Shown: piece after piece, positions 1-64,000 of the stretch
How the letters are laid out: each line of letters opens with the position of its first letter
Numbering within the stretch: position 1 is the first letter of the stretch
NCBI GenBank assembly: GCA_930367215.1
Contig: OV884060.1
Location: 212,911,253 to 212,975,252 of the forward strand
Reading direction: 5' to 3'
Length of the DNA stretch: 64,000 nucleotides
DNA from: Pollenia angustigena
Lineage: Eukaryota; Arthropoda; Insecta; Diptera; Polleniidae
Made by a program: the position numbers and the translations under genes
The notes under the pieces: generated by a model
The model's database searches: none
Told to the model about the DNA's origin: nothing
Seen by the model: only the letters and a program-made list of their open reading frames with translations

Positions 1-793
1 GAATTTTCTTAAAAAAACTGATTATCAGTTTGTTAATTAAACAAACAAAAAAAAAAAAAAAAAAAAAATTTGAATGAAAACCTTAAACTAATTAGTTCTT
101 AAACAATAGCTTTTGTAATTGTCTTGACAAACTTACCTTAAATTAACAAAAAAAAAAAAAAAAAAAACCACCAATAGTAATTCATTTAATTAGCCATTGT
201 TTTGTTGTTGGCATTGTTGGCAAGCAAACATTCTTGAAAGTTTTTTTTAGTTAAATTTGTACTTGAAGTTAAATTTGTTGTTTGAATTTTGCGATTTTGA
301 CCAAATTATGTCAAACAAGTTGGCACGGCACGTCTTATGGCCCACGTTTTAAAACGCATTCCAAAATGTGTGTTAAACACTAAAAAATACTAAGCTTTAA
401 TGTATTATGGTGTTTTAAGTTTTTAATGAATATTAATGACCAAATTCAAATAAATATGGCAACAATTTTAATTTTCAATTGTTGTTTAACTAGTAAGAAA
501 CTAATATTAACAAAAAAAATTATTTAAATATGCAAAACATTTACACAATAGGCAAAGTTACAAACAAAAATTAATTTCTTTTCTTTTTATTATAATTTCA
601 CTTTGAATTTTTGAATATTTGAATATTTTCAAAATTCTTAAAAAGGCAAAAGAAATTGAAAGTTTATTCCAAGAATTTAAATTATTGCAAATTAATATTT
701 TTATAGCAAATATTGCCAGACTATATTTATTTAACTGTCAATACTCCTTAATTAATACAATATTGTTTTGTCTGCAAGCTTCACTCAAAGCAA
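1..793. other. AT-rich non-coding stretch
   Basis: Contains A-tracts (about 48-68 and 149-167) and no open frame with recognisable protein character. I see no RNA gene and no inverted-repeat element here. Confidence 0.5.
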
Positions 794-921
794 TCACCCC
801 TATCGTATATAAAAATTCCTTGGGAGTTTTTTCCCTTTTCCCATTTTTACAATTGAATAAACATAGGAAAAATGGAAAAAGGGAAAAACTCCCAAGGAAA
901 TTTTATTCACGATGGGGGTGA
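794..921. mobile_element. Foldback MITE, 128 bp
   Basis: The left end TCACCCC pairs with the right end GGGGGTGA. Further in, CCTTGGGAGTTTTTTCCC pairs with GGGAAAAACTCCCAAGG, so nearly the whole element folds into one hairpin. It encodes nothing. The structure is that of a non-autonomous inverted-repeat element; the superfamily is unknown. Confidence 0.6.
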
Positions 922-1584
922 ATATGTAAAAAATCAACGAAATGAAAAATGGACCAACGTAAAAGAAAAATGGCCCAAAAAATAAAAACGGAAATTATGT
1001 GTATCTAAAATGATGCAAAACGTAAAAAAAAAAAAATTACTTTAAATCACAAATTTAAACTTAAATTTTTTTTTTAATAATTCTTATAAAGTAGTTTTTA
1101 ACCAACATACATACATGCCTGAAACTTAAAATCCCGAATCCCAAATTTCGAATTTTTAAGTCCGGACAAATTAAAGCTTTTCTTGATAGCCAGCCTTCGG
1201 TCCTGCGCAAGGATTTCTTCTTTTTAGTATAACAAACACTGGCTTCGCTTACTAAAGTTTTTCTGCATAGCGGACCTTCAGCCGGGCGCAGGACCGAATT
1301 CAGAAGCCCGAATATAGAAGATAGCGAAACCGGTGTTTGTTATATCATAGAGGAGAAACCCTAGAGCAGTTTTAGAAAGCGATTCAGGATTTTTGAATCC
1401 CGATTTCAATGATTATTTTAATGAATAATAAAGGGATACAACTTTTTTACAATTTTTGAAAATATCAAAATGGCCCTATCCATACCATATAGTGCATAAA
1501 AAAACAATAAGAACTGCATCTTTAGATTTTCGATATCGTTAAAAAAGGTTCCGCGTCAAATGCAATTAAGTTTGGGATCATTAA

Positions 1585-1760
1585 TAATGCATTTACACCT
1601 ACACCATAAACAGTTTATAAGTTGTTTATGGTAATAAACTAGTTTGGGAAACTTATTTATCCATACAAACCATAAACAGGTTTGTAACTAGCTTTTAAGA
1701 TAAACTAGTTACAAACAACCGATTTTTGCTAATGCAACTCTGTTTTTTCAAAATTGCATA
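1585..1760. mobile_element. Partial PIF/Harbinger-like MITE (same family as 19197-19748)
   Basis: Starts with the terminal sequence GCATTTACACCTAC and continues with CATAAACA, TAAACTAGTTT and GTTTGTAACTAG blocks that match, in reverse orientation, the right half of the complete element at 19197-19748. Only one terminus is present, so this is a truncated copy. Confidence 0.6.
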
Positions 1761-3692
1761 TGTGACCCTTGGTACAACATTTGGTTTTCAGATCATTGTT
1801 ACAATAAAAATGACTTCGAATCCTGAAACAAATCATTATCGGGCTTTACTAATGCTCAGATATGCTTTCTAAGACATTGGGTGAAAGATGAATCAAGAAA
1901 TCCAAAAACACAAAGCAGCAACATTTGTGCGGAACGCGCCATCAAAGTCGTACAAGATATATTCCCGCAATGCAAATCAACAGGAACTCTTAATCTAAAG
2001 TTAATTTCACTTAACAAAGATAGCTTTTAGATTGTAATTTTGATTATATTCATATAATTACAGTAAGAAATAGTTAAATAATTATAAAATAAAAAATTTT
2101 GAAAAAAAACAATTTAAAGGGCTTTCAGAAATCGGCTTCGACGCGGAACTTTTTTGTTCCGAAATGACCTGAGGAAACATTTTTCGATTTCAGCACAACA
2201 TCGGCTACAGCGTGGTGATAGGGCCTTATTTTGGTTAAACCCCTAATATACACTGATAGAAAAGGCGACATAACGCTGATGTATTTTGACATCGGTACTA
2301 TGACAAGTGTGTTCGTTTTTGATTCCAAGACACTTCATCATTGTGATGTCAGCTTTAACATAATTTGGCCAAATTGTCATCAGGGTCAAAAATTTAGGCT
2401 GATTTCGTAAACGCAGTATTGCAAAACATCACTAAAAACAAATAAAAACAATATACGAATTTCGCAACCGTTGTGCAGTGAACAGTTACCATGCTATAAT
2501 GATCTCAAAGCATTGCCTACAGAAAAGTTGTTGTTTTTATGAAGCTATTCCTTTTATATACTGCGCTTCTGAAGTCAGCCTGAGTTATGTCATCAAAGAG
2601 ATGACACATACTATAGTATATCAATTTCTGAATACAAAAGTTGTTTTACTAGATCTTTTAGTCATTTTTTTACTATCTCATTCAGAATTTGTCAAAATAA
2701 GAAAACGAAAAATAGCCCAATAATGATTTGCAACTATGTTAAAACCTAATTATTACCCAATAATAACTAAAAATTGCCCGAAAAAAATGTGTGATATTTC
2801 CTATGCAAAATCACCCGAATTTGTTTTGAAAATTCTTTTGTTTTGGTTGATTTTGCTGGCAGCCTCTTGTTTTACCATAAATAACCGGAAGTTTTTTTAA
2901 ACCAAATAAATCTTAAACATAATTATTGTTTGTGCATAAAAAGTCAATTATCTACGAGTATAATGCTAAAATAGCTAAAGTGAATGTTGAAATAAACTTA
3001 AATTTATTGAAATCTTATAAATGTGAAAAAACTTCATCAAGGTTTTAAAGTGTTAAACATAAAAATACACATTTTTATAGGCCACCACTCGTAACAGAAA
3101 TAAAAAAACCCCATTTCGTCTAAAAAACGCTATATGCGTTTAATATCTGACTTATAACTATAAAAGCGTATAATGTGTACTATAAAATGTTGTTGTATAT
3201 ATATAAAAATAGTCAACAATTGTGTATAAAATCTATTATACTTGATTGTATATTTCAGTTACAACTCATTAGCATTTCTCAGTTAACTTGTCAATTTTTC
3301 AAAAAATGAAAACAAAACTCATAATAACAATAAACTTCAAGGTAAACATTCTAAAACGATTAAATACAATTTTATTTAATAAAACTTTAAATATCATTTT
3401 GATTCTGAAAATTTTCTAATTGAATTCATAAAGAACAATTAAATATGTTAAAACAAAGTTTTCGTGTGAAAAGTGGCCTTTTGTTCAAATAGTGAATTTT
3501 TAGTGAAAATTGCAAAAATAAAAAGTTAGTAGTGCAAAAGCAATAACTTACTTGTTCTATAAAAAGTCAGTTTTTGAAAGTGTTTTTTATACGGGACTAC
3601 CTGGAACAAAAATCCCAGAAAAATTTGTGCAGGAATTCCAGGGATTTTTTATTTAACTGTGGCAACCTTACTGCTGATATACTTGTAAATAT
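1761..3692. other. AT-rich intergenic stretch, no supported gene
   Basis: Open frames occur (for example minus 2328-2125 and plus 2478-2723), but neither resembles a protein family I recognise, and neither has flanking splice or translation signals that persuade me. No inverted-repeat element was seen. Confidence 0.4.
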
Positions 3693-3834
3693 GTGCCGGC
3701 TCACACACGTCAAGTTTGACTCGTCAAGTCTTGAGTTTTTAGGAGAGAGGGGAAATGAAATGGCATTCTCTTTTCCCTTCTCTCCTAAAAACTCAAGACT
3801 TGACGAGTCAAACTTGACGTGTGTGAACCGGCAC
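3693..3834. mobile_element. Foldback MITE with 3-bp target duplication
   Basis: A 142-bp hairpin. The ends are GTGCCGGC and GCCGGCAC (the outer arms carry a single difference, GGC versus ACC), followed inward by long arms containing CACACACGTCAAGTTTGACT and CTCAAGTCTTGACGAG-type sequence. It is flanked by TAT on both sides (3690-3692 and 3835-3837). A second copy lies at 10919-11060, which confirms a dispersed family. Confidence 0.8.
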
Positions 3835-4682
3835 TATGTTATGTCAAGAAATATACTTTAATTAAAAAAAAAATTTCAAATAAGTAAAAGAGGAGAAAAA
3901 ATTTACATAATTTTTAATTTTTTTACAGACCCATTTTTATTTTATTAAAACTAAAAAAAACTTTAATGATTTTTTCTGCAGAACAGCAGCATAAAAGATT
4001 TTTGATAAGATTCTTAAAATGCAGTAAATACTATTTCTGTAAGAGATGATCAAAAAAGTGAAATATTAACATTAAAGAAAATTTTGAATGCATCGAGACG
4101 GAAGATATTCAGCTCGACGACGACCGTAATAAAGCTGAGTATCTTCCGCCTCGTGTCGATTCACCTCTGTGTGCATTCTGTGCTTTGCATATAAAGAACT
4201 GAAATTTTTTATTTTTTTACTAACGCTTAATGTATTGATAAACTTATTAAATAGATAGATCTCGTTAATTGTTATTTGCTCAAATAAATTATAATTTGCA
4301 CCGTTTTATATTACGCGGGAATTCCAGGGAAATTGAAAAATATCTGTGTCCTTTTGACAAAACATCTTAAGTCAATTTAAAAAAGTTGAAAAAAATGCTG
4401 TTAATTATGTATATGAATTTTCCTTCAGAAAACATTTTTGTTTACGATTTTAAAATTTTGTATTATAAACGAAATTTTTCTTTAATTTTGGTTTATTTAT
4501 TATTTGATAAAAATTATTTTTTCACCGAGTTTTTTTTAAAACTTTTTTTGCTATCCTATCTCGACTTAAGATGTTTTGTCAAAATGCCACAGATATGTAG
4601 ATCCCGTTTTCCGGGTAAATGAAAAAGTCAGGAAAAAGAAAAACTCTAGTTTTTGTGTAAATGTTAATTTTTGTGTAAATGA
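3835..4682. other. AT-rich stretch with a short hairpin
   Basis: At about 4091-4161, ATCGAGACGGAAGATATTCA pairs imperfectly with TGAGTATCTTCCGCCTCGTG, a possible tiny foldback remnant. I see no gene. Confidence 0.35.
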
Positions 4683-5284
4683 CAGGGACCGTGAATTACA
4701 GTTATCCAGATAATTTAAACTTAAAAATCTTAAAAAAAAAAGATCTCAGCTCTACAGTTAAGAGTTATATTTCAACTCGAATAAAAATCTTCAAGACTTT
4801 TTTACGTTTTTATTTTTACGATTTTATTTTTACGTTGAAAAATAACTCGAAGAAAAATATTCAAGAGTTTTATTTTTTCCGTCTAAAATCAAACTCATTT
4901 GAGGAGTTTTATTTTTTCCGTCTAAAACCAAACTCATTTCGCCGTCATAAAATGAAACTCTTTTCAAGAGTTTTATTTTTTCGTTTAAATTAAAACTCCT
5001 ATTCAGCGTTGCCAGAAGATTTGGAAGGAAAATCTTCTTTTGGCGAAAAAAAATCTTATTTTAAAGAGAAAAATCCTAAAATGTTTTATTACAAGGGCAA
5101 AAAAGTAAAAATTATTAATTTTAAGAACAATTTTTGATTTTAAGTTGAGCTGTTAATTTTTAATTTTTGATATTCTTTTAATTAGGCTTGAGTTCATCAA
5201 AGTTAATTTTCATAAATTATTTTCACTGAGGGAAGCAATTTTTACAACTTGTAATTTTTATTAAAATTTATTGATAATTTTTCT

Positions 5285-5397
5285 TGGCTGAGCTGGGATT
5301 CGAGCCGGGTTGATCTTTACATGTTTCAAGAATCACCACATTCTATCGTCGGAAGATCTTTGAGTTATACCCACTGCACCACTACGATGCCCGTTAA
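5285..5397 (-). repeat. tRNA-like SINE head (pol III promoter relic)
   Basis: On the minus strand an A-box-like TAGTGGTGCAGTGG (5370-5385) is followed by a B-box-like GGCTCGAATCCCAGC (5292-5306). The spacing is about 65 bp, longer than in a standard tRNA, and no acceptor stem closes. This suggests a tRNA-derived SINE head rather than a functional tRNA. AT-rich sequence shared with 48.6, 52.6 and 54.3 kb surrounds it. Confidence 0.55.
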
Positions 5398-5701
5398 GCC
5401 AACAGTTAAACATCAATCTTTAACCAGTAGTACTGGTGGTGCGAAATTTGCTGTAATTATCACTTTAATTTCAAATTACATGTTGCCTCCTTACCTTTCC
5501 TCTGTTTTTTCGTATTCGTTCTGTTAAGACTTTGTCTTGAAAACCTGAATACATTTGTCTATTATGTTTTTTCTTTGTCCACTATCGTCGACATTTTTAT
5601 TTGTACAAATTAAAGTACAAATGTAAACATTAGAGCTTGTGCCATAGTTATTTTAAGAACAATTTTTGAATTTTAGTTGAACTGTTAATTATTAATTTTT
5701 G

Positions 5702-5856
5702 ATATTCTTTTAATTAGGCTTGAGTTCATCAAATTTAATTTTCATTAAATTATCAATAAATTTTAATAAAAATTGCAAGTTGTAAAAATTCCTTCCCAGT
5801 GAAAATAATTTAATGAAAATTAAATTTGATGAACTCAAGCCTAATTAAAAGAATAT
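5702..5856. repeat. 155-bp palindrome, family shared with the tRNA-like elements
   Basis: ATATTCTTTTAATTAGGCTT at the left is mirrored by AAGCCTAATTAAAAGAATAT at the right; the arms continue through GAGTTCATCAAATTTAATTT. A single left arm is also present at 5168-5215, preceded by sequence duplicated at about 5648-5700. Closely related arms bound the 48569-48839 element. Confidence 0.7.
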
Positions 5857-6685
5857 ATTTTTTTGGAAAATATAACTAAAAACACAATTTTAAACTTACA
5901 ATCTAATTTTGTATATATATAATTATCCATAATAAAAAGAAATTTCTTTTAAAAAATTAATTCCAAATCCCAAAAAAATACATTTGAAATGCATTTAATT
6001 TCTAATTAATAAGAACATAAAAAAAGTCCATTTATATAAAGAAGTTTTATCGAAAGTAATTAAATTCTAATAATAGAGATGCATAAGTTTTGGGCAAAAC
6101 AATTGAAGTTTGGGAGCTATGAAGCTCATACACCATATAAAATCGAATATGTAGTCTTTAATTTTGCACATTGCTTTTTCGCATCTACCACACATTTGAT
6201 TAACTTAGTTTAACTTTTTGGTACTAAATACATGATCTTTTTTGTTCTTTAATAAATTAATCTTTATTAATATACATACATATTTTCTTTTCACAAATTG
6301 TTTTTCATCAATATTCCCAAAATGAACAACCGCAAATCTATGATGATTTTTTAATGTTTTGATGCCCTTATTGATGCATTTTAGTACAAAAGAACAAGTG
6401 TGCAATACCAATATACAATAATCTGATATAAAACCTGATTGTTTTAAAAAATTTACTGTTTAAAAAACTGTAAAAAAAAATTTATGTATGTTGTACAAAC
6501 TTAAAGTTAAAAATCTTTATTTCTAAAAACAAAAAATCTTAATATGAGAAAAAAAAATCTTCAAATCTTATTTTGTTCAAAAAATCTTCAAAAATGAGAT
6601 AAAATCTTAATTCTGGCAACGCTGCTCCTATTGTTTATTTATTTTATATTTTATTTTTTTTTACACTCTTTCTTTATTAAGTACT

Positions 6686-7500
6686 AGCTGACCCGACAGA
6701 CGTTGTCCTGTCCAAATTAGAAAAAATGTTTGCGTTCGATTTTTAAAATCCGTTAAAAAGATACGAACATTTGAAAGAAAAATTAGTCAAATCGATGGAG
6801 CCGTTTTCTGATTTTAGGTTAATCGAAAAAAGTGGGCGTTAAAGTGGGCGGGGCAAAATTTTCTTTCCGTAAAAACCTAAGTTGGACCATGGCGATGATT
6901 TAAAAAAAAATCGTCCAAATCGGTTAAGCCGTTCTCAAGTTATGCGCTTAATAGAAAAAGTGGGCGTACAAATAGGCGTGGTACACTTTTCTTTCGATGA
7001 AAACGTAAAATGGATCAATACGAACATTTAAAAGAAAAATAAGTCAAATCGATGAAGCCGTTTTTTGATGTTAGGTTAATCGAAAAAAGTGAGCTGCGCA
7101 AAATTTTCTTTCCGTAAAAACCTAAGTTTGACCATTTCAATCATTTTAAAGAAAAAATCGTTTAAATCGGTCAAGCCGTTCTCAAGTTATGCGCTTAATA
7201 AAAAAAGTGGTAAATTTTTCTTTCGATGAAAACTTAAAATGGATTAATACGAACATTTGAAAGAAAAATTTGTCAAATCGATGGAGCCGTTTTCTGATTT
7301 TAGGTAATTCGAAAAATGTAAAAATTGTCTTTTCGTATAAATCTAAGTTGGACCATGGCGCTCATTTTAAAGAAAAAGTCGTCCAAATTATAAAGATGTC
7401 ATTGGTGGTGCAATATGAAAATGGGATTTTGCCAAATCCCTCCGTCCGCAGACCGAAAATCAAATATCAGACTTCACAGTGTCACGCTCCTGAATATTGA
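6686..7500. repeat. Family C dispersed repeat (truncated)
   Basis: Opens with ACTAGCTGACCCGACAGACG and contains three or four diverged subrepeats with GATGGAGCCGTTTTCTGATT and AAGTTGGACCATGGCGAT. Similar sequence occurs at 14519-14992, and a related head at about 9263. Frames through it are degenerate. The class is not determined. Confidence 0.6.
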
Positions 7501-7960
7501 GAAGATTCTGAAGATTCCCTCAAATGAGTTTTATTTTATGAAATACTCCTCAAATGAGTTTTATTTTATGACGGCGAAATAAAACTCCTCAAAAGAGTTT
7601 TATTTTATAACGGTGAAATAAAACTTTTTTTAAGAGTTTGTTTCGACCTTTTATTTTTACGTTGAAAAATAACTGTTTTAGATGGAATTTGTTTTTTTAA
7701 TTCACAAAATAACTGTTATAAAATAACTTTTTTGAAATCACTTATTACTGTTACGGTCCCTGGTAAAGTCAGTTTTTTTTTGCAAAAACTTACTTTTTAG
7801 TTAAAAAGTCAGTTATTGTCTTAAAAAAGAATTTGCACGCAAAAAGTCAGTTTTTGTGTTAAAATTTAATTTTTGTGCAAAAATTTACTTTTTATTTAAA
7901 AATTTCCTTTTGTTGAATAGAAAATAATTTTTTTTATAAGTTTTTGTATAAAAGTTAATA

Positions 7961-8662
7961 CAGTACTTTTCGCTTATAGTCCACTACTATAGTTGCACAA
8001 CTTTTGTGGACTATAAGCGAATTTGGACTATAACCGATTTTTTTTTATAAGCCATTTTATAGATAATAAGTGAAACCTAGTATAATCCACATTTGGACTA
8101 TATAAATATTATTTTCTTCAATAAATCCACTCTTTTTAAACAAAAGAAAAGTTCATTTAAAACATAACCAAATATTGATTTATTTGGATGACGAAATCTA
8201 ACACAACATAAATATCAATTTCATAGGATCTTTGCAAGGGGTCTTCACCTGACAGTTTTTTGTTATACCAAACGTCAAAGTCTATATAAAAAAACTAATG
8301 TTTTTATGAAGTTGGACGTTTATTTAACAAAAAATTGTCAGACGAAGACACCATGTCATGAAATATAAATTGCGAAATTTGGCATTTATAATAGTTGCCA
8401 GAAAGGTAAATTAAAACATGTTGCCAGTTGATTAAAAATATATTAAAAACAGAGTGGACTATAAGCGAACATTTTTGCATGAAGAATTATATACGCAGGC
8501 TAAGAAAATGTGGCTTTTAAACGAAAATGGACTACAAGCGAAATGGACCTTAGAACAAATAATTTGTATGAAATTCGAAAAAATCTGCATGTGAATATGA
8601 CAGTTTTGGCTTATATCCGTTTTTGGCCTTTAAGCGGAATGGACTATAAGCGAAAAGTACTG
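7961..8662. mobile_element. pogo-like non-autonomous element, TA target
   Basis: A 702-bp element with inverted termini CAGTACTTTTCGCTTATAGT and ACTATAAGCGAAAAGTACTG, flanked by TA on each side (7959-7960 and 8663-8664). The CAGTA... terminus with TA duplication is typical of the pogo/Tigger branch of Tc1-mariner. The subterminal motif GGACTATAAGCGAA is repeated several times inside. A foldback element (8239-8352) is nested in it. Confidence 0.8.
8239..8352. mobile_element. Foldback MITE (same family as 21278-21412)
   Basis: Left arm GGGTCTTCACCTGACAGTTT and right arm containing AAAATTGTCAGACGAAGACA, with CAAACGTCAAAG inverted as GACGTTTATTT further in. It lies inside the pogo-like element at 7961-8662, so it inserted later. 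A better-preserved copy is at 21278-21412. Confidence 0.75.
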
Positions 8663-8664
8663 TA

Positions 8665-9262
8665 TTGTGTCTAAAAAGTCATATTTTTTGAAAAGGAAAA
8701 GTAAATTTTTGCACTTATTATCCATACGTAAAAAACTACTTTTTGTATAAAAATTAAATTCCGAAATTTTTCTTTTGTGATCAACACCATTGTTTAATAT
8801 TTATGTTATTGTGTGAGTAAAAAATATTAACGTTATTACGTCGTTGTAAAAAACATTGCATTGATCTTTAAAAATATATTTCGTTGTATTGAACTTGAAT
8901 TCAAGTTATTGTTATGAAGTCATTTATTTTAAGCAAAAAAAAAAAAAAATATACATTCACAAAAGAATTAGTGATTTTGAAAAACAAAAAACAGCACATT
9001 TCTAAGTAGGTGTTAAATAATAATAATAATTGCTTTAGTTTTAAAATTCAGTTAACAAATGTACGTAATAAATAAAGCTTTAAATTTCCAACAAACTGTA
9101 GAGTTATATAATAAAAAAGGTTATTTTCAAGATTTAAGAGCATTTGTAAATTTGCTTATAAATTGATTGAAAAAATTTTAAAAATTATTACAAAGGGGAA
9201 TCAAATTTTTTGAAACTTAAAGAAAATATTGTATATTTTGAATATTAAAATTTAGAAATAAA
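8665..9262. other. AT-rich non-coding stretch
   Basis: Low-complexity A/T sequence with poly-A near 8936-8949. No gene or inverted-repeat element was seen. Confidence 0.4.
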
Positions 9263-10505
9263 CTACATAGCTAGCCCGGCAAACGTTGTTTTGCCATATA
9301 ACTTATTTCTTTCAGATGTTACAGTGTCTGCATGCCAAATTTTAAGAAAACCTGTTGATTAGTTAAGAAAATAATAAAAATTATAGGCTTTAGTTTTTTC
9401 CAGTTGTTGCACTATTTGCCCGCCAAATTGCAGAGAAATCAGTTCATTAGTTAAGAAGATAAAGGGAGGTGGAGCTTTTACTCCTCATGGCGTATTTAAT
9501 GCCCTTTCTTTTTCGATGTAACAGTGTCTGCATGGCAAATTTTAAGAAAACCGGTTGATTAGTTAAGAAAATATAGGGAAGTGAGTTTTTACCCGCCTGC
9601 TTCACGCTTAATAATAAAAACTATAGGCTATAGTACTTCCCAGCTGTAAAACTATTCGGCTGCGAAATTTCGAGAAGATATTGGGAGGGGGAGCTTTTAC
9701 CCTTCTTGCCCTATTTCACATTCTATTCCCTATTTCCTTTCAGATGCATGCCAAATTTTAAGAAAACCCGCTCAAAACCTTAAAAGATATAGGGAAGGGG
9801 AGCTTTTACCGCTATTGCCCTATTCCGTATTTCCTTTCAGATGTTACAGTGTCTGCATGCCAAATTTTAAGAAACCCGGTTGATTAGTTTAAAAGATTGG
9901 GGAGAGGGAGCTTTTACCTCTAATGCCCTATTTCACGCCCTAAATAATAACAATTTGAGGCTATAGTTCTTTCCAGATGTTACACTATTTTCCTGCAAAA
10001 TTCCAAGAAAATCGGTAGATTTGTTAAGCAGATATAGGGAGGGGAAGCTTTTACTCCTCTTGCCCTATTTCACTCCTTAGTCCCTATTTTTTTTCAGATG
10101 TTACAGTGCCTGCATGCCAAATTTTAAGAAAACAGGTTGATCAGGTTAGCAAATATAGGGAGGGGGAGCTTATGCCCTATTTTGCGCCCTCTAGCGATAT
10201 AAAATATACTCTACTACCTATTCTCATGCCTAACAAAAACACATACAAAATTTCATAAAAATGAGTCAACCCGTTTCGCAGGATTTCAAAATGGAGGGCA
10301 TTTTTTTGACATTTGTATGGGAATATATAGGAAAATCTAAATGCCATATCTCCGGAACCACTGGGTCGATTTCGTGCAAACTTTACATAAACCATCTACA
10401 GACTATCCCCAACGTGCCCCAACGTTTTTGTTGAAATCGGTCTACCCGTTTTCGCAGTTAGTGGTGACATCAAAGTGTACACTTCTTTTTATATATATAT
10501 AGATA
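9263..10505. repeat. Family C dispersed repeat, long copy with internal tandem units
   Basis: Starts CTAGCCCGGCAAACGTTGTT and ends in a TATATATATAG tract. The body consists of diverged units of about 100-260 bp. The landmark CAGTGTCTGCATG occurs at 9322, 9522, 9847 and, with one change, 10104, with a partial unit at 9746. Each unit includes a GGGAGCTTTTACC-like and a TGCCCTATTTC-like segment. The minus-strand open frame across its right end is a property of the repeat, not a gene. Confidence 0.7.
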
Positions 10506-10918
10506 CCATAAATTGAAGAAATATTTTTAATTCGATAACGATAAATTTACATTGTTATTGTTTTCAATATTTTAAAAATTTCATAATATATATGTATTTT
10601 GCAAAAAAATAATCATGACTTTCAAATAATAAAGAACCTGTTTTGAAATATTTATTATTACACTTTACGAAATTATAATATGGTGACTATAAAAAAATTA
10701 TAAAAAATAGTGAAAAAGAAAATGATATAAATTACTTTAAAGAACAGTAAGAAAATCTTACACACTTGGGCCACTTTTTTTTCACTTAGTTCAAAAACTG
10801 TTTGGTTAAAAACATTAAATTTATTTTAAGGGCCTCTTTTTTTTCCAAACAAACAATAATATGTTTTATGAAACGAGGGGTTATGTCTAAGGCAAACGCT
10901 CAATTTTTTAGGAAGAAA
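10506..10918. other. AT-rich non-coding stretch
   Basis: No recognisable gene, RNA or inverted repeat; poly-T near 10829-10840. Confidence 0.4.
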
Positions 10919-11060
10919 GTGCCGGTTCACACACGTTAAGTTTGATTTGTCAAGTCTTGAGCTTTTAGGAGAGATGGGAAAAGAGAATACCATTTCTTCT
11001 CCCCTCTCTCCTAAAAACTCAAGACTTGACGAGTCAAATTTGACGTATGTGAATCGGCAC
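10919..11060. mobile_element. Foldback MITE, second copy of the 3693-3834 family
   Basis: Arms GTGCCGGTTCACACACGTTA and ACGTATGTGAATCGGCAC enclose GTCAAGTCTTGAG and CTCAAGACTTGAC. AAA flanks both ends, again consistent with a 3-bp target duplication. It directly abuts the next MITE. Confidence 0.8.
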
Positions 11061-11068
11061 AAAGCTAT

Positions 11069-12296
11069 GGAGGGCAACTCTCTATTGCGATGCGCAAGAA
11101 ATCAAATCATTTATCAAAACGAGTGTATTGTACGTTTGCGCATTTGTGTTTGGCATCTTTTTTTCTTTTTGCAAATCATCACTATTTATTTTATTAATAT
11201 GTATTTTTAAACATCAACACGTTAAGCGGCTTAACTTTCCTTTTTTATTTCATTTTTGTTTAATATTCTGACATTTAATTTTACCGCCAATTTGAATTGC
11301 CAGTGTTGCTTCTTTTTTTTTTTTTAAATTTTGCGAAAGTGATACAGTAGTTCCCGCTTAAATGCACCTCGCTTAAATGATTACCCCTCTTAAATGCGCA
11401 AAATGAACAAAATCCCGCTTAAATGACCTCGCTTAAATGCGTTCCCCGTTTTAATGATTCATTATTTTTGTCCGATATTACATAAATTTGAACAAAATAA
11501 ATCACTTAAATGCGTAACCAAAAAAACTTGAAATTTTTTTAAATATCCATCAAGGCATTTATAAAGTTAGTAAAAGTATTTTTGTACTTATATGATGGCA
11601 ACACAAACATTTAAAAGGGCAGTTGAAGTAAAAAAGTAAATTTCTCTTGAATTTCAAAAATCATAGAGAATAATTTTAAAGAGTTATCGGAATCTTCCGA
11701 TGATGAAGAAGAGGAAAGAGTGAATAAGTTGGAGCCTAAATATGGGCTCGAATAAACATTTAGGCCTGTATTTATAAAAAAATTTTTAATTTAATAAAGG
11801 TTTACAAAACAAATTTTGTATGAAAATTCTCCTTAATAAACGTTTGTTAAATTTAATAATCGTTTATAAATATGGGGGTAAGTTTTTAAAAAAAGACCTA
11901 AAGACCTATTAATACTTGAAAATAATAAAGGTCGAATAAAATACATATTAAAAACAAAACATATTTATATTTTTAATAAAAATGTATGCCCATAAGTATT
12001 TATGTAAGAATGTTTATTGAATTAGTTTTAATATTATATGTATTTAATTTCGTATGAAAACTATGTACCTATAATAAATTTTATTTTCTCTTATATGTAA
12101 CTAAAGAAGTACTTTTAAATGATTATTAAGTTTTTTAAGCGAGGTTTTTATAAATGCGTTTATTGCGCATTTATCCGGGTTATCGGTTAAATGATTCCCC
12201 GTTTAAATGCGTAGAAAACTGAAAATTTTTCGATGCGCACTTAAGCGGGAACTACTGTAGTATGTACCAAATTGGCCTCTTATAGCATTAAGCTTT
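11069..12296. mobile_element. MITE of the 32081-32388 family, split by a pogo-like insertion
   Basis: The left part (11069-11344) shares CTCTCTATTGCGATGCGCAA, GTTTGGCATCTTTT and TTTTGCGAAAGTGATA with the intact copy at 32081-32388. Sequence resumes after 12259 with GTACCAAATTGGC, matching GTACCAAGTTGGC of the intact copy. The interruption is exactly the 11345-12257 element, so insertion order is clear. Confidence 0.75.
11345..12257. mobile_element. pogo-like non-autonomous element, TA target
   Basis: 913 bp. Termini CAGTAGTTCCCGCTTAAATG and its mirror ending GCGGGAACTACTG, flanked by TA (11343-11344 and 12258-12259). Subterminal CGCTTAAATG units are repeated many times. Resembles pogo/Tigger ends. 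The short GAAGAAGAGGAAAGAG stretch near 11705 might be a coding relic but is too short to assign. Confidence 0.8.
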
Positions 12297-13212
12297 TGTA
12301 TCGAAATTTCAACCGGTTTTTACTGTGAAAAATAAGAAGAATTAAAAAGTTAAGAGTAAAATCAACGTTTATTGTGTCAAGGTAATTATTTGTACATATG
12401 GGCAATTCCTTCGTGACGAACGCTACATTCGCTTGCGTTTTCTGATTGAAATATAAACATTTTTTGGTCTTTCAAAAAAGATAGCTTCAACTTATATATA
12501 GTATTTAGTGACTTTAATATCTACTTACGAATGGCATATATCATAATTTCTTAGCAAGTATTTGTTGCGAATTATTTCACAAAGTTTTGTGACGCACCCT
12601 ACAAAAAGTGGAAGTAACTTCAAAGGTTGAAGTACGTTTTCCTAATTTTTAGCGAATTTGGCATGATATACAAAATCTAATTCCTAAAAGAAAGATGACT
12701 ATAAGAGAATTCTAAACGCACTTATTCGCAGACAAAAAATTTTGTGATTTTTTGACAAAAGCCGTGAACCTTTGTGACGCACGCTACATAACGCACGCTA
12801 CAGTTTTTCCAGTAGTATTTTATTATTATATTTTATTTATTTAAACAAAACAAATTATATTTTTATGAATTGCATTTCTTGAACTAATTTCTTAACTTAT
12901 GAATATAAACTTTTTTTTAACGAAATTTATATGTGCTGTAAGTGCTATTTTAAGCACAAAAATCACCTAAAATAATGCTAAATTCACGTATAATATTAAG
13001 AAATCAGCAATGGGTTAGGATGTGGTAAAAATTATTGCATCACTGATCATTGAAATACATATTTTTTAATATAAAAATGAAATTATACATCTAGTCTTAT
13101 ATTCCATTAAAAAAATTCTTTTGAAAAATTTTTGGTTGGTGGACTGTTTCTGGGATTTACCGATATGTATTAAGCTGTTGAGACGTGAAAAGTTGAGCTA
13201 ATAAAATAAAAA
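12297..13212. other. Non-coding stretch with a repeated GACGCACGCTACA motif
   Basis: The motif appears as GACGAACGCTACA (about 12414), GACGCACCCTACA (about 12591) and GACGCACGCTACA (about 12777), then ACGCACGCTACAG again. Spacing is irregular (about 180 bp). No gene and no closed inverted repeat was identified, so this may be part of an unbounded repeat element. Confidence 0.35.
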
Positions 13213-14518
13213 AACGCATCGAAGCAAAAGTTCTATATTCGGCTATGCCGAATTTTATATACCATTCACTGTTGTATTAAAAAGCCTATTGCTCCCTAGT
13301 TCATATGGTATGGGCGCTTTCGTTTCAAAATCCTTATTCTGGCGGCATATTTTTATGGGCACGATGTGAAATAATAGGTCGGTACGGCTGATTTTTAAAA
13401 ACCGAACAAATTTCATATATAAAGAATAGTTGAGCTCAATTTTAACAAGTTAGCTTGTTTCTTATGGACCATATCGTACCAAAACCGTAAGATCAGGAGG
13501 AAAGTTGCGATTTCGATTTACATGAGCACCTGCCATATGGCCTTATCTCATAGTGGATTAATTCATGCACTTACCAAAATCCCCTGTGTGTGTTCTGATA
13601 ATTATCACACACAGCTCGCAATTTAAGTGTATAATCCGACAATTATACTCTCGGCCCTTGCTTAGGAGCCGGAGCTATCTAGCTATATTATAGTTAATCC
13701 AGCTATTGCTACAGTTAATCCAGCAGCTTTTGTTGAATAGCAACAGCAACTAGGGATCTTCACATGCCGACCTTTCCCACATGGGTGAAAAACTAGCCTT
13801 GAAGTCGTAAAGTAAAGCCACTATGTGTTCCCCGAAAGAGAATGAAAGCGAATATCGACACAACACAAACTGTATGGCTTGGAATACAATTAAGAAGTTG
13901 TAGTAGTAGCTGAAGCTGAAAAAAGCTCTGTAGCACAACAAAGTTAAAAATTTCGAATTTTGCGCTCCAACTTTAACTTCAACGACTACTACAACTACGT
14001 ATTCTGTTGACACCATTTTGAAACTTTTGACAGCTTGCAGCGCTATTCGTAACGTTGTACTACAGCGACTATTATATTCCCCACTCAATGCGCCTCTAGC
14101 CCCCTACAATATCTTTGTTATAAAAAAACTGCATGGAAGTACGACTATAAACCGGAAAAGATAAACCTTTCGATACCTCTCGACGGCTTCTCTATGATGC
14201 GTATCTTGTTGCCAGGCACTTGGTAATTTTATAGGCATTGACAGTAGTATGTTGCCCAGTTAAAATAATAAATCGATTTGGCTCATTTTTACTTTGGAAG
14301 GAAAACAGCAGTTACTTGTCTATAACTTGGTAATTTATACACCAACTTGGTTAGTTTTCACTTCCAGTATTTCACAAAGTTTGCTTTAGGTGTAGGTAAA
14401 ACAAAAGTTTATAGAATATAGGAAAACTACAAAAGATAAAGGTTTATCCGTGGTTTGTGGACCGATCTGGCTTAATTTCAAAAGCAATCTATTCCAAACT
14501 ATATATTTTATAAATATA
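13213..14518. other. Family A-like fragment and unassigned sequence
   Basis: 13225-13265 carries TTCTATATTCGGCTATGCCG, the signature that opens family A at about 17767. The rest is unassigned. The minus-strand open frame 14088-13750 has no recognisable domain. Confidence 0.35.
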
Positions 14519-14992
14519 CTAGCTGGCCGCCCCGGCTTCGCTCGGTAGCTGATTACAAATGATCGATGGAGCCGTTTTCTGGTTTTTTCTGGTAAAACGA
14601 AAAAAGTGGGCGGGGCAATATTTCCTTTCCGTAAAAACCTAAGTTGGATCATGGCGATCGTTTTAAAGAAAAAATCGTCCAAATCGGTGAAATAAATAAA
14701 AAAAGTGGGCGTTAAAGTAGGCGTGGTAAATTTTTCTTTCGATGAAAACTTAAAATAGATTAATACGAACATTTGAAAAAAAATTAGTCAAATCGATGAA
14801 GCCGTTTTCTGATTTTAGGTTAATGGAAAAAATGGGCGTAAAAGTGGGCGGGGCAAAAATTTCTTTCCGTAAAAACATAAGTTGGACCATGGCGATTATT
14901 TTAAAGAAAAAATCATCCAAATCGGTCAAGCCGTTCTCAAGTTATGCGATCAGCAACAGACAACATTTCATTTTTATTATATACATAGATTA
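14519..14992. repeat. Family C dispersed repeat (truncated)
   Basis: Begins ACTAGCTGGCCGCCCCGGCT and contains GATGGAGCCGTTTTCTGGTT and TTGGACCATGGCGATTATTT, matching the 6686-7500 copy. Open frames on both strands across it are translations of the repeat. Confidence 0.6.
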
Positions 14993-15108
14993 CAATTTAG
15001 TCGCCATCATGTCTGTAGTGCTCTGAGAACCCATTTCAACATTCAAACGGACAGACGGACATTGTTAAATCAAATTCGCTACTAATTAGGACCCAAAATA
15101 TCAACACT

Positions 15109-16258
15109 ATATCGTCCCCTTAATAAAACAATAGTGTATAATTTTTTTGGGGTTTTGAGAAAATCGTGTTTAAAGTTTTTGTCAAATCGGATGTCTATTA
15201 AAACTTCAATATCGCGGTTAATAAAAATTTTTCATATTGGATTTTTCGACGAATACATAATACCGTTTCTTGTCTTTAAATTTAACAATTTTTTTTATTC
15301 TACGCATCCTTTAAGACCATAATTATGTCATTCAAAGTGCAAGTCCTCCATATAGGCTATTTTATTTTTTATATGTATATTTTTGCTTTGTTTATTTTGT
15401 ATGGTATACGCTGTTTTATTCAATAATTTTACGGCATTTTTATATTTTGATCTTAAAAATATCAATTTGTAACATTATAAAACAGTGATTAATTCATAGA
15501 TTCAATGGCACATATTCATTACATTCCAATTTGGGTTAATTTAAACAAAAAATTATGACCAATTAAGGTATACATTGCGTAAATCAAAAATATCTAGAAG
15601 TTCATTCGTCTTCTTTCTCTTCCTCTACTACATCTGGCTCATCTAAACAATTTCGCTTCTTTCCACCTTGTAAGTTAAAGAAAAATGACTGCGAGCCACG
15701 AGGAATTACATTCTTCTGGCACAAATTTTGGAGCTCATGCAGCTTTCGATGGTCGGAATGAAACTATTTCTCAAACAAAAGTGTATATTATTATAAGCTA
15801 TTTTATGAGTTACTGCCTGTTTAACGATGTCGAACGTCAACGTTCGCATAGAAAACTACATTTTAAACAAAAACAAATTTTCGAATATTGTTTTTTTTTT
15901 ACATATAATTTTCTATGCGAACGTTAACGTTCGAAATCGATGAACTGGATGTTAAAGTTTTCATAAATTGAATTTTTTTTCTACAGACTAAAATGGAGTA
16001 TAATGCGTATACACTATTATTCTTTTAACAAGTTTGGAGTGGCAATTTCAAGTAAAATAGCGCATATGAGCTTACACACTTATTGAAGGAAAATTTTGAA
16101 CAAGAAATTATACACTATTTTTTCCAACGACATTTTTGGAAGTAGAATTTGACCAAATTTTGACCAGACATAAAATCAATGATGGAGATTCTAAATATGC
16201 AATAAAAAAATAATGGTGTACATGCGTATACACTATTGTTTTATTGAGGGGACGATAT
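15109..16258. mobile_element. DNA transposon remnant, about 1.15 kb
   Basis: Terminal inverted repeats: ATCGTCCCCTTAATAAAACA followed by ATAGTGTATA at the left, and TATACACTATTGTTTTATTG followed by AGGGGACGAT at the right, about 30 bp with few mismatches. On the minus strand near 15690-15605 an acidic stretch, CLDEPDVVEEEKEDE then stop, reads like the C-terminus of a transposase. The frame is not continuous and the superfamily is undetermined. Confidence 0.65.
15831..15933. mobile_element. Short foldback element nested in 15109-16258
   Basis: CGAACGTCAACGTTCGCATA and TATGCGAACGTTAACGTTCG are near-perfect inverse copies closing a hairpin of about 100 bp. The arms are themselves partly palindromic (AACGTTCG/CGAACGTT). 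Confidence 0.65.
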
Positions 16259-17387
16259 AAGGTTTACTTACATATGTTAATTCGGTTAATTCGAATAAAT
16301 GTTATTTAAAAAAACCGTGTAAAAGACATATAACTACTTTTTTCATCCCCAAAATAATGGGTTTGACCCAATATCGCCTTTATCAGCAAGGTATGAACTA
16401 GGTAACAGGCGGCTATTTAATACTATTGCGATGAGTATATAAGATTCGGCTCAGTCTAATATGGCGCTTTTACTTGTTTTTAATTCAAAGGGATGATAAA
16501 ATATTTTTACATTTAATATTGGATACTTTAAGTGTTCAAAACATCTATTTGCACCCTAGTTTTGGAATTAAAAAAACATTTGAAAAGTTAAACTCGAAAG
16601 GTCTTTAACACACACATTCTACAAATTTTTTTTTTTCGTTTCACATCATTTAACAATTTTTAAAAAAAGGCGTTTTAAATATATTATTTTTCTTTGCTCG
16701 CTCCACGTAAGTGGTATTTTAACCTATAATTAAAGGAATTTTGTAATTAAAAAAAAAAAAAAAAAAAACGTTATGGTTAACTTTTATTTTTCAATTCCCC
16801 TCTATTTTAAAATATTTCATTTTTGAAAAGGTTAAAGCACGGAAAAGTGAGTGTAGGTACAAGTTAATGATTTTCAAGTTAACGATATTCAACTTGATCG
16901 TAACCTTGATTAAGACGGATTAATTGTTTAATTTTAATCTGAAAACAATTTATTGAGTTATTTCCCATTTTAATGATCTGTTTCTTTAAATTTATAAACA
17001 TTTATACGAGAAATATATTTTATAAGTTTTATAAATGTAAAAATAAAATGATTCATTATCAAGCCGGAATCTTTGATATGGGCAGAACAAAAACAAATGC
17101 AAAAAAAAAAGAAAAAACAATAAAATGATTCAGATAAAAACCGAAAGCTTTATTTATATAGGCGACAATACTTATACGTTTCAGCCAACATAACTAAAAA
17201 AGTATGTACAAATAAAAAAAAAACTTAAAAATGTATGAAAGCATGGCAGGTGAAGCGAAAACAAAAATACCCTACATGCAAACATCATGAAGAGACAAAT
17301 TTTCCAGAGTTCACCCATCTTTTATACTATTAGATTTATGACAACTTCATTTCTAAGAAATATACACATTTTTGTATTCGTTTGTAC
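16259..17387. other. AT-rich stretch with a family A-like end, no gene
   Basis: Around 16440-16478, GATTCGGCTCAGTCTAATAT then TTACTTG looks like the reverse complement of a family A/B-type terminus. Poly-A at about 16750-16768. No gene seen. Confidence 0.35.
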
Positions 17388-17761
17388 AAAAAATACAGTG
17401 TTACCAAAACTTGATGACCAAAAATGGCTAAATTTACGAAAAAAATGGCTAAATGGGCTAAAAAATGGCTAAAAGCTTTTTTAAATAAAAACACATTAAA
17501 AGTCAATAACAAAACAGAAATATTTCATCTAAAGTGGTTTACGATGAAATTGTAAGTTAAGATCAATTTGTTAAATAAGAATAAACGTAAATTAATATTT
17601 TAATAGATATTTAAAAAATTAAATCATTGATAAATTCGATGTCGTTATTGTTCATTTCATAGGAATCACTCGGGCCTATTAGTTTTTAATATTTTGAAGG
17701 TTAATCTTAATCACGACAACATTTACCCAACCTTTTCAGTCCAGATCTACAATAAACAAGT

Positions 17762-19012
17762 TAGAGTGCTATATTCGGCTGTGCCGAATCTTTGATACCC
17801 TCCACCGACACTTCGAATGTTTTAGGAGTAATATCTGTATGATGTCTATTTATTATTATAATCTTTGTAAAAACAGACATCTGCATTAAAATTTGTTGCG
17901 GTTTAGACCTATATAAAATTATTGACTGACAATCAGAATCAATTTTAAAAAGCTTGAGTAGAATATCAGTTTAAGCTGAACTTAAATGATTTTCAGGAGA
18001 ATAAATTATATAAAAGCCATGGTAAGCTATGAACCAATCATCCCAAATTCTGAGAACGATTTCTGGTATTAAAAAACATAAATTTCACTACAGCGGTGCA
18101 ATTAGTTTAAGCGTTTTCAGTGAATTTCAGAAAGTTGCTAAAATGGAATCTAAGGTAAATTATGGACCGTATATCACAAAATTGCATAACATTTTTTCTG
18201 GCCATATGAAGCTAAACTGGAAGAAAGTTTACCGCGAATTTAATTATTTTACCAGAGTGGGCTTTATAAGAGGCCTATGGTAAGCTATGCACCGACCTTC
18301 ACCAAATTTCACAGTGTCATTTCTAGTTCTATAAAACTGTGATGTATCAAATTTTGTTACGATAGCGTTATTTTTTACGTTTTAATGCGTACTAAGCTGT
18401 TTTCCGGGAGTAAGGTTTATATGGGGCCTAGGGTAAATTATGAACTGATCTTCACGAAATTTCACAGTCTTATTTCTAGTCCTGTAAAACTTTTATGTTC
18501 CAAATTTTGTTATGATAGCATTCTTTTTTACGTTTTTAGGCGTACTAAGCTGTTTTCTTGGAGTAAGGTTTATATGGGGCCTATGGTAAATTATGGACCG
18601 ATCTTCACGAAATTTCACAGTCTTATTTTTAGTTCTAAACAATTTTGATGTACCAAATTTTGTTATGATAGCATTATTTTTTACGGATTTAGGCGTGGTG
18701 GTTCCACATTTTGATTCATAGCTCAGATCCTATTGAACCGATTTTGCTGGATTTCAATCCCAAACTGCTTAGGGTAACTACAAGCAATTTGACACCAAGT
18801 TTGTTTATTTCTTTTGAGTTTTTCGAAAGTGAGCGTGTTTTCAACAGACGGACAGACGGACAGACAGACGGACATGGCTAAATCGACTTAAAATTACTCA
18901 AGGACCCAGAATATATATACTTTATAGGGTCTGAGATGAATAATAAAAAAGTTTCACACGGAATGACAAACTTAATATACCCTCTTCACAACTAATTGTG
19001 GTGCAGGGTATA
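17762..19012. repeat. Family A dispersed repeat
   Basis: Opens GCTATATTCGGCTGTGCCGA and closes with ATACCCTCTTCACAACTAAT and GTGGTGCAGGGTATAAA. Near the end it has GACGGACAGACGGACATGGC and ACTTTATAGGGTCTGAGATG, sequence types common in higher-fly dispersed repeats. The middle is a tandem array (18000-18720). A second, interrupted copy is in the reductase intron at about 39480-40400. Class not established. Confidence 0.6.
18000..18720. repeat. Tandem array of about 153-bp units inside family A
   Basis: The landmark CCTATGGTAA (or CCTAGGGTAA) recurs at 18274, 18427 and 18580, exactly 153 bp apart. Each unit includes TTCACGAAATTTCACAGT, CAAATTTTGTTA and ACTAAGCTGTTTTC. More diverged upstream units begin near 18015 and 18148. 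Three frame-compatible units give the open frames seen here, which are not genes. Confidence 0.8.
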
Positions 19013-19014
19013 AA

Positions 19015-19829
19015 AACAAGTAAGAAAGTATAGTCGGTCAACACCGACTATATGGTACCCTACACCACATTATAACCTATGTACCAAATTTTATCAAATA
19101 ATCTCCAAAACAGCCAGCCAGCCAGCAGTACAAACATCGTTAATTCGACTCAGAAAGTGATTCTGAGTCAATCGGTATACGTAAAGGTGGGCTTATAGTG
19201 CATTTACACTTGTAATTTTCAAACTAGTTTACGATCGTAAACTACTTTCATAAACTATACCGTTTACATCAGCATTTTTGACAGTTAAGTTGTTTATCTT
19301 TGACAAGTTCTTAGCCCCAATAATAAAAAAAAAAACGTTGATGCACATTCATACGAACATAAAAACAAACCTTTTATTTCCGTTGTCCATCTAAAAGAAA
19401 ATATGTAAAAAAACTAACATTTCTTATAAATTTAGAATTGTTTTAAACATTTTCTTTGTTTATTTTATTTTTCTTACTATTGTTTTGGCTTTTTTTTTAC
19501 AGATAAAAGTAAATTCTTTTTACTTTATTTTTTTTATTTTTTAAGGAAATGTCAAATATCACCAGCATTGCCAGAACAAAATTTGAAAAACAGAGTTGCA
19601 TTAACAAAAACTGGTTGTTTGTAACTAGTTTATCTCAAAAGCTAGTTACAAACGTGTTTATAATTTGTATGGATAAACAAGTTTCTCAAACTAGTTTATC
19701 ATCATAAACAACTTATAACCTGTTTATGGCGTAGGTGTAAATGCACTATTAGGTCCATTATTTTAAGGTGTTACAAACATCAGCACAAACGCATTCTACC
19801 CTCTCCAATATTGTGGTGCTGGTATAAAT
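19015..19829 (-). repeat. Family B dispersed repeat, interrupted by a MITE
   Basis: Reads in reverse: ACAAGTAAGAAAGTATAGTC, the hairpin GTCGGTCAACACCGAC, ACCCTACACCACAT, then AATCACTTTCTGAGTC-type sequence, and after the MITE CCCTCTCCAATATTGTGGTG. Other copies lie at about 23014, 55225, 56802 and 59711. It sits inside the hAT element at 17396-21047. Confidence 0.65.
19197..19748. mobile_element. PIF/Harbinger-like MITE, TTA target
   Basis: Perfect 14-bp termini TAGTGCATTTACAC and GTGTAAATGCACTA, flanked by TTA on both sides (19194-19196 and 19749-19751). A 3-bp TWA duplication is characteristic of PIF/Harbinger. Internal TAAACTAGTTT-like motifs face each other. No transposase. It is nested in family B, which is nested in hAT. 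Confidence 0.8.
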
Positions 19830-19860
19830 ATTTTATTGATCAAATCGAGTTAACGGTTGC

Positions 19861-19953
19861 TTAATGTATCCTTTTTCTCAAATTACTTTTAACGGCTTTT
19901 ACTTGGGTACATACCCTCTCTACTTCATCATTAGACCATGCAAGCGAGAGCAA
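19861..19953 (-). pseudogene. hAT transposase C-terminal relic
   Basis: Thirty codons followed by a stop include WSNDEVERV and KSNLRKR, matching the conserved end of the hAT dimerisation region (family form S-N-A-x-V-E-R-x-F-S). An in-frame TAG precedes it, and the usual Phe-Ser after VERV has become Cys-Thr. A non-functional fragment of the surrounding element. Confidence 0.75.
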
Positions 19954-20350
19954 CTATATAGTCCATTCTGAAATTTCTAAAAAAAATTTTTTGCCGCCTG
20001 CATCTCTTTATTGAAATACTTGCAACCAGAAAGAAACACCGCTGTTTGGTTTGAGCCATTTTATAAATTAAATAGTGGAATACTGTTCCTTTATTTTGAA
20101 AGATGTTTCATCATCATAGTTTATAACGATTTCCAAAATTTGTAAAAGTTGTGATTTAAATGAAATGAGTTTGAATTGCTAAAAATTTTTATTTTACTTT
20201 AATAAATTTTTATTAGAAATTGAAAATTATTATTTTAAAAGAAAAACGGCAAAAAAAAAGTTATGGCTAAATAAGTTGAAAAATGGCTAAAAAAAATGGC
20301 TAATGGCTAAAAAAATGGCTAATGGCTAAACTCATTTTTTAATGGCTAAA

Positions 20351-20997
20351 CAGTGCCCATGTTCTGTAACTCTCGCGTCGATAAAGTTTTCGATTGAAAT
20401 GTGTGAAATGAAACAAAAATGCCATATATTGAAACAAACAGCTGTTTTTCTCACTAAACTGTGTTTGTTACTTTTTTTGCGAGTAATAGCTGTCACGTAA
20501 GGCAATTACTCGCCAACTTACAGAAAAAGTGTGTCTGTAACATTTTTGTGCAAATAGTTCCCGCTTTGAACTGTCAAACAAACTCACGAATAAAAACGAG
20601 GTGAGAAACAATTTTAACACTAAAAAACAATTAAAATTGCAATTTGCAAAGAATAATAATAATAATATTTTATTCTTGGCACATTTTTTCATTGTTTAAT
20701 TATTTTGCTTTTAACAGTTTTATTTTCGCCGCCGACGTTAAAATTTTGTTTAATTTTGGTAAAGTTTGGTCGCCTTCAAAGATACGTGTGACTGGCGTTC
20801 TCAACGCCTGCAATGTCACATCGGCTTCGAGTACAATGTTATGACATTTATAAAGTAACGACGTATTCTCTCTTAATAGTTTTCGACATGAGTTACAGAC
20901 ACATTTTTTTCTCAGTTTTCGAGAAACGATGGAATATTTTGTTCCACATCTTTTCGAAGCGAGAAGTTCTCACTAAAGTTACAGAACATGGGTACTG
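20351..20997. mobile_element. Inverted-repeat element nested in the hAT remnant
   Basis: Left end CAGTGCCCATGTTCTGTAAC; right end GTTACAGAACATGGGTACTG; twenty of twenty-one terminal bases agree. The empty site can be seen in the hAT copy at 56.2 kb. No clear target duplication and no transposase. The open frames inside on both strands are not recognisable. Confidence 0.7.
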
Positions 20998-21277
20998 GAT
21001 GAAAAATGGCTAAATCTAGCCACTAAATGGCTAAATTGGCAACACTGAAAAAATACAACTGTGGGAAAAATTTTAAATTCTCTTGTATGGACAAAAAACA
21101 TACAACACATTTTGCATATTTTAACCTCACTTTAACTTAAGATGTTTATACTGCCCTGTCTTAAAATTTTGTTTTACAAAAATCATACCGCTCATAATTT
21201 TTTTAAAAGATTGCTTAAAAACAAAATATACAAATTTTTACACATTCAAATTAAAAAAAGTCAATGTGTATTACATG

Positions 21278-21412
21278 GGGTCTTCACCTGACAATTTTTT
21301 GTCATACCAAACGTCAAAGTGCATATAAAAAAACTTTAAAATTTTTGTCAGCGTTTTTTTTTTAAATGAAGTTTGACGTTTATTATGACAAAAAATTGTC
21401 AGGTGAAGACCC
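21278..21412. mobile_element. Foldback MITE (same family as 8239-8352)
   Basis: Arms GGTCTTCACCTGACAATTTT and AAAATTGTCAGGTGAAGACC are perfect inverse copies, continuing inward through TTGTCATACCAAACGTCAA and TTGACGTTTATTATGACAA. Confidence 0.85.
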
Positions 21413-22142
21413 TTTGTTATTATCGTTTTAATTTTTCCAAGCCACTAGTGATGTCAATATTTGTTTCCAAGCCGTAATAGTGTACAGAAATCGCTCAAAT
21501 AGCTTTAAAGTGTGATTATAGGTAACATTAGAAAGTGTAAAATGTATATACTGTAACATATTTTTCTCAGAAAAGAAATCGCTATAAGATTCATATAAGA
21601 GTTCTTTGTGCCGAATATTAACTATAGGATCTTCCAATAAGAGGTTTCATTTTGAAATGTAAAAAAATTTTTATCACCAACTCCCACACTTACGATAACT
21701 TCACGAAATCCATCTTGAAGGTCTTGAGTCGGTTGTGAGCGATTGTATAGACCTCACCTTTCACGCAGCTCCATATAAAAAGGAATTAGGAATTTAACAC
21801 GGTCGGGCAACTTTTTACACAAAAGAGCGGAGGTTTCGTTACTTGTATGACACGTAACGCCGTCCGCATCAATATCTGCATACAGCCGCAAAAGTGCAAA
21901 TTTGATGATAATAATAAGGCCCTGCAAGCGTAGCCTTGGTTGACATTTGACTAATATGGCTTTCCCTTATTATTTGCATACCCTCCACTTAGCAATTGAT
22001 TAAACACCCGATGATTTTGCTTGAAATTCTTCATCTACATCGGCCGATTCCAATTAAATTTTGTAAGATGATTTGGGTTGTAATAAAATATTTGTGGAAT
22101 TTAATCTTAATACCAACATAATAAGATGGTTTGTGTGCATAC
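21413..22142. other. Unassigned stretch without a supported gene
   Basis: A minus-strand open frame (21637-21428) has no recognisable domain. No inverted repeats or RNA genes noticed. Confidence 0.35.
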
Positions 22143-22255
22143 GGGCCTGTTCTGAAAATCAATCAATTTCTAATCACGTGTTTTTGAAATCACACGTGTG
22201 ATTTTGTGGTGTTCTTAAAGTCGTACCGTTTTTGTGTTTCTCGGTGTGCTTTCGT

Positions 22256-22911
22256 AAGGCGACCAGACTTTGAAAATAAAGAAAAAAATTAAAAAATATT
22301 TTTGACTTCAAGATTTTTGACTTATATTACAAACAAATTTACATTCCCATATTTATATACATACGTAAAAAAAATAACATATTGTCGGCTTAATATGCAA
22401 ACCTGCTAAATCCAGCAATTTGAGTATTGAAGTGTGTCAAATCAACTATATTTTTTTCCGCTCAAGCAGCAAATAGGAAAAATAAAAAGTTTTTCCTGTA
22501 AAATTTGTTGAAACGGAGTTAGCAGGTTTGCATATTAAGCCGACGATATATAAAAATTTACATTTACTTAAATAAAATTAGTTTAAAAAAATAACGAAAC
22601 TTAAATGCATTGCACTTACTTATTCAAAATTTTATACTGCAAGAGTATCAGAATTCAGTAGGAATATGAACAGAACAAGCATGGCACGACATTTACCATA
22701 CGATTTGACAGAAAAAACCAGTGTTCGCCGTGAAATAAAATTTATTTTAATTTATAAAAATAAAAGCAAATATTGCTCATGCTTTAAAAAAAAAAGAGGA
22801 CAAAGATGACAGATTATGAAAAAAGATGATAAAAGAGGACACAAATTTTATAGAGGACAGCAAGTTAAAATAGATGATTGTCCTCTAAAAAAGAGTACGT
22901 ATGGTGACCTT
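22256..22911. mobile_element. Inverted-repeat element (middle level)
   Basis: Ends AAGGCGACCA and TGGTGACCTT. Interior motifs AAAAGAGGACA and GATGATTGTCCTCT suggest fragmentary inner arms. It encloses the 22384-22544 MITE. Family undetermined. Confidence 0.45.
22384..22544. mobile_element. MITE, 161 bp (innermost level)
   Basis: Termini GTCGGCTTAATATGCAAACC and GGTTTGCATATTAAGCCGAC are perfect inverse copies of at least 20 bp. A second, one-ended copy is at 26712-26790, so this is a real family. Confidence 0.8.
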
Positions 22912-23013
22912 AGCTATCGGCAATTAAAGATCACACAAAAACGGAGCACAAATATATCACACGTGTCATTTGAGTAAAAGTGATTTGCAGCACAGGCCTG
23001 ATAAGCTACTCCG

Positions 23014-23290
23014 GCAAAAAGTTTGTATGGGGGATATTTAAAATTGTGGACCAATTCCCACTATTTCAATAGGTTTCGTCCTTCGGCATTATATTCCAAA
23101 CAATATCCAAAATTGCGAGTTGTACTTTGGTACAATGATTGCATCGTTGGATCGATTCATAAAACGTTATTCTGAGTCGATCGTTATACTACTAAAAAAT
23201 GGGTCTAGCACCAATATTTTTATGTATTACATACACCAGCACAAACTCATAATATCTATTTTCTCCAACTATTGTGGTGAAGGGGGTATA
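23014..23290 (-). repeat. Family B dispersed repeat fragment
   Basis: Contains TTATTCTGAGTCGATCGTTA, CACCAGCACAAACTCATAAT and CTCCAACTATTGTGGTG, the reverse complement of the left half of family B. Diverged and truncated. Confidence 0.5.
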
Positions 23291-23412
23291 ATGAATGAGG
23301 AACTATCGGGTCATTTTTTAACAGCTACATATAGGAAAGTTAAAACAAAACACATTAAATTCAGAAAAATTCATGAAATCTTTATTTGAATCGATAGTAC
23401 GGTCCATATAAT

Positions 23413-23540
23413 TTAATGTTTGAAGATTATTTCATGCAAATGTTGACCGTGACTGCGCCTCAAATGGTCCATCCGCTTAGTCCGGTATTTCATGAATAAA
23501 TGCTTCAAAGTTGTCTTCCAATGCGTCAATTGAAGCGGGC
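23413..23540 (-). pseudogene. mariner transposase C-terminal piece
   Basis: Reads ...KRMDHLRRSHGQHLHEIIFKH and stop, the usual tail of this mariner transposase group. It continues the frame broken by the LINE insertion and belongs with 24473-24040. Confidence 0.75.
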
Positions 23541-23544
23541 ATGT

Positions 23545-23966
23545 GTGTATAGACATGAGCATTAACATAGCCCCACAAAAAATAAACTTCTTCGAATTAT
23601 CACAGCAGCTCCCTGGTATGTTAAAAACTCGAACATTCATAAGGATCTCAATGTGCCATTAGTTAAAACTATGATTACAAAATATGCAATAAAATATTTA
23701 AAAAGGCTTGAACAACACCCAAATCCACTAGCTCGAAATATTTTAAATCATGGCGGCCACACTCGCTTAAGAAGAAGAGACACTGCAGCACTTACCCAAT
23801 TAGATGAGCGATAAACATAAGTTTATTTATGAGCGAAATATATAAGTGAACAGAACCCGTGATGAAGAAAATTTTGTCTGGCACTGGCAGGACATAAAAT
23901 AACGTATTAGGTTAAGATTTGATTAATATAAATAATGAATAAAAAATAATGACAAAAAAAAAAAAA
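23545..23966 (+). mobile_element. Jockey-like LINE 3' fragment with poly-A
   Basis: Frame 23569-23814 encodes 81 residues. KLLRIITAAPWYVKN and HKDLNVPLVK match the conserved C-terminal end of Jockey-clade ORF2, where I-x-x-A-P-W-Y-V is invariant. After the stop come about 140 bp of 3' sequence and a poly-A tract. The 5' side is truncated, as is usual for incomplete reverse transcription. It is inserted in the mariner element. Confidence 0.8.
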
Positions 23967-24039
23967 CAAACTTAATATACCCTCTTCACAACTAGTTTTG
24001 GTGGAGGGTATAAAAAAAAACAAAAAATAGTCTAAAGGC

Positions 24040-24473
24040 GTTAAATCGCAATAAGTCCATTGTTAAGCGTGCTGTGTGGCATGTGGTACCGTCTTGTTGA
24101 AAGCACATGTCATGCAAGTCAAGCTCTTGCATTTTGGGCAAAAAAAAAATTTGGATATCATCTCACGGTAGCGCTCACCACTCACAGTTACGTTACGATT
24201 CGCATCATCTTTGAAGTACGGTCCAACGATGCCACCAGCCCACAAACCGCACCAAACTGTGACTTTTTCTGGATGCATTGGTAGCTCTTGCAATGCTTCT
24301 GGCTGATCTTCACTCCAAAATCGACCATTCTGCTTATTAACGTACCCATTGAGCCAAAAATGAGCTTCGTCGCTGAACACAAGAAGCGCGCGATGAACTT
24401 TCTTAACAGAGCACGCATTTTGATAATAAAATTCAATAATTTGCAAGCGTTGTTCGTTTGTAAGACGATTCAT
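24040..24473 (-). pseudogene. mariner transposase, N-terminus and catalytic core, deleted
   Basis: Starts MNRLTNEQRLQIIEFYYQN (helix-turn-helix region). Right after VHRALL it jumps to FSDEAHFWLNGYVNKQN, the block with the first catalytic Asp. About 120 residues of DNA-binding and linker sequence are therefore missing. VTVWCGLWAGGIVGPYF and GERYREMIS follow; then the frame shifts, and in another frame CFQQDGTTCHTAR gives the second catalytic Asp. The third acidic residue is lost at the LINE insertion. Cannot make active enzyme. Confidence 0.85.
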
Positions 24474-24587
24474 GGTTAAATTATAGACCAAACTGAAGAT
24501 GTTTGACAGTGAAACAAAACACGAAACGTGCGTCAGCTGTTTAAACCGGTGTTGCCAAAAAGATAATAGCTAAAAAATCACCCGATA

Positions 24588-25492
24588 TGTACGAGGATAT
24601 TGTAAATGTTACACTAATTAAGAAAATAAAAATGATTCATTTCATTAAAAAGACAAAAAATAGTCATTTTATTTCCTTTTTTTAAGTCATTTTACCGTAA
24701 CAGTTTGCAGACATTTTTTCATTATTTAAAAAGCAAAATAATGTAAAACCATTGTATTCCTAATTTATGAACAACCAGTACCAGAATACTGTTGAGTCTT
24801 TTGTTTTATTTTATTAACCAACTATTTGTTATCTTTTTTGGTAGTTGCAATTTCACTCTAATAAAAATAACAACATTTTAGCAAATACACATTATTGCGA
24901 CTACTTGTGACTAAATGATAAACTAAAAAACATTTAGTACCTAATTATAAATGTTTTATTTTTAATTTTCTTTTTCTTCTTTTGAGTGGAAACATTCATT
25001 AAGTCTTGTTTAAAATAAAAAATTATTAAAAGCGAATGCTTTTTTCTTACAATTTTAACAAGAAAATTTTAAAGAGTCGTACCAACAAAAAAAGTTGACG
25101 GAAGTTAAAAAAAAAACTGAAAATGATTTGCTTATTTTTCCTCTTTTTTAATTTTTAAATTTATTTAAAGCGATGTGAATAAGTCTATCAATTCACATTT
25201 ATTTGTTCGTAAATTTTAGAAAAGTATTATGAAAATTGTTTTGTTATACATGCTTCAAGTTTGTTTTATAAACAAAATTGTCCGGGGAATAAAACATTGA
25301 ATTTCGGAATAATTAAGGGATATTTTCCCAAAATCTCCCACTGTGTGACGTTGGTATGCGAACGAACCAACGCATACTGCAGTACGTACATGTTCGTTAA
25401 AATTTGTTTAAACGAATTTTCTCAAAACTGTTAGTGCTTCCACAAAATTGCAAATATTTTTTTTTTTTTTTTATCTCCTAAGCAGGGAAACC
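24588..25492. other. AT-rich non-coding stretch
   Basis: Long poly-A/poly-T rich sequence. Nothing recognisable apart from a short GAACGAACCAACGCATACTG region near 25375. Confidence 0.4.
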
Positions 25493-26300
25493 GTAAAAAT
25501 TAAATTGCCCGTTTCTCCTCGTGTGACCAATGAAGGCAGAAGCAATATGTTTATCCTTTAAGGAAGTTTTTATGAATATCGATATCGATTTGTTAGTGCA
25601 TATTTTTAAATATTTTACCCTTGCCAGAGTATTAAGAATATTTTTGCAATTTTTTTTTTTTTAGTTTATAGCGCATATTTTAGCTTTTTGAAGCATATTT
25701 TGAGACATAGAAGTTGTAAAGTGATTTAACGTTGTCCACGGTGCAATTTTGTAGATAATTTGATCAAATTTGTCAAATACGTTTAAGTTGTACTAAGGAC
25801 GAAGCCTATGTAAATTTTGAGAATCGGTCTATAATATCACATAGTTCCTATACAAACTTCTTTCCGAAATATACCCTTTGTGTCTATAAACCATCATATT
25901 ACACAGAAAAAATTCTCCAAAAGTTTTCACCAATTAAAGCATTAATCAAAAACAAAATAAGTTTTAATTAAAAATTTAATCAAGTGAATTAAACGTTTAA
26001 TCAAGTAAATTAAACGTTTAATTAATACTATTAACTGGTTTAATTGATACTATTAATTTGTTTACTGGTGCAAATTTAATTAATTTTTTAATTAATATCA
26101 CAAATTTTTTATTTGAAATCAATTTTTATTTTTTTCTGTGTATGTTCGTATTTATATAAAATTGGCCCAAAAAATATTTTAGAGACCTTCCCTCAAATCC
26201 CTTTAAGACAAAAAATTTCATATATATATACATATATATAGATGTATCTAGATAGTCAACCTCATTAGAAAAATCTTTGTCATGATCGAAGTACATACTT
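25493..26300. mobile_element. hAT-like element, left part (family of 49029-50770)
   Basis: Begins CAGGGAAACCGTAAAAATTA and shares with the 49029 copy GTGTGACCAATGAAGGCAGA, ATCGATTTGTTAGTGCATAT and TTTATAGCGCATATTTT, plus the embedded family B fragment (CAATTTTGTAGATAATTTGA). I could not find a matching right terminus. Confidence 0.5.
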
Positions 26301-26711
26301 TAAAATGTTTATTGTTATAATTAAAATTTTGTAAAAAAGTTCCAACATTTTTCATCTAATTCTAATTCACTCAGGACCTTGCACCTAAAATTTTGTGTTT
26401 CTAAGTTCAATATGTATTATAGAAAATTCAATATTCCAGTTGTAGAACAAAAAGTTTAAGAATGAAATTAAATTTCCCGTATTTTTCCTTTTTGGTACTT
26501 TTTTTCTACCCATTGAAGTATAAAAAATTTCAAAATTGTAGCGGGAGCCCTAAATTTAGTATGTTTATTACAATCAATGCGGGAAAAGGTTTTGTAAAAA
26601 AAAGTTGCAAAAATAACTACGATTTTCACCCATTAAACGTTCGAATTTCGAAAAAGTACCAAATTTGTTTTTGTACTTTTTAGATAAGTTTCGAATGTAA
26701 TACTACATTTC

Positions 26712-26790
26712 GTCGGCTTAATATGCAAACCTGCTAACTCCGTTTCAATACATTTTACAGGAGAGACAAACAACTTTTTGATATTTCTAT
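26712..26790. mobile_element. MITE fragment (family of 22384-22544)
   Basis: CGTCGGCTTAATATGCAAAC followed by CTGCTAACTCCGTTTCAA matches one arm of the complete element. The opposite arm is absent. Confidence 0.65.
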
Positions 26791-27086
26791 GTGCCGCTGG
26801 AAAGGAATACCAAAAATATAATTGGTTTTACATACTTCAAGACTTAAACTAGAGAAAAACTACATGCTGGTCGACGAGCCGTATCTTTCTCCAACCTCCG
26901 GTCCAAATTTAAAGTTTAATCTCCAGGCGTTTAAGTTGTGCACAGATGAATCAGTCAATCAGTAAAACGGTCAGTCAGTCAATCTGTCAGTCAGTAACGT
27001 TACAATTTTATATACATATGTAGATAATAACAGTACTATTAAAAATCAAAATTTGTTATTTTAAACTCTGTATTTAAAGATTATAC

Positions 27087-27824
27087 GAGGGGTATAGATG
27101 CAAAGTCTGCAATGTCCACTTTTTTCACAAACGTTACTAATAATACCACTTAGTTGTATTTAATGAATGCTTCCGATTAGTGAATATTACATTAGCAGAA
27201 ACACTTTTATCAAAAAAAAAGTAATTTCAACAATTAAGAATTAATGCAAAAACGGCAATGTCCATTGGAGATTGTCGTTTTTGCAATGATCACAGTTTGT
27301 TAAGCTCTTTTTCTCTCAAGTATTTGCGAAAATGCACGCAATTTTTTTTGATTCTGTTTCTTTTTTGCAAAACAAAGCTAAAAAGAAATTAAAAAATCTA
27401 ACAAATTATTTTTTATGAAACAGTTAGTTTTATTGTTCATTTTATAACTTTGTTATTAGTCGTTATTATGGAGCTAAGTTGTTATGAAGTTCCTCTAAAT
27501 CAATCAAGAAAAAACTAAGCCTTTGTTAAGTTTAAGAATTTTATAACTACTGATTTTTTTACGTACTTGCCAATGTAAAAAAGCAGCAATGTCCATTTGG
27601 TTAGAGCAATCACAGCATTGTCCAATTTTATTATGTATTATAATTGCCAGCAAACCGCTATATCGGTTTGGTTGCAACTTGCGTCATATCCTCATCATAT
27701 TCTTATTTACTGAATAGCATGATGTACAATACATAAATATGAAAATACTTTAAGCTAGAGGTTTTTACTATTTTTTAGGAAAACTATAAATGTGGACATT
27801 GCAGTCTTTGCATCTATACCCCTC
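27087..27824. mobile_element. Inverted-repeat element upstream of the reductase gene
   Basis: Termini of about 32 bp: GAGGGGTATAGATGCAAAGT then CTGCAATGTCCAC, mirrored as GTGGACATTGCAG then TCTTTGCATCTATACCCCTC. The motif GCAATGTCCA recurs internally (about 27256 and 27584). No coding capacity. Its right end is about 740 bp before the reductase start codon. Confidence 0.8.
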
Positions 27825-28562
27825 ATATATATATAAAACTAATTCAGTTTGCATAAAATTCCACGAATAATGTGTGTAAAATAAGTGAAATTTTTTTGCA
27901 AAATTATTGTTGTAGGTCACTGCACTGCCTAATATGTTTAATTTGTCTAACATTTGAACTTTGAGTGTAAACATTTTAAGGGGGTTTCAATTCCAACTTA
28001 TGTGCACTTTTTGATTACATTTTAACTTTTTATTAAGAAAAAAGAAACATGAAAAAAATTATGTCTTTCACATTCAGTCAGTTAGACAGACCGACTTACA
28101 AGTCGCAATCTAAATAGAATACAATTATTTATGCCATGTAATTATTACTTTAGAGCACGAACGAACTTCATTTGAGTAGTTTTTATAAAACTTGGAAACA
28201 TTAAAAATAAGGAAAAAAATCGTTTGCGCATGCGTTGTTATTATTTGTCATGACATAATTAAATATTTTTCGCGTTCTTGACTTCCATATGAGTTTAATA
28301 TAGGAATTATAACTGAAACGCATGTTTGTATAATTTTACAAATATATTATTATTATATTATAATTTTAATATATATTAAAAAAACTAACATCAACATTTT
28401 TTGTACTCTAATAACCTTAAAATAAGATTTAGATTAAAATGTTTATGCTCGACATGACCTTTTTTTTAATTTAAATTTAAATATTTTTTTTCAATTGCTT
28501 TAATTCTAGTTACGAGTTTATGGCATTTATGTAACTCCAGACACACAAACATATTTTTAACA

Positions 28563-31500
28563 ATGGCTCAACGTAACTATAAAACTTATTTTATTTCAAC
28601 AATATTTATTGTATTACTGCATTTAACAATATGGCTGCCACAAAGCGCAACTTTACCACAAGGTGCACCGGAAACTATATGTGACACAATGTTGCCATTT
28701 CATGGTGGCGGCATTTTGCCATCGAATGCTGTGCCACCGTTTCGAATAGAAACGTCAACGGCAACAATAGGTCAGGGACAAACTCTGCGTGTTGATATTA
28801 CTGGTGTACCAAGTGGCTTAACATTTGGCGGTTTTATGATACAAGCACGCAACAATAACCCACCGTATCAAATTGTAAGAAATTTATTTTTGTAATTATT
28901 AAGTAATTTATTTTTTTAAATAAAATATAAATTATATTTATTTTTTTTAAGATCGGCCAATTTAATCCCTCCGAAGATGGTCTTTCCAAATTAATGAATT
29001 GTGAAAATTCTGTAAGGAATTCCGTAACACATACCAGTACAGTGCCCAAACCCGAAATAAGTCTAGAATGGCAATCGCCAGTAGATTTTGAGGGTGAAAT
29101 TGTTTTTAAGTAAGTGTTTTTAAACAGTTTCATGCACTTGTTGGACTTGTGTAAAATATCACTTTTTCCAGCATACAAATGTTTAACTTGCACATATGCA
29201 ACAGCTTTCTGTGTTTCTTATTTAACTTTTAAGAAAAAAAGCTGCCCTGTACACGACTAAATCTGCTCATTTTCGATTCTAATTTCGAATTTACTTTCTT
29301 TTTTCCTACAGTTCGACAATAGCTCAAGCTTATGATACCTTTTGGGTTGGCTTACCTTCCTCTCCAGTGCGTGTAGTTAAACGTGAAATAGCGCCACAGG
29401 GCCCAACAACACCCAGACCTTCCTTTGCACCCAATACTCGTACCCCTTATGTGCCAGAATATGTACCTCCTCCACCAGCTCCAGTAGCAAATGATCCTTT
29501 TTATGATGAATGTGGTACTAGTAAAAATTGTTTTGGCAATAAAGACGGCTGTATTGATTCGAAATCCTGCGATTTTGTATCAGCTGTTAAAGTGAGAGGT
29601 GGAATTTATGAATTTGAACTTAAATCAAAAGCAGGTAAAAAAAGAAAAAAAAATCATATATAAATAACAGTCACCACACTGGGTTCCATTTAGCTTGAAA
29701 GATGGCCAAAAAGTTTGCAATAAATTCCGAAATATAGGTATAAATTATAAATAAAAATATATATGTATAAAAAATGTTAAATTGTCAATCAAATTAAACA
29801 GAATGGAATGTGTGATAGCCCTGATTAAAAATTTTTAAAACTAATATTTCCATTACATCTTTCAGAAAATGCTGCTTATGTTGCGTTAGGTCTTTCCGAA
29901 GACAACCGGATGGGTGATGATTTAGTTATAGAATGTGTACCTCAAAATGGTCAAGTATCCATGTATAGTTCCTTGACTTCGGGAGTAGCTGCTGGTTATG
30001 GAGTTAGTCGTTTGGGAGTGGTAGGGCTTATTGGGAGATTATTTATTTTGTTTTTAAGTTAATTCTTTTCGTTTTCTTTTTAGCCCCAAAATACTGCCCG
30101 TTTGGTAGAGGGTTCAGTTGTAAATGGTGTTATTTACTGTAAAGTAGAACGTGATCCTGTTACAAAAGTGGGCAATCGTGTTTTCGACTTAGGAAATAAT
30201 AAATATTATTTACTTCTTGCGGCCGGTTCCGGTTTGAAAGGTGAGCTTTATTTTATAAATGCCAACTTCCAATACTAACTGTTGAAACAACTATAGGACC
30301 TGCAAGAGAGGGTTTATTAAAAATGTGTCACTTAGTTCCCCACATAGTTTCAGTTTTTGTACTAGTTAGATTATATTTGACAGAAACAAGTTTATTTGGT
30401 ATCGAAAATAGACCACTCCATGACCAGATTAATTAATGTTCAATGCAAAAATAACTTGTTCAATCATAATTGAGCCGTTTATTTTGAAAGTGGCATAAGT
30501 CATTTCGGTTTTTAAGTCGAGATATTTAAGGGTTTGCGTTTTAACACGTTTAAAAATATGGATGCTAACTTTCGAGAAGATTCACTTGTATTTGATACAT
30601 CATGATAATGATATTTTTCTCAGTATTATTATTATTTATTATTATTTATTATTAACTCGATTTTTTTTGAAAAAGTGACTAATGCCACTTTCAAAATAAA
30701 CGGCTCAATTAAAGACGATAGATAAGATCAGGGACTAATTTGTTTCTTTTGACCCTTATTGTGGTTTGCGTAGGCGTATTTAGACTTAAAGATGTATGTA
30801 TATATGTATATCGTCATAATAAATGCAAACGGACGTAACTACACAAAATTTCGAAATTGAGTTTTTATTAGAGTTGTCAATTATTCGCCTTTCAACTTTA
30901 TTCGAATAATTCAAATAATTGTTTTTGTTCGTTCGATCAAACGGTTAAATCTAAAATATTATTCGATTAATCGATGAGAATAACGATTAAAATTTTTTTT
31001 TTTCAAATAAATTTCTATGGAAAATCTTGCATTCCATCCGCTATGACTTCTTCTTTCTTTGATGCATAAATTTTTTTATCTTAATTTCATATCGTGGTAT
31101 TACTTAAAGGCATCGTAAAACCCTTAATTCCTTAATAATCCGATATTACTCTGGATTTTCGAAAGGCGTTGGCAGACCTACCATCTTCAGCCAAACTTTT
31201 GTCTACAATTTCTTCTATAGAACAGCCGCTGTCGTTTTATCAAAATACATGTTCGTGCAAAATTTTAGATTCCTACGATCAAAAATGGAGATTTTATTAA
31301 CGAAATTCAAACGCCAATTGCACCTTGTTGTTATTGATTTTGTAAAGTTTTTTGGTTCTTCTGTAAAAAAATAAAAAGTGTAGTTACGTCCGTTTGCATT
31401 TAATATGATGATATGTAACCCCGATACCATTCTTCAAAAACACCTTACTTTCGCCACAAAAACGCCAACCACGACAAGATTGAATAAAATATATATATTT

Positions 31501-34500
31501 TTTATCGGTTTCACTCCTGGGTGTTTTTAAGCCCGATAAAACTAACGAAAGCGTAAGCCGCCAAAAAACAATCATACTACGCTCGCTTTTTGACATTATT
31601 GATCCCTATACTCTGGCAACATAGTATGCATAGACTTGCGCTTGAACAATACTACAAAATTATCAAAATTAACTTTAAAAATCTGTCAGCGATTAGTGCA
31701 ACTTATAGAAGACTTCGTGATTTTTATTGTGTTCAGCGATAAAGTTAATTTTGGCTATCGAGTTTTTGCGTTATTTTTCCTACTTTTAAGTTCTATCGGT
31801 TTAAAAAAATTAACCTCTAAGTATTCTTTAGGGGATATTTGGGAGCTCAGATCTGAAGAGAACCAAGTTAAAAACAAATCAACTTCAAGAACCATTGACT
31901 TGGGTTTAGTTATTACCGTTACCTTAGGAACGAAACACTTTTTGATTTAGTCCGTCACAGAACTGGATAGAGTTAAGCTTTGCGGAGAATTTTGCATCAG
32001 TTTTGAAATACATATATGCATGTATGTATTTAATTTGTTGACTTGGTTCGATTCAGCTCTGAGCCCTCCATTTAACCCTGGGAGGCTACTTTCTATTGCG
32101 ATGCGAAAGAAAATGGTAGCAAATCTAGCGTTTGGTACTCTTTAATGCGTTTGCGCATTTGTCTTTTGCATCTATTAATTTTTTTCTTTTCGCAAATCAT
32201 CACTATTTGCTTTATTTAAATTTTCTAATTTGAAATATTTTTACATATTTAAGCATTTCATTATTGTCAATCTGCGCCATCTTTCATTTTTATTGCCAGT
32301 ATTGCTTCATTTTCAAAAAATTTTGCGAAAGTGATAGAGAGTACCAAGTTGGCATTTAGCTTTCGCATCGCAATAGAGAGTAGCCCCCCTGGATCGTTAC
32401 TGTTCGTCGATTCGACGAGGCTCATTTACTCTTTTGATCGGTATTGATTTATGGCAAACTAAATAAATCTTTGGTTGTACAAATAAAATAGTAAGTACAA
32501 AAGTTTCAAGACAGGGCATTTCGAAGACCTTAAGTTAAAGTGAGGTTAAAATAGGCAACATGTTTTTCATCAACATATTCACAAAAGAATTAAAAATTGT
32601 TTCCACAGTTATATTTGTTGTACAAACGAACACGAAATAGTAGAACATGTAACATTAATGCAAAATATTTTTCAGAAAAGAAATTGCCGTTATTTATGTG
32701 TATTCAAATTACGATATTTTTCAGCAGCGTTAGCTGATGACGAAAGTTTTAAAAAGTTAATTAATTTAAAAACACAAAAAATTGAACTCATTTTTCGTAT
32801 TGAATTTTAATAAAATGCTTACATAGCAAATTTTTGTTGATTTTTAGCTATAAAAATGGTTTCGCTAAATTTTTTTTACTAGTTCGTCGATTCCACGAAA
32901 AGTCTCCTTAACAAAGAGTCCTCTTCCAGGGTTAAACATAATTTGGTGTAAGCCCCTATAGTATCAAACCTTTAGTTTTAAAGAGGATAGTCTTTTTTTT
33001 TGTTTTAACAACTAGTTTTTTGGCTAACTATTCCAGTTGTAGAGCCAGGGTATAACACCTTCGTAAAGAAAGGCGAAAAGCTTACAGAATCTGCTCCCAA
33101 GTGCATTGGTCCCCACCAGTATAACGTCTGAGTTTTTCAATAGTACTCTACCAGTCACTCTGAGTCTTTTCTTAGGTTGTACACCGGATAAAACACGTTA
33201 AAATTTTTAGGTTATAAACGATTGGTTAATGCTGAAACAGCAAAAACCGTAACAGTTAAGCGACGCCAATACGCATGAAAAGCAAACAAACAAATAAACA
33301 CGGCATGTTTGTCTTTAAAAGAGCAGTTTTACGAATAAAAGGCGCTAGTCCCAAACGTCAGTTGCAAAGCAACTCGCTTTTTAAATGCATTCTACAATGA
33401 AACTAAGCAACATTTTTTGTTATTTGTCCCAAAGTGCACCAAATTAATTATCGATGCGTACACAATAAGCAAACTGTGCTTCGTTAAACTTTATGATTCA
33501 TTTTTTTACTTTGACTGCAAAGTATTATAATGTTTTGGAACTCAGCCTATGTATTCTTTTTTCAATAGTAATCTGTCGTAATTTTACCCAGTCCCTTTAC
33601 ACATGCTTCAAAAAAGCCTCGATAAAGCAATTTGTTTCTTTTTTTTTTAAATCATTTGTAACTTATTTTTTAAAAAAAGGCAGACTCTAATTTATTTAAA
33701 GTAAGAATAAAGTTAAAATAAACTTTTGATGAACTCATATAAATATGGATTTTGTTAAATCCTATCGTACCCTATTCTCAGAAAATGGAGTTGGTTACCA
33801 TAATATTGGTCGCTTGCCTTCCGATAAGGCCATTAATTTAGCTGAATTACAAGATTTGGGAGCTGCTTCTACTTTGCTACTTCGATTGCATGGTAGTTTT
33901 ATGATTGCCGCCTGGATTGGAACCACATCGTTGGGTATTATTTTTGCACGCTACTTCAAGCAAACTTGGGTGGGCAGTCAAACGTGTGGCAAGGATCAAT
34001 GGTTTGCTGTAAGTTTCAAAACAAAACCTGCTTAACTACAATTTAGATTATTTCATTTTAAAAACATCTTTTATCAATTACAGTGGCATCGGATTTGCAT
34101 GGTGACTACCTGGTCTCTGACAATAGCTGCTTTTATTATTATTTTTGTGGAAATTGATGGCTGGTCTGGTGAACGTAATCCTCATGCTATTTTGGGTACT
34201 ATTACTACAGTTTTGTGCTTTATACAACCGATTGGTGCTTTATTCAGACCTGCCCCAAATTCCAAAAATCGTCCATTTTTTAATTGGGCCCATTGGTTGG
34301 GTGGAAATTTGGCTCATTTGTTGGCAAGTAAGTTGATAGTTTAACCCCCGTTTTCACAACTTAACAATAGCTGAAGGTCGGATTTAATCGGCCGTATAAA
34401 AAGTGATCCAATATTACAACTAAACTTTAACCTACAAGGAAGGATGAACCTTCCTTATCGCTCACTTAAGGTTAAAATTAAGTTGTACCAAGGGAACACT

Positions 34501-37500
34501 TTTTATACGGCCGATCAAATCCTACCTGTAGCAATCAGTAAGTTTTAAAAACGGGCCTAAAATAAATAATTTTTCAATTAAACATTTTAATTTAATTATT
34601 TTTATATTATTAGTTGTAACCATATTCTTTTCGGTAAAATTGGCAAAAGCTCAACTACCGGAATGGATGGATTGGATTTTAGTGGCCTATGTGGCCTTCC
34701 ATGTGATTGTACATTTAATATACTCAGTAAGTAAAATGAAATTTTAACATCTAAAATATATTTTCCAGAGGAAAACTAATTACAAAAACAAATATACGGT
34801 CTTATAATAAATCATTATAAAATGGCAGATTTCACAATCATTCGTGAACTGTAAGCAGAAGCTTTATAATCAAAGACTTTTTGTTAAAATAAAATAATTG
34901 GGAGCCCGCGGGATCCATATCTTACCGAAAACTGTTCCCGTACTCAAATTTTGGTAAATTGAGAGAGCTTTTAAGAGAAAAATATTCTTCTTCTTCTCGC
35001 ACGAAGTAGCCCGTACTTTTTCTTTGGGCTGATTTGGAAAATTGTTAAACAATAATCTGTGACAAAAAATAAACAATAAAAACTACAAACAAGTATTACC
35101 AAAAGAAATAAAATTCAAAATATTAATAAAATAAACAAAAGAAAATGTTAAAAAATTTAGGTACATGTTTTAATTTTACTTTTGTAAATCATTTATGTAT
35201 TTTTTTGAACGTTTTCATTGCAACGTTTGCTTTTGGGGTAAAAATTTGGTTTTTATTGTTTCCGTACTTTTGTACATTTTTGTCTATTAGTGAGAAAAAT
35301 TCTTGTTTACTCTCATTTTACCGAACTTTACCCAAAAAGTAAGGGATCGCACCTATTGTTTATGTAAAAGGTTTTTCTCTTTCTTATCGTCTTGCTTGAA
35401 ACTTTTAGGAACATTTTGTAAAATATATTTTTTAAATTTCTTTTTTAAACGTTTTACACAACGTTTTCGCATGAGTTTCTCTAAAATTTTTGTTATTTAA
35501 CAAACAATTATTTCCCAAATTTAGCGCTAACTCATGTTCCTTTTTAAGTTTTCCCCTTGTATATAAAATTGACGTAGTGGCGAGAATTCGATAAACGATA
35601 AAATAAAAGATAATTGTAAATATTTTATAAAGAACAAAAAAAGTAAATAAATTTTACATAAAATCATTAGTTACTAATTTCCCCTTTCACTGTTCTATTT
35701 CCGAGAACTCTAGGGTACCAACCATTAATATAGATTTTCTTGTGTATACAGATAACAGGCTGTGCCTCGGATAAACAACACTCGAAACGTGTTAATGATT
35801 TCCAAATGGGCAATATGGGTCATCATCATGGTATGCGCAATAACATGAAGTTGGAACGTAAAATGGATGCACCGGTAAGTATGATTTTGAAAATATTTTC
35901 CATTACCAAAATCAGCGGAATGTGGGATAGGACTGTTAATTCTTAATTTTTTATTTTTATTTGAAATAACAACGAATACAGATTAAAGTAATGTAGAAGA
36001 TATTGCTTAATATGGAACAATCAGATTTTTTTTTTTAAGTTTGTATTTATGACCTTTTTCTATTTCTATTTCAATTAAAATTTTTTTTTTTTTTTTGGAA
36101 GATGCGGTATGATAATCAAAATAAATATTAAAATTGAAGGAAATTATATTTCAGAAAAAAATCTTCTTGATGTGTTGCCATCATTAGTGCTAACGTATCC
36201 TGGTTTTGGAACATCTACAAGTATTCCTATCTCGTCTTTAAGTCTTTTTTGGATGAATATCTTCCTCTCTTTAACAATTGCTTTATCTTCATCGCTCCTT
36301 GCTTGCCACTTTTTAATTGGCAGTTTATATGAGAGATGAAGTATCGATTCTAAAAAGCGTATGCGTGCATGTAAAGTTGATAGTCCAAAACTCAAGGCAT
36401 CACAGTTCAGACGAACATTCTTCTGCAACGTGTTAAAATCTTTCGAAGTTTGACCGCAAATGTAACACCTCATAGTCGATTTTGTGTCCGTTGCAGCATT
36501 GCATACTTTTCCATCGACCATTGTCATTACCATCGTGTGTTTAATTTGTGCAATTTTTCCACTACACGGTACTTCGCTTTTCTTTAAAAATTCAATTTGA
36601 TTATTTATGTGTCCTATTTCTTGCTTCGTGATGTCAGTTGTTTCCTGCACAAAATGGATGCGGATTGGTATACATAGCCTAGTTGAGGATGGTGTTTGAT
36701 TTCGCCATATCGTTTTAATTTTTCCATTAGTATTTGTGATTAGTTTAATTGGTACACAACTGCTTTGGAATATATTAGCGTCACTAACATCTTCGTTTTC
36801 GAATTTCTGCTTATAACATGATTGGTGCGATCCGTCACAGCCCCATTTGGTTATATAAATTTAGCTCTTCATAGTCTAACTGCTGCAAAACCTCTTCAAG
36901 GTATATACATAAACGTGTTGCTGTATGGTCGAGGAGAGCTTGGAGCTTCACTTCCGCTAATGTTTCAGTAACGGTTATGGCATCTTCATTGGGATAACAA
37001 TTTTTTTTTGCATTTTTTAGTAACGAGTAACATGGATACACATTTTTATTGGCATTGTATAAAATTTCATATTGCTTTTTCGTGAGCTCTGCATTTACAA
37101 AGAGTGCTAAAGCTCCTTCCGCTGAAAGTTTATTCACAGGGTTGACTTCAGAAGTTGTTAATGATCGCTTGCAAATTCTTGCTTTTCTTGGGGATCTCGT
37201 TATATCCATTATTAATTTAGCCGCATCATTATGTCCCGCTGCTCTTTGACTCATGGATGCAGCAAATGTGATCTCCTCTGTTGTTAATTGGTGACGAACT
37301 TCTTCAGTTTTTCTCCGCTTTGTTCTATCACTAGCTTCATTAAATTCTTTTCGTGGTCGCCCTGAAGACGAACTGCCAAATACTGGTATTGTTACAGTTC
37401 CTTCCAGCCATTTAGCGTTTGTGCTTAAAAAGCGGTCCTCTTTTCGTTGTGCCGAAAGCCAATGTCTTTTGAAACAATTTTTGAAATTTTTCAAACACTG

Positions 37501-40500
37501 CTTCAGTGCTAATATGTCCCCATTCCCTTGACATTTTGAAATTTCGATAAATTTTCTGACCAAAAAATCCAATTTCTCGTCCATGGTTCCAGCATTAGAT
37601 TTTTTCACTATTTGGAATAGCTGTAATCTTGTTCCATGTTGACTCTCGAAGTTACAAAACGGTTTTGATAAAAAATGGGTGCAATAACCCTTTATAAGTA
37701 TTTTCAAGCGCATGCTTTTATGCCTTAATTGAATGGTAGCCTGATACCTGGGTGCCCATGTATTTTTTATGTACCTATATTTATTTTTTGTAAACTTTTT
37801 TTTGTTTTTTAGAGCAGTGGCCGTATTCTGTAATTCGCTAACAGTGCAGCCACACGATCAAGATTTTCTTGATAGTCTTTTACATATACTGATTGTCAAA
37901 ATATGCAAAAGTTGTCAGCTGTGACGTAGGCTGCACGCAAGTTGAAAGCAATTTACTTTTTCAAGATGTCGTCGCCGAGAAAACAACTCAAAATGTTTTG
38001 CTATTTTCCACTTTTGATTTTTCTGCACTGTAGGCTGTTCGAAGGGACTTTATTTTTTTCTTTACTTCTTCCACTGGCATTTTTGTTTCAGAAGCTAAAG
38101 ACTCGTAGGCTTTTATTTTTAAATCATTTCGCCTATATGATGAAAGATTCATAAAATTTCATGGCTTCTGTACAGCTCTATGAATCGCAGAACATCATTT
38201 TGCTTATTAATTTTATAAATAAATTTTATTAATAAACATATTTCACTATTTTTTTAGGTTTTTAGTTAAAATTTTAAAAATCCCGCAACAATTTGTAAAA
38301 AAAAAGAACTTCAGCTTTTGCCGGCAAAATATTTGTGAAAAAAAAACAAAAACAACTTCAAAAGATTTGTAATAAGATGTTTTCTTGAACGAAAATTGAT
38401 ACACTCACTGGCAAGAGAATTTTAGAGGCAAGTTCGTATCAATTTTTAAAAGTATGAGTGTATTGGTAAAAAAGTGTGAGTGTATTAAAAATTGATAGGC
38501 AAAACTTGATCGTGTAACCCTCAAGTAAAGCTAAATCTCTATCGCTAAAAATCTTTAAAGTTGATTTAGCGATTTTTGACTACGAATGCAGTACTGTAAC
38601 GTGCATTTCTAAATTTGGCAATGTCATAACAATTTAATTCACCGCAATTTTAGCTTTTATTGTCATCACTAGAAGTTTTTAACTTAGTACTCTCTAAGGC
38701 ATTTTAGCGATAGAGATTTAGCTTTAGCTAAGCGAATTACGGAATACGGGTGCAGGTATATAAAAATATCTTTTATGGGGATGTGTGGGACATTCCCTTA
38801 AAACTATTTTGGATAATTAAAAATTTTTGCAATTTATAAATACATATAGGCAGGTATTAATATTGTGAAGTGTTAAAAGTGATTTGAATAACAGTTGAAA
38901 TCAATAAACATAAAAGTTTATGACGATATAAAGGTATAGGAAAAAGTGCCCGATCAGCAAAAATAGAAGAAATGTGAAAATTTAAAAAAATCGTCAAAAA
39001 TAATGGCGCAAACTTGAGCCCACTTTTTTTTTGGATTCTAAAATTAGAGATTCCAAATTTTATGGTGGTATCAAACATAATTCGTAGACATGCTAACCTC
39101 ACCTTTAAAAACCTCTTCTTTTCCTTTTTTTTTGCAAAAAAAAAGTGTATAATTTGTTTTTTTTTAGCTTTGAACGAATTGTTTCAACATGAATATTCAA
39201 CATATTTTAAATTTTTTTTGCTGTTTTAAATAACTTTTGATCAAACCTTTCAGCGAAAAAAAAATCTTTGTTAAACCTTTATTCGTTTAGCCGCAAAAAA
39301 TATCATATAAACATCCAGAAACCGAAAAAAAAAACATTTAAATCTCATATAATTTTCTTCACTTTCCTGACTTTAGCAGGGTCTCAGAGCTACAAATCGC
39401 AACTAAAAGTCTTCAAAATTTACAATATAATGTAAAATATTGTTGTCTGTCGAGCTGCGTACTTAGTTCTTAAGATTTCTTAAAATTCAGTTTTGCCTTT
39501 TTGGCCAGCTTTTCAGGCCAAATACTCGTCTGTGCAGCAGTTAAATTTGTTTAAACGCTTTATAAGTTTCAAAGTGCTTTTCAGAACGCTGCTTTATATG
39601 GAACCTGTCTGTGGCCCGATCTTTTCGAAATTTTACAGTGTGATTTCTAGCATTAATCTTACTACAACAGCGTTATTCGTTACGGTTTAAGGCGTACTTA
39701 AGGCTAGATAGCACTATTATACTTTGTATTAATACATGTCAAAATCTCATGTAATATGACAAAGCGTGATAGTGTGAATGCAATGTGTCACGAATATGCC
39801 AAGTATTATGAAAATAGTTTGACATCCCATACAACTTCATCGTTTTTTGAAAAATTTCTAAACAATAATACTTTTCATTGGATCAGGGTTGCATTTTTTT
39901 TCATGTGTGAGTGTTTATACTTTGTGTGATGGTGTGAACACAAACTGTCATGCTACATTAGATTTTTTGACAGTCGCAACAAAACTCATTAGATTTCTAT
40001 CTCACAAAGTATTATGGAATACGTAAGACTTGTGAGATAGTGTAATCTAGGCTTTAGCTGTTTTCCAAAAGTAAGCTTTATATGGGGCCTATACTAAATA
40101 ATGGGACGATCTTCACGAAATTTAGTACTACGATTGATTTTAAGACATATAGAACGAATTTGTGCAATATTTTATATCAGTCCAAGTTTTTATTGCACCA
40201 ATATTTATGTTAGACAAAAAAATAAAATTGTTATGGTGGAGGTTCAACATTTGGATTTATAACTATTATCCTGCTAAAATAATTTTGCTAGATTTCAATA
40301 CCAAACTGCTTGGGATAACTAGAAGGTATTTGACACAAATACTGTGCTTTTTTTTTTGAGTTGTTCAAAATCGAGCTATAATTTTATTTGAATCGAAATA
40401 CATGGTAACCCCCAATGAAACGTTTTTATACAGTTACTAACCTTTTTTTTTGTATTATTTCTTTTTTACTTTCTTGATATTTTTTTCCTTTTATTTCATT

Positions 40501-40680
40501 TTCATTTTCATATAACATATACTTTTCTTTTTATCTCTTTTTCAGTTTGCTGGTTTCCGCAAAGGTTTATTGGCTGTTTACACTGTGGTCTTGATATTAT
40601 TCGTGGTGGCTTTAATAGTAATAGTGGCTTTAGCGCCAATTGAGGATACCTTTAAAAAATTAAAATCAAAATTAAATTAA
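28563..40680 (+). CDS. CG8399: Reeler-DOMON-cytochrome b561 protein, ferric-chelate reductase 1 homologue
   Basis: Ten exons: 28563-28874, 28952-29109, 29312-29634, 29866-30020, 30084-30240, 33782-34008, 34084-34327, 34614-34726, 35752-35874, 40546-40680. All introns are GT-AG with matching phases; 648 residues, about the length of Drosophila CG8399. Residues 1-29 look like a signal peptide. Next come a Reeler domain (about 30-185), a Pro-rich linker (TPRPSFAP, YVPPPPAPV), a Cys-rich DOMON domain (about 225-365; CGTSKNCFGNKDGC) and cytochrome b561 helices (about 385-565). The usual His ligands are visible in LRLHGSF, WHRICM, NPHAILG and NLAHLLA, and a last membrane helix is in exon 10. The family moves electrons across membranes through two haems to reduce ferric chelates; the substrate here is unknown. 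The symbol is by orthology to Drosophila. Confidence 0.93.
30468..30710. mobile_element. Foldback MITE in reductase intron 5
   Basis: ATTGAGCCGTTTATTTTGAA and TTCAAAATAAACGGCTCAAT are perfect inverse copies, continuing through AGTGGCATAAGTCA and TGACTAATGCCACT. 243 bp, non-coding. Confidence 0.85.
30821..31401. mobile_element. Inverted-repeat element in reductase intron 5
   Basis: AAATGCAAACGGACGTAACT then ACAC, mirrored by GTGTAGTTACGTCCGTTTGC then ATTT: a perfect 24-bp repeat bounding 581 bp. No transposase frame. Confidence 0.85.
31402..32070. other. Intronic sequence without identified elements
   Basis: Part of reductase intron 5 (30241-33781). A plus-strand open frame (31636-31950) has no recognisable domain, and I do not call it a gene. 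Confidence 0.4.
32071..32936. mobile_element. Inverted-repeat element enclosing a MITE
   Basis: Termini TTTAACCCTGG and CCAGGGTTAAA. Inner partial arms share GTTCGTCGATTCGACGA and GTTCGTCGATTCCACGA in direct orientation. It encloses the 32081-32388 element near its left end. Confidence 0.55.
32081..32388. mobile_element. MITE with CTG duplication
   Basis: Left GGAGGCTACTTTCTATTGCG and right CGCAATAGAGAGTAGCCCCC are inverse copies with two mismatches, flanked by CTG (32078-32080 and 32389-32391). CWG 3-bp duplications are known for animal PIF/Harbinger. The copy at 11069 is interrupted by a pogo-like element. Confidence 0.75.
32937..33781. other. Intronic sequence before exon 6
   Basis: End of reductase intron 5. 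The acceptor CCTATTCTCAG at 33771-33781 restores the reading frame from exon 5 (split Glu codon). No other feature identified. Confidence 0.45.
34345..34557. mobile_element. Foldback MITE close to the exon 7 splice donor
   Basis: CCCCCGTTTTC and AAAACGGGCC termini enclose the near-perfect inner arms CGGCCGTATAAAAAGTG and CACTTTTTATACGGCCG. TAA flanks both sides (34342-34344 and 34558-34560). It starts only 18 bp after the end of exon 7 (34327) and ends 57 bp before exon 8, so it fills most of intron 7. Confidence 0.8.
34727..35751. other. Reductase intron 8, no element identified
   Basis: AT-rich. Several short open frames have no domain content. Acceptor TGTATACAG ends at 35751. Confidence 0.45.
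36144..37713 (-). pseudogene. RAG1-like (Transib-related) DDE transposase remnant, frameshifted and truncated
   Basis: Antisense in reductase intron 9. Frame one (37713-36835, 292 codons) has a basic GRPRKEFNEASDRTKRRK segment and Cys/Leu-rich helices. A shift of one base near 36846-36849 leads into the second frame, open from about 36848 to 36144 (GTG at 36650 is not a start). That frame holds KWGCDGS (candidate first catalytic Asp, codon 36834-36836), IFQSSCVPIKL, PSSTRLCIPI, a Cys-x2-Cys CYICG, FGLSTLHARIRFLE, KKWQARSDED and NDGNTSRRFF, then stops. The order of blocks parallels the RAG1 core: CDG, Cys-Pro segment, CxxC, helix, KRWQA-like, GN-x-ARK/RR. The region expected to hold the last catalytic Glu is missing. 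No terminal repeats found. An old fossil copy; relation to RAG1/Transib is my inference from motif order. Confidence 0.6.
37815..38755. mobile_element. Inverted-repeat element next to the RAG1-like remnant
   Basis: GGCCGTATTCTGTAATTCGC near the left and GCGAATTACGGAATACGG near the right are inverse copies. Inner motifs TAAATCTCTATCGCTAAAA and TTTTAGCGATAGAGATTTA also pair (about 38530 and 38702). The open frame 37942-38154 inside is not recognisable. Confidence 0.65.
38756..39479. other. Intronic AT-rich sequence
   Basis: Part of reductase intron 9 (35875-40545). No features identified. Confidence 0.4.
39480..40400. repeat. Family A dispersed repeat, interrupted copy
   Basis: Shares GGCCCGATCTTTTCGAAATT, CAGCGTTATTCGTTACGG, AGCTGTTTTCCAAAAGTAAG, TATATGGGGCCTA and the end block TAGATTTCAATACCAAACTG with the copy at 17762-19012. 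A MITE (39701-40053) splits it exactly inside the GTACTAAGCTG motif. Confidence 0.65.
39701..40053. mobile_element. PIF/Harbinger-like MITE, TTA target
   Basis: AGGCTAGATAGCACTAT and ATAGTGTAATCTAGGCT-type ends (inverse, a few mismatches) are flanked by TTA (39698-39700 and 40054-40056). The unoccupied site is visible in family A at 18.4-18.5 kb, which supports the boundaries. Confidence 0.7.
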
Positions 40681-41249
40681 CTTGCTTTTTTTGGAACATA
40701 CCTACTAAAAAAATAACAATGAAAAAAAATTAGCGTACAAAAGATTTAAAACAAAATCGCACAAAGAAACAAAAACAAACAAACAAACAAATCTAATTAA
40801 TATATTAATACATATTTGGCTCAAAATATTTATACATTAATTAAATTTAATTAAATATGTTAAAATGACTTCTTTAAAAGAAGTTTATTTTTTTTTTTGT
40901 AAATTGCATCTAACAGTTATGTAATTCACGTAACAAGTTGCAACCTTGAGAGAAAGCAAAAGTGCAAAATCATAACAACAACAATGTAGACATTTATTTG
41001 TGTACAACTAATTGTCTTTGTGGTTGTTGTTTTGTTTTTGCAATTTTGCTTTTTCGCATTGGTGCAACTTGTCACGTGAATTACCTAGTGAAGTTTCTTT
41101 GTTTTTATTATTGTAAATGTGTATTTCTGTTTATTTCTTTCTTTTATTCTAAGTGCTACTCAATACTGTTTTCTTTTTTTTAATATTATTTTAATTAATT
41201 ATATATTTTGTATGTATATTGTTTTAGTTGTTATACTATTTAAGACAAA

Positions 41250-41372
41250 AATAAAAACCAATTAATCAATTGATATAGTTTGTATAATAATGTATGTATA
41301 TTTTTTATAAAGGAGTGTATTTGCACTTTTCTTTTTTTTTTTGTAAAAATCATTTTGTAAAGTATTAATAAA
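41250..41372 (+). terminator. Polyadenylation signals of the reductase gene
   Basis: AATAAA occurs at 41250-41255 and 41367-41372, 570-690 bp after the stop codon at 40678-40680, with T-rich sequence between. Either could end the transcript. Confidence 0.45.
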
Positions 41373-41692
41373 AAGAAGAAAAAAAAGCTGTTTAGGTTTT
41401 ATTTCCTTTTTATTTGAAGATATTTTTCTTAAGGATACCATAGACTACGAAAATGCTTGACATCACGGCGAATTCAATTGTGTACGTTTGCTTGACGTAA
41501 TATTCGCCGGCATATGGGCATTTCCCCAGAATGGTCTACCAGGATGAAAAAATAAAATGTTGATAATCATTGTCTTTTATGGTTTATTATAAAAGAATGG
41601 TTTCATAGCATATCTCAGCTGTTTAAGTTAAGGAAATTGCGCTGGAAACTGGAAAATTTTATATTTTTCACTTCTAAAGACATTTTTATATA

Positions 41693-41901
41693 GGGTGCGT
41701 TCGTAAATGCATCACTGCGCTGCATCAGAAAAGCAAACTTTTTTTAATGGCGATAAAGGAATAATTTTAATTTTTTTTATTGTGTGACTATTAATTTTAT
41801 GGAGTATTTAACAATTTTTTGATCCGCATTTACTTCACTGATAAATATATAACCATTTGAAATCACTGATGCAGCGCAGTGATGCATTTACGAACGCACC
41901 C
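41693..41901. mobile_element. MITE with perfect 35-bp termini
   Basis: GGGTGCGTTCGTAAATGCAT then CACTGCGCTGCATCAG, mirrored by CTGATGCAGCGCAGTG then ATGCATTTACGAACGCACCC. ATA flanks both sides. 209 bp in the intergenic space between the two genes. Confidence 0.85.
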
Positions 41902-42059
41902 ATACCTTTTTTATATGCAAAAAAAAAAAAAAATGTTATGTTAAGGAAATTTTAAGATATTTATGAGAAAATGCATGGTTGTAATAATAAAAAAAACATA
42001 CGTTCGCGACCCGTGTTAGCGACCGCCACATAAGCCAATTAAACAAAAACCAAGAGAGA

Positions 42060-43285
42060 CGACATGTCTTGTTTTTAACGACATGCTTTCGTTTTTAAAC
42101 GACTTCAAAACTAATCCTCTTGAGTACCATGGAGTAGTTTTAAAACTACTCCTTAGTAGTCCAAAGGTGGGTTCTATGGTCCTCCCCTGGGACATCGTAA
42201 TTGTAAATAGACTATGTTTTTTCCATACGTTTGGGTTACTTTTGGACTAGTCCTGGTCCCTTGTGGACTACTCTTTACACGCGTGTTTGGACTGGTCCTA
42301 TTATTTGCAGGGTAGTAAAGCCCTGCACGAATGCATTTGAATGCCGTTTCAAGACATTCGTTTGTTTTTTAAATTCTGATTGTCGATTGCTCTTTGCTAA
42401 CGAATCAAATACTATGTGCCCATTTAGACAGGGAAACATTTAGAAGGTAAACCAATTTGTTTGGTAGCAAATTACGGGTGGGGAAGAGAGCATGGTTTTT
42501 GTGTTCGGTACTCGACGACACGCTTTGTTCTCATTTTCTTTGTTGACATTAACTTTGCTTTTTGAGAAAAAAACAACAAAAATAACAGAATGTTTCCGGC
42601 AACATGTTCGCCTGTGTGACCGCGAATGAAAAAACAAAAGAGAATTTCAGATGTTTTTCCTCCAAATCTTCGCTCGTCTAAACTCGGACTATCTTGTGAA
42701 AAACACATAAAGCACAAAACAAATATAAACACACAAATGCAAATAAATTTTAATTAGTTTGTTATAAACGACCAAATACGAAGTGTAAAGAGCACGGAAT
42801 ATACTACACACAACAACGAAACAAACGAATCACACTAACTACCTATACCAAATGACACCAATCGCACCAAACAACAGTAACTGCTTACTTCTACAACAAT
42901 AAAACAAGACAAAAAACTACAGGCATTTTGTTTGTGTAAAATTCCTCGCCATTGTCAATATCTTCCCTGCAAATAAAATTGGACCACCTGATCCATTTTG
43001 ATTAAATGGACTGCTCCGATGTAATGCAAGCATGGACCATGCCATTGTTAAAAAGCTTTCGTTTCTAAACGACTTCAAAACTAGTCCGCTTGTGTATACC
43101 ATGGAGTAGTTTTTAAACTACTCCTTAGTAGTCCAAAGGTAGGTAGGACATCGTAATGTTGAATAGACCATGTTTTTACCATACGTTTGGGTTACTTTTG
43201 GCCTAGTCCTGTTCGCTTGTGGGCTACTCTTTACACGCTTGTTTGGACTGGTCCTATTATTTGCAGGGTTACTACAATATAGGCA
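42060..43285. repeat. Pair of about 245-bp direct repeats
   Basis: The segment with ACCATGGAGTAGTTTT, ACTACTCCTTAGTAGTCCAA, CATACGTTTGGGTTACTTTT and GTTTGGACTGGTCCTATTAT occurs at about 42085-42312 and again at about 43050-43267, in the same orientation about 960 bp apart. Each has internal symmetry (GAGTAGTTTTAAAACTACTC). Could be a tandem duplication of an inverted-repeat element. No coding content is recognised between. Confidence 0.65.
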
Positions 43286-43620
43286 AAACAATTTAAAAAT
43301 GTGTTTTGTGTGCATGTATGTTTGGCAGATCACACAGTGTGTATTGAAAAGTTGACCGTACATAACTGTGTTATGGACTTACAATTGTTGTGTTTTGTGT
43401 TTTCGTATACATCAAATTATACATTGAGTTGATTTGTTTAAATCAAACTACTGCTTAACACCGAGTTGTTTGAAACCAACTACTGTTTCAACATTGATTT
43501 GGTTTTTCGTAATGTATCATTCGAACTGATTTCAAAAAAAAAAAAAAAAAACACACAGTATTTGAAACAACACTAACTTGGTCTGGAGAACTGTGAAAAA
43601 GAAACAAATGCATTTGTGCA
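42312..43620. repeat. Possible inverted-repeat element between the direct repeats and the palindrome
   Basis: CCCTGCACGAATGCATTTG near 42322 and CAAATGCATTTGTGCAGGGG ending near 43624 are inverse copies. The interior has CA-rich, non-coding sequence. Boundaries are uncertain because of overlap with the direct repeats. Confidence 0.45.
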
Positions 43621-43965
43621 GGGGCATAATTACCGCATTCGATATCGAGTAAGCTATCGTATCGAGTAAACTATCGTATTTTTCTGGATACGATAGACAC
43701 TGACGTATCGCATGAAAACTAGAGAGATGTAATGTCTTTGGTTACTCGATATCGAATGCTATCATTTATTATTTTGGTATTTTGACTCTCGATATCGAAT
43801 GAAATGTATCGTAATTAGAGATGATAGCATTCGATATCGAGTAACCAAAGACATTACATCTCTCTAGTTTTCATTCGATACGTCAGTGTCTATCGTATGC
43901 AGAAAAATACGATAGTTTACTCGATACGATAGCTTACACGATATCGAATGCGTTAATTAGGCCCC
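43621..43965. mobile_element. 345-bp near-complete palindrome with CAG duplication
   Basis: Almost every base pairs across the centre (about 43795): GCATTCGATATCGAG, CGATACGATAGTTTACTCG-type, GACACTGACGTATCG and TAATGTCTTTGGTTACTCGA each have an inverse partner. The arms are rich in the self-palindrome GATATC. CAG flanks both ends if the element is read as GGGC...GCCC. A shorter relative is at 54086-54315. Confidence 0.8.
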
Positions 43966-44664
43966 AGGGCTTTAGTGAGTAGTTTGATAAGTAAATTTGG
44001 GCGTTTAGTTTGAATTTCTATCCAGCATCATCGGTATCACACATAAAAACACATTTTCACTAACACTACCATAGATCTTGATGAGACATTTTGATAAGTG
44101 CAAATGGAAATCACATTCGCCTTGATGTCAAGAATTTTGATAGTGTATGTTGCCCTTAGGCTTATTAAGTATAACTTAAAATTAAATATTTACTTTTCAT
44201 TTTTATAGACGACCTTTCTCCAGGCTTAATATAACATTTTTCATTTATTTATACTATTTTATTTAGTTTATTTTATTAATTTACCAAAAAGTTATCATAC
44301 TATTTTATTTTTGAGGAATTTTTAGAAGATTACTTATTGCAAGTTTATGTTCATTCCTTGGTAAAGGATTCATTAATGGGTCTTTTTAATAAGAAGAATG
44401 ATTATACCAAATTTAAACTTATAAGGATGAAAATATTGTGGGGTTTTTTTGTGTATTTGTTTAGTTGTGATATCGTATTATGCAAATTTTCTCTATCCTG
44501 TAAAATTTATCTGGTAATGCGTTTTATTTTATTTATGTGTATTCAAATTAAAATAATAATAATGATTTAAGCACTTGTTATGAATGTATGTTTAATTTAA
44601 AAATGAATATGTTTTAATGTTTTTATTTGGAGGGGTTTTGAGGGGAGATTAGGAGTAGTCTTAT
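43966..44664. other. Intergenic AT-rich sequence
   Basis: Between the palindrome and the casp 3' end. The plus-strand open frame 44337-44570 is not recognisable. Confidence 0.4.
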
Positions 44665-44674
44665 TTTATTTATT
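44665..44674 (-). terminator. Polyadenylation signal of casp
   Basis: Two overlapping AATAAA hexamers on the minus strand (44670-44665 and 44674-44669) lie about 50 bp after the casp stop codon. Position and spacing fit a short 3' UTR. Confidence 0.5.
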
Positions 44675-44721
44675 GAATTATTATTTGTTTTTGTTTAGTT
44701 CCGAAAAATTGGGATTTAAAA

Positions 44722-47700
44722 TCATCGTTCTTCTAATATAACTGTCTCCTGAGGATACAATTTTAATGCTTGCAAAGTTTGTTGGGCATCGCTTGCAGTT
44801 AAATCTCTGCGTGGCCAACTGGAAATCAATTTAAATTCATCGATTAGGAAACCATTTGAAGCTACATAATTTAATAGGTCCTAGAAAAAGGATTTATTAA
44901 TATACTAAGAACAATTTGGATTAAAAAATTAATTGAAGATCTTACTTGTAAAGTATTGTTAGCATAAAATCTACGTTCTAAAAAGTCTCCTGATGGTTTA
45001 CGGATACGAATTTTTGAAATATTCGATTCTGTTTCAGCTGGTTCTTTGGGTAATAATTGTTCAGCCTGTAAAGAAGAAAAATGGATAAGATATTTGCAAA
45101 AATTGTGCAAAAAATTTTGTATTGGTTCTAATTTTTGTATTTTTGTAAAATTATGTGACCTTTTGATTTGAGCTTTTCGTCTTGATATTGGCCATTTTTC
45201 GATTCAGTGAAATTTAAATATAATCAGTTTTTATTTTTTCTTTTTGTTTAATTTTTCTTTTGTTTTTTATTACCATTGTTTTAGATAGAACTCTCAACTC
45301 ACCATTAATCTTATAGATTCACGTCTAGCATCTTCTGTCATTTTTTCTGATTCTAAACGTTGACGTTCGGCAGCTAATGCGGCTTCCTTTTGACGTTTAA
45401 CAGCTTCTTTGGCAATATCGGCCTGTAAGGTTTCCTGATAAGCCATATCTTGTTCGGCTTTAACTTGATCGCGAGCGGCACGAGCATCTTCTTCGGCAAT
45501 TTCAACTTGTAAATGTTCATTATACATTTCAACAGATTCCAAAAGGCGAGATAGTAAATCATCTAAACCAACGTTGCCTGAAAAATAATTAAACATTTTC
45601 ATAAATCATAAATCATATTTTGATAGTTTGCTTAAATCACCATGAATCACAGATAAAATTTCGCACGAAGTACGACCCGATAAACGACTTTTACCAATTA
45701 CCAATATTGAAGGTAATTTATCTATAGAAATATTACGCACTGTCATGGAGGCTGTATTGCTTATGCAGCCAGTTACCGATGATAAGAATCTAAATAAAAG
45801 GCGAGATTTTTAAAATATATCAGGTACAAACAAGCAAAACAAAAAAAGAAAGGTAAATAATTTAATACTAACAAATGTTTATTACTCTCATGTGTCAAAT
45901 CCCAGCCGTAAACAATGAAATTTTCAGCAAATGTTTGTAAAATGCTTTCGTGTTTCATTAAATGATCGCAGAAAACATTAGTTAAAATACTTTCACCATG
46001 ATGCAAATAAATAGCCAAAAGTTTGCGCTGAAAAATTATTAAAATTTATTTAAATTTTTACAAACTCCATAGAAATTGATGAAATTACCTCTCTGGCTGG
46101 TTTTTGACAGGCCTCTTTAAGGGCGTCTTCTAAACTGCCAGTAAAGAACAAGGGACATGGTTCTCCAAATCGTTGTTTATAGTTCTCAAGAAACTGTATC
46201 GAACCTGTGGTTTCACTGTCTGTATTATTGGGTACTGAAAGGTGAATTAAAAAAATTAAATGTTTCAAAAAATGTTTATATGTATATAAATATTTAATCC
46301 AGATAAAACTTACTTAAATGCCTTGTTGTGGATTGCACTGGTGGGGGATCTGTGAAGAATTCTTCACATGCATTAAAATCTGAGGCATCTTCAAACTCAT
46401 CAGCCGAACTATCAGTATCAAGACCGACAGCACTGGATATAGGAAAGACAAATTTTAAAATTAATTACAATTTTCCTCAAATTATCAGAAAAATTTATAA
46501 TTTGGAAATAACAAAATATAAATTGTGTTTTTTTTCATAAAAGGAGCCTAATATATTTTAATATTTAAAAATTACTTATCGAGGGTTATTTTTCAAATAG
46601 TGCTATCTGAAATTTTTCAAAAATTTTTTTTTTATAGAAACGTGTTCACTGACGGAAGGGTCATCTGTCATTTAAATTTGAAAAAAAAATTCCCAAAACG
46701 TTTTTTTTCAAAAATGTTGTTTTGTGCTATCTAACACAGACGTTTTTTTTTTTGGTAAAAAAGTGCTATCTACATAAAAAATATTACTTCATATAATAAA
46801 ATGATAAAAAATGTTATTACAAAGTAGATATATTATACATCAAAGGGTTGGGAATTGTGTCTAGATTTCATAAACTAATATAATTTTTAAATTCGTTGTA
46901 GAAATTTTGCAAAAAACTGCAAACAATAGTTTTATGAGTTTTTGTAAACCATATATATTTTAATTTATCTAATAAAATCTTTGTTAGCTAATATTATTTA
47001 ATGAAATTTTACAAGTAAATACATGTTTTAATGCTTAATACAAACCAGCTCAAAATTTTATTAAACTTACAAAACGAATCCCACAATTCCCAAAAAAACA
47101 ACAGAAAATTCCCTAAAATTAGTGTTTTTTAGAAATATAATGGCTACCAAGCAGGGGCCTTAAGCGGCCCATACACTTGCAATATTATTGTATATGATAT
47201 TCGCCATATTATTTCAATGTTGTCCTATATTATGCAATAAGTCGCTCAATGGTTTCATTCATTCAATAAAAAGGTGAACATTACCTATAGAAATAACATA
47301 AACAGCATTGTACAATGTTGCCAACACATTTCACTTTCTTTTCGTTGTACAATAAAAATCAAGTCTTTTGATTGTTGCCAATATATTGTGCTACCATCGA
47401 ATATCGCATACACATTGGCGATATAATTGTACAATACGTAAAATTGAACAATTTTATTGCAAGTGTATGAGCCGCTTTAGTATTTATATTGCACAATTAT
47501 TATACACATATCGGGTCATACAAAGTCGAACGATTCGACCAAAATTGGACCGTCCGAATCGACCACCTCAGACAAAGTCATGACCAAAATTTACTTGTAC
47601 ATGATTTTATACAAATAAAACTGTTAAGCGAATTTATTTGTATAATATCTTTAACTTTTCTAAAATCTTTGGATGAAGTTTCCTGCTGATTTATCTATGC

Positions 47701-50700
47701 GACCAGTGAAATGCGTATGTTAATAGCTTATCCCATCAGCAATAAATTTAAGTGTTTTTATCAAAAATAAAAATTAGGAATTAAGCACGACAAACAAAAT
47801 CTTGTTGATAATTCACAAAAACATATTTCAAACAAATTATGATAAATTTGAGTCTTATGCTTCCAAAATACTGGACCAATTATGGAGTACTCGGCAAGCG
47901 CATTTCCAGCTAAAATAAAGAATTAAGGATCGTTTTTAGTTTTTGTTATACGTGAGATGTCCTAATTTGGGAACCTATAGCACCTCTCCTGCTAAGTCTA
48001 TAGACCTCAAATCCATGACCTAAACTCGACTACAACTTTTTAATTTTCACCTCAAACTGCATTCCAATCGGACCAACCGTTTATAAAATATAGAATTATT
48101 TCCATTTTTTTCCAAATGTCCCACACTGTGCAGCGATCATATAAATAGAAGCGAAACCCTTATAATTTTTTTCAACTAAGAAAAGTCTGCTATTTCGCAG
48201 GAATATCATTATTTTTATGATAATTTAAAATATGTGGATAAAGTTAAATTATTTATTGCTTTTCAATAAACATTAGTGTAAAATTTTTACTTAATTTCGA
48301 GTTCAGTTAACATGATTATGCGTTTCTTTAAATTTTACTAATTATTTTAATAAAAAATCGTGTAACTTAATTAAAGTCTCAAAAAGTATTCATTACAACT
48401 CATTTTATTTTTGTTCAAATAGTGCTATCTGCTTATTTCAATGTTCAAGTCGATAAAATTTTAATTTGTAAATAGTGCTATCAGACATATAAACGCGAAT
48501 ATCTAGAATTAAGAAAAAAATGAACTTATGTATGATTAAGACGTTGTTTTTTAATAACATTGTAAAATAATTTTAAGTATTTTTATAATCAGGCTTAAGT
48601 TCATGACTCAGATGGATTTGCCGTCTTACTCTCCATCTGAGGAGATCGAGTGGTTGCGATCGAAACATGTCATGGTAACCTGCCGGCCGGGGTTCGAGCC
48701 CCAGCCACGTCAAGAATGAAAAATTATCAATAACAATTTTAACTAATTTTCGTGTTTAAAAATTCCTTTCTTCATAAAAATAATTTAATGAAAATTAAAT
48801 TTGATGAACTTAAGCCTGATTATAAAAATACTTAAAATTTGGATTAAAAACCATAAATAGTTCAACAAAATAACCACAATACTGATTATTGTAAAATAAA
48901 GTTTAGTTATTACCTAGAGTTATCGAAAAAATCAGTTTTTTCGCTCTCTTGTAAAATTGTGATTTTTCAGATGGCACTATTTGAAAAATAACCCTCGTTA
49001 TGCTATTTAAAAGTTCTTTTTTAATAAGCAAGGAAACCAGAAATATGCAATTGCATGTTTTTCCTTGTGCGACTAATGAAGTCAGAAACAATGGCCCATA
49101 TTCATAGTCAAAAATAAAGTCGACTTTTTCTAAAGTATACTTTAAAAAATTGTTGTTGACATCCATTTAAAGCCGGTTTTAACTTAAAGTCGACTTTATT
49201 TTGACTATGAATATGACCAATATATTTATCCGTTTTAGAGCTTTTTATGAATTTTGGCATCGATTTGTTAGTGCATATTTTTGCATATTTTACAGTTTGC
49301 AGCATTTTTTTTTTGGCATATTTTTGTTAAAAGAGCCTTTTTGCAGCATTTTTTAGGTTTATAGCGCATATTTTGCCTTTTTAATGCATATTTTGATACA
49401 TATTAAATTTTTTAGATGCCTACAAAGCTTTCGCATAAAATAAAATTTTTTTTTTTCGAAAATCTTTTACTTCAATTTCGACATCTACATATAATTTTTA
49501 CTCTGAAATTGTAAGACAAAGCAGGTTGTCATTAAAGATAAATGTTATGCCATTTGTATCTAGACCAATCTTTTAGTATTCCGATCGACTCAGAATCACT
49601 TTTTAAAGTGATCTAACGATGTCCATTCATCCGCCTGGCTGGTTGTCTGTCCATGTTAGCCTTTTGCGCAGGGTACAAGTTTCAATTTTGTAGATAATTT
49701 GATCAAAAATGGACGAAGTCTATGCAAATGGTGAGAATCGGTCTAAAATTTCACATCCAAATTAGACTCTTTGTTTCCGCAAGCTATCTAATTACGATGG
49801 TATTTAAATTAAATTCGTGCCAAAAATATTTTACTTTAAATTAAATTATTTTCGAATCGGTTCACATTTGCTCAAAACTCCCATCCTTAACTAGATTTAA
49901 ATTCCTTTTAAATGCTAACATTTGCTAACAATTTAGCGACCGTACCTAAAATCCCTTTAAGACAAAAACCCATATGGATGTTAATATCTAGATAACATCC
50001 GGCCCAAACATCTCTTATATGTATTTTAACCTTTATTTTTTTAGATTTTGTTATTAAATTGTTAAAAATTAAATGAAAAAGTGGAAAAATTTAATTTTTG
50101 TTACAACAAACACAAGGAAAAACTTTTCCACCGAAAGTTGCAATTTAAACAAGCTTTAACCAAGTGTTAAAAATCAGATTGGAAAATTACAATTTTACAA
50201 TTTTTAAAGAGTTGGCAATTCACAAACGTCCAATTGAGTGTGGTTGCCACCATATTAAAAATGTTGTTATTTTTCACAAAAAGCACTAAAATTTACATCT
50301 CTTTTTAAGATAATCAACTATGATTCTTTAAACTCCATTTTTATTAAATCAAATTTTACTTTTTTAAAACGTCGTTTTTCAAAACTAAATTAAAAATGAA
50401 TTCTATACAAAAAAAAAAAAAAATAAAAAAATAACTTAAAAATGACGTGACAATTAAATAATCAATTAATTCAATTTTAACTCTTTTATTTGGCATCTTG
50501 AAAAACATCAATTACTTCCAAGAATTTTATGACAGATTTTTGTTTTTGACAGTTTTGTACCTTTAACTAAAAAAATACCGTCCACGTCAATAAGGTGTAA
50601 TTTTCCTTTTTTCCAACCAAAAAAATTTGGAAATGAATACCCTTATTGTGTCTCCAAAGGAGCAATTTTTAGGGCATATTTTTAACATATTTCAGGGCAT

Positions 50701-53700
50701 ATTTTCCATTTTTACTGCATATTTAATGCGCATAAAACGTGGTTTTTAGAGCATATTTCTGGTTTCCCTGGTAATAAGTACTGTAGTATGGGATCAATAA
50801 AAGACTAAACTGCCAGAATACTTTATGAAAATAGAAAATCAATAAAAAAATCGAATTCGCGTAAACCTTAAATCAAACAAATTTTAAAAATATATCTGTT
50901 TTGAAAATATAAGTTTTTTCACTTTATACTTTTAGTATATCTTATCCCTACTAGCACTACTCTTAATCAAAAGAAACGACTGTTATATATAATATAACAA
51001 TTCGATTCAATTCCACCCGATTTTGCTTTCTAGAACATGGCCAAAAAACTTAATAAATACAATACACTTACTTGGAACTTCTTGTGGTGGAAGATGAATT
51101 ATTAGTATTATTACGCATTCTATCAGCTGCATTATGTAGTATAAAATTATGATTTAATTGTATGCCAGATTGCTAAAAAAAATAAAAATGGGGAATGTAA
51201 GATGAGATAAACCCACTGTTCTTTATTGTTGATGTGTTTTGTTTAAACTTTGATATTATTACAAGTAGAACTGTTGCTATAATTCTTATACGTTTAACAG
51301 TTTTATTTGGTTAAATATCTTTAGTTTTTCTAAAATCTTTATGGATAACGTTTCCTGATGATCTGGCCTAAGCAACCAGTGAAATGCGCATAGGAATAGC
51401 TTATCCCATCAACAATAAATTTCAAAATTTCAAAGTTTTTTTTAAATTTTTAAAACTTACTGCTAATGTTGATTCATTATCGCAACCGTGTGGCCAACCA
51501 GTCCATTCTTGATGTCTTACCGGAATTTCTGTTACGTAGTAAACTTTTGTCTTAACATCCTCTACAGTGGTACGACCCGAAAAATTTAATTCATGTCTTA
51601 CACCACTGGGTTGTTGGACAATTGTAAGTACAAAGTTTTTCTCTAAACGGCTAGAGACTTCATCACTAAAAGCAGATTAAATTAAAAGTTTTTTAATTTC
51701 TTTTAATGGTATAATTATGTATAAAAAATTACTTTTCAAAATCCATATAGCCTTCTTCTGTTAAATCAATTAATATTAACTCATTTTCTCCTGATAAACC
51801 TAAGCTAGATAATTGAGTTGTTGGTATTTGAGCTAGATTTAATTTAGCAGGCGGCCAGCCGCGTATTGCTTGACGACATATCGGAACACCAGTAACATCA
51901 TGAACCTTCTTTTTGAATTGTTCTGTAAAACAAAATTGTTTTTGAAATTTTATTTTATTCTTACAAACAAATTTAAAAAGAAAAAAATTACTTTTTTAAA
52001 ACTTTTAAAATAAAGCTTAATGCTATTTGTAAATAAGTCAGGGGGCAAATTATGGCAGTCGTGATCGATTACTTTTTCGATTCGAAAGCAGCTTTATTTT
52101 AATCGATACTGAACGTATCGTAATTATGTTTTCAGTGTTATGAACACTAAATGCTTTACAACAATTAAGAAATAATTTCGATCCGTTCAGTATGGACAGA
52201 AAGAATTAGAAATAAAATTGCTTTCGAAACGAAAAAGTATTCGATCACGACTGCCGTAATTTGCCCCCAGTTTTTTTTGCATATTACCCACTTACCAATA
52301 GTTGAAGTGGAGGGCAGTCGTACATCATAAATTTGTTGATCGAAATGTATGTTAAACATAATTTGTCTTATCAATGATGGTGCTGATGAAGATGAAAGTA
52401 ACGACATTGCATTCGTAGTTCTATTTTCAGCTATGTCCATGTCTGAGGTGAGATCAATTATATCGGCATCTGATGAAGTTGTTGCAACTTTAATTAAAAA
52501 AAAAAAAAATAAGAAATTAATAGTTTTTTTTTAATTAAAAATGTACTTTGGACTTTCTTGACAAAAATCAATTAAAATAAAAAAAAAAAATTAAAGCTTG
52601 GGTTCAATTCCCGCGGCAGTCACGAATGAAAAATTATCAATAAATTTTAATTAATTTTATGTTGTAAAATTCCTTTCTTCATAAAAATAATTTAATGAAA
52701 ATTAAGTTTAATGAACTTTAGCCTAATTAAAATATCGAAATTTGGATTAAAACCCGTAAACAGTTCAACCAAATAACCACGAGCTCTATGTTTGATTACA
52801 TTTTTCTTTCAAGTTGTGCTGAAAAAGGTCAACAAGAAAAATAAAGACACAAAAAAAAAATGAAAAAAAAAACAAATGTATTTTGGACTTCAGGAAGAAT
52901 TCTTGACAAAAAGTACGAAAAAACAGAAGTAAGGAAGAAGATTTTAATCAATTAAAAAAGATAATCATTCAAAGCAAACTTCGATCTACCAAAGGTTAAA
53001 TACAATTTGGTTTAAAGATTGATGTTTAAGTATTGACTGCCAGCAGCCAATACTTGATGTAAGTCTTAATTGACTGCCAGCAGCCGTCAATTGATGTACA
53101 AACCGTGTGATACCCTGGCAATATAACTCTAGATAGTTAGCCAAAAACTTTTAGTGTTTAAGCAAAGTCAAAAAAAAAAAAGAAATGTTGTCTTTTTCAT
53201 TTAATCTTTCAAAAAGAAAAAATTCATATTAAATATGTGTTCAATGAAAAAAGTTATTAAAAAAGAATTAAAAAAAAGAAATGGGGTCAAAAAAAATTTA
53301 CAGAAGCTGAAGTTAATAAAATACTCAACTTTTTGGCAGACAATCGCCATTTTAAGTAACTTTTTGTAGTCGAATATTATGATGAAAATAACACCAATCA
53401 CTTCGTTTTAAATTTAATAATCAATTTATTCACTTTTAACACTTTTGTTCGGCATCTTGAAAAATATCAATTACATCCACGAATTATTTGACAGATTTTT
53501 TTTGACAGTTTGTAAAAAAAAACCCCGTTCACGTCAATAAGAGTGTAATTTTTCTTTTTTCCACTTTTCCAACCAAAAAACAATTTAAATGAATACCCTT
53601 ATTAATTTTATGTTGTAAAAGGATAAAAATAATTAAATGAAAGTTAAGTTTAATAAACTTCAGCCAAATTAAAGTATCAAAATTTGAATTAAAAACCGTA

Positions 53701-56700
53701 AACAGTTCAACAAAATAACCACAATACTAATTATTGTTCAAAGCTAAGGCACGAGCTCTATGTTTGATTACATTTTTCCTTCAGGTTGTGCTGAAAAAGG
53801 TCACCAAGAAAAAGAAAGACAAAAAAAAAAAAAAAAAATAAAATGAAAAACAGAATAATGTACTTTGGACTTCAGGAAGAATTATTGAAAAAAGTACGAA
53901 AAAACAGAGGCAAGGAAGAAGATCGTTCAAAGCAAATTTTGATCTACAAAAGGTTAAATACAATTTGGTTTAAAGATTTATGTTTGACTATTGACAGCCA
54001 GCAGCCGTCAATTGATGTAAGTCTTAAACGGCAAAATCCTCTGAATAGATTCAGGGGTTGCAATTGAAACATGTAAGGGTAACCTGGGGTCTAATCACCG
54101 CATTCGATGCTATCGTATCGAATAAACTATCGAATGTTTTTGCAGACAGACACTGACGTATCGAATGAAAACTTGATAAATGTAATGTCGAGTTACTCGA
54201 TAACGAATGCTATTATTTCAAATTCCATAATTTTCATTCGATATCGAGTTTCATGATACCAAAATAAATAATTTCGATAAATTTTGCTCGATATCGTATG
54301 CGGTGATTAGACCCCTGTCCTTGAAAGCCTGGGTTCGATTCCCGCGGCAGTCAAGAAAATTGAAATTACTTTTTGATAATTATCAATAAGTTTTGGACAT
54401 AAGGATGGACAAAGGACAATCCTTCCCGAAATTTTCTTATAAAATTTTTACAAACGCTACTAAGTTCTTGTAGTCATGTTAGGTAGCTCAATATCACTTA
54501 ATTAACATGAGCGCTTTTACGACGTTTTTTTTTTATTTTGTGGGCAAACGGTGTAGAGAAGAAAGTGTGGTAAACAAAAAGACTCGGTTTGTGTTTTTCA
54601 TGTCGTTTTTTATTTCTCTTTAAACTTTTTTATGTTACATTTTATTCTTTTTCTTACTTTGTAGTGTGGGGTTGAAAATACAGTGAGACCTCGATTATCG
54701 ATAATAGACATACATATAGTTTTTTTTTTGCGTTTCTAATTTTATGTTAATATAAAATGTATTTAAATAGAATCTGGAAATTTATTTCTCATGGTGAGTA
54801 ACATTTATTACATAAATTTTCATGTTAATCGAATGTGTATTCTAAGTCAAATTACAATTTATAAAGCTTTCATACTTCAATAGAAAATATTCCTGGAAAA
54901 TATTGAAGCAATAAGACTATTAAAGTACATATAACAGCCGTATTCATAACAAAAATTTAGCCAAATTAAAGAATTTTATTAAACCGCAACATTTGTAGGA
55001 TGCTCCTAGATGGGTCAAATGTATGACCAACCCCACTTTATTATTTATTGCGGAATTTCGGTTTTTTAAGTTATTTCAATAAACAAAACCGTTTTTGAGT
55101 TACGCGAATATATGCTGTGCAACCTCTTACATTTTCGAAATAACGGTAAATCTTGAAAACAAGAGCGTGCGCGGCTGGTCTGTTTTTTGCAACTAGCACA
55201 GTGTACTTATTACTCAAAATAACAATATTTAAATTCTATTTTAAGATTCGAACTAACGATGTCCGTCCGGCTGGCTGGCTGTCCATGTAACCTTGTGCGC
55301 AAAGTACAGGTCGCAATTTTGGAGATAATTTGATGAAATTTGGGTCATAGGTTCTTATTGGCACAAGGACTAAGCCTATTGAAAATGGGCCGAATCGTAG
55401 GACCACGAGGGAAGATAGGGGGAAATTTCTTCCTCTCAGAAACTATCAAACCCATTTCAACGAAATTTAAAACATAGATAGAACCATATCTATATGGACA
55501 CAGAATGTATGCATTTTTTTAAAAATAGGACCACGAAGGGAGATAGGGGCAATTTCTGCCTCTCAAACCGATTTTAATGAAATTTAAAACATACTTAGAT
55601 AGATCCATATCTATATGGACACATTAGCTATACAGTTTTTCAAAAATAGGACCAAAAGGGGAGGTAGGGGGCAATTTCTGCCTCTCACAAACTTTCAAAC
55701 CGATTTTCATGAAGTTTATAAGCATAGATAAATCCATATTTATATGGACACATAAGCATGATGTGTTTTTAAATACTGTGGTGTAGGGTATCATATGGTC
55801 GGGCTTGACCGACTGTACTTTCTTACTTGTTTAAAGGTTGCGAAGGAAAAAAAATCTTATCTTAAAAAAGAAAAAAAAAAAAAAAAAACACCTCCTTCAA
55901 AGTTTCTGGATTTTTAAAGAACAGTTTGAGGTATTATATAAAAAAAAAATTCAGCCAAATAAAAAAATAGGTTTTTGACCTATTCCGTTTTTAAAATTTA
56001 ATATTTTGCAGATATAACATTTTTCAAAAATATATGGTATATATCCCCAAGTATTCTTTTTAAAATGACATCAAAATCATCTTCGTATGTCAAGTAGTTT
56101 TCGAGATATTGAAGTAATAAACTCAATACATTCGGCTAATTCGGCGAAATTATGACATCATAACTTTTGAAAAAAAAATTTTAAATATGTTCTTTATAGG
56201 ATAAAAGGAACCTTCTCACCAGTGTTGCCAATTTAGCCATTTAGTGGCTAGATTTATCCATTTTTCACCCTGTTTAGCCATTAAAAAATGAGTTTAGCCA
56301 TTAGCCATTTTTTTTTTAGCCATTTTTCATCTTGTTTAGCCATAAATTTTTTTTGCCGTTTTTATTGTAAATGAATAATTTTTATTTTATTATAAAAATT
56401 TATAAAAGTAAATAAACATTTTGAACAATTAAAACGCCTTTAATTTAAATCACAACTTTTACAAATGTTGAAAATCGCTATAAACTTTGACGCTGAAACA
56501 TCTTTCAAAATAAAGGAACAGTATTCCACTATTAAATTTATAAAAATGGACCAACACAAACATCGCTGTTTCTTTCTGGTTGCAAGTATTTCAATAAAGG
56601 GATGCAGGCGGTAACAAAATTGTTTTAGAAATTTCAGAATTGACTATAAAGTTGCTCTCACTTCCATGGTCAAATGCTGAAGTAGAGAGGGTGTTTAGCC

Positions 56701-59700
56701 AAGTAAACATCGTTAAAAGTAATTTGAGAAATATGTTACATTAAGCAACCGTTAATTCGATTTTATCAATTAGGTAAATATTTTTACCATAACAATACAA
56801 TGTTTATACCACCACCACAATAGTGGAGAGGGTACTATGCGTCTGTGCTGATGTCTGTAACACCTTAAAATATTGGTCCTTAGTCCACCATTACGTATAC
56901 CGATTAACTCAGAATCACTTTCTGAGTCAAATTAACGATGTTTGTCCGGCTGGCTGGCTTTCCATGTAAACCTTGCGCGCAAAGTACAGGTCGCAATTTT
57001 GAGATTATTTGATAAAATTTGGTACAAATTTCTAATGTGGTGTAGGGTATCATAAAGTCGGGTTTAACCGACTATACTTTCTTACTTGTTTTTTATTGTA
57101 GCCAGATCTACAATAAAAAACAAAAGGTTGGGTAAATGTTGTCGTGATTATTATTATCTTCAAATTATTTAAAACTAATGATTATTTGAAACTAATGAGT
57201 GATTCCTATGAGATGAACAATAACGACATCGAATTTTTCGATGATTTAATTTTTTAATATTCAGGGCTGTCATAGAAACCAATCTTATCGGTATTGAATT
57301 TGAAACCGAGAAAAAAATACGTTGGTGTCATGAAATCCAATGTTGTCGGTTTTTTGTTCGAACTAAAATTTTTGTCGGTTTTAGGTGTCACAGAAACCAA
57401 TGATATCGGGTTTATATTGAAAATAAACCAAGTAGCTTACAGCTCTTGTTTTTTTATTGGAAATAAATAAATGCTTAATTTTTTATTAAATTTTTTTAAC
57501 AGTTAGATTTTTTCCACATATAAAAGTAAATAAAATAGATAAATTGTTAAAATAGTATTTTTTTGCATGTTTCCGGTAGTCTCCGGCAGTTGGCTGCTTC
57601 AAATTTGCAAAAGTCTTTTCACTTTTCCAGCTAACAAAAAATATGCAACAACAGCAGTGGTCACTTTGCCTATTTATAACGTTAAACAACAAATTTCTTT
57701 ATATTTTTAATAAATTTGCTTTATAATTACTACATATTTTTACGAAACAATTAAATTACATAAATTAAAACAACAAATGCAATACAACGATGGCATTTAT
57801 TTCATATGTTTACTGTATTTTCACTTCTTATTTTCTTTTCTATAATTTTCCCTTAATTAAAAACTCAGATTTTACCAATATTTTAGCGCAAAAACCATAA
57901 TTTACAAAATTGTCAAACAAAAATTGCATTTAAAGATGTAAACACATGAGCTAAAACATTACACAGCTAATTCGAAATATCGGTTTTATTTGTATTCGAA
58001 AATAACAAATCCGACTTGTTTTAATGACAACAAATGAAAACGATATTGGTTTGCAAAACCGACAATGAGCAAAACCGACTTGGATTCTATGACACCCCTG
58101 ATTAATTTATTTTCATATTAATTATTCTTATTTAACAAATTGATCATAACTCACAATTTCATCGTAAACAACTTTAAACAACTTTGTTACTGAATTTTAA
58201 TGTGTTTTTATTTAAAAAAGCTTTTAGCCATTTTTTTTTAACAATTTTTCCGTAAATTTAGCCATTTTTGGTCACCAAGTTTTGGCAACACTGCTTCACT
58301 AAATTTCATTAAAATCGAAAGGGTTCGTGTCCCACTCTTGGTCGTTTTGACATAGAATTACCCAGTTAATAACAAAAACCAACAAAATTGTTTGGCTGTT
58401 TTTCACAAGTTGGCAAACGTTTGGAAGCTCGTTAACAAGAGTTTAGCAACTCGTTAGCCAGAGTTTGGTTAGTGTATTATGAATAAACTGTTTGCTAACT
58501 TTATGCCAAATTTTCATTATGAATACGGCTGTAAAAGTTTTATAAATTGTAATTTGACATAGAATAGACATTCGATTAATATGAAAATTTACATTATAAA
58601 ATGTATTACATAATATGTAAATATTTAAATAAGAGGAAAAAAGTAATTTTGGCAGAACATGTTTCTAGTACGTTGGGAAATCCTCTTTCTTTACTTAAAT
58701 TTTTTTTTGATTGTTCAAAAGTAAACGAGTAAAAGGATCATTTGTTTTTAATTTCGGATAACAGAGGTAATGCCGGATAATAGAGGTAATGCAAAATTTT
58801 TTTTTATTTTCTGGTTAATTGAATGACGGATAATCAAGGCCCTACTGTAAATAAAAAGTCATGCAACCAAAAATCATCGTATAAACGCTAACAGATTTTG
58901 GAAGTTGCTTCAAAAAGGAATCAAGAAAAAACGACGTCGTAAAATCCCTCATGTAAATTGTGTTGGTAGCATGCTCAAAAGAGAATGTATAAAACAGACA
59001 TGTCTGGAAAGACACTTTGTAAATGCCCCAACTTTACACGATGTCTTTTCAGACATGACTAACAAACACGTCTGTTTTGTTTGAAGCTGATCGGGTTTAC
59101 ATGGTGTTTTTTCAGACATGTCGAACAAACACGTTTGTTTTGTTTGCAGGCGTTCGGGGTAGAGAAGAAAGAGGGGTTGCCAAACAGACACGAAATGAGT
59201 TTTCATGTTTGTTAATCGTATTTCTTTTTGTACTTTTTTAAGTTTATGTGTTTTTTTCTTTAATTGTATATTTTAAAATATGTAGTAGAAATTACAACTC
59301 GAAAACAGTTTGAACTTTTAATCCATGAAATGAAAAATAATAGTCAAATTGATTTGAGGTATCGAATGCCATCATTTGGCCCTAACACTGCAGCTACATG
59401 GAAGCGTATCGCCGAAAATTTAACAGTTTATGCAATATTTTCTCCAAAATAACAAAAAAGTTTTTTCGATATAATCAGAACAAATACGGAGGTTTGATTT
59501 CAAATTAAAAATGATTTGATATCAAACGTTTTCTCAAACGTCAAACCTTTGATAATGATTTGAAAATCATAGCATTCTCAACAAAAAGAGGAAATTATTT
59601 TCAAATTGAAAAACGCCTTTATTTTTAACTTACTTTCAAACGTAATTCTCAAATGTTTTTCAAATGTGGATTATAATACAAATGTGAAACATAAATAAAT

Positions 59701-62700
59701 ATATTTTATTTTTATACCCACACCACAATAGTGGAGAGGGTATTATGCATTTGTGCTGATGTGTGTAACGCCTTAAAATATTGGTCCTAGACCCACCTTA
59801 AAGTATACCGATCTACTCAGAATCACTTTCTGAGTCGAACTAACGATGTCCGTCCGGCTGGCTGGCTGTCCATGTAACCTTGTGCACAAAGTACAGGTCG
59901 CAATTTTGGAGATAATTTGATAAAATTTCGGTCATAGGTTCTTATTGGCACAAGGACCAAGCCTATTGAAAATGGGCCGAATCGTAGGACCACGAGGGAA
60001 GATAGGGGGAAATTTCTTCCTCTCAGAAACTACCAAACCGATTTTAATGAAATTTAAAACATAGACAGAACCATATCTATATGGACACAAAATGTATAAA
60101 TTAAAAAAAAAAAATCGGACCACGAGGGGAGATAGGGGCAATTTATGCCTCCCAAACCGATTTTAATGAAATTTAAAACATAGATAGATCCATATCTATA
60201 ACAACACATTAGGTATACAGTTTTTAAAAAATAGGACCACAAGGGGAGGCAGGGGGCAATTTCTGCCTCTCACAAACTTTCAAACCGATTTTCATGAAGT
60301 TTTTAAACATAGATAAATCCATATTTACATGGACACATAAGCATGATGTGTTTTTAAATACTGTGGTGTAGGGTATCATATGGTCGGGCTTGACCGACTA
60401 TACTTTCTTACTTGTTTTAATTTAAATTCATTACTTAATTAAATAAACTGTGAGATAAACATTCGGCGCCATAGCTAAATGATGAAATAATGTTTTTCCG
60501 TCCTCTAATTTTTTCCAAGAAGAAATAATTGGCTCTCTTATATTTTGAGAATTGTAGCACCGCGATCATATTCTTAATCATTGCTACTACTTACTACTTA
60601 CAAATAATTTTTTTTTTCACAAGAAATAAATCGTTCACTTGTAAAACACATTTAACCACGAAGTAAAAATGTAAATTTAATCGCCATTTTTAATGTTTAC
60701 ATTTATTTTTCGATTTAGTATTGTCAAGTTTAGTTTTGATTTGAATTTAACTTTTAATACCAATTTGACATCAAATTGATAAAACATTTGATGTGAATTG
60801 TGTTTGATGTCAAATGATAAAGTCAATTCATATCAAAGGTTTGACTTCGTGTTTGCTGGGTTGTCTTTGAAATTTTTGAGCTTTGTGTCTCAAATCTTTC
60901 ACGTCATTGAAATTAGCAACTTAGTAAGTCTCTAATTTTTGGGAGACTTTTTTTTTAACTAGCGTAAGTAAATAAAAATTTTATGTTTATTCTCAAAAAA
61001 ATTATTTAAAATAAGCAGAAAATTTTTAAAACGTACAAATACATACAAGATTTATCAATGAGAGAACATTTTACTACTATGGTGCAAAGCAAAACGACTA
61101 AAGCTGCAGATTCACACAAAGCGGTTAATGTAGTGTAAAATTGCATTGCCAAGTTACACAGTAAACGCGTAGAATGCCTATACATATCGAAAGCATGAAT
61201 GAAGTATGTTTACTTTATACTTTAGCATGCGTCTTTAAAAAAGGCCAAAGAGTAACATAGAACGTGGGTGTTGATCTCCAACTCTGCTTTTGAATGTGTT
61301 ATTTCTCTAGTTGTAATGCAAAAAATAAGCATTGAAAATAAAACTGTTTGTTTAGAAAAACTATAAAAAGTATCGTCGTATCGCCAGCAAAATATTGCCG
61401 ATACCGATATACACGGAGTATCGCCGATATATCGGTATTCTTCACATCCCTTATTTTTATTTAAAAACGTACTCCAATTAACAATAAAGTTAAAAAAAAA
61501 TATGTAAGTATGCAATTCATTAATGTTTTTGGTACACTTTTAATCCTTTGAACATATTTTTTTATTTTAGGCACCTATTACGGTTTACAACTCAACTCAG
61601 TTGAATTGTCATTTCTTAATTTTTGTATTATGGTTTACAACTTTGCTTTATTGCGGTGAACAAAAACATAACAAAAATTACAACTGATCAAAACCAGTTG
61701 TCTTAATTACAACTCAACTGAGTTGAGTTGTAAACCGTAAAAGTGGCCCTAAATTTGATTATTTAACGTTTAATTTTTTAAAATAACTACTTGATTTGAA
61801 GTACATTTGTAAATTTAGGAAATTTTTCTTTTAATTAATTATTTTTGAATATTTTTTTTAATTTAGTTGATTTTTTTATTCCAAAATAATGTTTTTAGAA
61901 TACTTAATATTTAAATAAATGTACGAAAATACTAAAACTTGATGCAATTTACAAAAATATTTCGTAAAATACTCAAATTTTTATTCTTAAATTAAAAAAA
62001 GTTATTTTCTATTTTACTTAAAGCATTTCGTACATCGAAATTACGAACTGTTTCGTACAATGTACGATAGTTTTTGTAGATATAAAACTAAGTCTGGGTT
62101 CACATTATGAAAGTTTTCTTTCAGAAAGTCTGAGTTTACTGGTGAGAGGGGAGAGAAGAACAGCCTGTTATCTTCCTCTCTTGCCTATAAAGTCAGACTT
62201 TCTGAAAGAAAACTGTCATAGTGTTAACCCAGACTAAGCAAAGTTTTTTTATTTTAGGTCTAATGAGAGGTTTTTACTGTAAATACTTAATTTTTGATTC
62301 AATAAAATTTCTTAACTTACCTGGTACGAATGCACTTTCTGCTGCACTACTTCCAAGATTATTTGTTGAAGCATTTTTAAGCCAACGAGGACAATTTCTC
62401 GTTGATGGACCTGGTGCAGTAGAGAAATTATTTAATGCTGAACTACTGCTGGCATTACGGCTTAATAAAACGGACTCAGATCTCAAATATGGAATAGATG
62501 GTATGTCTAGTGCAGGATCATCGTCTTGTGGTTGTGGTATAACACGTTGAATAGCAGACTATCACAAAAACAAATATATAATATTTCACTATTGTACATT
62601 AACATGAAATTCTTACCATTAAATCCCAATTACAATCCTCCAAATGGGAAAAGGCTTCACCCACATCGTCGATACCAGTTATGCTCTACAATAAAAGTTT

Positions 62701-62784
62701 TTGTATTGTATAATTTTTAACTTGTTTAAATATTTTAATTCCTACCTGAAAATTGGCCAATATTTCATCTTTGTTTTCAGACAT
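44722..62784 (-). CDS. casp: Caspar, FAF1-type ubiquitin/p97 adaptor
   Basis: Fourteen exons, read on the minus strand: 62784-62746, 62685-62617, 62558-62321, 52487-52296, 51922-51733, 51665-51461, 51172-51072, 46432-46314, 46234-46089, 46027-45873, 45789-45641, 45577-45303, 45065-44946, 44880-44722. All GT-AG with compatible phases; 718 residues. Order: UBA (about 5-45; ILANFQSITGIDDVGEAF), Ser-rich linker, two ubiquitin-like regions (about 142-235 and 252-330), acidic linker, UAS thioredoxin-like fold (about 398-535; FLENYKQRFGEP, LLAIYLHHGES), charged coiled coil (about 548-620; EKMTEDARRE), UBX (about 635-716; IRIRKPSGDFLERRF). The start MSENKDEILANFQ fits the FAF1 family. Drosophila Caspar dampens the Imd pathway by blocking Dredd-dependent Relish cleavage, and FAF1 proteins bind ubiquitin and p97/VCP; role here by orthology. 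Intron 3 is 9.8 kb and full of transposons. Confidence 0.94.
47161..47479. mobile_element. MITE in casp intron 7
   Basis: TAAGCGGCCCATACACTTGC and GCAAGTGTATGAGCCGCTTT are inverse copies with few mismatches. The interior is rich in TATTGTA/TACAATA motifs facing each other. Confidence 0.8.
48569..48839 (+). repeat. Inverted-repeat element carrying a tRNA-like head
   Basis: Perfect 36-bp termini: AATTTTAAGTATTTTTATAA then TCAGGCTTAAGTTCAT, with the exact inverse at 48804-48839. Between them, GAGATCGAGTGGTTGCGATC (A-box-like, about 48643) precedes GGGGTTCGAGCCCC (B box, about 48689-48702). About 110 bp of AT-rich tail follow. Not a functional tRNA (no clover-leaf acceptor pairing). Looks like a tRNA-derived SINE body bounded by inverted repeats. 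Confidence 0.65.
49029..50770. mobile_element. hAT-like non-autonomous element, casp intron 7
   Basis: Ends CAAGGAAACCAGAAATATGC and GCATATTTCTGGTTTCCCTG (one terminal mismatch). The flanks TTAATAAG (49021-49028) and GTAATAAG (50771-50778) agree at seven of eight positions. Subterminal GCATATTTT motifs are repeated many times at both ends. A family B fragment is embedded near 49570-49800. No transposase. Confidence 0.75.
50440..50660. repeat. Dispersed segment duplicated at 53400-53615
   Basis: GGCATCTTGAAAAACATCAA, ACGTCAATAAGGTGTAATTT and AATGAATACCCTTATT appear in the same order at 53400-53615 with many substitutions. No coding sense on either strand. Confidence 0.55.
52041..52268. mobile_element. 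Foldback MITE 27 bp from a casp splice donor
   Basis: GGGGGCAAATTATGGCAGTC then GTGATCGA, mirrored by TCGATCAC then GACTGCCGTAATTTGCCCCC; one mismatch. It lies in intron 4, ending 27 bp beyond the exon 4 boundary at 52296. The open frame reading through exon 4 into it is an artefact. Confidence 0.85.
52585..52770 (+). repeat. tRNA-like SINE fragment (B box and tail)
   Basis: GGGTTCAATTCCCGCGGCAG (B-box-like) followed by GAATGAAAAATTATCAATAA and the tail AATTTAATGAAAATTAAGTT seen in the 48569 element. The A-box side is missing. It lies just upstream of casp exon 4, in intron 3. Confidence 0.6.
52757..54040. repeat. Direct duplication of about 300 bp in casp intron 3
   Basis: ACGAGCTCTATGTTTGATTA, GTTGTGCTGAAAAAGGTCA, TTTGGACTTCAGGAAGAATT and GGTTAAATACAATTTGGTTT occur in the same order at 52780-53060 and 53750-54020, about 960 bp apart. 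Each copy ends in GCCAGCAGCC-containing sequence. Non-coding; open frames across it are in different registers. Confidence 0.65.
53985..54372 (+). repeat. tRNA-like SINE split by a palindromic MITE
   Basis: GGGGTTGCAATTGAAACATG then GGTAACCTG (54053-54085) corresponds to the A-box side of the 48569 element. GCCTGGGTTCGATTCCCGCG (B box, about 54328) resumes after the inserted palindrome at 54086-54315. Tail ATTATCAATAAG follows. Confidence 0.65.
54086..54315. mobile_element. Palindromic MITE related to 43621-43965
   Basis: GGGGTCTAATCACCGCATTC then GAT, mirrored by ATCGTATGCGGTGATTAGAC then CCC. Shares CGCATTCGAT, GACACTGACGTATCGAATGA and GATATCGA motifs with the larger palindrome. CTG flanks both sides if the element is read as GGGTC...GACCC. 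Confidence 0.75.
55225..55831 (+). repeat. Family B dispersed repeat
   Basis: ACTAACGATGTCCGTCCGGC, GTACAGGTCGCAATTTTGGA, then three diverged units with AGGACCACGAAGGGAGATAG and ATATCTATATGGACACA, closing with GTGGTGTAGGGTATCATATG, the hairpin GTCGGGCTTGACCGAC and TTTCTTACTTGT. The left end is truncated relative to 59711-60417. Confidence 0.7.
56649..56744 (+). pseudogene. hAT transposase C-terminal relic
   Basis: Reads LLSLPWSNAEVERVFSQVN then KSNLRNMLH and stop. The S-N-A-x-V-E-R-x-F-S motif is the hallmark of the hAT dimerisation region. It is better preserved than the copy at 19953-19861. Upstream codons are interrupted by stops. Confidence 0.85.
56802..57090 (+). repeat. Family B dispersed repeat, short copy
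   Basis: TTATACCACCACCACAATAG, GAGGGTACTATGCGTCTGTG, AGAATCACTTTCTGAGTC, GTCCGGCTGGCTGGCT, then directly the end GGTGTAGGGTATCATAAAGT, a GTCGGGTTTAACCGAC hairpin and CTTACTTGTT. The internal GGACCACGAGGG units are absent, so this gives the minimal element (about 289 bp). Inserted in hAT. Confidence 0.75.
57262..58100. mobile_element. CAGGG inverted-repeat element, fifth level
   Basis: CAGGGCTGTCATAGAAACCA and TGGATTCTATGACACCCCTG are inverse copies with a few mismatches. Subterminal motifs ACCAATGATATCGG and AACGATATTGGT recur. No transposase or target duplication identified. The position lies in hAT sequence that is continuous in the copy at 17.6 kb. Confidence 0.7.
58985..59160. repeat. 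Short tandem units with ACAAACACG
   Basis: TTTCAGACATGACTAACAAACACGTCTGTTTTGTTTG and its next unit (TTTCAGACATGTCGAACAA...) repeat at about 65-bp spacing (about 59045 and 59110), with a diverged unit at 58990. The minus-strand open frame here is the repeat. Confidence 0.6.
59264..59452 (+). pseudogene. Zeste/SANT-like DNA-binding domain fragment
   Basis: About 50 residues resemble the Myb/SANT-like domain found in zeste-type regulators and in some transposon accessory proteins: TRKQFELLIHEMKNNSQI, then TAATWKRIAENL, with the typical F-x-x-L-I and W-x-x-I-A-x-x-L spacing. The frame ends soon after, before the usual third helix, and there is no downstream exon I can see. It lies antisense in casp intron 3. 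Probably a fragment of a transposon-encoded protein. Confidence 0.4.
59711..60417 (+). repeat. Family B dispersed repeat, full-length copy
   Basis: TTTATACCCACACCACAATA, AGAGGGTATTATGC, AGTATACCGATCTACTCAGA, the GTCCGGCTGGCTGGCTGTCC block, three units with GGACCACGAGGG and ATCTATATGGACACA, and the terminal hairpin GTCGGGCTTGACCGAC followed by CTTACTTGTTTT. The flanking sequence is TTTGATTTCAAA-rich on both sides. No terminal inverted repeats; a 3' hairpin near the end recalls Helitron-type elements but the required CTRR end is not evident. Confidence 0.7.
60418..61568. other. Casp intron 3 sequence without a bounded element
   Basis: Contains TTTGACATCAAATTGATAAA and TTTGATGTCAAATGATAAAG motifs matching TTTGATTTCAAATT and TTTGATATCAAACG at 59494-59530, which suggests an element split by the family B copy. 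The minus-strand open frame 61515-61222 is not recognisable. Confidence 0.4.
61569..61751. mobile_element. Foldback MITE in casp intron 3
   Basis: ACGGTTTACAACTCAACTCA then GTTGA, mirrored by TCAACTGAGTTGAGTTGTAA then ACCGT. The outer ends GGCACC and GGTGCC-like are weaker. The inner arms are partly self-palindromic (CAACTCAACTGAGTTGAGTTG). Confidence 0.75.
62092..62234. mobile_element. Foldback MITE 87 bp from casp exon 3
   Basis: GTCTGGGTTCACATTATGAA and GTTAACCCAGAC-type ends, with inner arms TTTCTTTCAGAAAGTCTGA and AGTCAGACTTTCTGAAAGAAA. TAA flanks both sides (62089-62091 and 62235-62237). In architecture it resembles the 3693 family (GAGAGGGGAGAGAAG loop), but its arms differ. Confidence 0.8.
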
Positions 62785-63495
62785 GATAGTGAAGTATTTT
62801 TTTGTTAATTGCGTAGAAGGGGGGACTGGTTGTTAAAAAAAAGATTCCACTTTCTGCAACTTTACACTTTGTTTAATATCAGTCTGTTTTTGTATTTCAG
62901 GTTTCTTTATATATTTATGTACTTTTTTTTTGCCAGTTGTTTACGTAAAAATTAAACCCTTTATTTGTTGACAATTACTTAATTTATTTTTCTTCTTGGG
63001 AAAATAAAAATTCACATACAAAAAATTTTCATACAATTTGCTTAAAGACGTCTGTCACTCACTTACTGCTCACTAGACAAATTTTTTTTTGTTCTTCGTT
63101 TTGCAAACACTTGAGATGAAAACAAATCAATTCTTTTGCAATTCTTCTGAAAACTTGCCAAGACTGCTCGTTTTTTTTTCTTTCTAATAAATAAAATGTT
63201 CACAATTCAGTTGTATTGAGAGTAATTAAAATATTTATAAAACTTTTGTATTTACTGGCGAAAATGTCGATAATTTTTGTAAGCATTTGAGAAACAGTAA
63301 ATTAAGAAAAAACTAATTTCTTTGTTAAGTCACGCAGAGTGTTGCCGGACGGCTAGAAATATTTCGATAATCACGCAAATTTATGACAGTTAACCCACAA
63401 GCATGGTAGACAAAATACAAATGAAAAGAGTTGCCAAGCCTTAATATGACATTGTAATTGGATTCTTGTATGAATACCTATTAAAATAGAATTAT
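62785..63495 (-). promoter_or_regulatory. Casp 5' UTR and promoter region (extent inferred)
   Basis: Sequence upstream of the casp start codon. No TATA box or convincing initiator could be fixed by eye. The boundary is arbitrary and ends at the next MITE. An upstream non-coding exon cannot be excluded. Confidence 0.3.
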
Positions 63496-63734
63496 CGGTC
63501 ATGTTCTGACAATCGCACGATTTGAAATCGCAAAACGCCAAATTTAATTTATGGTGTTCCTTAACTCGTGCGTTTAGATTGCGACCTGCTATAGTTTCTT
63601 ACAAATATTCTAGTTCCCTTTTGTAATTTTAAGTCGTTAAACTTTTTGCTATTTCCATTTACAGAACATCTTATTTGCGATTTTAAGTCAGAATCGCCAA
63701 TGTTAAGCGTTTTGCGACTGTCAGAACATGCCCG
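63496..63734. mobile_element. MITE with TAT duplication upstream of casp
   Basis: CGGTCATGTTCTGACAATCG and TGCGACTGTCAGAACATGCC then CG are inverse copies with few mismatches. TAT flanks both sides (63493-63495 and 63735-63737). Inner GATTTGAAATCGCAAAACGC and GTTTTGCGA motifs repeat. Non-coding; the minus open frame across it is a by-product. Confidence 0.8.
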
Positions 63735-64000
63735 TATAAAACAAATATCAGTCTTGAAAATATGAATCACAGGACTTCAATCTTATAAGAAACTTTAAAA
63801 AACTTTCAACATAAAGTAAGCAAAATGTTTTTAAATAATTTTTAGGTAAATAGCTTTTTTATAGAACTAATTTCTTATGAAAAATATAAACAAAATAAAA
63901 ATAAAAAATAAACTTATACATGTATGTGATGGAAATCGATTTTAAAACGATACGATTTGATGGATTTTAAATGCATATTCCTTTTATTTCCAGTATTTAT

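Follow-up and report, generated by a model that had tools for sequence, protein, structure and literature searches.

The origin of V(D)J recombination has a transposon side, to which Transibs belong; the kind is already known, and its invasions of flies are documented. The accessible part of PMC6941560 gives the catalytic triad of HzTransib, from Helicoverpa zea, as D126, D225 and E436, and duplications of 5 bp are described as typical of Transibs in the accessible part of PMC7204232. Transib1, a young fly Transib of 3,030 bp, invaded Drosophila melanogaster in 2013-2016 according to the portion of PMC12230796 available. Members of the transposase family described here also occur among insect proteins under the names 'V(D)J recombination-activating protein' and 'uncharacterized protein'.

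Here we report on a window of 64,000 nucleotides of the Pollenia angustigena genome (contig OV884060.1), together with searches of that genome (1.37 Gb, 31 contigs). We conclude, with near certainty, that 36154-39534 holds what is left of a cut-and-paste DNA transposon, a truncated and non-coding copy from the Transib superfamily. It belongs to a family referred to as family A; a sister Transib, family B, resides in the same genome, and both are new members of the superfamily.

Location and extent of the element

The element lies antisense to its host gene, in an intron. An earlier note on this DNA had placed it within a ferric-reductase homologue, and the gene indeed shows Reeler, DOMON and b561 matches, the latter two below the Pfam cut-offs; its last exon was assigned by inspection. 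The interval proposed in the same note, 36144..37713, proved too short: genomic copies place the start at 39534 and the end of the match at 36154.

28470-28892, host gene: Reeler (Pfam, above cut-off)
29829-30059, host gene: DOMON (Pfam, below cut-off)
34036-34341, host gene: b561 (Pfam, below cut-off)
35875-40545, plus strand: host intron of the Reeler-DOMON-cytochrome b561 gene, with donor GT at 35875 and acceptor AG before 40546
36154-39534, minus strand: copy of Transib family A that lacks its 3' end and harbours a nested insert (blastn against genomic copies, collinear on either side of the insert)
39499-39534, minus strand: 5' terminal inverted repeat (matched over 37 nt by the opposite end of complete copies)

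Of the Transib itself, about 2.44 kb remains in this copy. Its 5' end (the CACAGAC... end) begins with CACAGACGAG, the corresponding sequence in most other copies read being CACAGAGGAG, and is flanked by TGCTG; the target duplication is not visible because the matching flank was lost with the 3' end. Beyond 36154, five complete copies run 1280-1926 bases further to their 3' end, and at least about 1.3 kb is missing from the window copy on that side. Comparison with the other genomic copies thus reveals an element that is 3'-truncated, interrupted and broken in frame.

Elsewhere in the window, an open frame at 24063-24569 (minus strand) matches the DUF4817 helix-turn-helix model with 26.7 bits (cut-off 22.6), and by eye resembles a broken Tc1/mariner-type transposon.

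Transposase frames

Two stop-to-stop frames on the minus strand, 36835-37857 and 36144-36860, overlap with a one-base offset. Such a pair of shifted frames had been described in the earlier note, and the motifs it named are also there. In the first frame, homology to the transposase starts at about 37632.

36838-37641, minus strand: transposase frame 1 (P0001), comprising an N-terminal helical domain, a domain resembling the nonamer-binding domain (NBD) of RAG1, and then the part aligned with RAG1 from residue 459 onward
36147-36860, minus strand: transposase frame 2 (P0002), an RNase-H-like region retaining two residues of the catalytic triad; homology runs to about 36154
36838-36865, minus strand: frame change between P0001 and P0002, with residues 6-261 of P0003 aligned to one and 268-501 to the other

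Frame 2 (238 residues) matches the solved structure of HzTransib (6pqn_A) with E=6.8e-52 over residues 1-236, and frame 1 does so with E=4.6e-08 over residues 171-245. P0003, the closest relative among the matches listed, aligns with the window by tblastn at 73% identity across its residues 268-501 and at 62% across residues 6-261. On these sequence comparisons chance is ruled out for both frames, and the observation is real. The AlphaFold2 model of frame 1 has a mean pLDDT of 93.3 and a pTM of 0.51.

The assignment to a RAG1/Transib-type transposase, already made in the note, is upheld by the HzTransib match and by a profile built from intact relatives, which reaches both RAG1L and vertebrate RAG1; in the profile comparison that had been suggested as a check, the window family aligns to HzTransib as well as to RAG1. 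The suggestion that the family is widespread holds for insects. In Pfam searches with P0001 and P0002 alone a RAG1 match was not found, and single relatives mostly miss the Pfam RAG1 model, with a match at E<=0.1 in 8 of the 20 rows of set A1 (one protein is entered twice).

Catalytic residues

The HzTransib triad corresponds to D274, D381 and E589 of P0003, which are the Asp residues of WGCDG and MVDGKVC and the final Glu of EEAAEARNK; all three are invariant in A1 (positions counted on the alignment).

36834-36836, minus strand: codon of the first catalytic Asp (WGCDG), equivalent to HzTransib D126 and RAG1 D600
36513-36515, minus strand: codon of the second catalytic Asp (MVDGKVC), equivalent to HzTransib D225 and RAG1 D708
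36456-36467, minus strand: CYIC (CxxC), aligned with a Cys-containing YIC stretch of RAG1

The Asp of RGTGYDEKLV in RAG1, aligned with that of MVDGK, is the one we take to be D708, and the Cys stretch shared by CYIC and RAG1 YIC presumably has a role in binding zinc. The note had sought the second catalytic Asp at CDALSFG; alignments with HzTransib and RAG1 instead put it at MVDGKVC, where it is intact. Similarly, GNxxRR had been counted among the motifs of the catalytic core, but GNTSRRFF precedes the Glu region, and the Glu motif itself lies further C-terminal, in the quarter of the transposase that is lost here. Both catalytic Asp residues are intact in the window copy, and the catalytic Glu is gone through truncation. 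With the 3' end and this Glu lost, the copy is expected to be immobile and to yield no active enzyme.

A nested insert

The window copy is interrupted by an element of 934 bp, around which GCAG is duplicated (37814-37817 and 38752-38755).

37818-38751, strand not assigned: 934-bp element inside the Transib copy, with inverted ends TGGCCGTATTCTGTAATTCGCT and ACCCGTATTCCGTAATTCGCT
37991-38122, minus strand: MADF domain fragment in the insert (Pfam MADF_DNA_bdg, E=1e-07, 32.6 bits, cut-off 22; coordinates counted by hand)

The insertion site is empty in all six of the other copies displayed. Among 30 rows that carry a marker of the site, some loci appearing twice, 27 are empty and two hold other sequence, the remaining one being the window copy with its insert. 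The two family A loci with other sequence right after the same GCAG site, L022 and L033, raise the possibility that it was hit or broken more than once. Another locus, L028, carries a 224-base piece of the insert at 86% identity. Within the insert, 38526-38726 forms a MITE-like inverted repeat whose 35-nt arms are 89% complementary and 131 nt apart.

Family A in the genome

A 1570-base query from the window returned at least 42 matching rows at 93-100% identity, the window included, with the best 40 of 837 first-look candidates scored. The 36-base end of the family, at two mismatches or fewer, occurs 1352 times in the genome (686 forward, 666 reverse), against 0 for the reversed control. Among the matches listed, some opposed pairs of ends are separated by 0.7-2 kb, suggesting that some copies carry internal deletions.

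Eight family A loci were examined with wide flanks, and both ends were read in five. These ends are CAC-type, resemble the heptamer of a recombination signal sequence (RSS) and mostly start with CACAGAGGAG. The 5-bp flanks agree exactly in two of the five (CGTCG/CGTCG and CATCG/CATCG), match at four of five bases in two more (CGACG/CGACT and AGACG/CGACG) and are without match in one. Full-length relatives with terminal repeats and 5-bp duplications, for which the note had advised a search, are present within the same genome, in families A and B.

Across 18 chosen family A loci (153 pairs), divergence of the aligned stretch averages 1.90% and ranges from 1.27 to 2.62%. The window copy has private substitutions at 13 of 1650 sites (0.79%). 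The word fossil, which the note had used of it, does not fit if great age is meant: by this measure the copy is young, and what breaks it is its truncation, the insert and the shift of frame. That it is an old inert relic, far from any recent activity of the family in this genome, agrees with its inability to move; the 0.79% of private substitutions and the 1352 family ends point instead to a recent burst, and we regard such a relic as very unlikely. Even less probable, to the point of being negligible, is that a Transib was here domesticated into a host gene, in the way of RAG1. Two long open stretches do persist, but the frame change, the loss of the C-terminal quarter with the catalytic Glu, the nested insert, the antisense position in an intron and the existence of many copies at 1.9% mean pairwise divergence all argue against this. 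The reading that we retain is that of a young but broken Transib copy.

Family B, a sister Transib

Searching the genome with P0003 yielded at least 67 rows: 25 from family A, 41 from family B and one short. This is a lower bound, with the best 66 of 12067 first-look candidates scored. Family B is 52-53% identical to P0003 and keeps the DDE residues; among the matches listed, 40 of its 41 loci are stop-free, most with an open frame of 683 codons. The five loci that were read (L034-L038) each span about 3.6-3.9 kb and carry CACATAGGGGTTTTTTGCCAATCTAGCCGGACATTA at both ends in inverted orientation. The ends start with CACATAGGGG, and are likewise CAC-type and RSS-heptamer-like. An exact 5-bp duplication is found at all five (CGACA, AGTCG, TGACG, CTCCG and CTTCG), and the open reading frames of these copies differ pairwise by 0.15-0.29% (10 pairs). 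We infer a very recent, perhaps continuing burst. With its nearly identical copies, free of stops and flanked by exact target duplications, family B is the likely live Transib of this genome. One further protein, P0123 (529 aa), is 95% identical to family B across 78% of the query, a similarity that might reflect close kinship or horizontal transfer.

The NBD-like region and a probable N-terminal exchange

The window copy contains a region that resembles the RAG1-type NBD.

37195-37365, minus strand: RAG1-type NBD-like region, starting with the AT-hook-like SGRPRK

It has the makeup of the RAG1-type domain, in which a GRP AT-hook precedes three helices and DNA is contacted by R391, R393 and R402, and this GRP is present in 113 of 115 scored relatives. 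The same core fold, the NBD-like GRP region and a RAG1L match at 6.5e-12 would also suit a RAGL transposon of the ProtoRAG type, with RAG1L and RAG2L, in place of a Transib; we consider this extremely unlikely. The features of the Transib superfamily are found here, namely homology to HzTransib and the RAG1 core, a DDE triad in the family, CAC repeats and a GC-rich 5-bp target duplication (exact in five of five loci in family B and two of five in family A), and we continue with the Transib assignment.

In all five family B copies read, KRLQK replaces GRPRK. Identity between family B and the window copy is 60% over the first 90 residues, falls to 35% across the NBD-like region and is 47% in the region after that. 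Relative to P0082, family B is 73-81% identical from residue 170 on, and the N-termini are 24% identical. Two trees (76 and 77 rows) were built. For residues 4-88, family B groups with P0009 and the window copy (support 0.81), and these with P0003 (0.98). For residues 170-500, family B groups with P0009 (0.999) and then with P0105 and P0082 (0.53 and 0.92), and the window copy with P0003 (0.999). The simplest reading of these conflicting trees, and of the regional identities of family B relative to the window copy and P0082, is that the N-terminal domain was exchanged across lineages ahead of the B/P0009 split.

Tentatively, and at rather less than even probability, we propose that family B is live, that its success shows the GRP AT-hook to be dispensable for Transib mobility, and that its transposase took over the N-terminal domain of a different Transib lineage. 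On this view RAG-type transposases would have an exchangeable module at their N-terminus, a point relevant to how RAG1 later acquired its reading of the nonamer.

Comparison with known systems

HzTransib (PDB 6pqn and related) is 41% identical to P0003 over 470 residues (P0003 171-653), and the DDE triad is common to both. Its aligned part starts at residue 21, too near its N-terminus to accommodate counterparts of the N-terminal helical domain and the NBD-like region found in the window family. By analogy with HzTransib and RAG, an intact transposase would bind the CAC-ended repeats as a dimer, nick each end and make hairpins on the flanking DNA, and the element would be pasted into 5-bp targets.

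With the RAG1 core and ProtoRAG RAG1L, the window family has in common the order from NBD-like region to core (two Asp, CxxC, Glu motif), at 14-19% identity in structural alignments. About 95 residues precede GRP in the window family, versus some 388 in RAG1, and a RAG1-type N-terminal zinc domain was not found by Pfam in P0003, P0014, P0120 or the A1 rows. Among insect proteins of the family, P0131 (Ceutorhynchus assimilis) is 60% and P0144 (Popillia japonica) 53% identical to family B.

Both families provide naturally occurring material with which to ask what parts a RAG1-like transposase requires. Of specialist interest is family B, in which DDE is kept, the GRP of the NBD-like domain is absent, and the N-terminal domain appears to be that of another lineage. 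Kapitonov and Koonin, in the accessible part of PMC4411706, describe autonomous Transibs as typically having a single copy, or a few at most, in any one animal genome; by comparison, the insect genome examined here contains one Transib in at least 40 stop-free copies and another with 1352 ends.
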